56,495 nt of DNA, from positions 1 through 56,495 of the IMG/VR virus record IMGVR_UViG_3300021962_000129; one strand, 5' to 3'. This document shows, one piece after another, positions 1 through 56,495 of this stretch. Source of the stretch: a virus. Positions within the stretch are counted from its first letter, which is position 1; every line of letters starts with the position of its first letter. The notes under the pieces were generated by a model. The model was not told the origin of the DNA. It searched no databases and saw only the letters and a program-made list of their open reading frames with translations. The translations under genes and the position numbers were made by a program.

Positions 1-4
1 ATTC

Positions 5-1042
5 TTAATGAAGATCTTTCTGAGTTTCATTCTTTAGTAGCTCTAAGCCCTTTCTTAAATCGGCTTCTGGAATACTAGTCTTCTGCTCACTGATGTACTT
101 ATCAATAATATCGTCAGTAAGCTCAGTCAATGTTTCTGGAGTATAATAGCTCGATTGATTTACTTTATCATCTAAGAAAGGAAGATATTTCATATCAACA
201 AACTTTACTTTGTATTCTTCTAGAAGTTTCTTTCTCAGATCTAGTGTATCAAATCCATCTAACTTAGACAACAATACTCTAAGTATTGTAAAATACTTGG
301 TATCATTGATAAAGTCTTTGTTTGCTTCCAAAGCCTCTAAAGGAAACGTTAGATACCTTGGGCCAAAGTTAATAGGTTTTAGTTCAATCTTCCTATTGTG
401 ATCGATGATTGCATACTGATGTGAGTAATCTACTTCTTGAAAACAAGTTGAGTAAGGTGTACCGAGAACAATTATATTACCCTTCTTGTCTGGCTTGTGA
501 ATGTGACCTAAGATAGTAGTGCAATCAAAATCCTCTGGGCTTATCTTAAAGTCTTCTTCTCCAGCAGTGTTTAAACATCCCTCAAATCCAAAATGACCAA
601 AAATAATTGTATTACTATTAATCATATTCATTTTTCTGAATTGATTAATTGTAGATAAAATTAATAATTCTTCTTCGTAATGAGGAATAAACAAATAGTT
701 TAATCCTGTTACAAATTTATTAGAATCTACAACAGTTACTCTACCTCTATCGAAAATACTTAAAGCGGTAATGCAAGTATCACCCTTTGTAGCTGAATCA
801 TGATTACCTCTTAATAAATAAATAGAAGTTATACTTGGTAACAAAGATATATTATCAAGAAGCTTATTAAGTTCAATAAGTGTTGCTGGGTCGGGCTTCC
901 TAAATTGAAAAATGTCACCTAGAAAAACCACGAAGGAAGGCTTTTCTAGGTGAACTATATCTTCAATACACTTACGTTGAGCTTCTAGGTAACCTTTGTA
1001 TTTATCTTCTAAATGTAGGTCACCTATTACTAGTGTCTTCAT
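5..1042 (-). CDS. gp47: SbcD/Mre11-family nuclease subunit (T4 gp47-like)
   Basis: A calcineurin-like metallophosphoesterase of 345 aa, close to the length of T4 gp47 (about 340). All the Mre11/SbcD metal-binding motifs are visible: GDLH (D8, H10), GD (D43), GNHD (79-82), GH (149-150) and GHIH (179-182). Family knowledge: the protein pairs with an SbcC/gp46 ATPase to process DNA ends for recombination-dependent replication and to degrade host DNA. No gp46 partner is in the window; it may lie beyond the left edge, which is downstream of this gene. The start codon overlaps the stop of the preceding gene (ATGA), which suggests translational coupling. The C-terminal third has no motif I recognise. 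Confidence 0.85.
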   Translation of the reverse strand: MKTLVIGDLHLEDKYKGYLEAQRKCIEDIVHLEKPSFVVFLGDIFQFRKPDPATLIELNKLLDNISLLPSITSIYLLRGNHDSATKGDTCITALSIFDRGRVTVVDSNKFVTGLNYLFIPHYEEELLILSTINQFRKMNMINSNTIIFGHFGFEGCLNTAGEEDFKISPEDFDCTTILGHIHKPDKKGNIIVLGTPYSTCFQEVDYSHQYAIIDHNRKIELKPINFGPRYLTFPLEALEANKDFINDTKYFTILRVLLSKLDGFDTLDLRKKLLEEYKVKFVDMKYLPFLDDKVNQSSYYTPETLTELTDDIIDKYISEQKTSIPEADLRKGLELLKNETQKDLH

Positions 1043-1410
1043 GAATGTGTCTCTAACACATGTGTAAGCTTAACGGTAATTACATCCATCTCTGAATCAA
1101 TAGCTCCCACATAAGGAGTATTATTTCCTACTGCTGTTCTAAGTTGATGATCATTCTTCATGATATCAACCCACTTGATGATGCAAAACTCAGTCCCTGC
1201 TCTCCTAGAAAACTTATCCTTAGGATGGCAAGTAGAGGATACTACAATGCCCGTGTCTGTATCGAAAAGGACAGTGTGCCCACCATAGTCGGTGAATTTG
1301 TTTCCGTTCCTATTCCGAAAATGCCGGAGTTTGATGAGCCGTTGTGTGATTGGTTGATCACCCATCGTATTGAACTTAACGAGAATCGAGCCCGCTTTAT
1401 AGTTTTTCAT
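1039..1410 (-). CDS. Hypothetical protein, 123 aa
   Basis: Not recognised. A small, mostly beta-type protein with no signal peptide or membrane segment and no obvious catalytic motif. It sits between thyX (14-nt overlap at its start) and the gp47-like gene (4-nt ATGA overlap at its end), so the three are almost certainly one transcript. An ORF on the opposite strand over 1144-1416 is a shadow with no ribosome-binding site or recognisable content. The context suggests nucleotide or DNA metabolism, but the sequence itself gives no function. Confidence 0.6.
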   Translation of the reverse strand: MKNYKAGSILVKFNTMGDQPITQRLIKLRHFRNRNGNKFTDYGGHTVLFDTDTGIVVSSTCHPKDKFSRRAGTEFCIIKWVDIMKNDHQLRTAVGNNTPYVGAIDSEMDVITVKLTHVLETHS

Positions 1411-2158
1411 AATTAATTCCTATCTGTTGAAGATCTTCCTGCATCAAATTATAGATGCCCTCTGCATACTTGCGAATCTCAAATTGAGCATCCCGTGTCA
1501 ATCTTTGATTCAAGAAATGTATAACAGATTGTAGCGAACAAGTCCAGTATGCTTCAGAGTAAATATTCTGAGGTAGTATCATTCTAGCAATCTCTTTAGC
1601 TACACCAGTCTTAATAAGTCCCTCATAGATTGAATAGGCTTTATCAACGGCATGAGCCATCTGATTTAAATTATATTCAACTGGACCAATGTAGAACTTT
1701 TCCTCTGAAGTTTGTTTGTTTCCATGAGGAGGGTTGCCTCTAAGTTTAGTAGGAAAATAGAACTCTGGCTTTAGTTCTACATACCTACCGGATATCTCAT
1801 TCCAAGAGCAACCCTTATCGTCATCGTAAAAATGGTCGATAATATCTAAGCTAACGTCCTGACCGTTAACTTCAAAGGTCTTCCATACAGACCCTACCTG
1901 ATACTTCATCCACTGACGAAATACAAATAAGGGAGCTTTAATGTGAAATGTATAAAACGAGTGCCTAAAAGGACTTGTATGACCGTTTTCCCACAAGAAA
2001 GTTGTCAGTCTCTTATCTTTTTCGTCAAACTGATCCCTAGACTTATTATATGATATACGAGCAGAATTAACTACCTTAAGTGGTGTGTTATTCTGCATCT
2101 TATCAACTAAAGATACAAACCCTATATTATCCTCAAATGTAAATACTTTTTTATTCAT
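1397..2158 (-). CDS. thyX: Flavin-dependent thymidylate synthase ThyX
   Basis: ThyX makes dTMP from dUMP using FAD, NADPH and methylene-tetrahydrofolate. Family marks are clear: the 'HTSPFRHSFYTF' segment at 60-71, the first half of the ThyX signature as RQWMKYQVG at 81-89, the second half as SWNEISGRY at 118-126, and the C-terminal 'RLTRDAQFEIR' block that carries a substrate-binding Arg. Odd points: the canonical signature RHRxxSxNExSxRY is split by about 28 residues (90-117), and the usual RHR reads KYQ. Length is 253 aa, typical for phage ThyX. It starts 20 nt from a divergent plus-strand gene. It probably boosts thymidylate supply for replication. Confidence 0.9.
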   Translation of the reverse strand: MNKKVFTFEDNIGFVSLVDKMQNNTPLKVVNSARISYNKSRDQFDEKDKRLTTFLWENGHTSPFRHSFYTFHIKAPLFVFRQWMKYQVGSVWKTFEVNGQDVSLDIIDHFYDDDKGCSWNEISGRYVELKPEFYFPTKLRGNPPHGNKQTSEEKFYIGPVEYNLNQMAHAVDKAYSIYEGLIKTGVAKEIARMILPQNIYSEAYWTCSLQSVIHFLNQRLTRDAQFEIRKYAEGIYNLMQEDLQQIGINYEKL

Positions 2159-2178
2159 ATAACCTACATATATTTGGT

Positions 2179-2502
2179 ATGATTAATGTTAAGTTTCTAA
2201 AAGAATGTTTCAGGCAATGCCTATTTCAACATTTAGACGAGGTTAGTCTGGCTGTTGGTAGGGGAGAAAAATTACCTGCCAGCAAAGGTGCTGGATTAAC
2301 AGCCAAAGGTCGTGCTAAATATAATAGAGCACACGGATCTAATTTAAAAGCTCCTGTTACGGGTAAAGTTAAAAAAGGTAGTAAAGCAGCTAAAAGACGT
2401 AAATCTTTTTGCGCTAGAATGCGTGGAGTTGTAAAGAAGTCCAAAAATGCCGAAAGAGCACGCGCCTCGCTTAGACGTTGGAAGTGTGGTGGAGTTAAGT
2501 AG
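2179..2502 (+). CDS. DUF6321-like basic protein
   Basis: A 107-aa, strongly Lys/Arg-rich protein. The blocks 'GAGLTAKGRAKYNRAHGSNL' (37-56), 'RRKSFCARMRG' (73-83) and 'SLRRWKC' (97-103) match my memory of the DUF6321 family, which is common in phages and some bacteria and has no known function. The charge suggests nucleic-acid binding; that is inference. It lies on the strand opposite its neighbours, diverges from thyX and ends with an 8-nt tail-to-tail overlap with the polymerase core gene. I see no strong Shine-Dalgarno before the ATG, so initiation may be weak. Confidence 0.75.
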   Translation: MINVKFLKECFRQCLFQHLDEVSLAVGRGEKLPASKGAGLTAKGRAKYNRAHGSNLKAPVTGKVKKGSKAAKRRKSFCARMRGVVKKSKNAERARASLRRWKCGGVK

Positions 2503-3577
2503 ACTCAAATTCTACCTCCTCTCCCACCCCAAACGAAGGTCCTACAAGAACTTCAATTTCCAGTGGGACACTAAAGCTAAATCCAAATTTCTCACGAATG
2601 TAAGGGTACTCAGTCATTTCATGATGCAAGACTTTAAGAACTTTCTTAGTCTCGTCTTTTGGACAGATAATTTCTACAGAGTCGTGGACTGTAGCAACGA
2701 TCTTAGCCTTGAAACCATTCTCCTTAAATCGTTTATTCAATCCAAGGATGCAGCTAAGAATTGTATCACTGGCTGCGGATTGAACAGTAAAATTTAGTCC
2801 CTGTCTAAGTGCTTGCTTTTGGACTGACTCAACGCGAGCATTAATGTTAGGAAGGTTCCTACGCCTACCGAAGATAGTGTAAGCATAACCTCTTTGCCTA
2901 ATATGCTCGAAAACGTGTTCCATGTAGCTTGGAACACCCGGAAAAGCTGCCATCCATCCATTGATAATCTCCGCTGCTCTCTTCTGAGGAATTCCCCTCT
3001 TACGAGCAAGGGTATAGTCTGACCCACCGTATACCACCAAGAAGGAAACTTCTTTTGCAATCTGCCTCTCCTCCTTAGTGATCTTGTCCATAGGCTTTCC
3101 AAATGTTACAGATGCAGAGTAAGTATGCAAATCCATACCTTCTTTAAAAGCCCGAGCCATGTTTCTTTCTCTGGCTAGGTGAGCCAAGATACGGAGTTCC
3201 ATGCTTTTCATGTCAGCGGTAATAAAATCCCAACCTTCAGGAGCTACTACATAACTTCTAATATTTACTGCACCACCTTCTCGGGGTAGAGTATGGAAGG
3301 AAACTCCCATCGTCTCATCAGCAGAGTACCCTGCATTAGACAGTCGGCCTGTGGCTGTACCATCAAGACGATAATCTACATAAATCTTATTATGTTTATT
3401 ATACTTGATAGCTGTATCCACACTTTTGATGTAAGTGTTGTATAACTTCTCTTCGGATCTAAGCTCTAAAAATTGAGTAATGAAATCCTGAATTTTAATA
3501 AGCTCTGCATCGGACTTCTGAGCTAGCACACTGGCACTGATGAGCTTATTTTGTTCTTCTTGCGTTCTTTTTCCCAT
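2495..3577 (-). CDS. Family A DNA polymerase, polymerase core (third part of a split enzyme)
   Basis: A 360-aa protein holding the whole palm/fingers core of a Pol I-type polymerase: 'TATGRLS' at 74-80, motif A 'ADMKSMELRILAHLA' with catalytic D122, motif B with R161, K165, F169 and Y173 in the same spacing as E. coli R754/K758/F762/Y766, and motif C 'VATVHDS' with H288-D289. The residue after motif C HD is Ser where Glu is usual. The N-terminal thumb and exonuclease regions are missing here but are encoded by the two genes just upstream. The start overlaps the preceding ORF by 32 nt in another frame. An AGGGA about 5 nt before the ATG gives it its own ribosome-binding site, so it is probably made as a separate subunit. 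Confidence 0.88.
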   Translation of the reverse strand: MGKRTQEEQNKLISASVLAQKSDAELIKIQDFITQFLELRSEEKLYNTYIKSVDTAIKYNKHNKIYVDYRLDGTATGRLSNAGYSADETMGVSFHTLPREGGAVNIRSYVVAPEGWDFITADMKSMELRILAHLARERNMARAFKEGMDLHTYSASVTFGKPMDKITKEERQIAKEVSFLVVYGGSDYTLARKRGIPQKRAAEIINGWMAAFPGVPSYMEHVFEHIRQRGYAYTIFGRRRNLPNINARVESVQKQALRQGLNFTVQSAASDTILSCILGLNKRFKENGFKAKIVATVHDSVEIICPKDETKKVLKVLHHEMTEYPYIREKFGFSFSVPLEIEVLVGPSFGVGEEVEFEST

Positions 3578-4094
3578 TAGATTCCCTACGAGCTATTTCA
3601 TCCTTGATCTGAGTTAATAATAGATCCAATGCCTCAAAAGAGGTAGATGGTTGTCCTTTATCAGTAAAGATTGGTGGATACAAGTGAAAACCATAATTTT
3701 CAGTATCTTCAATCCAATCTTTCTCACTTTTGATTAGTGAATAGAATACTCTAATTAGATCTTGAGTAGATCCCATGTTCATATCTTTCTTTACTTCCGA
3801 GAAAGAATACAAAGCATCTTCGGTATCTATAATTTTATCTTTGAGTTGCTTTCCTAGGACCTTTAGCTGATCTTCAGAAATAATAAGTCCATCAAGCTCG
3901 ACCTCGGTAAAAAAAGTGATGGCTGGAGCCATCAAACTTTCATACACCTTAATCATTTCTAACTGACTTAGCTTATCATTAAGTACTTCATAAGATTTAT
4001 AGGTAAAGTAGCTATCCAGAGCGTTACCTTTAGCCATTTCAGCTAAAGGCATATCACCCCATACAATCGATTTTGGATTAGTTACTGTTAACAT
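3546..4094 (-). CDS. Family A DNA polymerase, exo III plus thumb segment (second part of a split enzyme)
   Basis: 182 aa. Residues 16-38 ('LAEMAKGNALDSYFTYKSYE') match the Exo III region of Pol I-type 3'-5' exonucleases, with D27 as the likely metal ligand and Gly23 where Tyr is usual. The rest corresponds to the linker and thumb, ending in a 'GQPSTSFEALDLLL' stretch that normally precedes the polymerase core in an unbroken enzyme. Exo I and Exo II are in the gene upstream and the core is in the gene downstream. The start overlaps the upstream stop (TAATG) and has no good Shine-Dalgarno, which points to termination-reinitiation. It ends 32 nt inside the core gene, in a different frame. Confidence 0.75.
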   Translation of the reverse strand: MLTVTNPKSIVWGDMPLAEMAKGNALDSYFTYKSYEVLNDKLSQLEMIKVYESLMAPAITFFTEVELDGLIISEDQLKVLGKQLKDKIIDTEDALYSFSEVKKDMNMGSTQDLIRVFYSLIKSEKDWIEDTENYGFHLYPPIFTDKGQPSTSFEALDLLLTQIKDEIARRESNGKKNARRTK

Positions 4095-5125
4095 TAGGAT
4101 GCAAGCTCATGAGGGAAATAATAGTTGACGAGATCCTTGAGAGACTTAGGAAGGTTCTCATCCACAAGATGCTGCATAATCTTAGTATCCCATACATTGA
4201 TCATTTCTCCAACGCCAGCACGCTTAAAGAACTTTAAGTCGAATTTTGCATTGTGTAGGATCTTTCTGACGGGCGATGCAAAGACCTTACTCATGAAAGA
4301 AACTATCTCTGCCCTATCAACATCATTAAAGGGTGTTTCCTTATGATGGAATGGGATCACATAATTTTGATACTTTCCATTAGACTTAAAAGTTAATGCA
4401 ATCGTGAGAAGCTTGTCCGTAAGAAAGTTCAAACCCGTAGTCTCAGTATCAATAGCTATGAAACCTGAATCTAATGGAAAGGGTATGGATTTCAGCTTAC
4501 TAATAGAGTCCACAAGAGTATAACTGAAACCAGAAGTATTAACTTTCTTAAGTACGAATTCATTGACGGCATTCTCGATATCGGTTTGAAATAGGTAGCG
4601 GTTCTTTGGTTCGACGAGGACTTGGTATGGGTGGTAGATGGGGATAAGAGTGTATTCATGTCCTAATTCCGTTTTTAAGGGCATAGAACGCCCTCTCTTC
4701 TGCTCAATTCCAGTCTTCTTGGTTAGCATCACAAGGGGCAAATTACCACACCCAAAAACGATTCTGGGCTTTACTTTGTCTATGGTAGCTTCAAGATGCT
4801 TACGACAGATATCTTTATCCTGCTTAGACATATCATCAATCTTGACCCTAGGGCACTTAACTGCAGCGGTAAACTGAACTTTATCCAATATCTTACCAAA
4901 GCCACAGGACCCAAACACATCTAAAATAAGATCGATATCATCGTCTGTAAAGGGGGCCACGCCTCCATCGGATTGCATCTTAAAGGAGTCTGAGACCATT
5001 AAAATCTCAGACTCATGAAGTTCATTATAATCCATAATGGAATGCATTGGAAGGTTCTTTCCAAGAATGGAGCAACCTTTGCAACCATCATAAGTTATTT
5101 CGTACAAGTCTTTTAGAGAGTTCAT
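4094..5125 (-). CDS. UDG-like domain fused to 3'-5' exonuclease (first part of a split family A polymerase)
   Basis: 343 aa with two domains. Residues 10-190 look like a type-4/5 uracil-DNA glycosylase fold: C15-x2-C18 and C91-x15-C107 match the [4Fe-4S] cysteine spacing, and 'IYHPYQVL' (H165) matches the C-terminal active-site loop. The usual GExPG loop reads 'VSDSFKMQSDG', so glycosylase activity is uncertain. Residues 220-335 are the DnaQ-like exonuclease: Exo I 'AIDTETTGL' (D226, E228) and Exo II 'HNAKFDLKFF' (N292, D296). Exo III is in the next ORF. A UDG-like front end on a family A polymerase is known from SPO1-type phages. Transcribed divergently from the sigma-like gene, with only 14 nt between the starts. 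Confidence 0.82.
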   Translation of the reverse strand: MNSLKDLYEITYDGCKGCSILGKNLPMHSIMDYNELHESEILMVSDSFKMQSDGGVAPFTDDDIDLILDVFGSCGFGKILDKVQFTAAVKCPRVKIDDMSKQDKDICRKHLEATIDKVKPRIVFGCGNLPLVMLTKKTGIEQKRGRSMPLKTELGHEYTLIPIYHPYQVLVEPKNRYLFQTDIENAVNEFVLKKVNTSGFSYTLVDSISKLKSIPFPLDSGFIAIDTETTGLNFLTDKLLTIALTFKSNGKYQNYVIPFHHKETPFNDVDRAEIVSFMSKVFASPVRKILHNAKFDLKFFKRAGVGEMINVWDTKIMQHLVDENLPKSLKDLVNYYFPHELAS

Positions 5126-5139
5126 CTATAATTAATGTA

Positions 5140-5487
5140 ATGCCTAATTACATTGATAATAAGAAATTTGAGAAGCTAATTAAAGAGCACTGTAAAGGTC
5201 GGCGCAAGAACGAGGCAGAACTATTCCACCTGTTCGACCTTCTTATTTCCAATATCATAGACTCTTTTCACTTCAAAGTCGATAAGGAAGATGCAAAACA
5301 AGAGTGTTTTGTTCTAGTACTAAAAACGCTTAAGAACTTTAAGCCTTCTCAAGGCAGCGCATTTAATTATTTTACGACAATAATCGTTAATAATCTCAAA
5401 CTAATTTTTACTAAACGTAAAAAATATTCTGAGAAAATTAACGATTACTTTGAGATTAAGTACGGTCAGAGTCCTAGTTCTCTGTAG
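5140..5487 (+). CDS. gp55: Late sigma factor, gp55-like (putative)
   Basis: 115 aa from the ATG at 5140. An in-frame ATG at 5047 would run back into the divergent polymerase gene, so I reject it. The central part, 'DAKQECFVLVLKTLKNF' followed by 'SAFNYFTTIIVNNLKLI', resembles sigma-70 region 2 as found in T4 gp55-type late factors: core-RNAP-binding and -10-recognition helices without regions 1, 3 and 4. T4 gp55 is about 185 aa, so this one is short. Family knowledge: gp55 recognises TATAAATA late promoters, and one exact copy lies at 20291-20298. It overlaps the 3' end of the facing gene by 22 nt. Alternative: an unrelated helical DNA-binding protein. Confidence 0.62.
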   Translation: MPNYIDNKKFEKLIKEHCKGRRKNEAELFHLFDLLISNIIDSFHFKVDKEDAKQECFVLVLKTLKNFKPSQGSAFNYFTTIIVNNLKLIFTKRKKYSEKINDYFEIKYGQSPSSL

Positions 5488-5816
5488 ATATCACCGTTAT
5501 TTAGATGAACTTGAACATTGTTATCTTTAACAGTTACTAAAGTTGGGACTCTTGTAAGTTTAGACTTTATGTCCAATGCTTCTCTCATCATTTGAGTCCC
5601 ATCAGGAGTATCCCAAGTGCTTACAACAAAAACATCTCTTGTTGCAACTGGATCTTTATCTGACATAGACTCTAAAGTCTTCAACAAATTTTTACAAACT
5701 TCATCCCAATCTGAAACAATTAAAAAAGTAGACTTAATTTCTTTAGTGGCTAGATTGTCTAAAACCCTCTCTAAAGAATCGTGGTTTCTAAGATAACGAA
5801 TGTTAAAATTGATCAT
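5466..5816 (-). CDS. Thioredoxin-fold-like small protein (putative)
   Basis: 116 aa. The pattern of beta strand ('FLIVSD'), helix with a single Cys41, strand ('DVFVVSTWDT'), helix, then 'RVPTLVTV' with a likely cis-Pro at 91, resembles a thioredoxin fold. There is no CxxC, so it would not be a normal redox enzyme; the fold could serve as a binding module. This is a weak assignment from pattern only. It sits 4 nt after the gene upstream (5821-6282) and converges on the sigma-like gene with a 22-nt overlap. Confidence 0.5.
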   Translation of the reverse strand: MINFNIRYLRNHDSLERVLDNLATKEIKSTFLIVSDWDEVCKNLLKTLESMSDKDPVATRDVFVVSTWDTPDGTQMMREALDIKSKLTRVPTLVTVKDNNVQVHLNNGDIYRELGL

Positions 5817-5820
5817 TATT

Positions 5821-6282
5821 TCACTGAACTACTGGTGGCTGATCTGAATTTGGCTTCTTTTCGCCTTCTTCAGTTGAGTCTTTAACCTCAACAATACCAT
5901 TATCCAAAAGATCTTGATCTGTAGGCATCTCTGGTACAATTATTGAGTCTGTGGCATCTTGAGTTGAGTTTCCGTAAAGCTCCTTCTCAAGTTTTTCAAT
6001 GTCCACACCTTGTTCAAGGAGTTGCTTCCTAACATTCTCATCCTTAAGAGATTGCTTCGCCATCTCTGCTAGTTGATTGTTAAGGGCACCAACTCCGTTG
6101 AAGAATACTTGCTTATAGAAAGTATCCTCATCAACTTGAGGTGGCTTAATTTGACTTGTCCAATTTTTTAAAGCTTGTGCTTCGTCTTCAGAAAATTTAA
6201 TTGTTACTTTCATACGTCCTCTAGTTCTATATTCAATTTTGGCTTTAGCCTTATTACTATTTAGATAAAGCTTTTTACCCAT
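5821..6282 (-). CDS. Hypothetical protein, 153 aa
   Basis: Not recognised. The N-terminal 20 residues are basic (Lys/Arg-rich), the middle is helical ('LKDENVRKQLLEQGVDIEKLEKELYG'-type pattern, about 80-105), and the last 45 residues are acidic, Pro/Ser/Gln-rich and likely disordered. No signal peptide or membrane segment. It is transcribed divergently from the nuclease gene at 6314, with starts about 30 nt apart, and co-transcribed with the thioredoxin-like gene. Confidence 0.6.
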   Translation of the reverse strand: MGKKLYLNSNKAKAKIEYRTRGRMKVTIKFSEDEAQALKNWTSQIKPPQVDEDTFYKQVFFNGVGALNNQLAEMAKQSLKDENVRKQLLEQGVDIEKLEKELYGNSTQDATDSIIVPEMPTDQDLLDNGIVEVKDSTEEGEKKPNSDQPPVVQ

Positions 6283-6313
6283 GATTCTCTATGATAGTAA
6301 AAGTGGTGAAATT

Positions 6314-6832
6314 ATGGAAGACAATTTTGATTTTTCGAGCTTAAAAAAGAAGAAACGTAAGAACAGTCGTACAAAAGGTAATGCGTTTGAAAGAAAAGTT
6401 TGCGCTTTGCTGAACGAAAGATTTGAAACTACAGATTTTAACAGGTCTCCGGGTTCGGGCGCGTTTGCTAATACACATAGGCTACCAGATCACTTAAAAG
6501 TTTACGGGGATCTTATCGTCCCTCAGGGGTTTCAATATATTATTGAATGTAAGAAAGGATATAATAAAGTAGGGTTAGGAAGCTTATTTAATACTAAATC
6601 AGAGTTCTATGATTTTATCAACCAAGCCAAGAGAGATGCAAGCAAAATCTCAAAAAAATGGATGGTTATTTTTCAACAAGACAGAAAAGATACACTTGCA
6701 ATATTTGAAGATTTATATTTAAAACATACAGCTAAAGATGTTACTTATTTAAATTTTAACAATAGCAGTTTGTTAGTTATGAGGCTGGAAGATCTGTTAA
6801 AAATTACTACTAGAGATTTTTGGTTTAGCTAA
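6314..6832 (+). CDS. PD-(D/E)xK endonuclease, Holliday-junction-resolvase-like
   Basis: 172 aa from the ATG at 6314, which has a GGTGA Shine-Dalgarno 5 nt upstream. An in-frame ATG at 6281 overlaps the divergent gene's own start and is less likely. Catalytic pattern: 'KGNAFERKV' (E26), 'GDLIVP' (D66), 'IIECKKG' (E78, K80), i.e. E...D-x11-E-x-K, as in archaeal Hjc and related phage resolvases. The basic N terminus (10-22) suits DNA binding. Likely role: resolving branched or packaged-DNA intermediates. Other PD-(D/E)xK nucleases cannot be excluded. It ends with an 8-nt convergent overlap with the 896-aa gene. Confidence 0.7.
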   Translation: MEDNFDFSSLKKKKRKNSRTKGNAFERKVCALLNERFETTDFNRSPGSGAFANTHRLPDHLKVYGDLIVPQGFQYIIECKKGYNKVGLGSLFNTKSEFYDFINQAKRDASKISKKWMVIFQQDRKDTLAIFEDLYLKHTAKDVTYLNFNNSSLLVMRLEDLLKITTRDFWFS

Positions 6833-9515
6833 CTTCAGATCCTTGTTTTCTCAAATCAGTTCTACTGACTAATCCTCGATCCATACCTTGTTTGTTAACT
6901 CTAGCTTCATGAGATCCTCCAGAATTAGTTTTACCTGTAAATTTACTAACCTTACTTATAGAAGGTCCAGTTTTAGTAGGATCAACTGAAGAGCCCTCTA
7001 GCCTATATCCATTATCCGTTAAATGCATAGTAAAATTATTTGATAATACATCTGAGATAAATGAACCAGTGACTCTATTATGCCCATAACAAGAATTAGT
7101 TGCTTTTGAATAATCTTGTGCTAGTATTGGAATATCATACTGATGTGCTCCTGCAAATAATTGCATTTCACAAGCAAATGCTAATCTTTGTTTTTTAGCC
7201 TCTTCTGAATTACCTTGCATCATTTTTTTTCTTTTTGCATTCATACAAATGTTTAATGCTTTCATAATTTGTTCTTTAGCTAAAGTTTGTGATGCAGGAT
7301 CTCCTTTTTTGAGTAAATCTTGAGCACCACCAACTAATTCTACGACAGATTGAGCCAGCTTTGTATCTAAAGAAGTTACATCAGAACTTTCTAATTCTAC
7401 CTCTAATCCTTTTGTTGATTGAGATAACATATCACCTATTTTTTCCATTGTATCATGTGTAACTTCTTTACCACCAAGAGTAACGGTATCAGCTTCAATA
7501 GGTGTAGTGGAAATAACACTCAGTGGCGCAGTCCATTTTCTAGCTTCTTTAAAACCTTCTTCAATTTGACGATCAGTTAAACTTACACCAGCTTCCTTAG
7601 CTCTTTCTTTAATTGTTCTATATGTTGTTTGTTTATGTTCCCTTACTTCTTCTTCAGTTAATTCACCCATGTTTCCTGCGTAATTTTCATTGAACTGCCT
7701 AATATATTTATCTATATTTCCTCCAGCCATAACATCAACTTGTTGATTAATATTTTGTCCGGTTGCTGTACTTATTTTAAATTCTCCTCTTTCAGAAGTT
7801 GTAACTTTTAGTGATGGTTTTAAATATCTAACTGTACTAATTCCTCTATCTTTACACACATCTTTAAGCAACAGATATTCAGGATCGTTTTCACCATTTT
7901 CAAAAGTAGATATTAGCTCTGGATCATCTAGGTCAGAAGTTTTATATTGTGATCCTGTAGCCTCTTTAGCTTTTTCAGCACTAGCCTCATCAAAATAGAA
8001 AAGAAGAACGTCAGTCTTTCTTGCAGAGCCTCTTTTCTTTCCAACTAAAGAACTCCAAGAAGCTGAAGCTACTGCTGGTTGTTGTTGAATCATTAGTGTA
8101 GCAGTTGCTCCAATCTTTTTTACCTTATCATAAATTAATTCTATTGCTTGTTCATGATCAACACTGTTTAAATCTATGCCATCTTTTTTAATTACTTCAT
8201 ATATTTCATTTCTGAATTGTTCGATAGTATCTACAGCATCAGAATTTCCTATTACGTCTTTATTAAATCCAAATTGAGATAATTTATCACACGCTTTTGC
8301 TAGCTGATAAGCGTGTAATGCATAGATTTTTTTAGCTTCCTCTGCTTTAGCATTTAAAACTCCACATAGTTTTGGATTAGTTGTTTTGCACTCGTCAGCT
8401 ACTTTTTGCAGATTCAGTGCATGAATTCTTGCATTTGTCATTTTCTCTATAGTGTTACCTAATGCAGCACTAAAAGCTTGAGAAGTTCCTTTGTCTGATT
8501 TAAAATCGCTTATCAACCCATTTGTATCTTTTTTTGCTTTCTCTAATAATAATTTTGCAATTATTTCTGCAGAGCCTCTATTACCTAAAGATATTTTAAA
8601 AGAGCCATCTTCAGAAGTTAATGTTAATTTCTTTCCATCACCTGAACCAATCCAACTAATTCTATTTTGAATAAAATTGATATCTTGAGCATCTAATTTT
8701 TCTTTTCCTAGCATGTCAAACATTTTATTAAAAATATCTTTGACATTGAGTTGAACTTCTTCTGGTGTTAATTCAGAACTGTCTATATTACCTTCACTAT
8801 CTAATTTCAAAACTGCTGATTCATAGATTCTGTCGCCTATTGATCCTTGGGACTCACCAAACAAACGTCTTTGAAGTTCGGCTGCGAATTTGTTTGGATC
8901 ACATTTATTTGAATCTATTGGTAAAAGAGGTTTTATTTTACCTCTAGGTGCTTTTTTTGCTCTTTCTGGCGTACACCCAGTCGCTTTCATTACCTCTTGT
9001 AAAAGATTTCTTGCTGATTCACCTAAATCTTCATTTAAAAATGTTGGGACTTGTTCAAATAAAGTAGGAGCCATTCCTATCAATGTGGTCATAGATTTCA
9101 TTTGATCTACAAACTTCTCAACGGTTCCTATTACTTTTTTAAATATTTTCCCAGTAGTTCCGCCTTTTGATTTTTTTTGTTCCGGTTCTTGTTTTGATAA
9201 TAATTGAATTAATCTATTTTGAAAATCCGGGGTTTGTTGATTGTAAGTATTTATACCGTCTTGAAAAGCTGTTAAACCTTCTTCTGTCGTATATATTTTT
9301 ATTTTATTTCCATTCTTAGCAAGATATGGATTAGTTGTACCTGCGTCTTTTCCAACATTTCCTTTAGCATGTTGCAAGGCATTTTGTAATTCTTGCTGTG
9401 CCGCTTGATCTTGTTGAACGGCTTCTTCAGCTTCACTAATAAGAAGATGATTACCTAAAACTTTTCTGTTATAAAGTTTTTCAAAAGATGTTAAAATGTC
9501 TAGGTAATAACTCAT
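6825..9515 (-). CDS. Large protein of unknown function, candidate protease-processed internal head protein
   Basis: 896 aa, not recognised. It follows the tail-tube gene after a strong terminator, a place where T4 has the portal gene, but I see no portal features. The N terminus reads '...GNHLLISE|AEEAV', a good [IL]-x-E prohead-protease site after residue 28, like the sites in the capsid and zinc-finger proteins here. The next 90 residues are Gln-rich and disordered-looking; the rest is largely helical and Lys/Glu-rich. No membrane segment or signal peptide. Inference: a core or internal head protein trimmed during maturation and perhaps ejected with DNA. The ribosome-binding site is weak, and the ATG lies about 20 nt past the terminator. 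Confidence 0.6.
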   Translation of the reverse strand: MSYYLDILTSFEKLYNRKVLGNHLLISEAEEAVQQDQAAQQELQNALQHAKGNVGKDAGTTNPYLAKNGNKIKIYTTEEGLTAFQDGINTYNQQTPDFQNRLIQLLSKQEPEQKKSKGGTTGKIFKKVIGTVEKFVDQMKSMTTLIGMAPTLFEQVPTFLNEDLGESARNLLQEVMKATGCTPERAKKAPRGKIKPLLPIDSNKCDPNKFAAELQRRLFGESQGSIGDRIYESAVLKLDSEGNIDSSELTPEEVQLNVKDIFNKMFDMLGKEKLDAQDINFIQNRISWIGSGDGKKLTLTSEDGSFKISLGNRGSAEIIAKLLLEKAKKDTNGLISDFKSDKGTSQAFSAALGNTIEKMTNARIHALNLQKVADECKTTNPKLCGVLNAKAEEAKKIYALHAYQLAKACDKLSQFGFNKDVIGNSDAVDTIEQFRNEIYEVIKKDGIDLNSVDHEQAIELIYDKVKKIGATATLMIQQQPAVASASWSSLVGKKRGSARKTDVLLFYFDEASAEKAKEATGSQYKTSDLDDPELISTFENGENDPEYLLLKDVCKDRGISTVRYLKPSLKVTTSERGEFKISTATGQNINQQVDVMAGGNIDKYIRQFNENYAGNMGELTEEEVREHKQTTYRTIKERAKEAGVSLTDRQIEEGFKEARKWTAPLSVISTTPIEADTVTLGGKEVTHDTMEKIGDMLSQSTKGLEVELESSDVTSLDTKLAQSVVELVGGAQDLLKKGDPASQTLAKEQIMKALNICMNAKRKKMMQGNSEEAKKQRLAFACEMQLFAGAHQYDIPILAQDYSKATNSCYGHNRVTGSFISDVLSNNFTMHLTDNGYRLEGSSVDPTKTGPSISKVSKFTGKTNSGGSHEARVNKQGMDRGLVSRTDLRKQGSEVS

Positions 9516-9531
9516 AACTTATTATAGAAAT

Positions 9532-9567
9532 AAAAAAGGAGCCTATCTAAAAATAGATAGGCTCCTT
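9532..9567 (-). terminator. Rho-independent terminator after the tail-tube gene
   Basis: A perfect 14-bp stem (9536-9549 with 9554-9567) and 4-nt loop. Read on the minus strand it is followed by six U (complement of A at 9532-9537, partly within the stem base). It lies 22 nt after the tube-gene stop and separates that transcript from the 896-aa gene. The perfect stem could also act weakly in the plus direction, but the U tract favours minus. Confidence 0.9.
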
Positions 9568-9588
9568 AGAACGTTAATTTTAGTTAAA

Positions 9589-10224
9589 TCAGTTAGGGAA
9601 GAAACCTGTGGTTAGGTTAGCTCCCTCGTTTCTAATTCCACTTTGGAACATATCAATGAAGTCATACCTAAAGGTACACTCAATTGTATGGAAGTCATTA
9701 GTTCCATAATTATGCTCTCCAATGTTAACCTCTATAGGGAACACACCTATGAAATCTACATATGAATAAGGTGTTAATGTTCCATCATATTGAATCAATC
9801 TTACTTTTTCTGCTTTAAAACTCTTGCTAGCTGCAGCACCATTAGTGATTGGAGCAGAGTAACCAGTTAAAGGATCGTAAGCACAGGCTCTAAACCAAGC
9901 AAACAAGTTTGAACCAGTCTTGCTGGCGAATAAGTTATCGAAGGTAATCTTCAACTCATTCATATTGCTCTTGCCGGGATAGAAGTACCTGTCATTTAAT
10001 CTATGAACTTCGATTGGCTCTATTTTAGGGCCAGTAGCTGCAACTTGTTTGGCAGCTACGCTCATTTGTCTGATACTAAGTCCTTCTGCACCTTGTGGGA
10101 AGGTAAATTGAACTTCAAATTGATAAGCTCTTACTGAATCTAGCCCAGTAGAAAGTTTAGGTAATCTTGTTTGATTATTTGCTAACGCATTTCTTTCTGA
10201 AGCTAACCTATTAGATATTGCCAT
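9589..10224 (-). CDS. gp19: Tail tube protein (gp19-like)
   Basis: 211 aa. 'YQFEVQFTFP' near residue 34, a 'MNELKITFDNLFAS' strand-turn-helix in the middle, 'PYSYVDFIGVFPIEVNIG' and a final 'HTIECTFRYDFIDMF' follow the T4 gp19 pattern (163 aa in T4). It forms the inner rings of the contractile tail around the tape measure. The gene follows the sheath gene after 6 nt and has AGGAG 11 nt before the ATG. A strong terminator follows, fitting a gene whose product is needed in many copies. Confidence 0.9.
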   Translation of the reverse strand: MAISNRLASERNALANNQTRLPKLSTGLDSVRAYQFEVQFTFPQGAEGLSIRQMSVAAKQVAATGPKIEPIEVHRLNDRYFYPGKSNMNELKITFDNLFASKTGSNLFAWFRACAYDPLTGYSAPITNGAAASKSFKAEKVRLIQYDGTLTPYSYVDFIGVFPIEVNIGEHNYGTNDFHTIECTFRYDFIDMFQSGIRNEGANLTTGFFPN

Positions 10225-10230
10225 ATTTTA

Positions 10231-12375
10231 TTATGCTCCTATGCTTGAGGTATTGTTAGTTAAATTAACCTCAAAGATTATATACTCAGCAGCCTCAACT
10301 GGCCTTAAGATAATCTTACACCACATCTCTCTTCTTGATACTCTTAATGGAGTATTTACGGTAGCATCGCAAATAACTCTTGATTCAGCGATACCTCTAC
10401 GAGAAGCGATGTCTCTTAGAATGTCCTCAACATTAGTTCTTACAGCCTCCCAAGTTACTGGATCATTAGGCTCGAAAATGTAAGCTCTGGTTGATTGCAG
10501 TAAGAGTTTTCTTAAGTAAATCATCAGTCTTCTAACACCAATTCTATCGGTGGCAGAAGGAAGTCTCTTTGCTGTCTTTTGTCCGAAGATTGTTATACCT
10601 TCTGGGAAGAACTTAACCATAGGGTTAATATTATTCTCATAAAGAGCATCCTTATCTCCTTGGCTTAAAATTTCCTCAGTATCAAGAGGCTTTGTTAATC
10701 TACCTCTTGTAAATCCTGCAGGAGCGAACCAAGGTTCAGCGGTGGAGTCTGTGAAAGCCATAGCTCGTACTCCATAAATTGCAGGATCTAACCAAATATC
10801 TCTTTGTGTATAAGTGCTGAAAATTTGAACGTGAGGCCAGTACACAGCAACGTATGAGCTATTTATTGCTGCTTTTCTATCTCCAAAAGTTCCTTTACCA
10901 TTCATCCAATCTACAGCTTTTTGAGCAGTAGATATTCCGTAAGGAGGAGAACATGCGGCAATAAAGTTTTGACTAGTCTCAGCTAAAGTAATTAATTCGT
11001 TTTGAACTGCTGCTTGATGAAATCCGGGAATTATAGCCATAGAGATATTTAAATTATCGTCATCTAAAGCGTACATTCCTGATTTAGTTGCTTTATCACC
11101 AATTATTGTTGCAATCACGCTACCCGAAGTATCAGTATCTTCAGCGATACCATTAATTCCTCCTGAAAGTGGATAAGTACCGGGAAGTAGTTTTACAAAC
11201 CTAGCATCTATAGCGGAAGCTTTCCATGAAGAAGGAGCATAACCAGCATTTTCAACATATATCCCAGAAGGAACAATGTTGAAAAGGTCGCTTATTGGTT
11301 GTGCTACTGACTCCAAAGAAACTATGGTTGTAGCAGATACAGCGGAACCTTCAAAAGATCCTTTAATAAAATCAGAATTTAAAGGAGTATCATTTTCTGA
11401 TTCTTTAATAACTTCGGTTATGAAAGTATTATCTCCATAGAATCCTACTCGGAACGATTCATTGACATAACCTTTATCGTTAACGTAGATATTAAAATAA
11501 GGACCAACAATATTATCCACTTCTACGCTTAGTCCAGTAACTTCCCCAGTCCTTAAAGACCTTCCCAAATTATAACCTAATCCACCATAAAGAGATTGAA
11601 TTAAATAACTAACTCCTTTTTGTAAAGTTAAACCATAACCACTAACAGCACTAGCAGAAGAAAGATTAGCTATAGTGAAAGGACCCGACCCACCCGTCCC
11701 AGACTGAAATGCTACTGAAGATAATAAGAAACATGTTACTGCTTTAGTGGTATCAAGATCACCTCCGCCCGTTAAAGCACTGGCTGATGATAATTCTAAA
11801 AGATATTCAGGACCAGCAACGGTTGCAAAAATATGAAGAGTATTGTCACCGGGATCTCTTGCAACTCCTACAAGATCAGCTTTAGCAGTACCATCGCCAA
11901 AAGCAGTTTGCATGGCTTCAAAAGAAGTGGCATATCCATTTCCGCTTGGTATTGAAAAAATCTTATCTAAAAGAACTGTGCCAGATTTAGATAATTTTGC
12001 CTTAATATACAAAGGTTCTGAACCAGAAGTAGAACCGAAGTAATTTGAATATGTTGAGCTAAAGGTTACATAAGGACATACACCTAAAGGAATTAAAGAA
12101 GAAGCTTCTACAGATCCACTTGCCGCTCTTACAAAATAAATTCTGTTTGTAACTTCAAGTATTTCTAGTGCGGCTAATAAACCTTGTCCTTGTAAATTCT
12201 CATTTGGTTCTCCAAATGTATTTACAAGTTGTTCTGGTGTTGTGATTAAAATAGCCTTATTTTCTGGCCCTTTATCAGCAAAACCAACTATACCAACGAT
12301 TGAAGAATCAACTGTTGCTGGATAAGCTGTTGCGTCAACTTCACGATAAGCAATGCCGGGACTTTTTAATACCAT
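10231..12375 (-). CDS. gp18: Tail sheath protein (gp18-like)
   Basis: 714 aa. It begins 'MVLKSPGIAYREVDATAYP' and has 'SSIVGIVGFADKGPENKAILI', the standard sheath N-terminal strand exchanged between subunits. The C-terminal part carries 'RLPSATDRIGVRRLMIYLRK', 'FEPNDPVTWEAVRTNVEDIL' and 'VICDATVNTP', the conserved sheath core. T4 gp18 is 659 aa; the extra length lies in the variable surface domains between about residues 90 and 400. Good Shine-Dalgarno (AAGGTGA) formed by the end of the small gene upstream. Operon with tube and neck genes. Confidence 0.95.
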   Translation of the reverse strand: MVLKSPGIAYREVDATAYPATVDSSIVGIVGFADKGPENKAILITTPEQLVNTFGEPNENLQGQGLLAALEILEVTNRIYFVRAASGSVEASSLIPLGVCPYVTFSSTYSNYFGSTSGSEPLYIKAKLSKSGTVLLDKIFSIPSGNGYATSFEAMQTAFGDGTAKADLVGVARDPGDNTLHIFATVAGPEYLLELSSASALTGGGDLDTTKAVTCFLLSSVAFQSGTGGSGPFTIANLSSASAVSGYGLTLQKGVSYLIQSLYGGLGYNLGRSLRTGEVTGLSVEVDNIVGPYFNIYVNDKGYVNESFRVGFYGDNTFITEVIKESENDTPLNSDFIKGSFEGSAVSATTIVSLESVAQPISDLFNIVPSGIYVENAGYAPSSWKASAIDARFVKLLPGTYPLSGGINGIAEDTDTSGSVIATIIGDKATKSGMYALDDDNLNISMAIIPGFHQAAVQNELITLAETSQNFIAACSPPYGISTAQKAVDWMNGKGTFGDRKAAINSSYVAVYWPHVQIFSTYTQRDIWLDPAIYGVRAMAFTDSTAEPWFAPAGFTRGRLTKPLDTEEILSQGDKDALYENNINPMVKFFPEGITIFGQKTAKRLPSATDRIGVRRLMIYLRKLLLQSTRAYIFEPNDPVTWEAVRTNVEDILRDIASRRGIAESRVICDATVNTPLRVSRREMWCKIILRPVEAAEYIIFEVNLTNNTSSIGA

Positions 12376-12384
12376 TTAATCACC

Positions 12385-12561
12385 TTATGCGTTAATAATT
12401 CTTATGAGTTTTCTTTTACCTAAAACTACAAGTTGTTCGGTAATTGCTGTATCCTCAACGACCAGCTTTTCTTTTGGTTTGAGCCACACAGCAGTCTGAC
12501 CTTCATTAGTTTTTAAGTATATCTCGAAACCCTGATTGGTTTCGTTTTTAATGATCTTCAT
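12385..12561 (-). CDS. Small protein, 58 aa, between gp15-like and sheath genes
   Basis: A short ORF: start 'MKIIKNETNQGFEIYLKTNE', end '...KRKLIRIINA', with a strong AGGAG 6 nt before the ATG. Its stop lies in the Shine-Dalgarno of the sheath gene. Function unknown. The pattern (short beta strands, then a 'LKPKE' turn) resembles the 72-aa protein at 14899-15117, which has 'VKPNE' at a similar place. An AT-rich tract (about 12571-12594, containing TATATAGATATA on the minus strand) lies just upstream and could hold a promoter. Confidence 0.75.
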   Translation of the reverse strand: MKIIKNETNQGFEIYLKTNEGQTAVWLKPKEKLVVEDTAITEQLVVLGKRKLIRIINA

Positions 12562-12625
12562 AAGAAACTCCTATGTATATCTATATAAGTTAACTTAATT
12601 TTTTACTAAAAATATCCCTATTTTA

Positions 12626-13480
12626 TTAATTAGTTAACCATGTCATAGACTGTAATTCCTCTGGAGTTACATACTCTTCATGGCTATGTGAATGTGAGTG
12701 ATCGGGAACGTTTGTACCGGGAGTTGTTGGTTGAGCTTCTGCTTCTGTTATTGAGGTCAAAGCTGACTCAAGCTGTGCTACAGTTTGAGGTGTTAATTTT
12801 CCTGATTCAAACTCAAATTCAAAGTTAAGTTTTTCTATTTTTCCCGTAGAAGTGTATAGGAATTTTGGAGCGGGCATATAAGTTTCTAATGTTAGATTTA
12901 TAGACTTTTGCAGGACTCTATCTTCTTTGTCAGAAACTTTTACTTCAGAATCATCTTCTTCAGATTCAATAAAAACTTTAAGAATTAAATTACTATTAAC
13001 AGAAATGTTTAAATCTGGATTAAACATTGAAAATAGTATTTCTCTTAATTGATCTAAATCGTTCTTATAAAAAGACCATAAATTTAAGCTATATGAAATA
13101 GTTACAGGTCTAGGAGGTAAACTTACTATTCTGATTGCCCTTTGTAGTTTGGGGTGCCAATATTTCTCATCTATTAATAAAGGAGTGTATCTTTGTTTTT
13201 TATCAAATATAGCCGTTGAGTTTTCTGATATTGTTATGACAGGCAAAACTACATTAGCTTCATTAAATATAATACCTATTGCTCTTTCTGGATTTGCATG
13301 ATAGCATTTAACTCTTGTTGAATTGTTGTTGCCGTCCATGTAATTTATATTAGAAAATTTATTTATTAAATACCTTAAAGTATTTTTATACAAATAATGT
13401 ATATGCTTACTAGGATCAGAATCAATCTTTTTAAAGATTTCATCTACTATATCATGCCTAGCTCTAAGGGGTGTTCTCAT
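12626..13480 (-). CDS. gp15: Tail sheath stabilizer / neck protein (gp15-like, putative)
   Basis: 284 aa (T4 gp15 is 272). The middle, 'VVLPVITISENSTAIF' then 'LPPRPVTISYSLNLWSFYKN' and 'LDQLREILFSMFNPDLNISV', follows the gp15 plan of Pro-rich strand, 'P..I.Y.L..w' strand and a helix before a beta strand. Position between gp14 and sheath also fits. Family knowledge: a hexameric ring capping the tail and joining it to the neck. The C-terminal 40 residues carry a 'DHSHSHSHEE' cluster that could bind metal and are probably flexible. It overlaps the gp14-like gene by 4 nt. Confidence 0.65.
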   Translation of the reverse strand: MRTPLRARHDIVDEIFKKIDSDPSKHIHYLYKNTLRYLINKFSNINYMDGNNNSTRVKCYHANPERAIGIIFNEANVVLPVITISENSTAIFDKKQRYTPLLIDEKYWHPKLQRAIRIVSLPPRPVTISYSLNLWSFYKNDLDQLREILFSMFNPDLNISVNSNLILKVFIESEEDDSEVKVSDKEDRVLQKSINLTLETYMPAPKFLYTSTGKIEKLNFEFEFESGKLTPQTVAQLESALTSITEAEAQPTTPGTNVPDHSHSHSHEEYVTPEELQSMTWLTN

Positions 13481-14046
13481 AAGTCTATTTGATCTCCTAG
13501 TTGATTAGGTCTATTAAATGTTTTTTCATTATGAATAGATTCTGTATCTCTGAGAAGATTGCAGTAAGCTAATAAATGATAAACTCCGTATGATTCAAAA
13601 GAGTCTTCTGATACTTGATATATTTTATATTTTATATCTTGAAATAATGGAGCAATAATATCTCCTACTATTAAAGATCTTCCTAATTTTCTTTCTATAT
13701 AAAGTTTATTAAAAGTAAATATTTGATCGTTTTCTAAACTTATTCCAAATTGATTTAAGTTTTGTTCTATTGCTTTTGGTTCATAGTGAGCAAAGACAGT
13801 TATTGGTTCTTTAGATATAGCTTTAGATCTTGATTCCATATAAACATCATCGTACTCTTGAGAAGGGTAGTATTTGTAAATGTTTACTTTAGAACCAGAA
13901 ATCCTTATGGTTTCGTCATCTATTAAATTAAAAAGATCACGATCAGGATTTGAGTCATCAAAAAAATTAAGTATACTATCGTTAGCATCTACCTCAATTA
14001 TTGGTAGTTTTGTGGGAGGTTTTTTTACGACGTATTTTTCTTTCAT
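13477..14046 (-). CDS. gp14: Neck protein (gp14-like)
   Basis: 189 aa against 256 in T4. The section 'NQFGISLENDQIFTFNK', 'RSLIVGDIIAPLFQDIKYKI' and 'YGVYHLLAYCNLLRDTESI' follows the gp14 pattern (conserved 'GD.I..P......I' and a C-terminal 'Y.L...C.L.RY.' strand). It acts at the head-tail junction after DNA packaging. The start abuts the end of gp13 (1-nt overlap, TAATG) and the stop overlaps the gp15-like start (ATGA), so the three are translationally coupled. Confidence 0.72.
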   Translation of the reverse strand: MKEKYVVKKPPTKLPIIEVDANDSILNFFDDSNPDRDLFNLIDDETIRISGSKVNIYKYYPSQEYDDVYMESRSKAISKEPITVFAHYEPKAIEQNLNQFGISLENDQIFTFNKLYIERKLGRSLIVGDIIAPLFQDIKYKIYQVSEDSFESYGVYHLLAYCNLLRDTESIHNEKTFNRPNQLGDQIDL

Positions 14047-14909
14047 TAATATACTGAGAAGAGTGGTGGCTCTTCAATCTCCATTAATAACTCTTTCATA
14101 AGAGTTTCTTTTTCTTTAGCTGACTCTTGAAGTAAATCTTTACCATCCAAAGCAGCCCCCTTTCCGGGACCCGGAATAGATTGATACTTACCTCTTACTC
14201 TCCCTAAAACAGATTTAGCACAAGCTAAAGCGTACCTTTGTACCCAGTTCCTAAACGCTGGAAGTATGGTATTTGAATCCAGTGCCCTATATTCTAATAT
14301 GACTGGACTTGGAGTTACTGGAGGTTCTGGATATAATTGTAGATACTTTCCATTTACGATGTCGTAAGATCCATCTCTTGATAGGACTTTGCGAATCATT
14401 TCCATGTACTGCTGAACTAATAGATAATCACCAACATTCATATTTTGAAAAAATCTATTGTTTTGCCAGAATCCTAAAAAGAAATCAAATTCTAACGAGC
14501 CTTTACTAAATTGAAAAGCTAGTAAATCTTTTTGATAAATTACATAATTTAAATTATTAGCTACGAATGCTGGAAGTTCATATAAGCTAATTCCAGCAGA
14601 TGCGTCAAAAACTGCATATTGTAAAGCCCAACTTGGAGCGTGATAATCTAATTTAGTAACTGCCTCATCTATACAAGTTTTTATTTGAAATGGAGTTAAC
14701 TCAACTCTTACAACCGGATGCCCCAGTTGAGCCATTACATAATCTTTTATGGTTTGATCAAACTTGTTAAATTCGACGTTGTCGATTATTAAATTTTTAT
14801 TTAATGCATCAACATCAATATCAGAGGATTCTGTGTACAAAGTAAGATTATTACCTTTGTACTTACCATAAGATGAACCATACGCAGTAATCGTTGGTTT
14901 AGCTATCAT
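14046..14909 (-). CDS. gp13: Neck protein (gp13-like)
   Basis: 287 aa (T4 gp13 is 309). 'VMAQLGHPVVRVELTPFQIK' (68-87) followed by 'CIDEAVTKLDYHAP', and near the end 'YALACAKSVLGRVRGKYQSI' then 'PGPGKGAALDGKDLL' are the gp13 hallmarks. It binds the portal and completes the head with gp14. First of the coupled gp13-gp14-gp15 set. Its start overlaps the end of the preceding 72-aa gene by 11 nt. Confidence 0.85.
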   Translation of the reverse strand: MIAKPTITAYGSSYGKYKGNNLTLYTESSDIDVDALNKNLIIDNVEFNKFDQTIKDYVMAQLGHPVVRVELTPFQIKTCIDEAVTKLDYHAPSWALQYAVFDASAGISLYELPAFVANNLNYVIYQKDLLAFQFSKGSLEFDFFLGFWQNNRFFQNMNVGDYLLVQQYMEMIRKVLSRDGSYDIVNGKYLQLYPEPPVTPSPVILEYRALDSNTILPAFRNWVQRYALACAKSVLGRVRGKYQSIPGPGKGAALDGKDLLQESAKEKETLMKELLMEIEEPPLFSVY

Positions 14910-15117
14910 TTAAATAATCTCCCGACTTTGTTGTTTTAATTTGTTTTTTTATTTCTTTCTTTTCAACGACTGGATTTGGATATTCAGTAACATCAACTAA
15001 AAAGTTATTGTATATAACCGAAGTCGAGGAGATTATTTCATTTGGTTTAACACAAAATATTTTATTATTTATGTTAATTGCTACTTTAAGATTAGATATA
15101 TTTTTGTATTTAAACAT
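14899..15117 (-). CDS. Small protein, 72 aa, between capsid and gp13 genes
   Basis: Not recognised. It starts 'MFKYKNISNLKVAININNK', has a 'VKPNE' turn and a Lys-rich tail. AGGAG lies only 2-3 nt before the ATG. It is the first gene after the capsid terminator. Shape and motif order (KN..N, beta strand, [LV]KPxE) resemble the 58-aa protein at 12385-12561, so the two may be relatives. Possibly a head or neck accessory protein. Confidence 0.6.
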   Translation of the reverse strand: MFKYKNISNLKVAININNKIFCVKPNEIISSTSVIYNNFLVDVTEYPNPVVEKKEIKKQIKTTKSGDYLNDS

Positions 15118-15150
15118 AACTCCTCTATTCTTATGTAGGGTCTATAAAAT

Positions 15151-15178
15151 AAAAAAGCGGGGCTTAAAGCCCCGCTTT
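15151..15178 (-). terminator. Rho-independent terminator after the major capsid gene
   Basis: GC-rich 11-bp stem (15154-15164 with 15168-15178) and 3-nt loop; on the minus strand it ends in a U run (complement of the A run at 15151-15156). It lies 20 nt past the capsid stop codon and separates the head genes from the neck/tail-shaft genes. Confidence 0.92.
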
Positions 15179-15198
15179 ATAAGATAATCTTATTCAGA

Positions 15199-16839
15199 TC
15201 ATCTGGCTAGTGTGTTAGTGAGACCTAAGGTGCTAACGCGAGCAATAGAAGGTGTCATGTAGTTCTTACCTGCACCTACGAGTCTTATAACTCTGTAGAA
15301 TCTATTGGCTGGGGCGATTGCGGCCTTAGCATAACGGGTCATGATACCCTTTCTTGGTTGGAAGGTCTCAGGATCAGTTATGGTTTGGATTGGCATGAGT
15401 GGGATGTATGGGCAGTATACGAAGCCAGCATCCATTGGATTGGTTCCGTTATAACCGACGATGATCTCGTCTTCTGGGAAGAGAGGATCGACGATTAAGG
15501 TGTACTTGCCAGCAAACTTGCCACGGTACTCAATTCTGTTACCCATGTTGGTTGGGCCGTCCTTCTCAGGAAGACCACCCTCAAGCTTGGCGGCTGACTC
15601 TAGGAGTGAAGCGACCAGTGGTGAGGTGATCAGTACTGTACCGGGACCACGCATTGTGGTACGGTAAATGTCCTGTGAAGCATGGTTAATTAAAGCAAGC
15701 AGGTTGCTGTAAATGTGACCAACATGTTGAGGAGCAAAATTTATTCCAGTGAATCCGTAGATTGGATTAGTTAAATCCATTACGAATACGTTTGAACGAG
15801 CGGTATCGTTTGTTGGAATTTTATTTGTTCCAGTTGCTCCAAAATCCATATCGTATTGGAAGCTTGATGGGATAAATCCGTGAGTCTCATTTGGTGATTT
15901 ACCATAAGTCTCACCGAAATTATTAGCTCCATTATTATCCAATCTCTTTGGAGTCCATCCAAATCTATTAGTGGCATCATCTTGAGCAAATCCGTAAGCT
16001 ATTCCACGGATGTCTTCGATTAACTCACGATCAATTTCGAGAGCAATTTCCTTGCTGAGGAGATCAGTTAGCTCGCGCTCTAGATCAAGATTGTGGTAAG
16101 CCTTGAGATCTTGTGAAGCCTCAATGGTCCACAGGGCTCTCATCTTACGAGTCTTGGCTACTACAGCTTGATTCTCGATGTGGAAGCTAATTTCAGGAAT
16201 AGCTGAGTTAGCTAATCTCTCACCTGCTGACACGAACCAAGCCTCAACAGTATTCTCATCTGGGAAAGCAGCAATCTTACCACCGTAAGTTGAGCTGGGT
16301 GAACCTCTAGTTGAGCTTAGAACGTTTGAAAGATCAAAGGTTCCAGCACCACTATAGTTTGCGGGAATTAATCCACCGTTTCCGGTAGCATTCATATCAT
16401 TCCAAGGACCAGCAGTTCCGGGTGCGGAAACTGAACCAATACCTTCGGCTGTTAAGCCACGGTAAGTTAGATTATACTTTGAATAAACGTTTTGTTGCTT
16501 ATAAGTATTATCATTAGCTTTTCCTGCACGGCTGTTACCAATGTAGAAGATCTGGCTGACAGGTCCTTCCATTGGTTGGGTTGAACCAATCATGTTGAAG
16601 ATCAGTTCTGGGAATACTCTACGAACGATTGGGAAGGCAAACTTTTGGAAGGTGCCTAACTTGCCAACAGTTGTAGCTCCGGGAGTAAGCTGCTCCTCGG
16701 TCAGTTTGCTAGCCTCGGTCAGAACGGCCTTGGCTTGATTCTCTAAAAGTTGAGCGGTTACTTCAGCCATGTAGTCGGTCTTGATACCGTCTAGGGCTTT
16801 CTCCCACTTCTTAACGACATTACTATCAATTTTTTTCAT
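15199..16839 (-). CDS. gp23: Major capsid protein (gp23-like)
   Basis: 546 aa from the ATG at 16839, which has AGGAG 10 nt upstream; a longer in-frame start at 16890 would overlap the scaffold gene and lacks a site. Gp23 marks: 'FPIVRRVFPELIFNMIGSTQPM' pattern near 69-90, 'RKMRALWTIEASQDLKAYH' and 'HASQDIYRTTMRGPGTVLI'. It forms the hexamers of the capsid. Residues 40-42 read L-T-E before Ala43, a likely prohead-protease site that would remove an N-terminal peptide (T4 loses 65 residues at a similar site); a second L-T-E is at 46-48. Codons are less AT-biased than in the tail genes, as expected for high expression. Confidence 0.95.
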   Translation of the reverse strand: MKKIDSNVVKKWEKALDGIKTDYMAEVTAQLLENQAKAVLTEASKLTEEQLTPGATTVGKLGTFQKFAFPIVRRVFPELIFNMIGSTQPMEGPVSQIFYIGNSRAGKANDNTYKQQNVYSKYNLTYRGLTAEGIGSVSAPGTAGPWNDMNATGNGGLIPANYSGAGTFDLSNVLSSTRGSPSSTYGGKIAAFPDENTVEAWFVSAGERLANSAIPEISFHIENQAVVAKTRKMRALWTIEASQDLKAYHNLDLERELTDLLSKEIALEIDRELIEDIRGIAYGFAQDDATNRFGWTPKRLDNNGANNFGETYGKSPNETHGFIPSSFQYDMDFGATGTNKIPTNDTARSNVFVMDLTNPIYGFTGINFAPQHVGHIYSNLLALINHASQDIYRTTMRGPGTVLITSPLVASLLESAAKLEGGLPEKDGPTNMGNRIEYRGKFAGKYTLIVDPLFPEDEIIVGYNGTNPMDAGFVYCPYIPLMPIQTITDPETFQPRKGIMTRYAKAAIAPANRFYRVIRLVGAGKNYMTPSIARVSTLGLTNTLAR

Positions 16840-16858
16840 TTTGTATAAACTCCTGAAT

Positions 16859-17494
16859 TCACTTTTGCATAAGTGCAATGGTCTCCTCATTTAAGAAAGG
16901 GTTGAGGACACCAGAACCCTTGCGTGAAGACTCAGTTAAAGTCTCTCTCTTTTTGAAATTTTCTTCAGAGACTACGACTGCGTCTCCACTGACTTGCATT
17001 TTAGCCTTCTCTTTTCCTTCTCTGATGCTAACTTGCAAATCAGAAACTCTTGATTCAAGAAGACCGATTTTGTCCTTTTGAATCTTGATAACGTTTTTAA
17101 ATTTGTTATTTTCAGTTAGAACATTTTGAAGTTCTTCTGTAATAACGTTTAGATTCTTTTCGAGGTTTGTTTGTTCTAAAGCCATCATGTTGACAGCATT
17201 CACCTCATCCTCTGGTCCAACTTCGATAGCCATTATGGCTTTTAAGTGCTCATACATGGCAGCGTTGCGAACGGTATCGTTCTCCATCTCTAATTCTTTT
17301 AGAGCGTGCTCTTTTAGTTTTTCTATTTGACCACGAATAAATGAAGTGGTTTTTAAAGTTAAATCGGCCTTAACCTTCTCAACCTCTTCGGTAATTTTCT
17401 CACTAACAAGATTAGCAATCTCGATAGCTACTGATTCATCCAGATTTTCTGGCAGTAACTTTGCTATCTCTTCCATTTTATTTGTTTTTGCCAT
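16859..17494 (-). CDS. gp22: Prohead core scaffold protein (gp22-like)
   Basis: 211 aa from the ATG at 17494 (AAGGAA 6-7 nt upstream); the in-frame ATG at 17548 lies inside the protease gene and is less likely. It is highly charged, almost wholly helical with coiled-coil heptads (about 85-155) and Glu/Lys-rich, typical of gp22 (269 aa in T4). It sits in the conserved order protease-scaffold-capsid. Family knowledge: forms the internal core that shapes the prohead and is later degraded by gp21. It ends 'NPFLNEETIALMQK', a conserved-looking tail that could contact capsid protein. Confidence 0.85.
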   Translation of the reverse strand: MAKTNKMEEIAKLLPENLDESVAIEIANLVSEKITEEVEKVKADLTLKTTSFIRGQIEKLKEHALKELEMENDTVRNAAMYEHLKAIMAIEVGPEDEVNAVNMMALEQTNLEKNLNVITEELQNVLTENNKFKNVIKIQKDKIGLLESRVSDLQVSIREGKEKAKMQVSGDAVVVSEENFKKRETLTESSRKGSGVLNPFLNEETIALMQK

Positions 17495-17504
17495 AACTAA
17501 TTCC

Positions 17505-18830
17505 TTATTTCTTTCCGCCTTTTTTCTTAGCGGCTTTTCCATAACCACAGGATTTCATCTCTTGGATAAATTTTCCTGCAAATTTTTCGTACATGTTGCT
17601 GGAGTTTTCAGGCTTAGGGGGCTTAGGAGGATTAGGACCAGTTTTAACTCCTCTTCTATTCCTATGTTGTAATAATCTAAGTCCAGCAACGTCACTATAT
17701 ATTCTAGCCCTTGTTATTGGATCTCCACCATCAAATTGCCCAGCAAGCCTATCCGTTCTTGCTACTGCTCTTGCGCCGGGTTTCCTTCCTTTTACACCAT
17801 AATTCTTTTGATCTTCAGCACTCCAAGGCTCCCCTTCAGGAAGTTCTTTGTCTGCCTTTGTTTCTGAAACAGGCTTAGGCTGCTTAACTCCTCTCCGACT
17901 CAGATGCCAATGCCGTCTCTGGCTGCGAACTAGGGGATCCAAGAACGCGGCTTCCGCTTGGGGATCCTTTGTCGGATCACTCAACTCCTTAACCTTCCTG
18001 TCAATTCTTGCTTCCCCTCTTTCGCCGGGCTTTCTTCTTGGATCATTAAGCAATGGTCCATCTTCAATATCTCCTTCAGGAAGTTCTTTATCTGCCTTTG
18101 TTTCTAAAACACTAGCTTCATCTTTTCTTTTTTTACGCTTAAGACGGCAGCTACCTTTTGCATAGGGCTCTACACCGGGAGTTGGCTCATAGCCCTGCCA
18201 GCAACGCTTCTCATCAACACGAAGCTCATCAAGTTTATTATCAATCTTAGCTTCTAATATTGATAAGAAAACGTTACGACCAACAACCTTCTTTATTGTA
18301 TTCTCTACAATTTTAGCTTGATGATTTTTGCTTTCAGCTAATGAAGGGAATGCGCCTCTGGTAGATGGGTCTGCGACAATATCGAATGTTAATAGTTTGA
18401 AATCTTCGTTAACAATCTTGTGCCCTTTACCCTCACTTAAAGTTCCCATACCACGGCTTGAAACTCCAATACGAATGCCATCTTTAATTAATGACTCAAC
18501 AACCTTTCCGGCTGGAGTTGAAAGAATTTCAGCTTCTCCATATACTTCATTGCCTTCAAACCATAATTTTGTTATGATATGAGAAGCATTGGATAACTTT
18601 ACCATGTCATAAGTAGGATGATCTAGTTCACCAACACAACGACGTTCTTGAACAGCTTCAATAAGATTATTGATTGCGTTTTCTAATACTTTTTTAGGAT
18701 ATATACGACCATTACTATTAGCTTCGTCGGCTCTTTGAAAAATGCCACGAACCTTCATGCATTTCCCAGAACCCGTATTCTCACTAATAACTTGTAATTT
18801 GTCTAATAATCTTACGTCTTGTAGTAGCAT
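17505..18830 (-). CDS. gp21: Prohead maturation protease (gp21-like) with a long C-terminal extension
   Basis: 441 aa, about twice T4 gp21 (212). Residues 1-190 are the serine protease: 'VGELDHP' with His71, 'IGVSSRGMGT' with Ser124/Ser125, and 'FDIVADPS' (D150, D154). Then 'SILE|AK' (191-194) gives a plausible self-cleavage site. Residues 205-440 are an extension with a 'CWQGYEPTPG...KGSC' motif and two copies of an approximately 80-residue module ('ETKADKELPEG' ... 'RKPGxRxxARxDR' ... 'RRGVK'). The C terminus is very Lys-rich. The extension is probably released inside the prohead; its job is unknown. Ten nt separate it from the scaffold gene. Confidence 0.85.
   Translation of the reverse strand: MLLQDVRLLDKLQVISENTGSGKCMKVRGIFQRADEANSNGRIYPKKVLENAINNLIEAVQERRCVGELDHPTYDMVKLSNASHIITKLWFEGNEVYGEAEILSTPAGKVVESLIKDGIRIGVSSRGMGTLSEGKGHKIVNEDFKLLTFDIVADPSTRGAFPSLAESKNHQAKIVENTIKKVVGRNVFLSILEAKIDNKLDELRVDEKRCWQGYEPTPGVEPYAKGSCRLKRKKRKDEASVLETKADKELPEGDIEDGPLLNDPRRKPGERGEARIDRKVKELSDPTKDPQAEAAFLDPLVRSQRRHWHLSRRGVKQPKPVSETKADKELPEGEPWSAEDQKNYGVKGRKPGARAVARTDRLAGQFDGGDPITRARIYSDVAGLRLLQHRNRRGVKTGPNPPKPPKPENSSNMYEKFAGKFIQEMKSCGYGKAAKKKGGKK
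17833..18110. repeat. Direct repeat inside the protease gene
   Basis: Two 38-nt copies, 17833-17870 and 18073-18110, differ at only two positions and lie 240 nt (80 codons) apart in the same frame. They encode the ETKADKELPEG segments of the C-terminal extension. The flanking sequence repeats only at the protein level, so it is an old tandem duplication with one constrained or recently homogenised core. Confidence 0.85.
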
Positions 18831-18832
18831 AA

Positions 18833-19252
18833 TTAATCTCCACCTTTATCTTTAGGTTTTGAGTACTTTTTATAGTACTTCTTTAAATTAGCAGACGTAG
18901 ATTTACCGTGACGAACCATGGTTCTTGCGGCATATTTTTTTACGTCTCTAAATGAGGAAGGGATTGATCCGGGAGTAAAACCTTTGGCTACTCTACCACC
19001 ACACTCTTGCTCATCATCCTTGCCCCATTTTCTTTTGGTAATTACATAAAGTCTATCTGCCCCTTTTGTGGAAAAGATTTGACCTACATAACCAGTGCAT
19101 AGAGCATCTTTAATACTGTTGTATATTTTAATTTTAGACTTGGTAGCTGTGGTATGAGGTTTTCCTTTTGAGGATAACATCTTTCCTCTACCAGAAGATG
19201 AACCCTTACCTTTTTCTGTTTTTGATTCTAAAATTAGGTTTAGAAGATCCAT
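18833..19252 (-). CDS. Basic small protein, candidate internal head protein
   Basis: 139 aa from the ATG at 19252, preceded by AGGA 8 nt upstream; the longer ATG at 19279 has a poorer site. It begins 'MDLLNLILE|SKTEKGKG', which closely mimics the capsid-targeting peptides of T4 internal proteins (a short helix ending in I-x-E and cleaved there by gp21). The rest is strongly Lys/Arg/Gly/Ser-rich, consistent with DNA binding inside the head; that is inference. It overlaps the upstream gene by 47 nt and is followed directly by the protease gene (2-nt gap). Confidence 0.68.
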   Translation of the reverse strand: MDLLNLILESKTEKGKGSSSGRGKMLSSKGKPHTTATKSKIKIYNSIKDALCTGYVGQIFSTKGADRLYVITKRKWGKDDEQECGGRVAKGFTPGSIPSSFRDVKKYAARTMVRHGKSTSANLKKYYKKYSKPKDKGGD

Positions 19253-19652
19253 TTGTTTTTCCTGATAGGTTTGTTCCATTCATTCCAGTAGTATTCATTT
19301 CACTAAGAACTTGTTTAGCTTCAGATAATAATGAAGATAATCTATTAATAAGATCACTTATTTTTTCTTCAGCAACAGGTTGTTTTTTAGTTTCTTTAAC
19401 TGGTTGCGGTTTCTGCTTTTTTGGGATAGCAGGAACTCCCATTGATCCCTCAAGTATGTGTTGGATGTAATCATCGGTTACATCTGTATCTGATACGTCA
19501 GGGACAAAGTCGGAAACCATGGGATCTTTTTTAGATTCTCTAATTGGTGCTCCACCATCAACTGAAGGTGGTACAGAATCTTTTTTAGGGTCCATGTTAG
19601 ACAGGACACCCATGGCGATATCTATAACTGAAATACTAGGGTATTTGGACAT
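19206..19652 (-). CDS. Hypothetical head-cluster protein, 148 aa
   Basis: Not recognised. Acidic and Pro-rich in the first 75 residues, then a helix ('EEKISDLINRLSSLLSEAKQ', 96-115) and a Gly/Asn/Ser-rich basic tail. It contains L-S-E and I-L-E tripeptides that a gp21-type protease could cut. Position just before the protease gene suggests a prohead-core component such as T4 gp67 or gp68; there is no sequence proof. Confidence 0.55.
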   Translation of the reverse strand: MSKYPSISVIDIAMGVLSNMDPKKDSVPPSVDGGAPIRESKKDPMVSDFVPDVSDTDVTDDYIQHILEGSMGVPAIPKKQKPQPVKETKKQPVAEEKISDLINRLSSLLSEAKQVLSEMNTTGMNGTNLSGKTNGSSKPNFRIKNRKR

Positions 19653-19665
19653 AGTTACCCTATCC

Positions 19666-20256
19666 TCACTTCTTCTTGTTTTTCTTGACGATCATTGGTT
19701 TCTTTGAAGCCTCTTGAACTTGCTCCATCTCATCGAGCATTTCTAAGAGAACATCAAAGTGTTCATTCATGTTTTGCATGACTATTGAGTCATCTTCAAC
19801 AACTGACTCACAGAGGGGGCAGTTATGAGTATCGTTAGATTCGATTACTATCTCATTGCCGTCAAAATCATCGCTTTCGCTAATGGCTTGAACTTGGTGG
19901 AGAAGATTTACAAGTGAGTTGAAGTGAGTATCAATGTTCTCAAATATAACATCATCATTCTCTAACTCAGACTCGCAAAGGGGGCAAGCATCATAACCAT
20001 ACTCTACTCCCTCTTCTTTCTTCTCATCGTCCTCATCATCTTGCATTTCATCATCATCAACCTCGCTTGCGTTTATAGCTTTTCCACTTTTGGTTGTTAC
20101 TATTCCGGGACCCCTTCCAGCATTTCTAGAGTCTTCATCTTCCTGTTGGGCTTCTGATTCTTCAGTAAGCTTAACTTTAATGTTAGCTTGAGTCCAATTA
20201 GCCTCAGTAAGAACAGTATTGATAAAATTATCTGTCTCGTCAAATCTTTTTGCCAT
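19666..20256 (-). CDS. Tandem CPLC zinc-finger-like protein, candidate prohead protein
   Basis: 196 aa, acidic. Two copies of a module: C91-x2-C94-x16-H111 and C146-x2-C149-x16-H166, each starting 'CPLCES' and running into 'NI/NM..HF..L...L'. The period is 55 residues. A metal site is likely, with a fourth ligand unclear (H120 in copy one has no equivalent in copy two). Residues 35-85 are a very acidic linker. The N terminus reads 'FINTVLTE|ANWTQ', nearly the same protease site as the capsid protein ('KAVLTE|AS'). First gene of the head cluster, 35 nt downstream of a TATAAATA box. Function unknown. Confidence 0.65.
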   Translation of the reverse strand: MAKRFDETDNFINTVLTEANWTQANIKVKLTEESEAQQEDEDSRNAGRGPGIVTTKSGKAINASEVDDDEMQDDEDDEKKEEGVEYGYDACPLCESELENDDVIFENIDTHFNSLVNLLHQVQAISESDDFDGNEIVIESNDTHNCPLCESVVEDDSIVMQNMNEHFDVLLEMLDEMEQVQEASKKPMIVKKNKKK

Positions 20257-20290
20257 ATGTCACCAATTAATTAAACTATGTCCTATAAAC

Positions 20291-20298
20291 TATTTATA
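20291..20298 (-). promoter_or_regulatory. T4-type late promoter box TATAAATA
   Basis: Exact TATAAATA on the minus strand, in the 93-nt gene-free space between the PAAR gene and the zinc-finger gene, 35 nt before the latter's ATG. T4 gp55-directed late promoters need only this -10 type element, and a gp55-like gene is present. The base composition makes chance copies common genome-wide, but not in so small a gap. No other gene start here has an exact copy at a proper distance. Confidence 0.5.
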
Positions 20299-20349
20299 AC
20301 TGAATCGAAAAAATATTAATAAAATTCCAGTAAATATTTAAATTATTTA

Positions 20350-20697
20350 TTAAGGTATCGGAGGTCCTACAAACACAAAAGGTGGTATAAGAGATGTAGG
20401 TGTTATGGGTTTTAATATTAATTTAGGGTTGCAGCTAGAAATATCAGCACTTGTTGCTATAGGTTTACCATTAACAAACACTCTTGTAGGTCTTGCAAAG
20501 ACAGATTGAGTAATAATAGGAGCCGGGTGTACAAGATCTGGGGGAGCAACGTGCCCAGTGAGTATATTACCTTGATGAAAAGCTAATTTAAAGTTAATAA
20601 ATAATTTTGTGTTTGTATTACTTATAGGTAATACTGTCATTTGCGGTGGAACTCCGTCAGTTAAAAAGAAGTCTCCTGTTTTAAGTGCTATACCCAT
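20350..20697 (-). CDS. PAAR-type spike tip protein
   Basis: 115 aa. 'GHVAPPDLVHPAPIITQS' and 'VFVNGKPIATSADISSC' are PAAR-family marks, with H41, H49, H57 and C89 as candidate zinc ligands. Family knowledge: a small pointed cone that caps the central spike of contractile tails (T4 gp5.4, 97 aa) and first meets the host membrane. The gene meets the large upstream gene by 1 nt (TAATG). A 93-nt non-coding gap follows. Confidence 0.8.
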   Translation of the reverse strand: MGIALKTGDFFLTDGVPPQMTVLPISNTNTKLFINFKLAFHQGNILTGHVAPPDLVHPAPIITQSVFARPTRVFVNGKPIATSADISSCNPKLILKPITPTSLIPPFVFVGPPIP

Positions 20698-23600
20698 TAT
20701 ATTCTATCCTCTGGTAATACTACTTGTGCTCTTACTGTAACCCCTAGATCATTAGCGTCCTCCACAGGATCGCCCAAACCAGTTACAATACCTTTATCTT
20801 TTATTACATCTTTAACATTAATATTGTACTTTTGTTTTATTATATCAGATAATAAATCTAAATTTCCATTATTAAAATAATCTCCAACTTCGTTGTAGTT
20901 TAAACGTGAGAATACATCAAACCATTTTAATTCATCTGGTTGATATACCTGAACGACCGGGTCTAAAACTTCTCTAACAATTTTAGACATTATGGATCTT
21001 CTACCACTTATCTCGCTTGGTGCAGATTCTAAGTACTCATTTTTATAGTAATAAGTTCTACCATAAGATGTTGGATTGTATTGATAAAACAACTTATCTG
21101 TATACCCATAGAAGTCTTCATTAGGGTTTGAAGTTTGAGATAGAGCTACTTCATCGACAGCGGTATCTAATTTCTTAACATCATTTATCTTTATTGTTTG
21201 TGTGCAATAGATGGATCTTTCAACTATTTCATCTTTGTAATTATTTATGTCTGACATAATATCAAATGGATTATGCCTAGAACCACAACCGGGAACTAGA
21301 ATTATTGCAAATGGTAAATTTCTAGTTAAGATGAAATCATTTATATGATTACCTTCTAAGTAAAAATCAAAGTTTCTAAATGTTATATCGTTTTGATTTA
21401 ATGTAAATGAGCTAGTATCATATGCATAACTTACAAATGGATCTCTAAAATCTAAATTTAATTTAGTTACATTAAATCCGTAATTAATTAAATGATTATT
21501 TATTTTTTCTTCGTTAGTTAATCTTCTGTAAGTGGCTCGTAAGTTGTTTACTAAAGACTCATCTTCATTTAAAATTTTAATAGAAGATAAATCTAAATAA
21601 AAGTACATTGGTTCTGTTTCTCTCATTGTGTATGAGGTTAAGAACTCATTGTTTGAACTTGTCGAAGATACAACTAATAATGAATAGGGATCTTGATTAA
21701 GAGTCTTTAATGCTGCGACTCTAACACTGTCTGGAGTAAAGGTAGCTACACTGTTCTTAGAATCTAAAGGTACATCTAATTCATTTCCTAGAATGTCTGC
21801 TACTTCAATAAAATAATTATCTCCGACACCTATGTCTGCATAGGTGTCAGTAGCGTCGATGGTTGTTATACTAATCCCAGCATCCTCTAAAGGTATTGAT
21901 ATTGTCGATGCATCAATTGTGGTTGCTGCTACATTAACGCCAATATCTGTATTTAATCTTTTTTGTCTTATTATTTTAAGCTTATCGATCTCTTGATAAT
22001 AACCTTCATCGGTTGGAGCGGCACCATTTATAACTAATGTAAGTGCCGCTCTTTCTGAAATTGTAGAATCATTTGGTGCAATTATTTCTAATAATTCATC
22101 AGAGTTTTGAAAAGATGCAATTTCACTATAGAATCCGGGATCAAACTCATCTAGTCTTCCAGACCTTAGCATCTGTAAAAGAGCGGTTAAAAATAAATCA
22201 GGTTGTATTAAGTTATTGTCAACTCCATGAATTGATTGTATGGAATTTAAAAATTCTTTATTTAAACTTATAGCTAATTTATCTAAAGTTAAATCAAAAT
22301 AATAAGACTCCTTCCAGTTTACAGAGTACCCAGTCTCATTTTTCAAAAGAAAGTACCTAACTTCTTCTGCTACTGTTTTATTAAATATGTCTAATCTAAG
22401 ATCATTTTCTACTAACTTTGTTTTTGGGTTTGGAGTCTTTTGAAAGAAATTATAAACATTATCATAAACTTGTTTGTAGTTTATATTAACTTTGCTTTGA
22501 TCTCTGTCATCAACATAAAGAATATTTTTAGAGTTATTAAAGTCTATAGTTTTAACAAATCTTGTTTTACCACCAATAACTTTAACATCGTTCCACCTAG
22601 GGTTAGTTCCTAATTCTGGACTAGGTGCATCCCTAAAAGCTACCGTCCCTTGTGGAGATTGAGAATACTCTTCATAATTTGCTTGAGTAATATAAGTAGG
22701 CTTTTGATTGAATATGGTTGATCTAGGAGGGATTTCTACGGGGTTTGTTGAATTAGACCTAACTGACTGTAGACATGTTTCTAGAGTCCTGAATTGGCAC
22801 GGAGACGGGTTTAAACACTCCACGCAGGAATCTCCGTCTCTATTGTAACCATACCTAGCCTCAGTAATTTTTCTAGGTATCGTTCTTACTCTAACATCTA
22901 TTGGTTGAGTGCCTGCGCTATTAACTGTAATTACTCCGGGGATAGTCGTGGATATGCCCGTAGGTATGCCAGTAGAACCTACTCCCCCACCTTCATTGGT
23001 TCTTGGGTTCTCAGTCACCACAGCTAAAGGTTCAGTTATAATTACAGATGGAGTAATTGGAGGACAAGTTATATCTGTACAAGTTTGCCTACATAGCTGC
23101 CCGGTCAATCCCGGTGTGCAATTAGGATCTTCAGTTGTACACTTAGTGCAGTAACCAGTTCTTCTTTGATTTACTTGATCTGGGCACCTCTCAAAATCAA
23201 AAGTGCATTTATATCCACAAGAAATTTGATTACACTCTCCGTCACAATTAGCCGTTAAATATCTACAAGCGTTCGGGTTAGTTGCAATTTCTTGTTGCGT
23301 GCAAGGGACACAACGTTTTTGCATGTAAGTTAGTGGAAACTCTTCACCCGGCTCTATTGGACAAGTTTGTGGAAATGTTTCACATTTCCATCTAAAAACA
23401 GGATCAGGTATTGTAGGATCTTTTCTTAAAAGACAGTCTGTAGATACACATCTAGGAGCACATTGAGCAAAACTTTTGTATGTTCCTGCTGGCCTATTAA
23501 TTTGAGGAGCTTGTTCAATACAGGATCTTATGGTTTTTGTTTCTGTTAATAAAACAAATCCCGACGCTCTAGATGGTTCTTCGCATTGTTCTATTGTTTC

Positions 23601-23975
23601 TACACACCTTATAACTGATAGCCAACATGGATACCTATCAAAAGCATTTGTTCTACATTCCTCTTCTGTAGCATAAGTTTCAACAGACCTAGGTAACGTA
23701 CCAACCTGAGATAATCGAATACAAAATCTAGTAGATTCTTCCTCACACCCCTGTCTACCGGGAGATAGTGCTCCAGCGCAGACACAGACAAATGGATCAT
23801 CTTGTGGCCTGAAGGGCCTAGGATTACCACAATTTCCGTTAGGGCAATAAGGTATTAGAGGTAAACTAGGATCAGGTATGTTAGTGCCACCATACTGATA
23901 TGACGTTGGAAATAACCCACCGCAATTTGAAAAGACTCTTGGCCTTGGTAAATTTGGTGGATCTGGATCAGGCAT
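20697..23975 (-). CDS. Cysteine-rich baseplate/tail protein of unknown function
   Basis: 1092 aa. The first about 430 residues contain roughly 35 Cys, often in pairs such as 'CVCAG', 'CPNGNC', 'CVPC' and 'CTKC', mixed with many Pro and Thr and few hydrophobics. Residues 430-1092 are a normal folded-looking region with almost no Cys ('GCGS' and 'YCTQT' are exceptions). No signal peptide. Located between the PAAR tip and two baseplate proteins, so probably a virion component. Cys density this high suggests disulfides formed outside the cell or a set of metal-binding knots. I know no named family with this layout. Confidence 0.7.
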   Translation of the reverse strand: MPDPDPPNLPRPRVFSNCGGLFPTSYQYGGTNIPDPSLPLIPYCPNGNCGNPRPFRPQDDPFVCVCAGALSPGRQGCEEESTRFCIRLSQVGTLPRSVETYATEEECRTNAFDRYPCWLSVIRCVETIEQCEEPSRASGFVLLTETKTIRSCIEQAPQINRPAGTYKSFAQCAPRCVSTDCLLRKDPTIPDPVFRWKCETFPQTCPIEPGEEFPLTYMQKRCVPCTQQEIATNPNACRYLTANCDGECNQISCGYKCTFDFERCPDQVNQRRTGYCTKCTTEDPNCTPGLTGQLCRQTCTDITCPPITPSVIITEPLAVVTENPRTNEGGGVGSTGIPTGISTTIPGVITVNSAGTQPIDVRVRTIPRKITEARYGYNRDGDSCVECLNPSPCQFRTLETCLQSVRSNSTNPVEIPPRSTIFNQKPTYITQANYEEYSQSPQGTVAFRDAPSPELGTNPRWNDVKVIGGKTRFVKTIDFNNSKNILYVDDRDQSKVNINYKQVYDNVYNFFQKTPNPKTKLVENDLRLDIFNKTVAEEVRYFLLKNETGYSVNWKESYYFDLTLDKLAISLNKEFLNSIQSIHGVDNNLIQPDLFLTALLQMLRSGRLDEFDPGFYSEIASFQNSDELLEIIAPNDSTISERAALTLVINGAAPTDEGYYQEIDKLKIIRQKRLNTDIGVNVAATTIDASTISIPLEDAGISITTIDATDTYADIGVGDNYFIEVADILGNELDVPLDSKNSVATFTPDSVRVAALKTLNQDPYSLLVVSSTSSNNEFLTSYTMRETEPMYFYLDLSSIKILNEDESLVNNLRATYRRLTNEEKINNHLINYGFNVTKLNLDFRDPFVSYAYDTSSFTLNQNDITFRNFDFYLEGNHINDFILTRNLPFAIILVPGCGSRHNPFDIMSDINNYKDEIVERSIYCTQTIKINDVKKLDTAVDEVALSQTSNPNEDFYGYTDKLFYQYNPTSYGRTYYYKNEYLESAPSEISGRRSIMSKIVREVLDPVVQVYQPDELKWFDVFSRLNYNEVGDYFNNGNLDLLSDIIKQKYNINVKDVIKDKGIVTGLGDPVEDANDLGVTVRAQVVLPEDRI

Positions 23976-23988
23976 ACTTGGTTACCTG

Positions 23989-26655
23989 TTATTCTTCAGG
24001 AGGTCTATTTCTAGTTACAATTCTAGGTCTATCGGTTCTTCCTGTTGATGGATAATTTTCATGATCTAACATACCGGGAACTTTATGAATTCCATTGAAG
24101 AATTGAGAAGAACCATTACCGTAATTATATGGATGTCCGATAACTGTATATTCTATTGATGGATATATTACAGGTATAGGTCCTCCACCTATAGGAAAAA
24201 TTGGAGATCCACTTGGAGTCCACTGTAATGCATGACTAAATGCCGCAAAATTTAACATGGAGATGGGCATTTCTGCTCTTGGGTTTTGATAAATTCCACC
24301 ACCCCCCGTATTAAAGGCAACGTCACCATAAGGTATTGCTGAACCTGAAACAGGGGGAATAGGTAATGGTTGCGATAAAACTACTATTATCGTAAAATCT
24401 ATAAAATATTTTGTTGTTTGAGTTGAACCTTCAGTAAAAATAATTGGCCCTCGTTTTGGTCCTTTTGAAACAAATATTGAAGACTCAGGTTGAGATTCTA
24501 CATTTTTAAAACTAAAACAATTCCAAAATTTTGGAATTACTGTTATGTCTTCGACCCAAGGGGTATCTGTAATATCTAAAGTTATTGTTTTTGTTAACCA
24601 ATTTAAATTAACACCAAAATGATTTATTGATCTTTTTGAAGTATTTATAGGTGCTGATATAAATCTACCAAAAGTATCATTATTTGTAAGAAAACGATTA
24701 GCATTATAAACACTATTGGGAATTTGACTTTGAGTAAATTGATATGTGATACCAGCTCTCTCATTACCCAAAGCATATCTACTATTTAGAGCAACATTTA
24801 TTCTATCCATAACACCATATCCAATAGATGGATAGCTATTGCCAGTTCCAGTGACCGCTGCGAATACCCAATTAGCTAAATCCCAATCAGGTAGATTAAC
24901 GAATTCGTAAGAAGGTGGAAGATTGTGAAGCTCTTTAAATTTTGCTATAACTTCTTCTTTGTTAGATGGAGCTATAGGGTTATCATATTTTTCTTTTATT
25001 GCTGCACATAAAGCACCTTCAGGTCCATAATAATTACCACCTCTAACTATTCCGCGAGTAAGAATCCTACCCATACCGGAATCAATTGTCGAATTGGCAG
25101 CGTTTAATTGATTTATCCTTGCATCTAATTCACTAGCTTTTGAATTTATAAGATTATAAGCTCTGTTTGATTCATATTTAACATAACCTTCTGTTGCAAC
25201 AGGATTAGCTAATGATATATTTGGTAACGCAGCAGCTATACCCGCACGCTCTCCGTAAGTAAGTTCTGTTGTTCTAAAGAATGGTCTAATATCAATTATG
25301 TCTTCAGATTCAATTATTTGATTTAGGTTTTCGTTTAATTTATTATTTTTTACTACAATATAAGCGATTGGGAGAATTGATTGTCCAACTAAAGCGTAAT
25401 GATTATTAGGTAACCATTCTGCTAAAAGTGGAGAGATATTCATTAGATCATCTGGAGAAGGAAAAGATCCTCTTACATCAATCGAATCAAATCCTAAATC
25501 AGTATTGTTTTGATCTGCAACATTAGCTAGAATACTATCTTGATAGGTTGGATAAAAGAATTTACTATTTGCAGTTCTTCCAGTTTGATAATTCAAAACT
25601 AATCCTGCGCCTTTTACTATTCCTAGTTCTGCTTTATAAATTTTTCTAGGAGTAAATGAATTCCAACTTGTAGTTAAATGAGCAGCAGAAGTATCTATGG
25701 GCTTTGAATAGATAAACAACAAATCTAGTCTGTGAGTCGCAGATGCTGCAGGGCTTCCAAAGTCTGATGAGTCAACAACTAAACCATCTTCATCTATATA
25801 AGAAAAATCATCTGAATTAAATGGCTCAATGTTTATTGAAAGATTTTCTGGTACATCTACCACAGCAGTCCTAGCTACGCCTCTCCATTTTTTAATAAAC
25901 TGAGTATCTAGCTCATAAAGAGAAGCAAATCCTTTTCCGGTACTTCCATCAGGAGTCGTAGAGTTAAATTGATTTATTCTTAAATAAGGGCCACTTACGC
26001 CTTCACTACCTTGTTGAGCGTTTCTTGGAGACCCTGTCCATAAAAATGTAGGATATGTAAAATCTGGATTAATACCAGCGATGTTAAAAAATGATAAATT
26101 TGGATTTATTGATCCGCTAGTAGCTACTCCAATTGAATTTAAATTGAATAAAGCAAAAGATCCAAAACTTCTTTCTGCTAAACCGTTTAATCCTAATGCT
26201 TCAGAATTAATATAGGATTTAAATCTATTTAATGTGGGCAGCATCAAAGCATTATCAATTGTTCCTACATCCCATTCGTTAAATTCACCAAAAGATAATC
26301 CTGCTGATCTACCAATAACTTGTAAAGGTGTTAGATTATAAGCATCATTAATTCTAGCTATAAAGTTTCCGGGTTTTACAGAGACTATATTAGAATTAAC
26401 TCCTGATACAAACGGTTGAAGTTCTGTAAAAGTACTTCTAGATCCCCCTTGAACTTGTTGTTGAGGTTGCTCTAATTCTACATCAACTGTGGTATTTTCA
26501 AATGCCTCTTTTAACCATAAAATATTTTCTTCTAATTGTTTTATAGGAATATTATCGACCTCATAGTAATAAGGATCGTTTGCTTTATACTTACGAACAG
26601 GATCCGTAAACTTATAAAAGTTAGAAGAACTTAAATTTAAATTAATAGTAACCAT
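23989..26655 (-). CDS. Baseplate/fibre structural protein, 888 aa
   Basis: Not assigned to a T4 gene. N-terminal residues 27-53 ('DPYYYEVDNIPIKQLEEN...') form a motif shared with the next gene upstream, probably a docking element on the baseplate. The rest is beta-rich with many Asn, Gly, Ser and Pro, typical of virion surface proteins. A 'QQQ' linker is near residue 65 and a Pro/Gly-rich end contains loops such as 'IPYGDVAFNTGGGGIYQ'. No catalytic motif seen. Only 1 nt separates it from the upstream gene; 13 nt separate it from the Cys-rich gene downstream. Confidence 0.65.
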   Translation of the reverse strand: MVTINLNLSSSNFYKFTDPVRKYKANDPYYYEVDNIPIKQLEENILWLKEAFENTTVDVELEQPQQQVQGGSRSTFTELQPFVSGVNSNIVSVKPGNFIARINDAYNLTPLQVIGRSAGLSFGEFNEWDVGTIDNALMLPTLNRFKSYINSEALGLNGLAERSFGSFALFNLNSIGVATSGSINPNLSFFNIAGINPDFTYPTFLWTGSPRNAQQGSEGVSGPYLRINQFNSTTPDGSTGKGFASLYELDTQFIKKWRGVARTAVVDVPENLSINIEPFNSDDFSYIDEDGLVVDSSDFGSPAASATHRLDLLFIYSKPIDTSAAHLTTSWNSFTPRKIYKAELGIVKGAGLVLNYQTGRTANSKFFYPTYQDSILANVADQNNTDLGFDSIDVRGSFPSPDDLMNISPLLAEWLPNNHYALVGQSILPIAYIVVKNNKLNENLNQIIESEDIIDIRPFFRTTELTYGERAGIAAALPNISLANPVATEGYVKYESNRAYNLINSKASELDARINQLNAANSTIDSGMGRILTRGIVRGGNYYGPEGALCAAIKEKYDNPIAPSNKEEVIAKFKELHNLPPSYEFVNLPDWDLANWVFAAVTGTGNSYPSIGYGVMDRINVALNSRYALGNERAGITYQFTQSQIPNSVYNANRFLTNNDTFGRFISAPINTSKRSINHFGVNLNWLTKTITLDITDTPWVEDITVIPKFWNCFSFKNVESQPESSIFVSKGPKRGPIIFTEGSTQTTKYFIDFTIIVVLSQPLPIPPVSGSAIPYGDVAFNTGGGGIYQNPRAEMPISMLNFAAFSHALQWTPSGSPIFPIGGGPIPVIYPSIEYTVIGHPYNYGNGSSQFFNGIHKVPGMLDHENYPSTGRTDRPRIVTRNRPPEE

Positions 26656-26656
26656 C

Positions 26657-29600
26657 TTATAAATACCTATTTAAATCAAAAACATTTATTGAAGCTAACC
26701 CTGCACTAATATTTCTATTTTGAGTAACTCCCGCACCTTCTCCAAAGAATCCCGGCCAAGGTGAAGTTGTCCTATTATGTGAAGCTATTGACACAAGCCT
26801 TGCTAATCCAGATTTACCAGTAGAACAATGTTTAGCATTTGCAAAAATGTTAGCAGCAGATTCATCTAATGTAACTCTTATGAAATTAGGAGAATGAATC
26901 ATTGCTGATCCATAATAGAATCCCGATAAACTTTTTGTTGAAGTGTTTATCAAACTTTTATGGAAAGAACTAGCCGAACTAACCGCTGATGCTGAAAATG
27001 GCGGTTGGTATCCTTGAGCGTAAATTTGAAACAGCCAATCTACATCATAATAACTAGCTGTTGTTCCGGTTACTACTCCACTTACCAAATTTAAGTACTG
27101 ACTTGCAGGGTTTACCGAGAAGTAAAGTCTGAAGGGACCTTTATTTTGATAGGATGAAGTAAACAAGTAGGATTGTATTTGCCCAGAAGGGCCAGAACCA
27201 AAGTAATCTAAAATGGATAAACTACTTGTATCAGGCGTAGTTGTTGGAGCACCAGATAACCTAGTTCCAGAAAGTAACCACTCATTGGTAAGTGCAGATA
27301 ACCAAACTGCAGGTGGTCCATTGTAAGATACATCTTCAGGAAACATACTACTTACAGAACAGTAAGCTGCATTTAATTGAGAGTTGTCAGCTATATTCCA
27401 TATAAATAATTTTGTGCAATTACTGGCTCCGATATTAGAATTAAATATTAAAGCAGATGGATTCCACCATCCACAAGGGAAATTAACTCCACGAACATTT
27501 ACAACACTATTATTGTGAGCTTTAACACACATACCACCTTGAGTTATGTTAGTGTATTGCTCTGCGCCAGTGACTGAAACTCTATCAAATAAATAACTAC
27601 TAGCCGTGAAGTTTTCAGCCGAATCAAAATTTATACTTGTTACGGCATAATTAGAATAATTTCCATCAATAGCAAATGGATTTGGGTAAAATTGAAGGAA
27701 CCCACCTTGTGTAAATGGTCCAAGATAAGGTTGAACTCCACTTAAATCTAAATCATTGTTTACTAAATAATTTGCACCATTTGCGCTATTAGGCCACTCT
27801 GTTAAATAATTTCCTAAATTAGTTAAATTAATTATTGAGTTTTTATCAGCGACAAGACAAGCTCTAGTTGAATGTAGTTCAACCATAGTGTGATTTGAAT
27901 TTGAACTTAATTCAAATTCTGCAATTTCAAATTTATTGTTATCATTTCTATGTGGAGTTATATTTAATACAGAGTTATTTTCTACTAAAGAATCTATAGA
28001 AAACTGAGCTATTACACTAGGTCCTTGAATATTTAACTCAGAATTATTGTCTGCTTGTAATCCAACTGATACACGTTGTTTATCTTTATTTGTGGGACCT
28101 ACAATTCTGGTTGCATACTGATTGCTACCCTTAAAAGTTATTACAGAGTTGTTTTTAGCGAAAGCGGCGAGACCTTCTTTTAGCTCAAAATAAAATCCGC
28201 TATTTTTAACAAAATCATTAGTTCTTCTTATAAATGGATGCACCAATAAACATTTTGAAGAATTAAAAGATTGTATAGAAGGTAAGGATATTCCAGTATT
28301 GTTCCCTGTTTTACTTATACCATGAGAATTTTCTAAAGTATGTTTTCCAATTTTTATTGGCATGTTATTAACAATTTCGCATTCATAAGAAGATTTATCT
28401 AAATCTAAATGAATACCATTACCAGATAAATAAAATTGTATTGGATTATTTACTTTTATGAAATTTTTATTATAAACAAATTTTGAATTATTTAAATCTA
28501 TTCCGACTTTTTGATTATTTCTTATCAAATGTCTGTCAGTTTTTATCAAAGAGTTATTAGCTAATAATCCAGTATCATTGCCTTCTAAAGTTAACCTACC
28601 GTCCCAATCTAATACAGAATTATTCATTTTAATTCCAGCAAACATATTCATGTCTGAAATTAATTGAGTTGGTGTATTTTGAACGGAGTTACCATGGAAT
28701 CCTATGACTCCACCTCTTAATTTAGAATTTTCCAAAACTATACCGTTTGCGTTTCTGGAAAAATTAATAGGATAATTTAAACCATAAGCTAAATTATTAG
28801 GACTATTAATTACTGCGCTATAGTTAGAATCTGCTAATGCTAATGAGTACTCAAATGCACTTGTTGAACTAAAATAAATATCGGAATTGACAGCAAATAA
28901 ACCAGCACCTAAATCATCCTCGTAAGTACTAGAAAGATTTGTAACTGTTCTAGGTGAATTGTAATTTCTATAAGCTGCAACACCTCTTGTTAATATTACA
29001 TTAGAGTTATTAAAATAGAAACCAGCTTTTCTGTTTCTGACACTTATACAATTTTCTAAATAAACATTCTCAGAATTATTTACCGTAATTCCATATGAAT
29101 TATTTACAAACGGCCCTCTACCATCTACAAAGAAATTTCTAATGTAAATTGGACCGTCACAATTAGTAATATTTATTTTAGAAACTCTATTACCCATGAA
29201 AAGACCTACAAATGGGTAAAAAGAGGGAGAAAGTATATTCTGAGATAATCCAAGTTTAAATTGTAATCTTGAATTATCAACTTCGTTATATGAACTTATA
29301 TCATAAGTAAATATATTTTCTGTCGAAGTAGCTTCGGCTGTTGATTCATAAAATGCTAATTCAAAAACATCATCACCATAACCTACTGCTGCTGTACTAC
29401 TGATTGCATATGTTGGAGGGTTATACCCACCATCAGAAGCTAGCATAGCTAAACCGTTTAATTGTAAACCTAAAGATGATAAATCGTTATAACTTGTGAA
29501 TATTTTTTGATTTAAAAATTCAGACTTTGTATCAAAGAAATGTTTTCGTCCACCTAATAGAGGAGTTCCTGATAAGTAACCTAATAAATCATAATTTGAC

Positions 29601-30103
29601 CCGGCAGCTAAAATAGAAACTTTTGTTTGAGTTGCAATGGTTCCGCCTGATTGCATTTGTGACGGTTCATTTTTTGCAAAAACCTTATTTACAATTTCTA
29701 ATGAACCCTTATAATGTCCATTTTTATTACATTTAATATTATTTAAATTAATTTCACCAAGGTCACCTTTGTTGCAAACTTCAATAATTACTGGATAATT
29801 TAGGACCTCTGGTAACGCTGCTATCGCTGCACTAACAGTTTCATAAATGTAAGGATTACAGGCGTATAATGACGGACTGGCTCCAGCAGATACGACCATG
29901 GCTATTCCGGGAATACTTGATGTAGGGTGCCCTAGTTTTTCCCAAAGATAATAAGTCCTTTCTTCTAAATCGTACAATGGCAAATTATCTTGTTCCCAAT
30001 TATAAAATGAACTTGTATCAAACTTTGTAACTTTATCAGTCCAACAATTGAAAAGTTTTACTGATCCACTAGCAGTGTAAAAATCGTTTTGAAGAAATAC
30101 CAT
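26657..30103 (-). CDS. Probable beta-helix tail fibre/spike protein, 1148 aa
   Basis: It begins with the shared anchor motif ('SSFYNWEQDNLPLYDLEERT', 31-50). From about residue 300 to 760 the sequence is a ladder of Asn-rich turns ('VNNSENVYLENC', 'FNNSNVILTRG', 'MNNSVLDWDG', 'LANNSLIKTDR', 'LNNSKFVYNKN'), the look of a right-handed parallel beta-helix as in pectate-lyase-like spikes. Such spikes bind or cut surface sugars. I see no catalytic acid set I can name. The C-terminal 250 residues are Ser/Ala/Tyr-rich. AAGGTAA Shine-Dalgarno before the ATG. Confidence 0.68.
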   Translation of the reverse strand: MVFLQNDFYTASGSVKLFNCWTDKVTKFDTSSFYNWEQDNLPLYDLEERTYYLWEKLGHPTSSIPGIAMVVSAGASPSLYACNPYIYETVSAAIAALPEVLNYPVIIEVCNKGDLGEINLNNIKCNKNGHYKGSLEIVNKVFAKNEPSQMQSGGTIATQTKVSILAAGSNYDLLGYLSGTPLLGGRKHFFDTKSEFLNQKIFTSYNDLSSLGLQLNGLAMLASDGGYNPPTYAISSTAAVGYGDDVFELAFYESTAEATSTENIFTYDISSYNEVDNSRLQFKLGLSQNILSPSFYPFVGLFMGNRVSKINITNCDGPIYIRNFFVDGRGPFVNNSYGITVNNSENVYLENCISVRNRKAGFYFNNSNVILTRGVAAYRNYNSPRTVTNLSSTYEDDLGAGLFAVNSDIYFSSTSAFEYSLALADSNYSAVINSPNNLAYGLNYPINFSRNANGIVLENSKLRGGVIGFHGNSVQNTPTQLISDMNMFAGIKMNNSVLDWDGRLTLEGNDTGLLANNSLIKTDRHLIRNNQKVGIDLNNSKFVYNKNFIKVNNPIQFYLSGNGIHLDLDKSSYECEIVNNMPIKIGKHTLENSHGISKTGNNTGISLPSIQSFNSSKCLLVHPFIRRTNDFVKNSGFYFELKEGLAAFAKNNSVITFKGSNQYATRIVGPTNKDKQRVSVGLQADNNSELNIQGPSVIAQFSIDSLVENNSVLNITPHRNDNNKFEIAEFELSSNSNHTMVELHSTRACLVADKNSIINLTNLGNYLTEWPNSANGANYLVNNDLDLSGVQPYLGPFTQGGFLQFYPNPFAIDGNYSNYAVTSINFDSAENFTASSYLFDRVSVTGAEQYTNITQGGMCVKAHNNSVVNVRGVNFPCGWWNPSALIFNSNIGASNCTKLFIWNIADNSQLNAAYCSVSSMFPEDVSYNGPPAVWLSALTNEWLLSGTRLSGAPTTTPDTSSLSILDYFGSGPSGQIQSYLFTSSYQNKGPFRLYFSVNPASQYLNLVSGVVTGTTASYYDVDWLFQIYAQGYQPPFSASAVSSASSFHKSLINTSTKSLSGFYYGSAMIHSPNFIRVTLDESAANIFANAKHCSTGKSGLARLVSIASHNRTTSPWPGFFGEGAGVTQNRNISAGLASINVFDLNRYL

Positions 30104-30112
30104 GGGTTACCT

Positions 30113-30712
30113 TTAAAAATTAATTGTCCATCTAAAAACTAAAGCAAAGTCAGAGCTTTTTCTAATTGAAGAAAAATACTTATAAGCAACTAAAATAGGA
30201 GCGGGTATTGGATTTAATCCTAGAGGATTTCTCATAAACAATCCAATCTCATTAACGTAAGTGTTATCGTTTCTTAAGTTATTACAAGACTCCTTATCAA
30301 CAACTAAAGTATACCTAACTGAATTATCATCTATTCTGGTAATATTATGTGCGGGTATCGCAGCATACCATGTAGGTGTACCTACAAAAGAACCTTTAAA
30401 TTGATGTGCCGATAGGACAAATAACTCACCATCAGTTCCTACATATTCTTCTAAGCTAGATAATGCTCCAGACAGTGAGTTGGTTGAGCTAACCTCTAAG
30501 GCAGATCCACCAGATACACCTATTTGAAATCTATCTATTTGATAATCAAGTATAGTAGTTGATCCAGATAATCCAAACAAGCAGGCTAAACCAACACCCA
30601 TGCCTGATACAATGGTGTTATGATCATCATAAACAAGCTCTTCATGACCATCGTCGTAAAGCTTATGAACTGTTACATGACCATTAATATTTAAGTAATC
30701 AAAAATATTCAT
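30113..30712 (-). CDS. Baseplate/fibre-associated protein, 199 aa
   Basis: Not recognised with confidence. Beta-rich with a Gly/Ser-rich centre; 'NTIVSGMGVGLACLFG' near residue 32 and a final 'LVFRWTINF'. The last residues resemble those of the neighbouring 321-aa protein ('YQWTIRF'), so the two may use a common C-terminal element. Set between the 1632-aa baseplate protein and the beta-helix protein; likely a connector or short fibre. Confidence 0.6.
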   Translation of the reverse strand: MNIFDYLNINGHVTVHKLYDDGHEELVYDDHNTIVSGMGVGLACLFGLSGSTTILDYQIDRFQIGVSGGSALEVSSTNSLSGALSSLEEYVGTDGELFVLSAHQFKGSFVGTPTWYAAIPAHNITRIDDNSVRYTLVVDKESCNNLRNDNTYVNEIGLFMRNPLGLNPIPAPILVAYKYFSSIRKSSDFALVFRWTINF

Positions 30713-31678
30713 TTATAAAAACCTTATTGTCCATTGATATGCGATGTAAGGGGCAGCCAACCCTTCTAGTAATACTTTAAAAGCCGATGCTCCGAAGGCA
30801 TCGTTTAAATACAAAAGATCTCTTGAAAAAGTCTTTTTAGCAAATAAACGATATTTTCTAATATTATTTAGTGGATTAAATGCAAAAGGTGGTTTATGAC
30901 CTTCTTTTAACATTTGTTTTATGTCTAGACACCATAACCCAAAATGATATACTCCACCATATAATAATAGAGTTGCGGCATCATGAGCAGACAATTGCCA
31001 AACTAAATCAATGTTTCCCGTGGAACTAAATGTAGGAGATAGATTTATGAGCACTCCACTAGTAAATTCTAGTGTCGCTGTCTTAGCTCTTCCCTGATTT
31101 CCATTAAGGGGCGCAAATGTTAAAAATCCAGAAGAATCCATTATTCCGTATTTATTATAAGCACCTGATAAAGTTCCAGAATAAAGGATGTTCCCTAAAC
31201 TTCCAGAAACATGATCTGCTGATAAAACATAATAATTAATCCCACCTGAAGGAGCGAAACACCCTAAAGTTTGATAAACTGAAGAATATGAAGACAGCAG
31301 GACATGATTAGCACAATGTCCTACATCCAACCCAGAAAATAAAGAGCTAAAAACAGTTCTACAATTATTTTGTTCTAATCTAGTATTTAAAGGATCGGGA
31401 TATTCTGGTAAAATATTATATCTTAGTATTGCACTCCCTATGGCTGACGAATGATAAGAAGACACAGACTCATAACTTCTTACGATGATAGCTGAATAAT
31501 TAGAATCATATACTGCATGAGCATGTTTATTAAATCCACTTACGTCCTTACCATAAGATATTGCTTGAAAGCTAAAATTAGATGTATCTAAAATAGCTGA
31601 GGCAGAAGGTATCTTCGATAAGCTCGGAGATAACGTCAGCATATCAACAATTACTTGTCCAGCGGTATCTACTATCAT
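30713..31678 (-). CDS. Baseplate/fibre-associated protein, 321 aa
   Basis: Not recognised. Ser/Tyr/Ala/Gly-rich, beta-type, with no membrane segment. It ends 'IAYQWTIRFL', similar to the end of the 199-aa protein encoded next. Its stop codon is directly next to the next start (TAAATG). Context (between the gp7/gpI-like wedge gene and fibre genes) implies a tail-surface role. Confidence 0.58.
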   Translation of the reverse strand: MIVDTAGQVIVDMLTLSPSLSKIPSASAILDTSNFSFQAISYGKDVSGFNKHAHAVYDSNYSAIIVRSYESVSSYHSSAIGSAILRYNILPEYPDPLNTRLEQNNCRTVFSSLFSGLDVGHCANHVLLSSYSSVYQTLGCFAPSGGINYYVLSADHVSGSLGNILYSGTLSGAYNKYGIMDSSGFLTFAPLNGNQGRAKTATLEFTSGVLINLSPTFSSTGNIDLVWQLSAHDAATLLLYGGVYHFGLWCLDIKQMLKEGHKPPFAFNPLNNIRKYRLFAKKTFSRDLLYLNDAFGASAFKVLLEGLAAPYIAYQWTIRFL

Positions 31679-31679
31679 T

Positions 31680-34600
31680 TTAATTATTCATGTAAATTGA
31701 TGTAATAAGTTGGGTTTCCGCACTATATTTAGCATTACTTAACCAATTTGGATCTAATCTATAATTTAATCTACTACCACCACTTACTTCAAGTGCTTCT
31801 TGAGTTACCGAGGCTACTCTACTAGCTTTCCCAAACTTAGACATGCTTCCAGTAATCTCTCTAAAGTATTTAAATATATGATAGATATGTTCTCTAGTAA
31901 GATCTACTCTATATTCCTTACAATATAAATCTCCCACTGGAAGATAATTTATTGAAGAAACTAATACTTTACTCCACTTATTTAAAGTTAAGTCTACAAG
32001 ATTAATTTTATCTAAGTAGAACGACCTATCTTGATTTGGATAAGGGAATATATCAATTATGTAATTTTGATTTTCCCTATGTACTTCACTATTTGTATCG
32101 AAATAATGTTTAGGAACAAATATAGGTCTGTTGTTAGTATTAAAAGTTAATTCACATAAAGTAAAGTCAGAAGCATTTAAATTATATAAATTTGAATACT
32201 CAATACACCCGTCAAATTGAGATGATAAAGTATACTCTCTGGGAGTTAACTCTATTTTATGAGCAAAGTCTTGTTTAACTGTATCAAAATTAATCGATGA
32301 GATTGGCGTATAAGTCCAAACTTTGTCTTTGCCGTAAATCCAAGTCCATCCGTTTTCATTAGCTGTGTGAATAAATATTCCAACAGAACCGTTTCCAAAT
32401 TTCTTAAAATCATCAGAAGCAAACAAACACAAGAAGTCTAGTTTGAATTCATGATTTGGTAAAAGAAGATTTGTAGAGATTGGGTGTCCATCTGACTGAA
32501 GATGATTGTAAGACTTTACATCAAATCTTAATCTTGGTAATCCAGACCTAGCTCTTGAAGTAATTTCAATAATGTTATTATTAATTACAAACGAATAATC
32601 TCTATCACCATAAGTTTTATAAGGTTGCTTACCTAAATTATATATTGTAAATTTATTTTCAGTATTAGATCCTAATGTATGAATTAAATCTATACCTTGT
32701 AATATACCTGAGTTAGCTATTTCAGTGGATCCAAATTTAAACGTAGATGTTTCTAATACTCTAGATCCATTTGTCCCTCCTGCCGATGGGAAGAACGGCT
32801 CACCAGCGTAAATGGAACTTACTGAAGATATAGAACTTACAACTAAGTTTGGATGAGCGGTAACGATACTTCCAAATTTTGTAAAATCAGAATTAACTAG
32901 AATTGATCCGAAAGTATGACCAAAAATATTTGGCCCGTTTAAAAATAAATTATTTTTTAATAATGAATGTCTTTTGAAAGTTCTGCAATAAACATTATAA
33001 AGTTTATGTAATTCTTTTCCAAATTTAAAATTCTTGTAGTCTGAATAATTACTTGGGAATCCAGTATCTTGTTCAGTTAAACTATTAGCTATTGATTGAA
33101 TTACATTCTTCCAAGGTAATTCATTAATATAAGAATTTAAATTTTGTTCAACTATAGCTGAAGCTAGAACATTCTTAGAGGTTTCGCCAATATAAAACAT
33201 CACTTGCATGATGTTATCTAATTGACCTCTATCAACTGCATAACCGTAAGAATTTTGTTCTAACCTATTCTCCGCTAATTTAGATTCAAAAAATAAATCT
33301 GCTATATCAGAACCCATAACAAGGTTTGATGATCCATCATAGTGAACTAAATTATCATATATGTTTAAATTGGGAGTTGGGTCGTATAAATATAAATTAC
33401 TGTTTTGATTTTGTAAAGAACTTAAATAATATCTAATAGTAGGTATGTAGTATTCCCAAGCAAAGGCTGGGGAATTTGCACTATACCTTGTATCAGGTAA
33501 AGACATTATCCAAATTGGTTGCTCCCTATAAATATTTAAATAATTAGATTTAACATAAGATTCTAAATTACTTTTTATATTTTGTATAGAGTTAACATAA
33601 CGAATAGTAAATTCTTCATATGTTTCGTCTAAAAATTTAGATGCAGCAAAATTAGTTCCTAAAAAGCTTACTGCTCCTCTATAAACTAATCTATTACCAT
33701 AAAGATTTTTTAGATAATTTACAGCACTAGTAATCCAATCTTTGTATATTGTTAAACATTCTCCAGTGTTTGCAACATCCCAATCATTAATAGTATTATC
33801 ATTTCCTAATATAGGAGATAGCCCTGCTACTAGGTTTGTATCTGAGTCGGGCGCAGATAGTCCAAAAGAATTAGGTAAAGAGAAATAAACTATGTAAGAG
33901 TTTCTATCATATTTTTTATAAAGCTCATAACCAAAAGTCCAATGTGGTCCTATTGCAGAAGCTATACCTGTTACTTGTAATATACCCGAGTTCTTACCCG
34001 GTTGTAGTAACTGAAAATTTGATGAACTAGGTATAAATAAATAAGTACCACTAACGTTATTTTTTATTTCTGTATACAAGGTGTCCATAGCGGACAAAGT
34101 ATTCTCTACTCCACCAGCCAAACTATCTCCAAACCAAAAATAAATGTCTATAGGATCTATTACTGAGGCTGGACCTCTACATGGAAAAGTATTACTTACA
34201 GCTAAACCAGAGTAAATAGAACTAGAATTTAATCCTTCACAGCCGTTATAAATCGGTGGAATCCTATCGTAATCTGGAATATTTACATACTGTTGAGAGG
34301 AAGGTATTAAACCTAGTGGTAAAAACCCTAATGAAGATAATGAATTTTCTCTTACATAACTCTCAAAAGTTGTAGGCATGTTAAATCCGGTTCTGCTGTA
34401 GTAACCGAAATTAGACATGGTTGATTTAAAGTTTCTTCTTCTAAAACTTTTTCTAGGAGCAGCAATTAAACCTGATAACATTAGTGAATCCACTACGCTA
34501 TCAACTGAAGTTCTGCTAGCTACATTGAAGGGTAATGATCTGCCTCTCTTGTAAAAATTCAAATCATGACCAGAGACTTCTGTGTTCCCAAAACAAAAAT

Positions 34601-36578
34601 TATCTGAATTGTTTAGTTCTGGATGTTCCTTAATATCCACCCAGTATAAATTTAAAGCATCATCTCTCGATACAAAATTATCAATAGATGACGTTCTAAT
34701 CATTAATTGATTTATTGCATGAATGGGTGTAAAGTCATCTAAGAGTTTTCCTAGAGTCCTCATTCCTTCTCTAGTGTTAAAAGTAAACTCTGTGTCTTTA
34801 AAATCAAACTCATCAATATCAAAAAGAAGTTTGAAGTGAGAAGATTTACCATTCCATAAAGACAAATACTCTGTCTTTTTATTTGAAATATCTAATATTA
34901 AAGAGTCCCAATTAGGTGGATACTGAACACCAGAAGTAAATATTAACCAACTATAACCTAATGAGACATCGTCATTTGATTTAATTGAATTAATTAATAT
35001 ATAATTTCCAACTTGATTTGCAAAAGTTCTTGGAACTCCGAAACAAATTAATTGATCAATTATAAAATCAACAATATTTGACGACAATTTTTGGTATATG
35101 TAAAATTGATATTCTTCAAAAGGTGGTACTAAGAAATCTCTCCCTCTATATTTGAATAATCTTTCTGAATTTATTGAGGCTTGTGTTCCGTTATACCAAA
35201 ACTTTAAATCAAACGTTTCTGCTATTCTTAAAATTATTTCATCAACAGCACAACGAACGGACTCGTCTAAACTAGAAGCTATATAAGTAACATTAAATTC
35301 TCTAGCTTTAGATTCTGTCCAAGTATCGAAATCTTTAAATAAACTTGATTCAGTTGCTAAAGAATAATAAATTAAATGAGGCACATAAGATTCCCACATT
35401 TCAACTATTGAAGTTGAAACATCTAAAGAATCTTTTGTGAATAAAGAATTTAAAACAAATTGAAGAGACTTTTTTGTTCCCGCTGCTTTATAAACAGATA
35501 CTGCATTTAATAGTTGAATTCTCCATTTCAAAGGATCTGAACCAAACAAAGACCATCCTAAAAGATCAGCCAAATAAGGGAGATACTCATCAGGACAATT
35601 TAAAGGATCATTTAATGTTTCTAATAATTGAACTGAATTTGAATAATCTGCGAATGCGTAGGATATCCCTTTAAGATACCTGTGAAAGGGTCCTTGAGGT
35701 TCTCTTCCATCTTGATAAGTTCCTAACGTTTGAAACTCTTCAAAAGATTCTTTAACTTTAGTATCAGATCTATCAGAATAATCTGGGGAATATACTATAT
35801 CTACAAGAGTTTTTAACTTATCTAATTGTTGTAATCCACTGGTGTAGGTTGTGTCTGGTAAATTTAAATCTGGTAAATAATCTGTTGGTATAAACCCTAA
35901 AGGAAACCAAGTAGTTCTGTTTATAGAAAAGTTTCTAAATACATACTCAGTCAAACATTTAATTGCATCATTTAAAACAAACTTCTTATTAAACCAAAAT
36001 CTTTCAGTCAGAACATCAGCCAAAATTGTATAACCGTGATAACTAGCTCCAGAAACATTTAGTAAATAAATCCAAGATAAATTTGTTAAAAGATATTCAT
36101 GTAATGAACTAGAATTAACTCCTATAAAATTAGCTGTTGGGTTATTTAATCTTATTGAAGGTAATAATGTTGAAGATAAATAGTCTTTAAATTGAGAACT
36201 TGTGTCAAAATCTGAAAAAGTTTTTCCAACTCTATATAAAATTTTTCTTTCAAATTCTAAATTATCATAATCAGTTAGTTTGTTTTCTGATATAAAAAAC
36301 TTACTTAAACCATCAATAGAACTTATAGAAGACAACAAATTGTTTGATGATACTGGAGTTACTCCATTTATTCCACTTAGTATTACATCAGAATAATGGT
36401 TAGCTATATTAATGTGGGTATTTATTAATTCATCAACAATATTTAACTGTGTACCACTTGCGGCTAAATCTTCGTCAATATAAAATTTAGGAGTTATAAT
36501 CTCAGTAGCTTTAACATAATTTCTTTTGTAGAAATTTTTTGGAGCATCTACCGTTATTTTTCTGAATTTACTACTCAT
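31680..36578 (-). CDS. Large baseplate wedge protein (gp7/gpI-like) with embedded SGNH esterase-like domain
   Basis: 1632 aa. Around residues 315-400 ('CPDEYLPYLADLLGW', 'VYKAAGTKKSLQFVLN') it matches phage tail protein I (P2 gpI), the wedge core shared with T4 gp7. From about 810 to 1090 there is an SGNH/GDSL-hydrolase-like insert, closest to the sialate O-acetylesterase type: 'FWFGDSLAGG' (Ser819), 'SFLGTNFAA' (Asn976) and 'YDNLVHYDG' (Asp1075, His1079). The C-terminal 500 residues are beta-rich. Inference: structural wedge carrying a domain able to remove acetyl groups from host surface sugars. It overlaps the gp6 gene by 4 nt (ATGA). Confidence 0.75.
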   Translation of the reverse strand: MSSKFRKITVDAPKNFYKRNYVKATEIITPKFYIDEDLAASGTQLNIVDELINTHINIANHYSDVILSGINGVTPVSSNNLLSSISSIDGLSKFFISENKLTDYDNLEFERKILYRVGKTFSDFDTSSQFKDYLSSTLLPSIRLNNPTANFIGVNSSSLHEYLLTNLSWIYLLNVSGASYHGYTILADVLTERFWFNKKFVLNDAIKCLTEYVFRNFSINRTTWFPLGFIPTDYLPDLNLPDTTYTSGLQQLDKLKTLVDIVYSPDYSDRSDTKVKESFEEFQTLGTYQDGREPQGPFHRYLKGISYAFADYSNSVQLLETLNDPLNCPDEYLPYLADLLGWSLFGSDPLKWRIQLLNAVSVYKAAGTKKSLQFVLNSLFTKDSLDVSTSIVEMWESYVPHLIYYSLATESSLFKDFDTWTESKAREFNVTYIASSLDESVRCAVDEIILRIAETFDLKFWYNGTQASINSERLFKYRGRDFLVPPFEEYQFYIYQKLSSNIVDFIIDQLICFGVPRTFANQVGNYILINSIKSNDDVSLGYSWLIFTSGVQYPPNWDSLILDISNKKTEYLSLWNGKSSHFKLLFDIDEFDFKDTEFTFNTREGMRTLGKLLDDFTPIHAINQLMIRTSSIDNFVSRDDALNLYWVDIKEHPELNNSDNFCFGNTEVSGHDLNFYKRGRSLPFNVASRTSVDSVVDSLMLSGLIAAPRKSFRRRNFKSTMSNFGYYSRTGFNMPTTFESYVRENSLSSLGFLPLGLIPSSQQYVNIPDYDRIPPIYNGCEGLNSSSIYSGLAVSNTFPCRGPASVIDPIDIYFWFGDSLAGGVENTLSAMDTLYTEIKNNVSGTYLFIPSSSNFQLLQPGKNSGILQVTGIASAIGPHWTFGYELYKKYDRNSYIVYFSLPNSFGLSAPDSDTNLVAGLSPILGNDNTINDWDVANTGECLTIYKDWITSAVNYLKNLYGNRLVYRGAVSFLGTNFAASKFLDETYEEFTIRYVNSIQNIKSNLESYVKSNYLNIYREQPIWIMSLPDTRYSANSPAFAWEYYIPTIRYYLSSLQNQNSNLYLYDPTPNLNIYDNLVHYDGSSNLVMGSDIADLFFESKLAENRLEQNSYGYAVDRGQLDNIMQVMFYIGETSKNVLASAIVEQNLNSYINELPWKNVIQSIANSLTEQDTGFPSNYSDYKNFKFGKELHKLYNVYCRTFKRHSLLKNNLFLNGPNIFGHTFGSILVNSDFTKFGSIVTAHPNLVVSSISSVSSIYAGEPFFPSAGGTNGSRVLETSTFKFGSTEIANSGILQGIDLIHTLGSNTENKFTIYNLGKQPYKTYGDRDYSFVINNNIIEITSRARSGLPRLRFDVKSYNHLQSDGHPISTNLLLPNHEFKLDFLCLFASDDFKKFGNGSVGIFIHTANENGWTWIYGKDKVWTYTPISSINFDTVKQDFAHKIELTPREYTLSSQFDGCIEYSNLYNLNASDFTLCELTFNTNNRPIFVPKHYFDTNSEVHRENQNYIIDIFPYPNQDRSFYLDKINLVDLTLNKWSKVLVSSINYLPVGDLYCKEYRVDLTREHIYHIFKYFREITGSMSKFGKASRVASVTQEALEVSGGSRLNYRLDPNWLSNAKYSAETQLITSIYMNN

Positions 36579-38188
36579 AGTTCAAATGCCATTATAATTG
36601 ATAAATTATTTAATTGAATAACTTCATTAAATTGTAATCTAATTGTTTGAGGTAAATTGTCTAAAGTAGCATACCTAACTTCAGGAACTTGATCAAAAAT
36701 TTCTCTTGTAATTTCTTGAGAAGAAAAGGTTCTACCAAATTCAATATTATCTACATTAAAAAAATTAACTATAACGTTTTGTACTGCTAATTTAATTTCT
36801 GATTCACGTTGTCTATAAATAGCATCACATTTAATTGTAAATATTGGATCGATTGTCCTAACTAACCCATCAACAGCCACGACTTCATCAGTCAACATCT
36901 TTTTAGGTTCTATCGCTGTTAATAATTGTCTTTTAAATTCTGGTGTTGCTCTTTTAAATTGAGTGGCACTGGCTTTTTCTAAAACATAAAGATCAATAAT
37001 ATTAGCGGAAGAGAAAGCTTTTCTAACAGTAACTGTTCCTTTTCCTACTGTACCAAGACTACTTTTGAAAGTATTTACAAAAGATCTGTAATCGTCTAAA
37101 GTAACTAATCGATCTTGTGATTTATATAAAAGAGGTGCGTACCGTTTAGCGTTTTCAATAGTTTGAGCCGGAGAACCTCCTGCTGCTAGCGATATATTCT
37201 CTACTGTTCCGGTGTCAGACCCTAAGTTAGAATTAGAAGAGTTATAGAATTCTACCGTTATGGGAGCATTTATTGTGCTCTTACCTACGTTACCTCTTGT
37301 TCCTCCTCCTGTTCTATAATAAACAACATAATTATCTCCAATATTTGGAGACTTTCCTAAAAGATTATCGCCAAAAAATATTTGACCTGTAAAGGATTCA
37401 TCAGTTGCTAACTGAAAAACCTTATCATTTGGTCCTGATGCATAAAAAATGTTTTCAACTTGAATATAATTTCCTGTTGTTTCTGCTGCTCCTTCAATTA
37501 ATACTTGAACACTACCTTCAATAATCGGTGATTGATTTAATTGAATTGTTTTTATAGCATCAGTCTCTGTAAAAATACCTTCTTGTTTTACATAATTACC
37601 TTCTAAAAACATCAAATTTGTTAATATTGAACTAGTAGTAGCTTCTGATTTAAAAATTTCTAAGTCATCTGATGGATCATCAAAAATAACTTTTCCATCT
37701 GGTGAAGTTTTATATAAAGTAAAAGATAATTGAGACGAATCTTCTGGAGATGTAACTGTAACAACTCTTTGTGATGACGATATTCTTACATAATCTGAAG
37801 AGTTAGACCATTTAGCATTTTGAAAAGTTATACGAGCATTCGCAGCCGACGCTGTAGGTCCTCTTAATCTAATACCTATTAATGATAACAATTTTCTAAC
37901 ACTTGATCTAGTTCTTGCCGTTGCTAAATAATTTTCATTAGCTAGATAATCTGCCTTGTAAGATAGCATATGTCCCATAGCAGCAGTTAATTCTAAGAAC
38001 ATTACGCCCATGTCCGATGCAACAAAAAAATTATAATCTAAAGGATAAGCAGCTCTAATATAATTAACTAAGTTATTTCGCAAAGATAAAAAATCTGTTG
38101 CTGCAAAGTCTAACAAAGATTCTTTTTTAGAATCGTCTAATCTAACTTTTTTCAAAAAGTCGGATGTAATTGCTCCTTGGAATGCCAT
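36575..38188 (-). CDS. gp6: Baseplate wedge protein (gp6/gpJ-like)
   Basis: 537 aa (T4 gp6 is 660). N-terminal 'DFAATDFLSLRNNLVNYIRA' and 'GVMFLELTAAMGHMLSYKAD' followed by 'ENYLATARTRSSVRKLLSLI' is the standard baseplate J/gp6 opening. 'GGGTRGNVGK' near 290 and 'PLLYKSQDRLVTLDDYRSFV' are also typical. Forms the inner ring of the baseplate that holds the wedges together and changes shape on contraction. Between gp25 (1-nt gap) and the gp7-like gene, the order seen in many contractile systems. Confidence 0.9.
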   Translation of the reverse strand: MAFQGAITSDFLKKVRLDDSKKESLLDFAATDFLSLRNNLVNYIRAAYPLDYNFFVASDMGVMFLELTAAMGHMLSYKADYLANENYLATARTRSSVRKLLSLIGIRLRGPTASAANARITFQNAKWSNSSDYVRISSSQRVVTVTSPEDSSQLSFTLYKTSPDGKVIFDDPSDDLEIFKSEATTSSILTNLMFLEGNYVKQEGIFTETDAIKTIQLNQSPIIEGSVQVLIEGAAETTGNYIQVENIFYASGPNDKVFQLATDESFTGQIFFGDNLLGKSPNIGDNYVVYYRTGGGTRGNVGKSTINAPITVEFYNSSNSNLGSDTGTVENISLAAGGSPAQTIENAKRYAPLLYKSQDRLVTLDDYRSFVNTFKSSLGTVGKGTVTVRKAFSSANIIDLYVLEKASATQFKRATPEFKRQLLTAIEPKKMLTDEVVAVDGLVRTIDPIFTIKCDAIYRQRESEIKLAVQNVIVNFFNVDNIEFGRTFSSQEITREIFDQVPEVRYATLDNLPQTIRLQFNEVIQLNNLSIIMAFEL

Positions 38189-38189
38189 A

Positions 38190-38651
38190 TTAAACCTCTA
38201 TGTTAACTTCAAATAAAGAATTTTCTTCTTCTTTAATTTTACAAAATAATTTTATTGTTAAGTTTGCAACAAATCCAGCATCTGACAAACTTTGTGTATA
38301 TAATTTTAAATCTTTTATTTCTACATAAGGAGCATAATCTTTAATTACTTTTACTATATAAATTTTTAAATCTTCTATTAATAAATCTGTTAAAGGTTGA
38401 AATAAATATCTCTTTATGTCTAACCCATAATTAGGTAGCATAAATCTTTCACCGGGTGATGTTTTTAAAAGTTGAGTAATGTTTCTTTTTATTATTTTTG
38501 GTCCACTAATTAAAGAAATATATCCCGTCGAAGGATTTTCGTGCATAGGATAAGTTAAACCATAAAGATTAAATAGCTTAGATTTGGATCTAAGATTGGC
38601 CTCTTTTGTGTTTTCAAAACCTATTACAGTTGTATCTAAATTAACAGCCAT
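38190..38651 (-). CDS. gp25: Baseplate wedge protein (gp25-like)
   Basis: 153 aa (T4 gp25 is 132). 'ITQLLKTSPGERFMLPNYGL' followed by 'DIKRYLFQPLTDLL' is the gp25/gpW signature (GER..lP.yG.....lF.P). It binds the sheath base and the gp6 ring and starts sheath polymerisation. Despite the family's old 'lysozyme-like' name, no lysozyme catalytic residues are present. Within a tightly packed baseplate operon (1-nt spacing either side). Confidence 0.92.
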   Translation of the reverse strand: MAVNLDTTVIGFENTKEANLRSKSKLFNLYGLTYPMHENPSTGYISLISGPKIIKRNITQLLKTSPGERFMLPNYGLDIKRYLFQPLTDLLIEDLKIYIVKVIKDYAPYVEIKDLKLYTQSLSDAGFVANLTIKLFCKIKEEENSLFEVNIEV

Positions 38652-38652
38652 G

Positions 38653-41268
38653 TTATATTTCTATATTCTTAAAGAAGCTTTTTTGAGCTTCATAGTTATT
38701 TAGAACTTCATCAGAAGTTAAATATTTATTATAAAATTTAAAACTTCCTAAGTAACCATTTAAACCAGACTTCTGTCCTCCATATTGTCCTCCTAAGAAG
38801 TTCCCATTTGGGAATGCATCAGTGTAACCCCCACCTATAACCCAAGGAGTATACTTTACAGGCTCAATTCCATAACAGTATTCAGGAGCATTAGAAAGAG
38901 ATATAGCGGCATATTGGAGGCTATTAGCTTGAATCCAAGAAGGAACTTTCGGCATTTGTCTTTGTGATACTGGAAACACTAAGTTGATAGCAGAAGCCCC
39001 AATTAAAGATCCGTCTAAATAAACACTTAATAAATTTTCTATGGGGTTTAAAGTTATAGCTACATGACAAAAGCTACTTGTGATAGCACTAAATGATAAG
39101 TTATTATTTTCAGACAAAGGTTCATTTATTAACTTTTTAAAACAAAATGGTTCAAAAGTTGCAAAACAATTTCCTTCTTCTGCTACATCAGATTTATTTA
39201 TAAATCCTATTGTTGAAGCATCTAGTGATTGAGTTGGAGCTATAAAAAAACTAGTAGAGCTTGTGTAATTTAAATTATCGTTAGATTCTGCTGGCAATCC
39301 TTTTGTTATTCTTACATCTCTAGTAAACCCAATCAACAATCCTCTAACAACATCTGACCCAAAATTAGGAACTATCCTGTTTAGGTCTGGTTGAGCAGAC
39401 ACCCCTTCTTGTAGTCCAAAATTTTCATTAGCTAAAATTATTTGATATTGTTGTTGTACGCCTCCTGTGCTACTTGGAATAATACTAGAGGCATGTATCC
39501 AAAAGTCTATGGTTGCTCCTTGTTTTGAATACATCAAATCATTTAATTGTTTAGCCTCATTTAAAACAACACTATTATTCAATCCAATAATATCACCAGT
39601 CGAATTTAATTTAACAATACCATTTAAATATGGAATACCTAAACCTTTATTAAATACTGATTCAATACTTGACGAAATTAGTTTACCATTTAATAAGTTG
39701 TTATTTGTTACACAGTTGTCTAGTAAAAATTCTTGTGAGCTAGGAAGTTCAACATTTGTTTCTAAAAAATTGTAAACAGCTAATAATCTGTCTGTAACTA
39801 TTTTTGTTGATGCTGGAAGTATTGTAGCATCTGTTCCTGAATAAGAACTTGTACTTTGTAAAATGTTAGCTTCTCCAATTATGGATAGTGCTAAGTGATC
39901 TAATTCAGTTATTATATTATCTTTAGGTGGATTTACATATGTCGCAGATATAGGTAAAATTATTCCATCAACATCATCAAAATCTAAAGTTAGATTTTTT
40001 TGTTTTTCTATATCAAATAAAATGTTTCTATTTGATAAGTAAGAGAAATCATTTAATGGAATTTTTCCGGGAGAATATTTTGTTGAACCAAAAGTTATAG
40101 CTAACTCAATTTGTTTTTTTCTTTTATTTATTTTTTGTTGAAACGCTGCATTTTCAGATAATAATGATTGTCTTAAATTAAATATATCGGCTTCGCTAGA
40201 ATTAGAATCATTTTCTAAATCTACAATGTGTGAGGATAAATCATAAATTCTTTTATTCCTTTGAGCTATTAATTGTTCTAAATAATTATCTTGATCATAA
40301 TAAGGTCTAATTAAAGATGAATCATTTATTTTGTTTATGTCAAGAACATTGTTTACATACTCTTTAACTTCTTTACTTGATATTCCCTTACCTCGACCTC
40401 CAAGATTTGGGTCTTGTTCAAAATTCCAGAATATGTTATTCTGTAATTCATTTTTTCTTCTTGTTATTTCTGTGAATATTGGAGATAATCCGTTAGATTG
40501 GGAATCATAATAAATACCATCAACAGATAATATAAATTGACCTTTTTTAGTTTTGGGTGGTCCAAAAGACAATCTGAAGATTTCTTTTGGTTGTTCTACT
40601 ATTTGAGAAGGTTGTGCAAATAATGGTAATAAACCACTAGTATCTACAGTAGAATCAAATTTTGGCTCTAAGTTTGGGTTACGTCTTCTTCTAGCTAATT
40701 CAGAATCTATTCTATTAATTAAATCATCTGCTCTATTAATAAAAGCATTTGTATCATTTAAATAACTTAACTCACTTTCTAATCTATCCTTAACATATTG
40801 ATTTTGTGGACCCATAGCTCCAGCAGTCTGACCTTTTAAATTCTTTCCATATGATTCAATACAGGATTTAGCTTCTTGTATTTCATTATAAAGGTTTTGA
40901 TAATCTGCATATAAGGATGCTCCATAAGCTGTTAAAGCTTGAATGTACCCTTGAACTTGAGCTATCAATGAGAATAATTCTATGCCAAATAGTGAAAACT
41001 TTGAAAGAAATGCTAACCTACCATTCTCATCAATAATATCTTGAAGACCAAAAGTGTCTCTAATCCAAGCTATAAAAGCTTGGATATCTGCCTCCGCAGC
41101 CATTCTACCTTGTAGAACCTGCATTCTTATTAATGCTAATACAGGTGAGGGTAATAAAGACAATGCTTTAGCTCCTAAGTTTAACATACATGGAGGTACT
41201 CCCCCTTGTTGAGCTAAATTACCTAAAGGATCATCATCCTGCAAAAAAGATTCTACATTAAAGCCCAT
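38653..41268 (-). CDS. Baseplate-associated protein with C-terminal LamG/lectin-like domain
   Basis: 871 aa. The first half is helical and coiled-coil-rich ('YNEIQEAKSCIESYGK', 'RKKQIELAITFG'). Residues about 590-871 look like a concanavalin A-like/LamG domain: 'ATIDFWIHASSI', 'CHVAITLNPIENLLSVYLDG' and the typical end 'LGSFKFYNKYLTSDEVLNNY'. Such domains often bind sugars. The pairing suggests a structural stem with a binding head. The ATG lacks a clear Shine-Dalgarno; the 22-nt gap before it is AT-rich. Role in host recognition is inference. Confidence 0.7.
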   Translation of the reverse strand: MGFNVESFLQDDDPLGNLAQQGGVPPCMLNLGAKALSLLPSPVLALIRMQVLQGRMAAEADIQAFIAWIRDTFGLQDIIDENGRLAFLSKFSLFGIELFSLIAQVQGYIQALTAYGASLYADYQNLYNEIQEAKSCIESYGKNLKGQTAGAMGPQNQYVKDRLESELSYLNDTNAFINRADDLINRIDSELARRRRNPNLEPKFDSTVDTSGLLPLFAQPSQIVEQPKEIFRLSFGPPKTKKGQFILSVDGIYYDSQSNGLSPIFTEITRRKNELQNNIFWNFEQDPNLGGRGKGISSKEVKEYVNNVLDINKINDSSLIRPYYDQDNYLEQLIAQRNKRIYDLSSHIVDLENDSNSSEADIFNLRQSLLSENAAFQQKINKRKKQIELAITFGSTKYSPGKIPLNDFSYLSNRNILFDIEKQKNLTLDFDDVDGIILPISATYVNPPKDNIITELDHLALSIIGEANILQSTSSYSGTDATILPASTKIVTDRLLAVYNFLETNVELPSSQEFLLDNCVTNNNLLNGKLISSSIESVFNKGLGIPYLNGIVKLNSTGDIIGLNNSVVLNEAKQLNDLMYSKQGATIDFWIHASSIIPSSTGGVQQQYQIILANENFGLQEGVSAQPDLNRIVPNFGSDVVRGLLIGFTRDVRITKGLPAESNDNLNYTSSTSFFIAPTQSLDASTIGFINKSDVAEEGNCFATFEPFCFKKLINEPLSENNNLSFSAITSSFCHVAITLNPIENLLSVYLDGSLIGASAINLVFPVSQRQMPKVPSWIQANSLQYAAISLSNAPEYCYGIEPVKYTPWVIGGGYTDAFPNGNFLGGQYGGQKSGLNGYLGSFKFYNKYLTSDEVLNNYEAQKSFFKNIEI

Positions 41269-41290
41269 AATCTATTATTTATATATCGTA

Positions 41291-42535
41291 TTAAAAGAAT
41301 TTTGTACCTAATGGATACTCATTAGGAGTTACATTAACTGGAATATCAATTAAACTTCTAGCGGTTGCTGCGGCAGCAATAGCAGGGGTACTTAAATTAG
41401 AGTTTAAGAAAACTCCCGTTGTACCATCTACGTTTACATTAGTTCCATTTACATTAATTTGACCAGTAGATTGCAAGTTAATTGCGACTGGCGCAGTCAT
41501 GGTTATTGTTCTGTCTGCAATAAGGGATAAATCCCCACCTCTAATTTTAATTCTTCCACCTACACTTGGAGGTATTGTATGAGTTCCTCCAGCGTCGATT
41601 AGTATTTCTCCATTAGTTTTAACTTCAATTTTAGGACCGCCAACACCCGCTATTGCTGCTCCGGGAGCAGTAGGCAAAGTATTTAATCTTATAGTGACAC
41701 CAGTTCTTGAAACAACGACCGATGAATTTGCTGTTTCTAAAAATATTTTTCCTCCTTGTTGAAGACCTTCTAAAGGAACATAAACTGGGGCTTTGGCTAT
41801 TAAATTAATATTTTTAAATTTTGTAAATAAATTAACATTACCCGATCTGGGTCCAAATATACTTCCCATGGAAAAGAAACCACTTGATCTGTTTTCAATA
41901 ACTATGTCTTTACCATCATTAATCATTAGATCTATTCCGCCACGATCACTAACAAAATTTTGATTTAAAAAAGTTCTAGCTTCTAATGATCTTTTTGGTG
42001 GAGTTGGAATACCTATAGAAGACTCTGGTAACCCAGTTATTTTTAAATAATCTCCATGACCGTTTTCTAATCTAACACAATCTACTTCAGGAGATGAGTC
42101 TAATCTTAAAGCCTTTTTTCCACTATTTAAAACAGTTTTACTTATAATTCTATCTTTTGCTTTTTTAGTATCAATCTGTAATCCATCTTTTTGATCATTC
42201 TTAAACGTCATAGACCCCGGAGCACCATCTTGATACAACTGAGTTGAGTTGATTATTGGATCTTCTCTAGTATTATTATTTTGATCTTTTGTATTTGCTA
42301 CTGGGTTTGCTATTACAGTTGATAAATAGTAAGCTAATCTAGTTGATTGATTATAGTGAATTAATATTTCTGACCCTTCAGCGGGCGGAGAAAATATACC
42401 ACCTTTCCAGTTAGCATAATAAGGTGTTGTGTAAATAACATCTAAAGAATTTAATAATAATTCTTTGCATTGAACTTTTACTTTACCCGATCTAGTAAAA
42501 TCAAAATTAGACAAAACTTTTGCAGTATAAATCAT
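41291..42535 (-). CDS. Central spike protein (gp5/gpV-like, no lysozyme domain)
   Basis: 414 aa. An N-terminal OB-fold ('GKVKVQCKELLLNSLD', 'IFSPPAEGSEILIHY', 'AYYLSTVI') is followed by a long repeat-rich beta region ('GGKIFLETANSSVVVS', 'GPKIEVKTNGEILIDAGG', 'GGRIKIRGGDLSLIADRTIT', 'INVNGTNVNVDG') typical of the triple-stranded beta-helix needle. T4 gp5 has a lysozyme domain between these parts; none is visible here. It pierces the outer membrane, probably with the PAAR tip. 1-nt overlap with the hub gene. Confidence 0.8.
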   Translation of the reverse strand: MIYTAKVLSNFDFTRSGKVKVQCKELLLNSLDVIYTTPYYANWKGGIFSPPAEGSEILIHYNQSTRLAYYLSTVIANPVANTKDQNNNTREDPIINSTQLYQDGAPGSMTFKNDQKDGLQIDTKKAKDRIISKTVLNSGKKALRLDSSPEVDCVRLENGHGDYLKITGLPESSIGIPTPPKRSLEARTFLNQNFVSDRGGIDLMINDGKDIVIENRSSGFFSMGSIFGPRSGNVNLFTKFKNINLIAKAPVYVPLEGLQQGGKIFLETANSSVVVSRTGVTIRLNTLPTAPGAAIAGVGGPKIEVKTNGEILIDAGGTHTIPPSVGGRIKIRGGDLSLIADRTITMTAPVAINLQSTGQINVNGTNVNVDGTTGVFLNSNLSTPAIAAAATARSLIDIPVNVTPNEYPLGTKFF

Positions 42536-45500
42536 TAGACACTTCCAAAGTTTATATTTTTTCTTAGAGTAAATTCTGAATAGCTTTGAGGACCTTGAAA
42601 TTGTTTAAATTGCATTACATGTTTAAATCCAATTATTTGATAAAATCCAGACAATACGGAAGGTCTAGTAACCGAATCTGGTAATGATGAATTAACTATT
42701 CCAAAATATTTTGACCCTAAGTTCATATAATTTTTATAGAGCAAAACATATACTGGAGTATTAAGTGTATACAAATTACTTAATTGGAAATATGGAGGAG
42801 TTTTTACAGTTAATGTGTAAATCTTATTGAAAAGATGATTATTAATATGAAATTTTCTTAGTGCTTTTGAATAAACACTGCTTGTTTGTGTCATGTAAGT
42901 TTTTACAAACTCTATAACTCCTTTCTCATCTCTACCATAAAGATAATTTTGTAACAAATCATTAATTATATTTCCCACAAAAACTTCTTGTTGTTGTTGA
43001 GCCGACTGTTGCAGTGTTTGAGCTAAGTCTTGTTCTCTTCGCGTTTCTTCATCAGTCTTATTAGATTTTTGTTTCAAAGATAAAAGTTCACTATACTGAT
43101 TTTTTTGTTCAGAAGTTCCAATTATATTTAAAGAATCAACTGTTCCATAATTTGGGTTATTAATCTTTATTGCATCACTTATTTTATTTTTTACTGATTC
43201 TAGTATATTAGAATCATAAGTTGTCATAAATCTTTTTATTTCTGTTTTTGCATCATCTAAAACTTTTTGATCACCTATAAGATCAATTATTGCAGGAAGT
43301 GTAGCTGATACTAGACTATCGTCTATTAAAACATTAGCAGTTTCTCTTATGTATGAATTATAAGAAACAAAACTATTAGTAGTGTCGGCTATTAAATTCC
43401 AAGTTATTATATTGGTGGAATTTCCTTCAGTGGGTTTATAGATAAATACTGGGAATGACCTTGTAGAACTAATGTTTAATTCTTTTGGTAATGTAGACTC
43501 TTTTGTCACTGCTTGATATAGAGCATCTCCATTAGTGGTCGGATTTGGAAAAATTATCCCCCAAAATTTACTAGGTCTTTCTAATTCAGAGAAGGGTAGC
43601 ATAATTCCGCTGTAATCAAATCCATGAATAACTTTATCAAGATATAAATAATTATTATAATCAGACCCTGTATTATAATTTTCAATGTCTATATCAGATA
43701 TTGGATAATCTTTTAATTTTCTATTATCAACAAACCCCTCCACTGGAGCATATAAATTATTTAATATCCAATCTTCATAAATAACTATTGCTGGCATAGT
43801 GGTATTACTTATTAAGGGTGTTTTTGTTTTTGATTTTGTCTTAAAATCGTAATCTATGTATTTACAAGTTTTGTTTAGTATTTCTAATCTTGAAAGATCA
43901 AACTCTTCTGAGAATCTAAAAATAAAATTATTACCAGCAACAGATCCAACTTTTATAGAAAAATTATTTAAAAATTCATTGAAGTCTATCATGTTAGGAG
44001 CTTTAACTGCTCCAGATTTATTAGGCTCGTTTGAATCAATAAAAAAACTAACTTTATATTTAGTTAAACTTGTAGGATCAACCCCCGCTTGAGCGGCAGT
44101 GAATTGACTAGCAGAGGTTAATTGATTAGCAGCACGAAAGTTTTCTAGTAAATTAAAACTTGGATCAGTAGACACTGCCCTTAATGCTTTTTCATATTTT
44201 ATTAAATATATTTCGTTTAATATTCCAATTAAAATTTTCTTTCTTTCTTGTAAAGTAATATCTCTTCTACTTCCAAGAACATACTTTGTGAACCCACCTC
44301 TCGATATGGTGTTTGTAGATTTAGTTAAAGTAATTAATTTTTCAATTAATCCTTCTCCGGGAACATCATATACTGTATAGCCTCCAATATATTGCTCTGA
44401 TAAATTTAATAAATTATTATTTAATAAGTATTCTTGATCTTGTTTATTAAAAGAAGCATCAAAGTCCGAATTAAATAATCTACCTTGTTGTTCTAATAAA
44501 TTTATATTTATAAGTCTAGTAGCGTTAAACCAATCATACTGGGTACTTGCTGATTCTATATTTGAAATAATATTGTCTAAAGCTTTTCTTAACTTAGAAA
44601 GAGATTGTACATCTGCTGCAGATAATTTATTTGTAGCCTCATAAATATTTTTTATTATATAATTTTCAACAAAAGTAAACCCTATCTGATTTAAAAATTG
44701 TTTTAATTCTACATAATCATTTAGTAAATCCGCATTAAATTTAAAATCAAAACTATTAGTAAGAGCATCTATTGCACTTTTAACTAAACTTCTACTTAAA
44801 GAATTTTTAAACTTTGTATAAATCTTTCCAAAATCTGGTAATAAAAGAATTATTTCTTTTCCATCACAAGCCTGTTTAAATAAGTCTCTTATTGTTTTTT
44901 TAATTGATGCATCTAAAGCTACGGGATCTTTACTAAGATCTTCAAAATTCCAATCTACCTCTATTTCAAATTTTCTAGTTTCGACATCTTTAAAAATACT
45001 TTCTGCTACATACAAGGATTTTTGTTTTGTAATGTCAGCTAAATGAGAAGATATATTTGGATGACCTGTTGTAATGAATTCTAAAAGAAGAACTCTATTA
45101 CCAAAATAATTTGAAGGAGCTTCATCTACAGTAGCTTTTAAATATTGAGAAGCTATCGCTGGTAAAAAAGTTTCATCTTTATTTATAAATACAAAGTAAA
45201 ATGTTCTCGTTAATAAAGCTTGATTTGAGTTTAAGCCATTTAATTGAGGTGTCCCAGCCAACCTAGATCGTCCCAACTCTAATCTTTGTTCATCATTTAA
45301 TTGAGCAACATAATCATTTAAGTTTCTAGAAAATCTTTGAATATCTAATAAGTTATTTAAAAATAATATTTCTAAATCACCTGTAAAATCTACTAAAGAC
45401 ATTTTAAACTTAAAATTATTTTCGGTGGCTGCATCACCGTAACCTAATGAAAATTCAGCAGAAATTAATCTAGAAAAACTATCGTTATCATAAGGATCAA

Positions 45501-45675
45501 CAAGCAAAGAATTTTTTTGTTCTTTAGTTAATGTAGAGTAAAGATTTTTAGCCATACCAACTCTATTGGTTCTCCCACTTAAATAATTTTTTGAAAAATT
45601 ATCTATACCAGACGTTGAAAAAATTTTTGCAACGTCAGGATCAGAAGTAACTAAAATTTTACAATAAGCTTGCAT
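42535..45675 (-). CDS. Large baseplate hub protein (putative)
   Basis: 1046 aa, no close T4 match by eye. Position directly before the spike gene and the C-terminal 'LSGFYQIIGFKHVMQFKQFQ' ... 'YSEFTLRKNINFGS', a pattern common at the ends of hub proteins, support a gp27/gpD-like hub or a hub fused with extra domains. A helical, Gln-rich segment ('TLQQSAQQQQEVFVG') lies about residue 890-905. T4 gp27 is 391 aa, so most of this protein is extra. A catalytic domain is not apparent. Confidence 0.6.
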   Translation of the reverse strand: MQAYCKILVTSDPDVAKIFSTSGIDNFSKNYLSGRTNRVGMAKNLYSTLTKEQKNSLLVDPYDNDSFSRLISAEFSLGYGDAATENNFKFKMSLVDFTGDLEILFLNNLLDIQRFSRNLNDYVAQLNDEQRLELGRSRLAGTPQLNGLNSNQALLTRTFYFVFINKDETFLPAIASQYLKATVDEAPSNYFGNRVLLLEFITTGHPNISSHLADITKQKSLYVAESIFKDVETRKFEIEVDWNFEDLSKDPVALDASIKKTIRDLFKQACDGKEIILLLPDFGKIYTKFKNSLSRSLVKSAIDALTNSFDFKFNADLLNDYVELKQFLNQIGFTFVENYIIKNIYEATNKLSAADVQSLSKLRKALDNIISNIESASTQYDWFNATRLININLLEQQGRLFNSDFDASFNKQDQEYLLNNNLLNLSEQYIGGYTVYDVPGEGLIEKLITLTKSTNTISRGGFTKYVLGSRRDITLQERKKILIGILNEIYLIKYEKALRAVSTDPSFNLLENFRAANQLTSASQFTAAQAGVDPTSLTKYKVSFFIDSNEPNKSGAVKAPNMIDFNEFLNNFSIKVGSVAGNNFIFRFSEEFDLSRLEILNKTCKYIDYDFKTKSKTKTPLISNTTMPAIVIYEDWILNNLYAPVEGFVDNRKLKDYPISDIDIENYNTGSDYNNYLYLDKVIHGFDYSGIMLPFSELERPSKFWGIIFPNPTTNGDALYQAVTKESTLPKELNISSTRSFPVFIYKPTEGNSTNIITWNLIADTTNSFVSYNSYIRETANVLIDDSLVSATLPAIIDLIGDQKVLDDAKTEIKRFMTTYDSNILESVKNKISDAIKINNPNYGTVDSLNIIGTSEQKNQYSELLSLKQKSNKTDEETRREQDLAQTLQQSAQQQQEVFVGNIINDLLQNYLYGRDEKGVIEFVKTYMTQTSSVYSKALRKFHINNHLFNKIYTLTVKTPPYFQLSNLYTLNTPVYVLLYKNYMNLGSKYFGIVNSSLPDSVTRPSVLSGFYQIIGFKHVMQFKQFQGPQSYSEFTLRKNINFGSV

Positions 45676-45681
45676 TATTAG

Positions 45682-45972
45682 TTATATTATAGGTATTAAT
45701 ATTCTATCACCTACATTAAGTTGATTAAAAGTATCTGAAATATTATTGAAATAACAAATTAACCAGTCTAAACTAGGAGTATTGTAAAATAAATTTGAAA
45801 TTAAATCTGCTCTATGTTCGTATCCCGCTGGGATATATCCAACTTTATAATTCCTTTTGTCTAAATTTGATAAAAAACCTTCAAATTGATCTGAGTTTAA
45901 AGAAGTAACTAACTTTTTGTTTTTATGAGTTACTGTTGAGTATCCCATAGTATAATGATTTTTGTATATCAT
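45682..45972 (-). CDS. gp53: Baseplate wedge protein gp53-like / LysM-like
   Basis: 96 aa. 'GYEHRADLISNLFYNTPSLDW' pattern with 'CYFNNISDTFNQLNVGDRIL' and final 'IPII' follows the gp53/LysM-like plan (R-D-L-I-S...W....N.I.D...L..G..L.IP). T4 gp53 is 196 aa; this has only the compact core. It links neighbouring wedges in T4. In the operon 1 nt before overlap with the upstream gene and 6 nt from the hub gene. Confidence 0.68.
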   Translation of the reverse strand: MIYKNHYTMGYSTVTHKNKKLVTSLNSDQFEGFLSNLDKRNYKVGYIPAGYEHRADLISNLFYNTPSLDWLICYFNNISDTFNQLNVGDRILIPII

Positions 45973-47471
45973 TAATTACCTCCCCTACTGACGTTAATAA
46001 CTGAATTTGGATTTGGGATTGCTTGTTGACCGGGACTAGCTTGTTGAGGAGGAGCACCTTGAATGGTACCTGCAGTTTCTTGATCTTGACCTTCATAAGC
46101 ATTAGACCATGATTCGGGTTGAGCGTGAAGATTTAAAGTTATTTCAAAAACATTAGCCATATGTGTAGGAACATCATAAGTAGTATTGTTAAATTCTTTA
46201 ATTTCATACCCTATTAATACTGAAGGAATATTATGAAATGCAGGACCATGTTTTAAATAAATAAATCTTCTCCCTGCTAAGGGTTGTTTAAAAGCCTCTT
46301 TAGAATTAGAATTACTTGAAAAATTAGAATTACCAAAAACATTAAATGATTTTATGGTGTTTATCCAAAATGTTATTAATTTTTGAGCTAAATAATAGTT
46401 ATTAGTTTCTGGGTTTTGAAAAGATTGAGAGTATAGGCCCGCAATGTTATTACTATTATCTGCATCGTTTATGTCATACAAATCTCTCATTAAATTTTTT
46501 CTTAAACCTTTATTTAAATTCTCATTTCTAGGATTATCTAATAAATATTGGGAATTTAAATTTAATCCGTCTTTAAATTTATCATTCGTAGCCTGAGTAT
46601 CTCTATCAAAAAATGCTCGCGCTGCTTTATCATAATTCTCTTTTGATTTAATTGTGAAATCTTCTTTCGATGATATTTTTGATTTATTTAACATTTCCGC
46701 TATATGAAAAGCGTTTAATTTAAAATTTATTGTAATATTAGCAAGATCAGTATGTGAAAAAGCAAATAAAGGATCAGATGAGCCTAAAACTGGGACTATT
46801 GAATACTGTGACCCTCTCTTTTCTTGAATTATAGGGTTTTCAAAGAATGGTAATAAAATTTTACCTTCAGATGTAACAAACATTATGTAAGAATTAAAAT
46901 TAGTTAATAACTCTAATTTTTTTATTGTAGAAATATTAGAAACTCTGTATTGATTATCCGAATTTTGAACAGGGTCTTGTAAAATAGGTGGCCTAGATCC
47001 TCCAATAAAATCTTGATTACCAATTGGATTAAGTCCAGTAAAGCCTGTAAATATATTTAAAGTAGTATTAGTGGTATCTCTAAGTATTTTGTATACAGGT
47101 TGCCTGAGATCACTTTTAGATATTGATTGGTCCTCTTTTTTTACTTTTGCTTCTAATTGTTGTGTATCTATTTGATTTGTTTTTAATTGAGGTGGATCTA
47201 TAAAATTGTAAGGACTAAAAGTAACTGCTTTATCATTGACACCAACTCCAACAGCAACAGTAGCTTCTTTAAGAGGTTCATATTTACTTCCTGAAGAGAA
47301 AAAACCTCTCCCTTGTTGTTGTATAATTAATGGCTTATCAATATTTCCATTAGTGTTTTCAAATTTTTGTTCTACAAGTTTTCCTGAGTTTCCTTGTATA
47401 GCACCGACAGAAGATTGAACTCTTCTACCGTCTAAACCCAACACATCTGCTTTTGATCCTTGATTAACCAT
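45972..47471 (-). CDS. Baseplate/tail-tube initiator-type protein (putative)
   Basis: 499 aa. Disordered, Gln/Asn-rich first 150 residues; a folded core with 'YIMFVTSEGKILLPFFENPI' and, near the end, 'IPSVLIGYEIKEFNNTTYDV' then 'THMANVFEITLNLHAQPESW', similar in shape to tube-initiator or tube-like beta domains (T4 gp48/gp54). The last 50 residues are Pro/Gln-rich. Lying between the tape measure and gp53-like genes supports a role at the tube-baseplate junction. The assignment is by pattern and context only. Confidence 0.5.
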   Translation of the reverse strand: MVNQGSKADVLGLDGRRVQSSVGAIQGNSGKLVEQKFENTNGNIDKPLIIQQQGRGFFSSGSKYEPLKEATVAVGVGVNDKAVTFSPYNFIDPPQLKTNQIDTQQLEAKVKKEDQSISKSDLRQPVYKILRDTTNTTLNIFTGFTGLNPIGNQDFIGGSRPPILQDPVQNSDNQYRVSNISTIKKLELLTNFNSYIMFVTSEGKILLPFFENPIIQEKRGSQYSIVPVLGSSDPLFAFSHTDLANITINFKLNAFHIAEMLNKSKISSKEDFTIKSKENYDKAARAFFDRDTQATNDKFKDGLNLNSQYLLDNPRNENLNKGLRKNLMRDLYDINDADNSNNIAGLYSQSFQNPETNNYYLAQKLITFWINTIKSFNVFGNSNFSSNSNSKEAFKQPLAGRRFIYLKHGPAFHNIPSVLIGYEIKEFNNTTYDVPTHMANVFEITLNLHAQPESWSNAYEGQDQETAGTIQGAPPQQASPGQQAIPNPNSVINVSRGGN

Positions 47472-49468
47472 TATGGAACCCTTCCAGATTTATCTACTCT
47501 TCTAATTACATTTTCCACTTGACCTCTTACTAACTCCCCCAGCCTGTCAGCACTAACTGAATTACCTTTTTTAATCTCTGATAAAATATCTAAGAATACT
47601 TCATCTTGAGTAACTCTAGATTGTAAAGCTCTAGCTATACCCCCATAAAAAGAATCTCTTATAGATACTTCTCTATCTCGTTGTTGAGACATCTGACTTT
47701 GATTAAAATTATTTAATGTTTGTAAATTTGAAGTATTTTGCTGAATGGCTTGAGTTTGTTTTTTAGTTTCGTCTTCTTTTTTAGATCCAAAAAAATCTAA
47801 GGCTTCAATAATCGACATTATTATTCCAACAGCCATTCCAATAGGTCCTAATAAACCCAAAATTCTTGATCCAAAAAGGACAACTCCTTTTCCCATACCT
47901 CCACTAAACATTCCTGCTATGGCTGGCCCTATGCCCTTGATTTTATCTGAGGCTAGCTCCATTAAACCTTTTTGTGAAGATAATAAAGATTTATTAAATA
48001 TTCCTAAAGAAATATTAACTTGAGCTAGTTGAGTAATCATACCCACAAGTGTTGTTCCAGCTTTTAATAAAACTCCAACCCATATAATTAATTCACCTTT
48101 ACCATCTAATATAGATTTAGTAAAGCTTACTATATTTGTCAATAATGGAATAAATTGTTGTTTTAATTCTAATATGACAGCATTAAAAGATGTATTTATT
48201 TCTATTTCTCTAGCAGCCAATTTTTGCTGCTCATTCATTGTTCCGTTGAACACCTGAACTAATTGACTAGCTTGTAGTAAGGCTGGTCCAAACATTCCAA
48301 ATAGTTGAGAGCCTATAACTGTTTCTGGTAACCCTGCTCCTCCGGCTTGAGCACCTAAACTCTGAGAAAAAGATCCTAACCTCTCTACAATTTCTTTAAA
48401 AGATGATTTAAATTGTTCAGGATTAGACGCTCTTTCTAATTCACTTATTAATGCTGCTAAACTAGGGTCAACCGCTGCTACTTTAGCAAACGTTTCAGGA
48501 GTTGTTAAACTATTAATAAGTCCTGTAATTTGATCTTGCCCTATTTTAAACTCAGAAGCTAGTCCTGCTAAATTAGATGTAAATTGAGGTCCGAATCCTA
48601 GGGCACCCATAACATCTAAATTCTTTAAACCACCTATTACTTTTATAAGGTCTTCTGTTTTTACGTTGTAACTTTCTGCGTTGTTTTGTAATGCTAAAGC
48701 CATTTGATTCATTTGATTTGTATTGGCTTGCATTGTAACTGAAAATTTTATAAAATCATTTGTAAGAACACTAGTTTTCTGACCAGTCAAATCCATCTTT
48801 GCAGCAACTTGTAATAAACCTTTAAAGTTGCCTCGTAATCCTTGATTCATTAAATCAGCAGCATTTGCAAAATTTTGAAATTTATCTCCAATTAATCCGT
48901 CTAATTCTGCTGCAAAAGTCGATTCAAATTTAGGAATACTAGTTCCCATTCCTAATAATTTTTGTTGTAAGTTTTCAAATTGTTGTGGGATACTAAGTAT
49001 CGAAGTATTTAATTGTCCCATCAAATTTTTATGTATTTGAAGTATGTCTATCGCTGGTCCAAGAGAAATAGGTAGAAGACTAAATAAATGAGCGGCATCA
49101 TAAACGTTTTCAGCAACTTGAGTAATAGCATCACTAAACATTCTTAGGTTAGAGAGCTTATAAAAGTTTGTTTCGTCTTGATTTGATCCACCACCACCAC
49201 CTCCACCACCACCTCCACCACCACCTTGATTTATATTATTGGTAGCATTTTGAAAAGCATCTACAATACTCTTTGAAGCTGACACTAAAGGTGATAAAAC
49301 CTTACCACCTACTACTTTCTTAAAAGCGTCCGAGGTTCTAGTTATGGCATCTACAAATTTTGTAGATTCAACGTCTAAAGACGCGGCAGCAGTTTGAAAC
49401 GACTTTGATAATTGACCTAAAGAGTTGTAAAGGTCTGCTAATTGTTTATTTTTGTTAGGAGTCGCCAT
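47471..49468 (-). CDS. Tail tape measure protein
   Basis: 665 aa. Long, mostly helical, with a Gly13 run at 82-94, Gln/Ser/Ala-rich helices, and one hydrophobic stretch ('RILGLLGPIGMAVGIIMSII', about 530-550) that may insert into the host membrane. This is the usual plan of tape measures, which set tail length and form part of the DNA channel. T4 gp29 is 590 aa. Its stop overlaps the next gene's start by 1 nt. Confidence 0.82.
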   Translation of the reverse strand: MATPNKNKQLADLYNSLGQLSKSFQTAAASLDVESTKFVDAITRTSDAFKKVVGGKVLSPLVSASKSIVDAFQNATNNINQGGGGGGGGGGGGGSNQDETNFYKLSNLRMFSDAITQVAENVYDAAHLFSLLPISLGPAIDILQIHKNLMGQLNTSILSIPQQFENLQQKLLGMGTSIPKFESTFAAELDGLIGDKFQNFANAADLMNQGLRGNFKGLLQVAAKMDLTGQKTSVLTNDFIKFSVTMQANTNQMNQMALALQNNAESYNVKTEDLIKVIGGLKNLDVMGALGFGPQFTSNLAGLASEFKIGQDQITGLINSLTTPETFAKVAAVDPSLAALISELERASNPEQFKSSFKEIVERLGSFSQSLGAQAGGAGLPETVIGSQLFGMFGPALLQASQLVQVFNGTMNEQQKLAAREIEINTSFNAVILELKQQFIPLLTNIVSFTKSILDGKGELIIWVGVLLKAGTTLVGMITQLAQVNISLGIFNKSLLSSQKGLMELASDKIKGIGPAIAGMFSGGMGKGVVLFGSRILGLLGPIGMAVGIIMSIIEALDFFGSKKEDETKKQTQAIQQNTSNLQTLNNFNQSQMSQQRDREVSIRDSFYGGIARALQSRVTQDEVFLDILSEIKKGNSVSADRLGELVRGQVENVIRRVDKSGRVP
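49187..49225 (-). repeat. Poly-glycine codon run in the tape measure gene
   Basis: Thirteen consecutive GGN codons in a GGT/GGA pattern: blocks of GGT broken by GGA every fourth codon. Encodes Gly82-Gly94 of the tape measure protein. Likely a flexible hinge between the short N-terminal helix region and the main rod; it may vary in length between relatives. Confidence 0.9.
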
Positions 49469-49490
49469 AAATACTCACTTATTATCTAGG

Positions 49491-50174
49491 TTAAGTCTTG
49501 ATGTTTTGTATCTTTAAAGTAGATAAGTAGCTTACCCTATTGGCATTAAATGATCTAAAATTATCATAGCTTACATAAGAACGTAATCTTGGATCGGTTA
49601 CAGCATTTGTAAATGTAAATCCAGTAGATTCTCCTTTATTAGAAGTTTCAATAGAATTAATAGTTTTTAATAAGCTATAAACTTCTTCCATACTTTGCTT
49701 GCTTATATCTATAACCTTTAAGTAGATTTCGTTATTTTTTGCTTTAAACCAAGTCCTATCTGGACCTTCAGAGCCTCCAACTACAAATCCGGTTCTATTG
49801 CTTATTGATCCATTTTCGTCGATATACTGGAAAATAATAACAGACCCAGACTTTAAAGTTAATATACGTTCAAATTTTTCTTTTATGTATTGATTAACTT
49901 TTTCAGTTTCAGTTGCTTGTCTTGTAATTGCTCTTAGTTGATTATCCTCTGGAACCCTTTGGTTGTCTCTTTTTAATCGAGCTTCAACTGCATTAGATAT
50001 TGCTCCAGAATACTTTAAAAATTTTATTTTATTAATACTAGTTAGAATGGTAACATGCAAAGCTCTGACTATAGAATCAAAAGCTTTTACGAGTATTTTC
50101 TTAGCTTCAGTAGTAACGTACCCTCCAGCCTCAACTGTTGGTAGTAAGTCTCTAACTTTAAACGTTTTTCTCAT
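49491..50174 (-). CDS. Hypothetical tail-cluster protein, 227 aa
   Basis: Not recognised. Helical, basic N-terminal half (to about residue 105), then a beta section ('GSVIIFQYIDENGSISNRTG') and a Ser/Asn-rich end. Gene lies directly before the tape measure and diverges from the plus-strand gene at 50268. Its ATG lacks a clear Shine-Dalgarno and follows an A/T run, so expression may depend on an unusual leader. Could be a tail assembly or baseplate component. Confidence 0.55.
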   Translation of the reverse strand: MRKTFKVRDLLPTVEAGGYVTTEAKKILVKAFDSIVRALHVTILTSINKIKFLKYSGAISNAVEARLKRDNQRVPEDNQLRAITRQATETEKVNQYIKEKFERILTLKSGSVIIFQYIDENGSISNRTGFVVGGSEGPDRTWFKAKNNEIYLKVIDISKQSMEEVYSLLKTINSIETSNKGESTGFTFTNAVTDPRLRSYVSYDNFRSFNANRVSYLSTLKIQNIKT

Positions 50175-50267
50175 TTTTTATAAAATTTTTTATTTTTGTG
50201 AGACGATTTTAACTTTTAAATCTATATTAAATAACCCTTTCAATTGTATATAGAAACTTGAGCTTAT

Positions 50268-50561
50268 ATGACTAACATAGATGAATACTTAATAGAGACT
50301 TTAGACTTAATAAACTACACATTAAGTGATAGATTTATAGAGAGATGGAGATATAGATTTAGTGAAAGATTCTTAAAGTTATTCCAGACAAAGTTATTGG
50401 AATCAATAAAGAATCAAAAGCCACTTAAGATACAAACATTGTATAATTATCTAAGTACAAAATGTGGCTACTCGAAAGATCAAGTACTTAACTTCTTTGA
50501 AGCATTAGAGCTTAGAGAGATGTACTCACCTTTAGTTATTGGTAAACTTACTGCTTCTTAG
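50268..50561 (+). CDS. Small helical protein, possible gp33-like late-transcription coactivator
   Basis: 97 aa, wholly helical. The segment 'LKIQTLYNYLSTKCGYSKDQ' then 'VLNFFEALELREMYSPLVIG' recalls the small helical T4 gp33 (112 aa), which bridges RNA polymerase and the sliding clamp for gp55-dependent late transcription. A similar-sized gp55-like factor is present in this window, which is the main reason for the idea; the sequence match is weak. GAG about 7 nt before the ATG. Ends with a 14-nt convergent overlap with the nuclease gene. Confidence 0.5.
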   Translation: MTNIDEYLIETLDLINYTLSDRFIERWRYRFSERFLKLFQTKLLESIKNQKPLKIQTLYNYLSTKCGYSKDQVLNFFEALELREMYSPLVIGKLTAS

Positions 50562-51339
50562 ACTCATCCAGCTTCTTCTTTAGCTCAGTTTGCTCTTCTA
50601 TTTTCTTAGCTACTTCTTGTTGTGAGCAAAATGCTGGGCACATAGGCTGATACTCACACCAATCGCAGAATGTGTTTCTGCTAGGGTTAAACTCGTCAGC
50701 CTTCTTTTTGCGAATTTTCCAAGCACGGTCAATAGCTTCTTTCTTCCACTTATTGATGCTGCTTTGTGGAAATTGAATGTCTACTAAATTACCTGACATT
50801 GGGTAGTAGTGAGCGCAATAAATATCCTTCAGGTCTTTTTTGAATATTTGACTTGCCGCGAAAGCGTAACCTTTTAATTGATTGTCGTTAAATAATTGAA
50901 CTCTAGACTTTTCAGACTTAGAAGTCTTGTAATCAATAATTAAAATCCCACCGTCTTTCCCTTGAACTATTCTGTCAATAAATCCGGTGTACTTAATATC
51001 TTCTGCTAACTCAAGGGTAAATTCGTACTCAGTTGCTATCGTCTCACCCAGCTTTATGTTAAAGCGTAAAAAGTTCTCTAGACAAGTTCCTACCTTGTCG
51101 TTATAATGAAATGGAACTTTGTAAGATTCCTTCAGTTTCTCTGCGAGTTTTTCAAGATCTTTGATATCATTTAGTTGGTGCCCATCTTCAAAAATTTTAT
51201 GTATGTAAGAACCAAAGTTCAACGAGTCCTCATTCTTGGAAGGAAATCCGGGGAACTTCCTAATATATTTATACTCGTACTTCTTCAAACATTGGTCTAT
51301 AACGTCACTTTTAGTATTGCTTAAGGTTGATAAGAACAT
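50548..51339 (-). CDS. RecB/Cas4-type PD-(D/E)xK exonuclease with Fe-S cluster
   Basis: 263 aa. Nuclease core: H47 ('GSYIHKIFED'), D122 ('GFIDRIV'), D136 and K138 ('IIDYKTS'). Four cysteines C17 and C225-x2-C228-x5-C234 have the AddB/Cas4-like [4Fe-4S] arrangement; a fifth, C238, follows. Family role: single- or double-strand end processing during recombination. The C-terminal 25 residues are a Lys/Glu helix. Its ATG overlaps the primase ATG on the other strand within one CATG, so the two genes start in each other's leader. Confidence 0.85.
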   Translation of the reverse strand: MFLSTLSNTKSDVIDQCLKKYEYKYIRKFPGFPSKNEDSLNFGSYIHKIFEDGHQLNDIKDLEKLAEKLKESYKVPFHYNDKVGTCLENFLRFNIKLGETIATEYEFTLELAEDIKYTGFIDRIVQGKDGGILIIDYKTSKSEKSRVQLFNDNQLKGYAFAASQIFKKDLKDIYCAHYYPMSGNLVDIQFPQSSINKWKKEAIDRAWKIRKKKADEFNPSRNTFCDWCEYQPMCPAFCSQQEVAKKIEEQTELKKKLDESKKQ

Positions 51340-52354
51340 GATTTCGCCTAGTATTATTAGAGAGTACTTGCTACAGAAGTTTACAACTAATTATAGAATT
51401 TCTAGCGATAACTCAGAACTTATCGTTCCAAGCATCTTTAGAGAGCATGATCCAAAACGTCACATGTCTATTAACATGGACACCGGACTTTGGAGATGCT
51501 TTAAGACTGGTAATAAAGGAAACTTTATTAGTCTATACTCTCAGATGGAGAGTATACCCTATAAAAAGGTTTATGAAAAGTTCCTTATTGAATCTTTTTT
51601 ACATAACGAACAAGAGGAACTTAATTCCAGCGGAATCTCTTTAAAACCTACTTGTATTTCTAAACAGGATGAGGATTACCATACCTTTATCCCTTTAGAA
51701 CTTGATCAGGTGCCCGAGGATGCCTCTATTTCGCTTGCTTGGGTATACCTGTATGACAGAGGGGTATGGGACTTTGAAGGGGCTGAAAGGACGTTCTACG
51801 TCGCTACAGAGGGCTTCTTTAAGGATAGGGTAATAATTCCTTATAATCTACCTAATAACATAAAGTTTTTTCAAGGTAGGGCTTTGCTTTATGATATACA
51901 GCCAAAGTACCTTAACTCCAGAAACATGAAAATGCGGAGTGTACTTTATCCATTTAAGTATGATTCAACAGAACCTCTTTATGTTTGCGAAGGAGCTTTA
52001 GACGCAATTACTCTTCAAAACTGCGGTCTTAATGCCACAACAACGATGTCTTGTCATGTATCTAAAGAACAAATGAGTCAACTTAAACAATATCAAGGAC
52101 CTATTGTTGTATGTTATGATAATGACCGTGCTGGGTTAAATGGAATTTACGAGTTTAATTATGCTCGAAAGTGGGAGCGTATCTCAAATCTTTATGTATC
52201 AGTTCCACCAATAGGGTGCAAAGACTGGAATGAGTTTTACTTATCTAAAACAAACCGTAAACCTAAATTACTACAAGAGGCAATAAGGTCTAATACGGTA
52301 GATTGTGAAAAGTTTGAGATTACTCTACAGTTAAGTGCATTAAAGGAGATATAA
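51338..52354 (+). CDS. DNA primase with TOPRIM domain
   Basis: 338 aa from the ATG at 51338; a longer frame back to 51236 lies inside the divergent nuclease gene. Residues 25-70 look like the CHC2 zinc-binding fold ('SIFREHDPKRHMSINMDTGL', 'WRCFKTGNKGNFISLY') but three of the four metal ligands are absent. The TOPRIM domain has 'YVCEGALDAI' (E208) and 'VVCYDNDRAG' (D251, D253). It makes RNA primers for lagging-strand synthesis. No helicase domain is fused. Overlaps the facing gene by 35 nt at its 3' end. Confidence 0.85.
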   Translation: MISPSIIREYLLQKFTTNYRISSDNSELIVPSIFREHDPKRHMSINMDTGLWRCFKTGNKGNFISLYSQMESIPYKKVYEKFLIESFLHNEQEELNSSGISLKPTCISKQDEDYHTFIPLELDQVPEDASISLAWVYLYDRGVWDFEGAERTFYVATEGFFKDRVIIPYNLPNNIKFFQGRALLYDIQPKYLNSRNMKMRSVLYPFKYDSTEPLYVCEGALDAITLQNCGLNATTTMSCHVSKEQMSQLKQYQGPIVVCYDNDRAGLNGIYEFNYARKWERISNLYVSVPPIGCKDWNEFYLSKTNRKPKLLQEAIRSNTVDCEKFEITLQLSALKEI

Positions 52355-53258
52355 TTCTTTCATTAAAAATATTGTATTTTGCTTGAATTGAATACATTCC
52401 TTTTATGCTTCCAAAATTACCTAACAGTGCTTGAGGATGAATTTTTAACAAGTCCGTATCCCAAGTAAAAGTTATGGTGTCCCCGGCAGTTATATCTGTA
52501 AATCCTGAAGTATCTGCGAATGATGAAACAGTCACCCTTGCTGGTAAGTTTGCTTCATCGTTCAATTTCATAATTTCTATTGATGCAGACTTAATTACAG
52601 AATCTTTTATAGTGTTTCTAATTTCTTCAGAGATATTCGCGTTTTCAATTGTTAGTTCATTGGCTATTTTTATATCAACCTTTGAACCCAAAACTATTGA
52701 ATTGTTTAGAAGCCTAGATCTGCTTCTGAACATTATTGGTTCAGTTATTGTGTAGAAATTACCTCTAGTTAGTTTAAAGTAATTAAAGATAGTTTCTAAT
52801 TCAGAGCCTGCTACCATCTTAACAGTCCAAACATCAACATAATCTCCTACTGTTGATGCTGAATTTTTTATAACTGCATTATTAGAATTTAGATTTAAGA
52901 TACCTGATTGGTTATTTACGCCGTCGAGGACAACTGCATATTGCCCAACTCCAAGTTTGTAAATACCACTTGCACCCGTTGAGTAATTAACTTCATTAAA
53001 AGCAGTGTTTGAGGTGTCGGCTGATGAGTTGGCAAAATTCATCAAAACTAATGAAGATACTGAAGATGCAATTAATTCATCTGAATTAAGTATCGAACTA
53101 GGAGCAAAGGTGCTATCCTCTTTAAATATGGTTACAGCACTTATTTGATAAGGATCAAAATACTCTCCATCTTGCATGAAAAATACACGAAGGCCCACCT
53201 TTGATAAAATGGGTGGGTTACTGTGTCTGTCATTTACTAAGGTTCCGTCTATAAGCAT
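52320..53258 (-). CDS. Virion protein of unknown function, 312 aa
   Basis: Not recognised. Beta-rich with even Ser/Thr/Asn/Val content, an Ig-like-looking end ('AGDTITFTWDTDLLKIHPQA', 'GMYSIQAKYNIF') and no enzymatic motif. Directly downstream of the gp26-family gene; its ATG lies 29 nt inside the -1 frame described at 53230, with AAGGA 9 nt upstream. Possibly a baseplate or head decoration component. Confidence 0.6.
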   Translation of the reverse strand: MLIDGTLVNDRHSNPPILSKVGLRVFFMQDGEYFDPYQISAVTIFKEDSTFAPSSILNSDELIASSVSSLVLMNFANSSADTSNTAFNEVNYSTGASGIYKLGVGQYAVVLDGVNNQSGILNLNSNNAVIKNSASTVGDYVDVWTVKMVAGSELETIFNYFKLTRGNFYTITEPIMFRSRSRLLNNSIVLGSKVDIKIANELTIENANISEEIRNTIKDSVIKSASIEIMKLNDEANLPARVTVSSFADTSGFTDITAGDTITFTWDTDLLKIHPQALLGNFGSIKGMYSIQAKYNIFNERIISPLMHLTVE

Positions 53259-53421
53259 CTTCTTGATCCTTTAACTCTTTCATGTAAAATTTAAGAAATA
53301 AGGCTCGTTCTTGTTTAGACATTTTCTTAACATCAGAATATGAAAAACGAGTCTTACTAACTAATATGTAGGCTTGATAAAGTAAGTTTTCAATATTTAC
53401 TTCATCAATTAACTCACTGAA
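53230..53421 (-). CDS. -1 frame extension of the gp26-family protein (probable programmed frameshift product)
   Basis: A 63-codon open frame ending in TGA at 53230-53232 and entered by a -1 slip at 53421-53427. It has no ATG until codon 34 and no Shine-Dalgarno, so it is probably expressed only as a fusion: 246 residues of the upstream protein plus 63 (309 aa). The extension is helical: 'VNIENLLYQAYILVSKTRFS', then 'YSDVKKMSKQERALFLKFYM', then a charged end. This short helical 'sydev..m...eR..fl..l..el' pattern is what I recall as a small protein next to gp26-family genes in T4-like phages. The overlap with the next gene is 29 nt. Confidence 0.72.
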   Translation of the reverse strand, partial: FSELIDEVNIENLLYQAYILVSKTRFSYSDVKKMSKQERALFLKFYMKELKDQEDAYRRNLSK

Positions 53422-54158
53422 AAAAAATTTGGAGTTATTGGAATCGACACCTCCGTCTCTTTAAAGCATTTAGGGCATTCAAATAGAACTCTAGGATCTA
53501 AACCTAAATCTGGTCGATTTAATTCTTTAATTAGAATTTTAACATCCTTTAAAGGTAATTTTTTAATAAATTGATTAATTACCAGTAAGTCCGAAATGTT
53601 TTCAACAGACTCTACGAAACGATATAAGTTTTGATTTGCAGTGTCAGGATTTAATAAATAAGGTTCATCTTTAACTCTAGGGAATCTAACTTTAATTTTT
53701 CTTTTAGTTACTGGTAAAAGTATTTCTCTGGGGTCGTTTATTTCAGGAGGTAACCTGTTAACAATTAAGTCAGTTAAAGACATTTTTACATTTGATTCTT
53801 TTGAGCATTTAGGACATTCAACGATAAACTCATACTCATCACCGTATGAAATTTGTCTAAGTCTCATAAGAATATAAACTTTATCGAACAAAAGTAACTC
53901 TGATACATTTATACCTTTTAAGCAATCTGCTAATAAAGTATTAATTGGATCAATATCCTTCTTTAAATTAGAAACGACGTTTTTCTCATTTTCAAACGTC
54001 ATAGGCTTTAACATTATCTGAGTTACACCATTGTAAAATCTATTCTCAGAAGGTAACTCAATAATTGTTTCAGTTTCTGCTGGGATATTCTCAAGCAGCT
54101 TGTCTATTACTGATTGACGCTCATCGTCCATACTTTGTGCAATCTTTTTATCTATCAT
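53409..54158 (-). CDS. gp26-family baseplate/tail assembly chaperone (T4_baseplate family)
   Basis: 249 aa from the ATG at 54158 (AGGG 7 nt upstream). An in-frame ATG at 54209 would overlap the divergent uvsW gene and is rejected. 'VTQIMLKPMTFENEKNVVSN' and two 'ECPKC' pairs (C115/C118, C228/C231), likely one zinc ribbon, fit the T4 gp26-type family. In T4 gp26 is needed for hub assembly. The gene ends at 'PNFFSVS', where a run of eight T permits slippage into a -1 frame of 63 codons; this mirrors tail assembly chaperone pairs such as lambda G/GT. Confidence 0.75.
   Translation of the reverse strand: MIDKKIAQSMDDERQSVIDKLLENIPAETETIIELPSENRFYNGVTQIMLKPMTFENEKNVVSNLKKDIDPINTLLADCLKGINVSELLLFDKVYILMRLRQISYGDEYEFIVECPKCSKESNVKMSLTDLIVNRLPPEINDPREILLPVTKRKIKVRFPRVKDEPYLLNPDTANQNLYRFVESVENISDLLVINQFIKKLPLKDVKILIKELNRPDLGLDPRVLFECPKCFKETEVSIPITPNFFSVS
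53421..53427 (-). promoter_or_regulatory. T_TTT_TTT ribosomal slippery heptamer
   Basis: In the 0 frame the codons are AAT TTT TTT TCA; the heptamer T TTT TTT fits X_XXY_YYZ exactly and a -1 slip leads to TTC AGT GAG and 60 further sense codons, while the 0 frame stops four codons on. I see no obvious stem-loop right after it; a run of slippery U may suffice or a more distant structure may help. Confidence 0.7.
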
Positions 54159-54171
54159 AATTCTACCCTTA

Positions 54172-54191
54172 ATACCTATTATAGTAGGTAT
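54172..54191. promoter_or_regulatory. Inverted repeat between divergent gp26-like and uvsW genes
   Basis: ATACCTA and TAGGTAT arms (7 bp) separated by TTATAG, in the 31-nt space between the two starts and touching the uvsW ATG at 54190. The minus strand reads CTATAAT here, a -10-like hexamer for the gp26-family gene. It may be an operator acting on both genes or a coincidence of AT-rich sequence. Confidence 0.35.
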
Positions 54192-55545
54192 GAGGATTTT
54201 AGTAGGCAATCTTATCTCTAGGATAGAAACCGATAACCCGGGTCTACTTAAGGCTTTAGTTAACCTATTCGCTTTCCCTGTTCCCGGTCATGAGTACGTT
54301 CAGGCTTTTAAGCAAAGGCATTGGGATGGTAAGAAGTACTTTATTAATAAAGCTGGTAACTTTAGAACCGGGTTATTAGAACGGGTACTAGATGAGCTTA
54401 AAAGAATAAAATGTACCCCGGAGATAGTTTACGACTTTACTTACACCCCCGGCACGCAAGATCCTACAATTAAAGACTTTGATTTTTATGATTATCAAAA
54501 GAGGGTAATTGATACCGCATTAGAGAAGAGACGCTGCTTAGTTAACTCACCTACCGGGTCAGGTAAGACCCTTATCATGGCTGGCCTGTTAAAGGCACTA
54601 GCACCCAGAAAGACCCTAATCTTGTTTGATGAGAAGGGCATCCTTAATCAAACTTATAAGTTCCTGACGAAGAATTGTAAGTTTACTAATGTAGGAGCTA
54701 ACTCTGGTGACGGACTTGTTAAAGGCCAGATAATGCTCAGTACTTATCAGAGCCTAGAGAAGATCTTTGATGATTACCGTGATTCTGAAGTACTGATGGT
54801 TGACGAGGTTCATAAGTTCTGTAAGGGAGAAGTAACTACAGCAGCCATTAACTCCTTCCCAGCAGCCGTATATCGCTACGGGTTCACCGCAACTCTGCCA
54901 GACAAGCCCATCTATCTGTACGAGCTTGAGGGGGCATTTGGCGGCATTCAGACCACTAGAACGACACAGGAGTTGATTGAGGATCAGAAGCTGTCTAAGC
55001 CGATTATACAGATCCTAAACTATGCTCCTTCCGGTGATTTCAGTGACCTGTCCTACCAAGAACTCTACGATGAACACATTATTCAGTCGGAAGAACGCAA
55101 TAATATGATTGTTAGCATCGTTAGCTTGGCTCAAATGAGGTCTACACAAGGTAGAATCATTATTTTAGTCAAGAACTTAGAGCATTTGAACAACTTAAAG
55201 CGTCTTTTACCTGATGCATTCACGATTGAAGGCGTAAATGACACCGGAGAACGCTACGAAGCCATTAAAAAGTTCCTAAAGTCTAAAAAAACCTCAATAT
55301 TGATCGGCACAAGCGTGCTTCAGACTGGTATTAACATTGAAGAGATCACTCATGTCATCAATGCCAGAGGTTTAAAGGACAAAATACCCACGATTCAAGG
55401 TCTTGGTAGAGGTCTAAGGCGTGCTGATGGCAAGAATCATGTGTATTACTATGATTTCTTCGACCATGTTCCTTACCTAGATGACCATTCCAAGGCTAGA
55501 ATCAAACATTACAAAGACGAAGGGCACGAAATAAAAAGATTATGA
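54190..55545 (+). CDS. uvsW: UvsW-like SF2 DNA/RNA helicase
   Basis: 451 aa (T4 UvsW about 500). SF2 motifs: Walker A 'NSPTGSGKT' (119-127, K126), Walker B 'VDEVH' (204-208), 'GFTATLPD' motif III and 'QGLGRGLRR' motif VI. The N-terminal 90 residues ('FKQRHWDGKKYFI') match the UvsW DNA-binding domain. Family role: branch migration, fork regression and R-loop unwinding, which shifts replication from origin to recombination mode. No good Shine-Dalgarno before the ATG. GC is higher than in the tail genes. Confidence 0.92.
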   Translation: MRILVGNLISRIETDNPGLLKALVNLFAFPVPGHEYVQAFKQRHWDGKKYFINKAGNFRTGLLERVLDELKRIKCTPEIVYDFTYTPGTQDPTIKDFDFYDYQKRVIDTALEKRRCLVNSPTGSGKTLIMAGLLKALAPRKTLILFDEKGILNQTYKFLTKNCKFTNVGANSGDGLVKGQIMLSTYQSLEKIFDDYRDSEVLMVDEVHKFCKGEVTTAAINSFPAAVYRYGFTATLPDKPIYLYELEGAFGGIQTTRTTQELIEDQKLSKPIIQILNYAPSGDFSDLSYQELYDEHIIQSEERNNMIVSIVSLAQMRSTQGRIIILVKNLEHLNNLKRLLPDAFTIEGVNDTGERYEAIKKFLKSKKTSILIGTSVLQTGINIEEITHVINARGLKDKIPTIQGLGRGLRRADGKNHVYYYDFFDHVPYLDDHSKARIKHYKDEGHEIKRL

Positions 55546-55769
55546 TCAAAGCAGAACAATTAGTGGACTCACTTTACAAGTTAACTGACACTCAGAAGAA
55601 CACAATGGAGCAACAGATTGAGTTGCTCAAGCAAATTGTTGTTAAGAATACTATCGACGAGGCCAATCTCAAGTTACTTATAAGCATTATTGGCGAGCTT
55701 AACCTGATTAAAGATGTAATGTTCTGGCGATTTGTCGCGTCTCTCAAGCGTGGTGACAAGAGAGATTAG
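55542..55769 (+). CDS. Small helical protein after uvsW (UvsW.1-like position)
   Basis: 75 aa, helical and Lys/Glu/Leu-rich: 'QQIELLKQIVVKN' and 'LKLLISIIGELNLIKDV'. Its ATG overlaps the uvsW stop (ATGA). T4 has a protein of nearly equal length (UvsW.1, 76 aa) right after uvsW; same place and size make a homologue plausible, but I cannot compare residues. Ends with a 4-nt convergent overlap with the next gene. Confidence 0.6.
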   Translation: MIKAEQLVDSLYKLTDTQKNTMEQQIELLKQIVVKNTIDEANLKLLISIIGELNLIKDVMFWRFVASLKRGDKRD

Positions 55770-56374
55770 GTAATCAGGTAGTATTTGGTAGTTGCGGCAG
55801 GGGGATCGTAATTTATATTAAGATCGATGGTGTCAATAAAATTACTAAGATTTGAATTTGTACCACCACTTGTAGTAAATAAAAATTCTAATTTTACAGT
55901 AAATGTAGTCGTAGAAGATTGATAACTTCCTCCTACTGATTGCTGACCTCCCGATCCTGTTCCATAAAACGTATCATAGAAGTAAGTGCTATTATCAATA
56001 ACAGGTAATGAGTAGTTCCCTAGCAAAGTAGCTACTAAATTAGCTCCATCATAAAGGTAAACGTTTAAAATTGCTCCAGCTAAATCTACGTCGCCTCCGG
56101 GATTAGTACCATCTGTTGCAATATCTATATTACCTAATTCAATACTTGTTACTGTAGACCCAGCAGGAACTCCCCAAGTTTCCCAAGACTCTTCTGGGCT
56201 GATTGAAATAATTACGGAAAAGTCTTCTGCCACAGCAGTATTAGTGTAAAGATTCTTTAAAGCAGCGTTATTACCATCCCAAGAAACTGTATCAGTTCCT
56301 CCACCAGTGTTACTCTCTAAAGAAAAATTCTGGGTGTCAGTATCAAACGTCCAAGATTTAAATACGGATGCCAT
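55766..56374 (-). CDS. Beta-rich virion protein, 202 aa
   Basis: Not recognised. 'MASVFKSWTFDTDTQNFSLE', many Thr/Gly/Ser and a 'GTNPGGDVDLAGAILNVYLY' segment suggest a jelly-roll-like or carbohydrate-binding surface domain, for example a decoration or fibre-tip protein. The last residues '...YDPPAATTKYYLIT' are of a beta type. It starts 1 nt after the stop of the partial gene upstream, so they form an operon. Confidence 0.6.
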   Translation of the reverse strand: MASVFKSWTFDTDTQNFSLESNTGGGTDTVSWDGNNAALKNLYTNTAVAEDFSVIISISPEESWETWGVPAGSTVTSIELGNIDIATDGTNPGGDVDLAGAILNVYLYDGANLVATLLGNYSLPVIDNSTYFYDTFYGTGSGGQQSVGGSYQSSTTTFTVKLEFLFTTSGGTNSNLSNFIDTIDLNINYDPPAATTKYYLIT

Positions 56375-56375
56375 A

Positions 56376-56495
56376 TCAGCTTGTCTTTACCATGTGAATT
56401 GTCAGGTGATACTCATCAACAGTTCCAGCTTTAGCTGTGGTTCGTAACCAAACATAATCTCCTGCTGCTATCGTCGCAGAGTTGAAAGTAGTTAC
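56376..56495 (-). CDS. Partial CDS, C-terminal 39 residues of a structural protein
   Basis: Open to the right edge of the window; it ends in TGA at 56376-56378. The visible tail is 'FNSATIAAGDYVWLRTTAKA' followed by 'GTVDEYHLTIHM', a beta-sandwich-like end often seen in phage decoration or fibre proteins. Start and family lie outside the window. Confidence 0.6.
   Translation of the reverse strand, partial: VTTFNSATIAAGDYVWLRTTAKAGTVDEYHLTIHMVKTS

Follow-up and report, generated by a model that had tools for sequence, protein, structure and literature searches.

Three open reading frames cover one family A polymerase

Few enzymes are as conserved as replicative polymerases, and a cut through a catalytic site of such an enzyme is usually expected to be lethal. 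The locus analysed here raises the question of whether three adjacent open reading frames (ORFs), P1, P2 and P3, are the parts of a single DNA polymerase and, if so, how that enzyme is made. The ORFs lie on the minus strand of an IMG/VR record of 56,495 bp, analysed in its entirety (the window), which also carries genes of a contractile-tailed phage encoding sheath, baseplate wedge, head protease and a gp23-like major head protein. Their coordinates, together with the 1-nt (TAATG) and 32-nt overlaps between successive ORFs, had been proposed in an earlier sequence-only reading and were all borne out (Table 1). Against the NCBI full-length PolI model of 889 positions, P1, P2 and P3 aligned to positions 286–430, 449–555 and 576–885, respectively, with no overlap. 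Judged by sequence, the three ORFs together cover one family A polymerase.

Table 1. Features of the polymerase locus in window coordinates; all counts are among the matches listed
Feature	Position	Strand	Evidence or conservation
P1, 343 aa: UDG-like domain and Exo I/II	4094-5125	-	Pfam, PDB profile, AF2/Foldseek
P2, 182 aa: Exo III helix and most of the thumb	3546-4094	-	Profile match to Klenow chain; AF2
P3, 360 aa: thumb end, palm, fingers and N-terminal extension of ~25 aa	2495-3577	-	PF00476, 3e-75 (Pfam)
Cut 1 (P1 to P2): TAATG stop-start, between Exo II and Exo III	4092-4096	-	1-nt overlap in 54/101
Cut 2 (P2 to P3): 32-nt overlap within the thumb	3546-3577	-	Length and frame vary in relatives
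Exo I D226xE228 (P1)	4442-4450	-	D and E in 100/100 members with letters
Exo II D296 (P1)	4238-4240	-	D in 101/101
G23 at the site of the Exo III catalytic Tyr (Klenow Y497) (P2)	4026-4028	-	Klenow alignment; clade conservation
Exo III D27 (Klenow D501) (P2)	4014-4016	-	D in 101/101
Motif A D122; E127 also invariant (P3)	3212-3214	-	101/101
Motif B R171...K175...F179...Y183G184 (P3)	3026-3067	-	101/101
Motif C H298 D299, then S300 (P3)	2681-2686	-	H and D in 100/100 members with letters
Small protein, thioredoxin-like by eye	5466-5816	-	Adjoins sigma-like gene; 26-46% conserved in several relatives

P3 matched the Pfam family of the polymerase core and has the residues that define family A (PolA), namely the D...E of motif A, the R-K-F-YG of motif B and the HD of motif C. 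P1 matched both PF01612 (1.8e-15) and the UDG family PF03167 (5e-6) in Pfam, and its profile matched the family-4 UDG 4zbx (7e-17) and Klenow chain positions 6–120 in the PDB. The UDG-like domain spans approximately residues 13–186, with four cysteines of the Fe–S type, and the AF2 model of P1 (pLDDT 84) retrieved a family 4 UDG using Foldseek (4e-9). When P1 was modelled alone, its C-terminus (residues 316–343) was poorly predicted, which would fit an absent partner rather than demonstrate one.

P2 alone had no match in Pfam. A profile of P2 homologues aligned with Klenow chain positions 160–295 (E 1e-17), a stretch that takes in the Exo III helix and the greater part of the thumb. Foldseek searches with the AF2 model of P2 (mean pLDDT 86) returned mostly PolA matches, none of which had a significant E-value; we therefore regard the sequence profile as the better evidence.

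The split is shared by a clade of uncultured phages

Single-protein scans of IMG/VR and genome contigs retrieved no relatives, whereas alignment-based scans of IMG/VR did, yielding loci 40–80% identical to P3 to which a profile of each piece was then applied. As the search patterns were located in P3, the split itself was not selected for. We obtained at least 101 loci with all three segments, some of which are near-copies, so that the counts characterize a sample rather than a census. The sequence-only reading had named relatives with one continuous ORF as the test of the split. Among the matches listed, none of the 101 complete loci had a single ORF; 90 had both cuts and 11 had the first cut only, with P1 followed by a fused P2+P3. 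Outgroup loci from phages and IMG/VR were nearly all single-ORF with the same segments. The split clade is monophyletic, forming one side of a branch with an SH-aLRT of 100. The split is known from a large assemblage of phages, uncultured and mostly aquatic; it is ancient and stable, and it occurs widely among such uncultured phages with a capsid protein of the T4 type.

One clade member (L192/L136) is a 130,604-bp contig from the single-cell genome Prochlorococcus sp. AG-409-P03. The cell was possibly infected or phage-carrying; the contig provides an independently sequenced case and is a hint, not proof, that Prochlorococcus is the host.

These relatives bear directly on whether two assembly indel errors broke a single gene. 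The two frame changes do cancel, as such an error would allow, but the same cuts recur in independent assemblies at 40–80% identity, including the Prochlorococcus contig, and the long ORFs outside the polymerase locus are intact in the window. Sequencing error was rejected because the relatives carry the same cuts, and its probability is negligible.

Among the matches listed, the first cut is present in all clade members, while the second is found in the near clade and in L038–L040, the sister of the two-ORF group. A likely history begins with a single ancestral chain of UDG-Exo-Pol type, like those of SPO1 and SM1, in which one cut would have separated Exo II from Exo III and another would have fallen in the thumb. 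For the second cut, re-fusion of P2 and P3 in one subclade and two independent thumb cuts are equally parsimonious. Both three-ORF groups have an extra N-terminal segment in P3 (ISxSVI...EL versus IYQKVI...EL) that the fused P2+P3 proteins lack, and this shared extension favours re-fusion from an ancestral three-piece state. We conclude that P2 and P3 probably re-fused in one branch, a preference that parsimony, being tied, does not itself provide.

The three genes are translated separately

P1 and P3 are read in one frame of the window and P2 in another, and the ORFs overlap, an arrangement from which programmed ribosomal frameshifting (-1 at cut 1 and +1 at cut 2) could make a continuous polymerase. 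In approximately 40 of the 101 listed loci, however, cut 1 extends over 172–3732 nt and contains other genes, many on the opposite strand, indicating that frameshifting or splicing is not the general explanation. Cut 2 contains an intervening gene in 4 of the listed loci, and its overlap differs in length and frame relation among them (-8 in 57, -4 in 13). The N-terminus of P2 (MLTV...W) is also conserved in relatives, and P3 is preceded by Shine–Dalgarno-like motifs. Frameshifting is thus very unlikely.

The motif ahead of P3 was found at 70 of 90 loci among the matches listed, versus 323 of 2160 internal control ATGs, in agreement with the suggestion that the core has its own Shine–Dalgarno sequence. 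Ahead of P2, a similar motif occurred in 34 of the 101 listed loci; there, TAATG coupling dominates, as had been proposed for the middle ORF, and the 1-nt P1/P2 overlap is present both in the window and in relatives (Table 1). The variable overlaps and the whole genes within the cut, some of them on the opposite strand, show that P1, P2 and P3 are translated separately.

The genes found in cut 1 encode diverse proteins, including glutamine synthetase (L038–L040, L045 and L050), ThyX (L045 and L046), a saccharopine dehydrogenase-like protein (L041), a PDDEXK protein (L043/L044) and a 2OG-Fe(II) oxygenase (L138), while cut 2 of L033, L034 and L036 contains a dNMP-kinase-like gene. A conserved, opposite-strand gene for a lipoprotein-like membrane protein (SSCSTIKHAVGGA...) lies within cut 1 of many relatives (L017, L018, L022, L144, L154, L170, L177, L179–L181 and L183).

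In L015, an HNH endonuclease gene lies exactly in cut 1. The earlier statement that no intron or homing endonuclease separates the pieces therefore holds for the window and fails for this relative. A homing-endonuclease origin of the first cut is accordingly possible, although one case cannot show it. The same gene, and the introns and split inteins that interrupt other phage polymerase genes (PMC11878797, PMC6892783), are what would recommend rejoining of the pieces via an intron or split intein. Yet the 13 loci with gapped cuts (138,933 bases) had no Rfam intron match at gathering thresholds, the end of P1 and start of P2 had no added sequence of intein length that could be split-intein halves, and both fall no more than a few residues from where PolI sequence is expected, marked by a stop and a start codon. 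Together with the opposite-strand genes in the cut, these results make rejoining highly improbable.

The first cut divides an exonuclease that lacks its tyrosine

As claimed from the window, the first cut falls between Exo II and Exo III, with Exo I/II in P1 and Exo III in P2. Of the residues that define a DEDDy exonuclease, the DxE of Exo I, the D of Exo II and the D of Exo III are present, spread over P1 and P2, while the YX3D motif of Exo III lacks its Tyr. The assertion that all catalytic motifs are kept was thus correct for the exonuclease D, E, D and D and for polymerase motifs A, B and C, and incorrect for this tyrosine, which is replaced by Gly. Among the matches listed, the position is Gly in 101 of 101 clade members; the single-chain outgroup, unlike the split clade, keeps Tyr in 29 of 30 alignable relatives. 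In other polymerases, loss of the Exo III Tyr weakens the exonuclease and need not abolish it. Its clade-wide replacement suggests that proofreading may be altered or lost, and the exonuclease of the clade may be weak or dead.

The UDG-like domain of P1 also departs from its family. The catalytic Glu of GE(A/P)PG and the Asn of TNxVKC, which characterize family-4 UDGs, are D and A, respectively, in the window. Among the matches listed, the Glu position is mostly D in the clade, with E in 20 of 87 near members, and the Asn is absent from clade members. Though these catalytic residues are mostly gone, the four Fe–S cysteines are kept in 84 of 84 listed near-clade members with letters at these positions; in the far clade, they are lost.

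A probable polymerase built from three gene products

Genes commonly decay by being split, and this background is the argument for a decaying pseudogene in a phage that uses the host polymerase; nothing in our data points to one. We estimated dN/dS in close pairs and obtained values of mostly 0.02–0.12 for each of P1, P2 and P3; in the closest pair (L012/L129), the values for P1 and P2 were higher, with very few changes. All three pieces are under purifying selection, which rules out a pseudogene, and the catalytic residues are invariant in the 101 loci among the matches listed, across a deep tree. We consider decay extremely improbable.

Each of the 11 clade records of 67–131 kb contained one PF00476 protein and no PF00136 (family B) or PF07733 (PolIII) protein, although the records are possibly incomplete and a second polymerase could be missed. 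With no other recognised polymerase in these long records, the enzyme is probably replicative.

We consider it very likely that P1, P2 and P3 are separate genes whose products join non-covalently as the family A replicative polymerase of a phage whose capsid protein is T4-type (gp23-like). In such an enzyme, P3 would supply the polymerase active site, P2 would contribute both the Exo III side of the 3'-5' exonuclease and the bulk of the thumb, and P1 would give the Exo I/II side and the UDG-like domain. As the cut runs through the proofreading active site, the parts probably must find each other to make one working machine. Physical assembly, polymerase activity and a composite P1/P2 proofreading site are what we infer from the data above.

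It is conceivable, although rather improbable, that P2 and P3 alone are the polymerase and that P1 stands outside proofreading, the exonuclease having been lost with the Tyr-to-Gly change and P1 having a structural, DNA-binding or glycosylase-like role. The Gly at the Exo III site in all 101 listed members would be explained in this way, as would the separation of P1, which among the matches listed is a distinct ORF in every member, up to 3.7 kb away, and remains so in the far clade, where P2 and P3 are fused. However, on either side of the cut, none of the four exonuclease carboxylates varies among the matches listed, and P1 is under purifying selection, neither of which is predicted by neutral exonuclease loss.

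Within the three-product polymerase that we favour, a bolder and on balance unlikely proposal is that two separately translated proteins together form the proofreading site in trans, that this site does its work without the canonical Exo III Tyr and that P1, by its supply or dissociation, could switch proofreading. If true, the family A enzyme would contain a proofreader, P1, that can be detached.

Comparison with known split polymerases

The order of UDG-like domain, 3'-5' exonuclease, thumb and palm/fingers is the same in SPO1 gp31, SM1_037 of Pseudomonas phage SM1 and the enzyme of Lactobacillus phage LpeD. Each of these is one polypeptide, in contrast to 0 of the 101 clade loci among the matches listed; the SPO1 polymerase gene contains an intron and a homing endonuclease.

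Split phage polymerases are already known. In the T4-related phages 25 and 44RR, the split pieces gp43A and gp43B co-purify and the polymerase is active; the split site holds a homing endonuclease or IC-UTS, and a homing-endonuclease origin has been discussed for split T4-type genes (PMC2988022). The likeness lies in the division of a replicative polymerase among separate genes, but gp43A/gp43B is a family B enzyme in two pieces, described for a few Aeromonas phages. The OM43 phages MEP401 and MEP402 have a family A DNA polymerase in two ORFs, and their split is kept in a metagenomic group (PMC10580990). There, the cut falls within the polymerase domain and a small ORF separates the two pieces; the exonuclease is unbroken. 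Rhodothermus phage RM378, the analogue that had been named for our locus, is a T4-type phage and does have exonuclease and polymerase in separate ORFs. The parallel breaks down in that its enzyme belongs to family B and not family A (p092, PF00136; p024, PF03104), with genes ~57 kb apart and the exonuclease whole in one separate ORF.

A separate case outside the clade is that of Vibrio phage D69 (VPHD69_0209, VPHD69_0207 and a C-terminal frame), which combines a family A polymerase with UDG and has an Exo II/Exo III cut with ORFs in it. D69 differs in keeping the Exo III Tyr and in its second cut, which lies between motifs B and C and not in the thumb. At positions 2695–6574 of D69 (L122, OZ195729), at least three frames encode UDG with Exo I/II, Exo III to motif B, and motif C; the cuts contain a 181-aa ORF as well as small ORFs, and the annotation reads 'DNA polymerase' twice, with hypothetical proteins.

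A full-text literature search, incomplete in its coverage, returned no description of the clade, its three-way split or the exonuclease cut. In the clade, nature supplies enzymes of two and of three pieces with which to test how polymerase and proofreader assemble, whether a DEDD exonuclease can do without its Tyr, and how homing elements or gene traffic can make several genes from one. It also carries a warning for annotation, as PolA surveys requiring one long ORF miscount it.

Surroundings of the locus

The polymerase genes are flanked by genes for ThyX, an SbcD-like phosphoesterase, a weak sigma-region-2-like protein and a PDDEXK nuclease, in an order mostly kept in relatives. The small ORF that resembles a thioredoxin by eye (Table 1) gave no convincing match in a family search. 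We considered it as a thioredoxin-type processivity factor acting at the thumb, as in T7, and saw neither a convincing family match nor any such thumb insertion; as a lead only, it could be a polymerase accessory factor. Elsewhere in the window, positions 9527–9606 on the minus strand gave an Rfam match to the PyrG leader that was below threshold (E 0.014) and are possibly a terminator hairpin between gene blocks.
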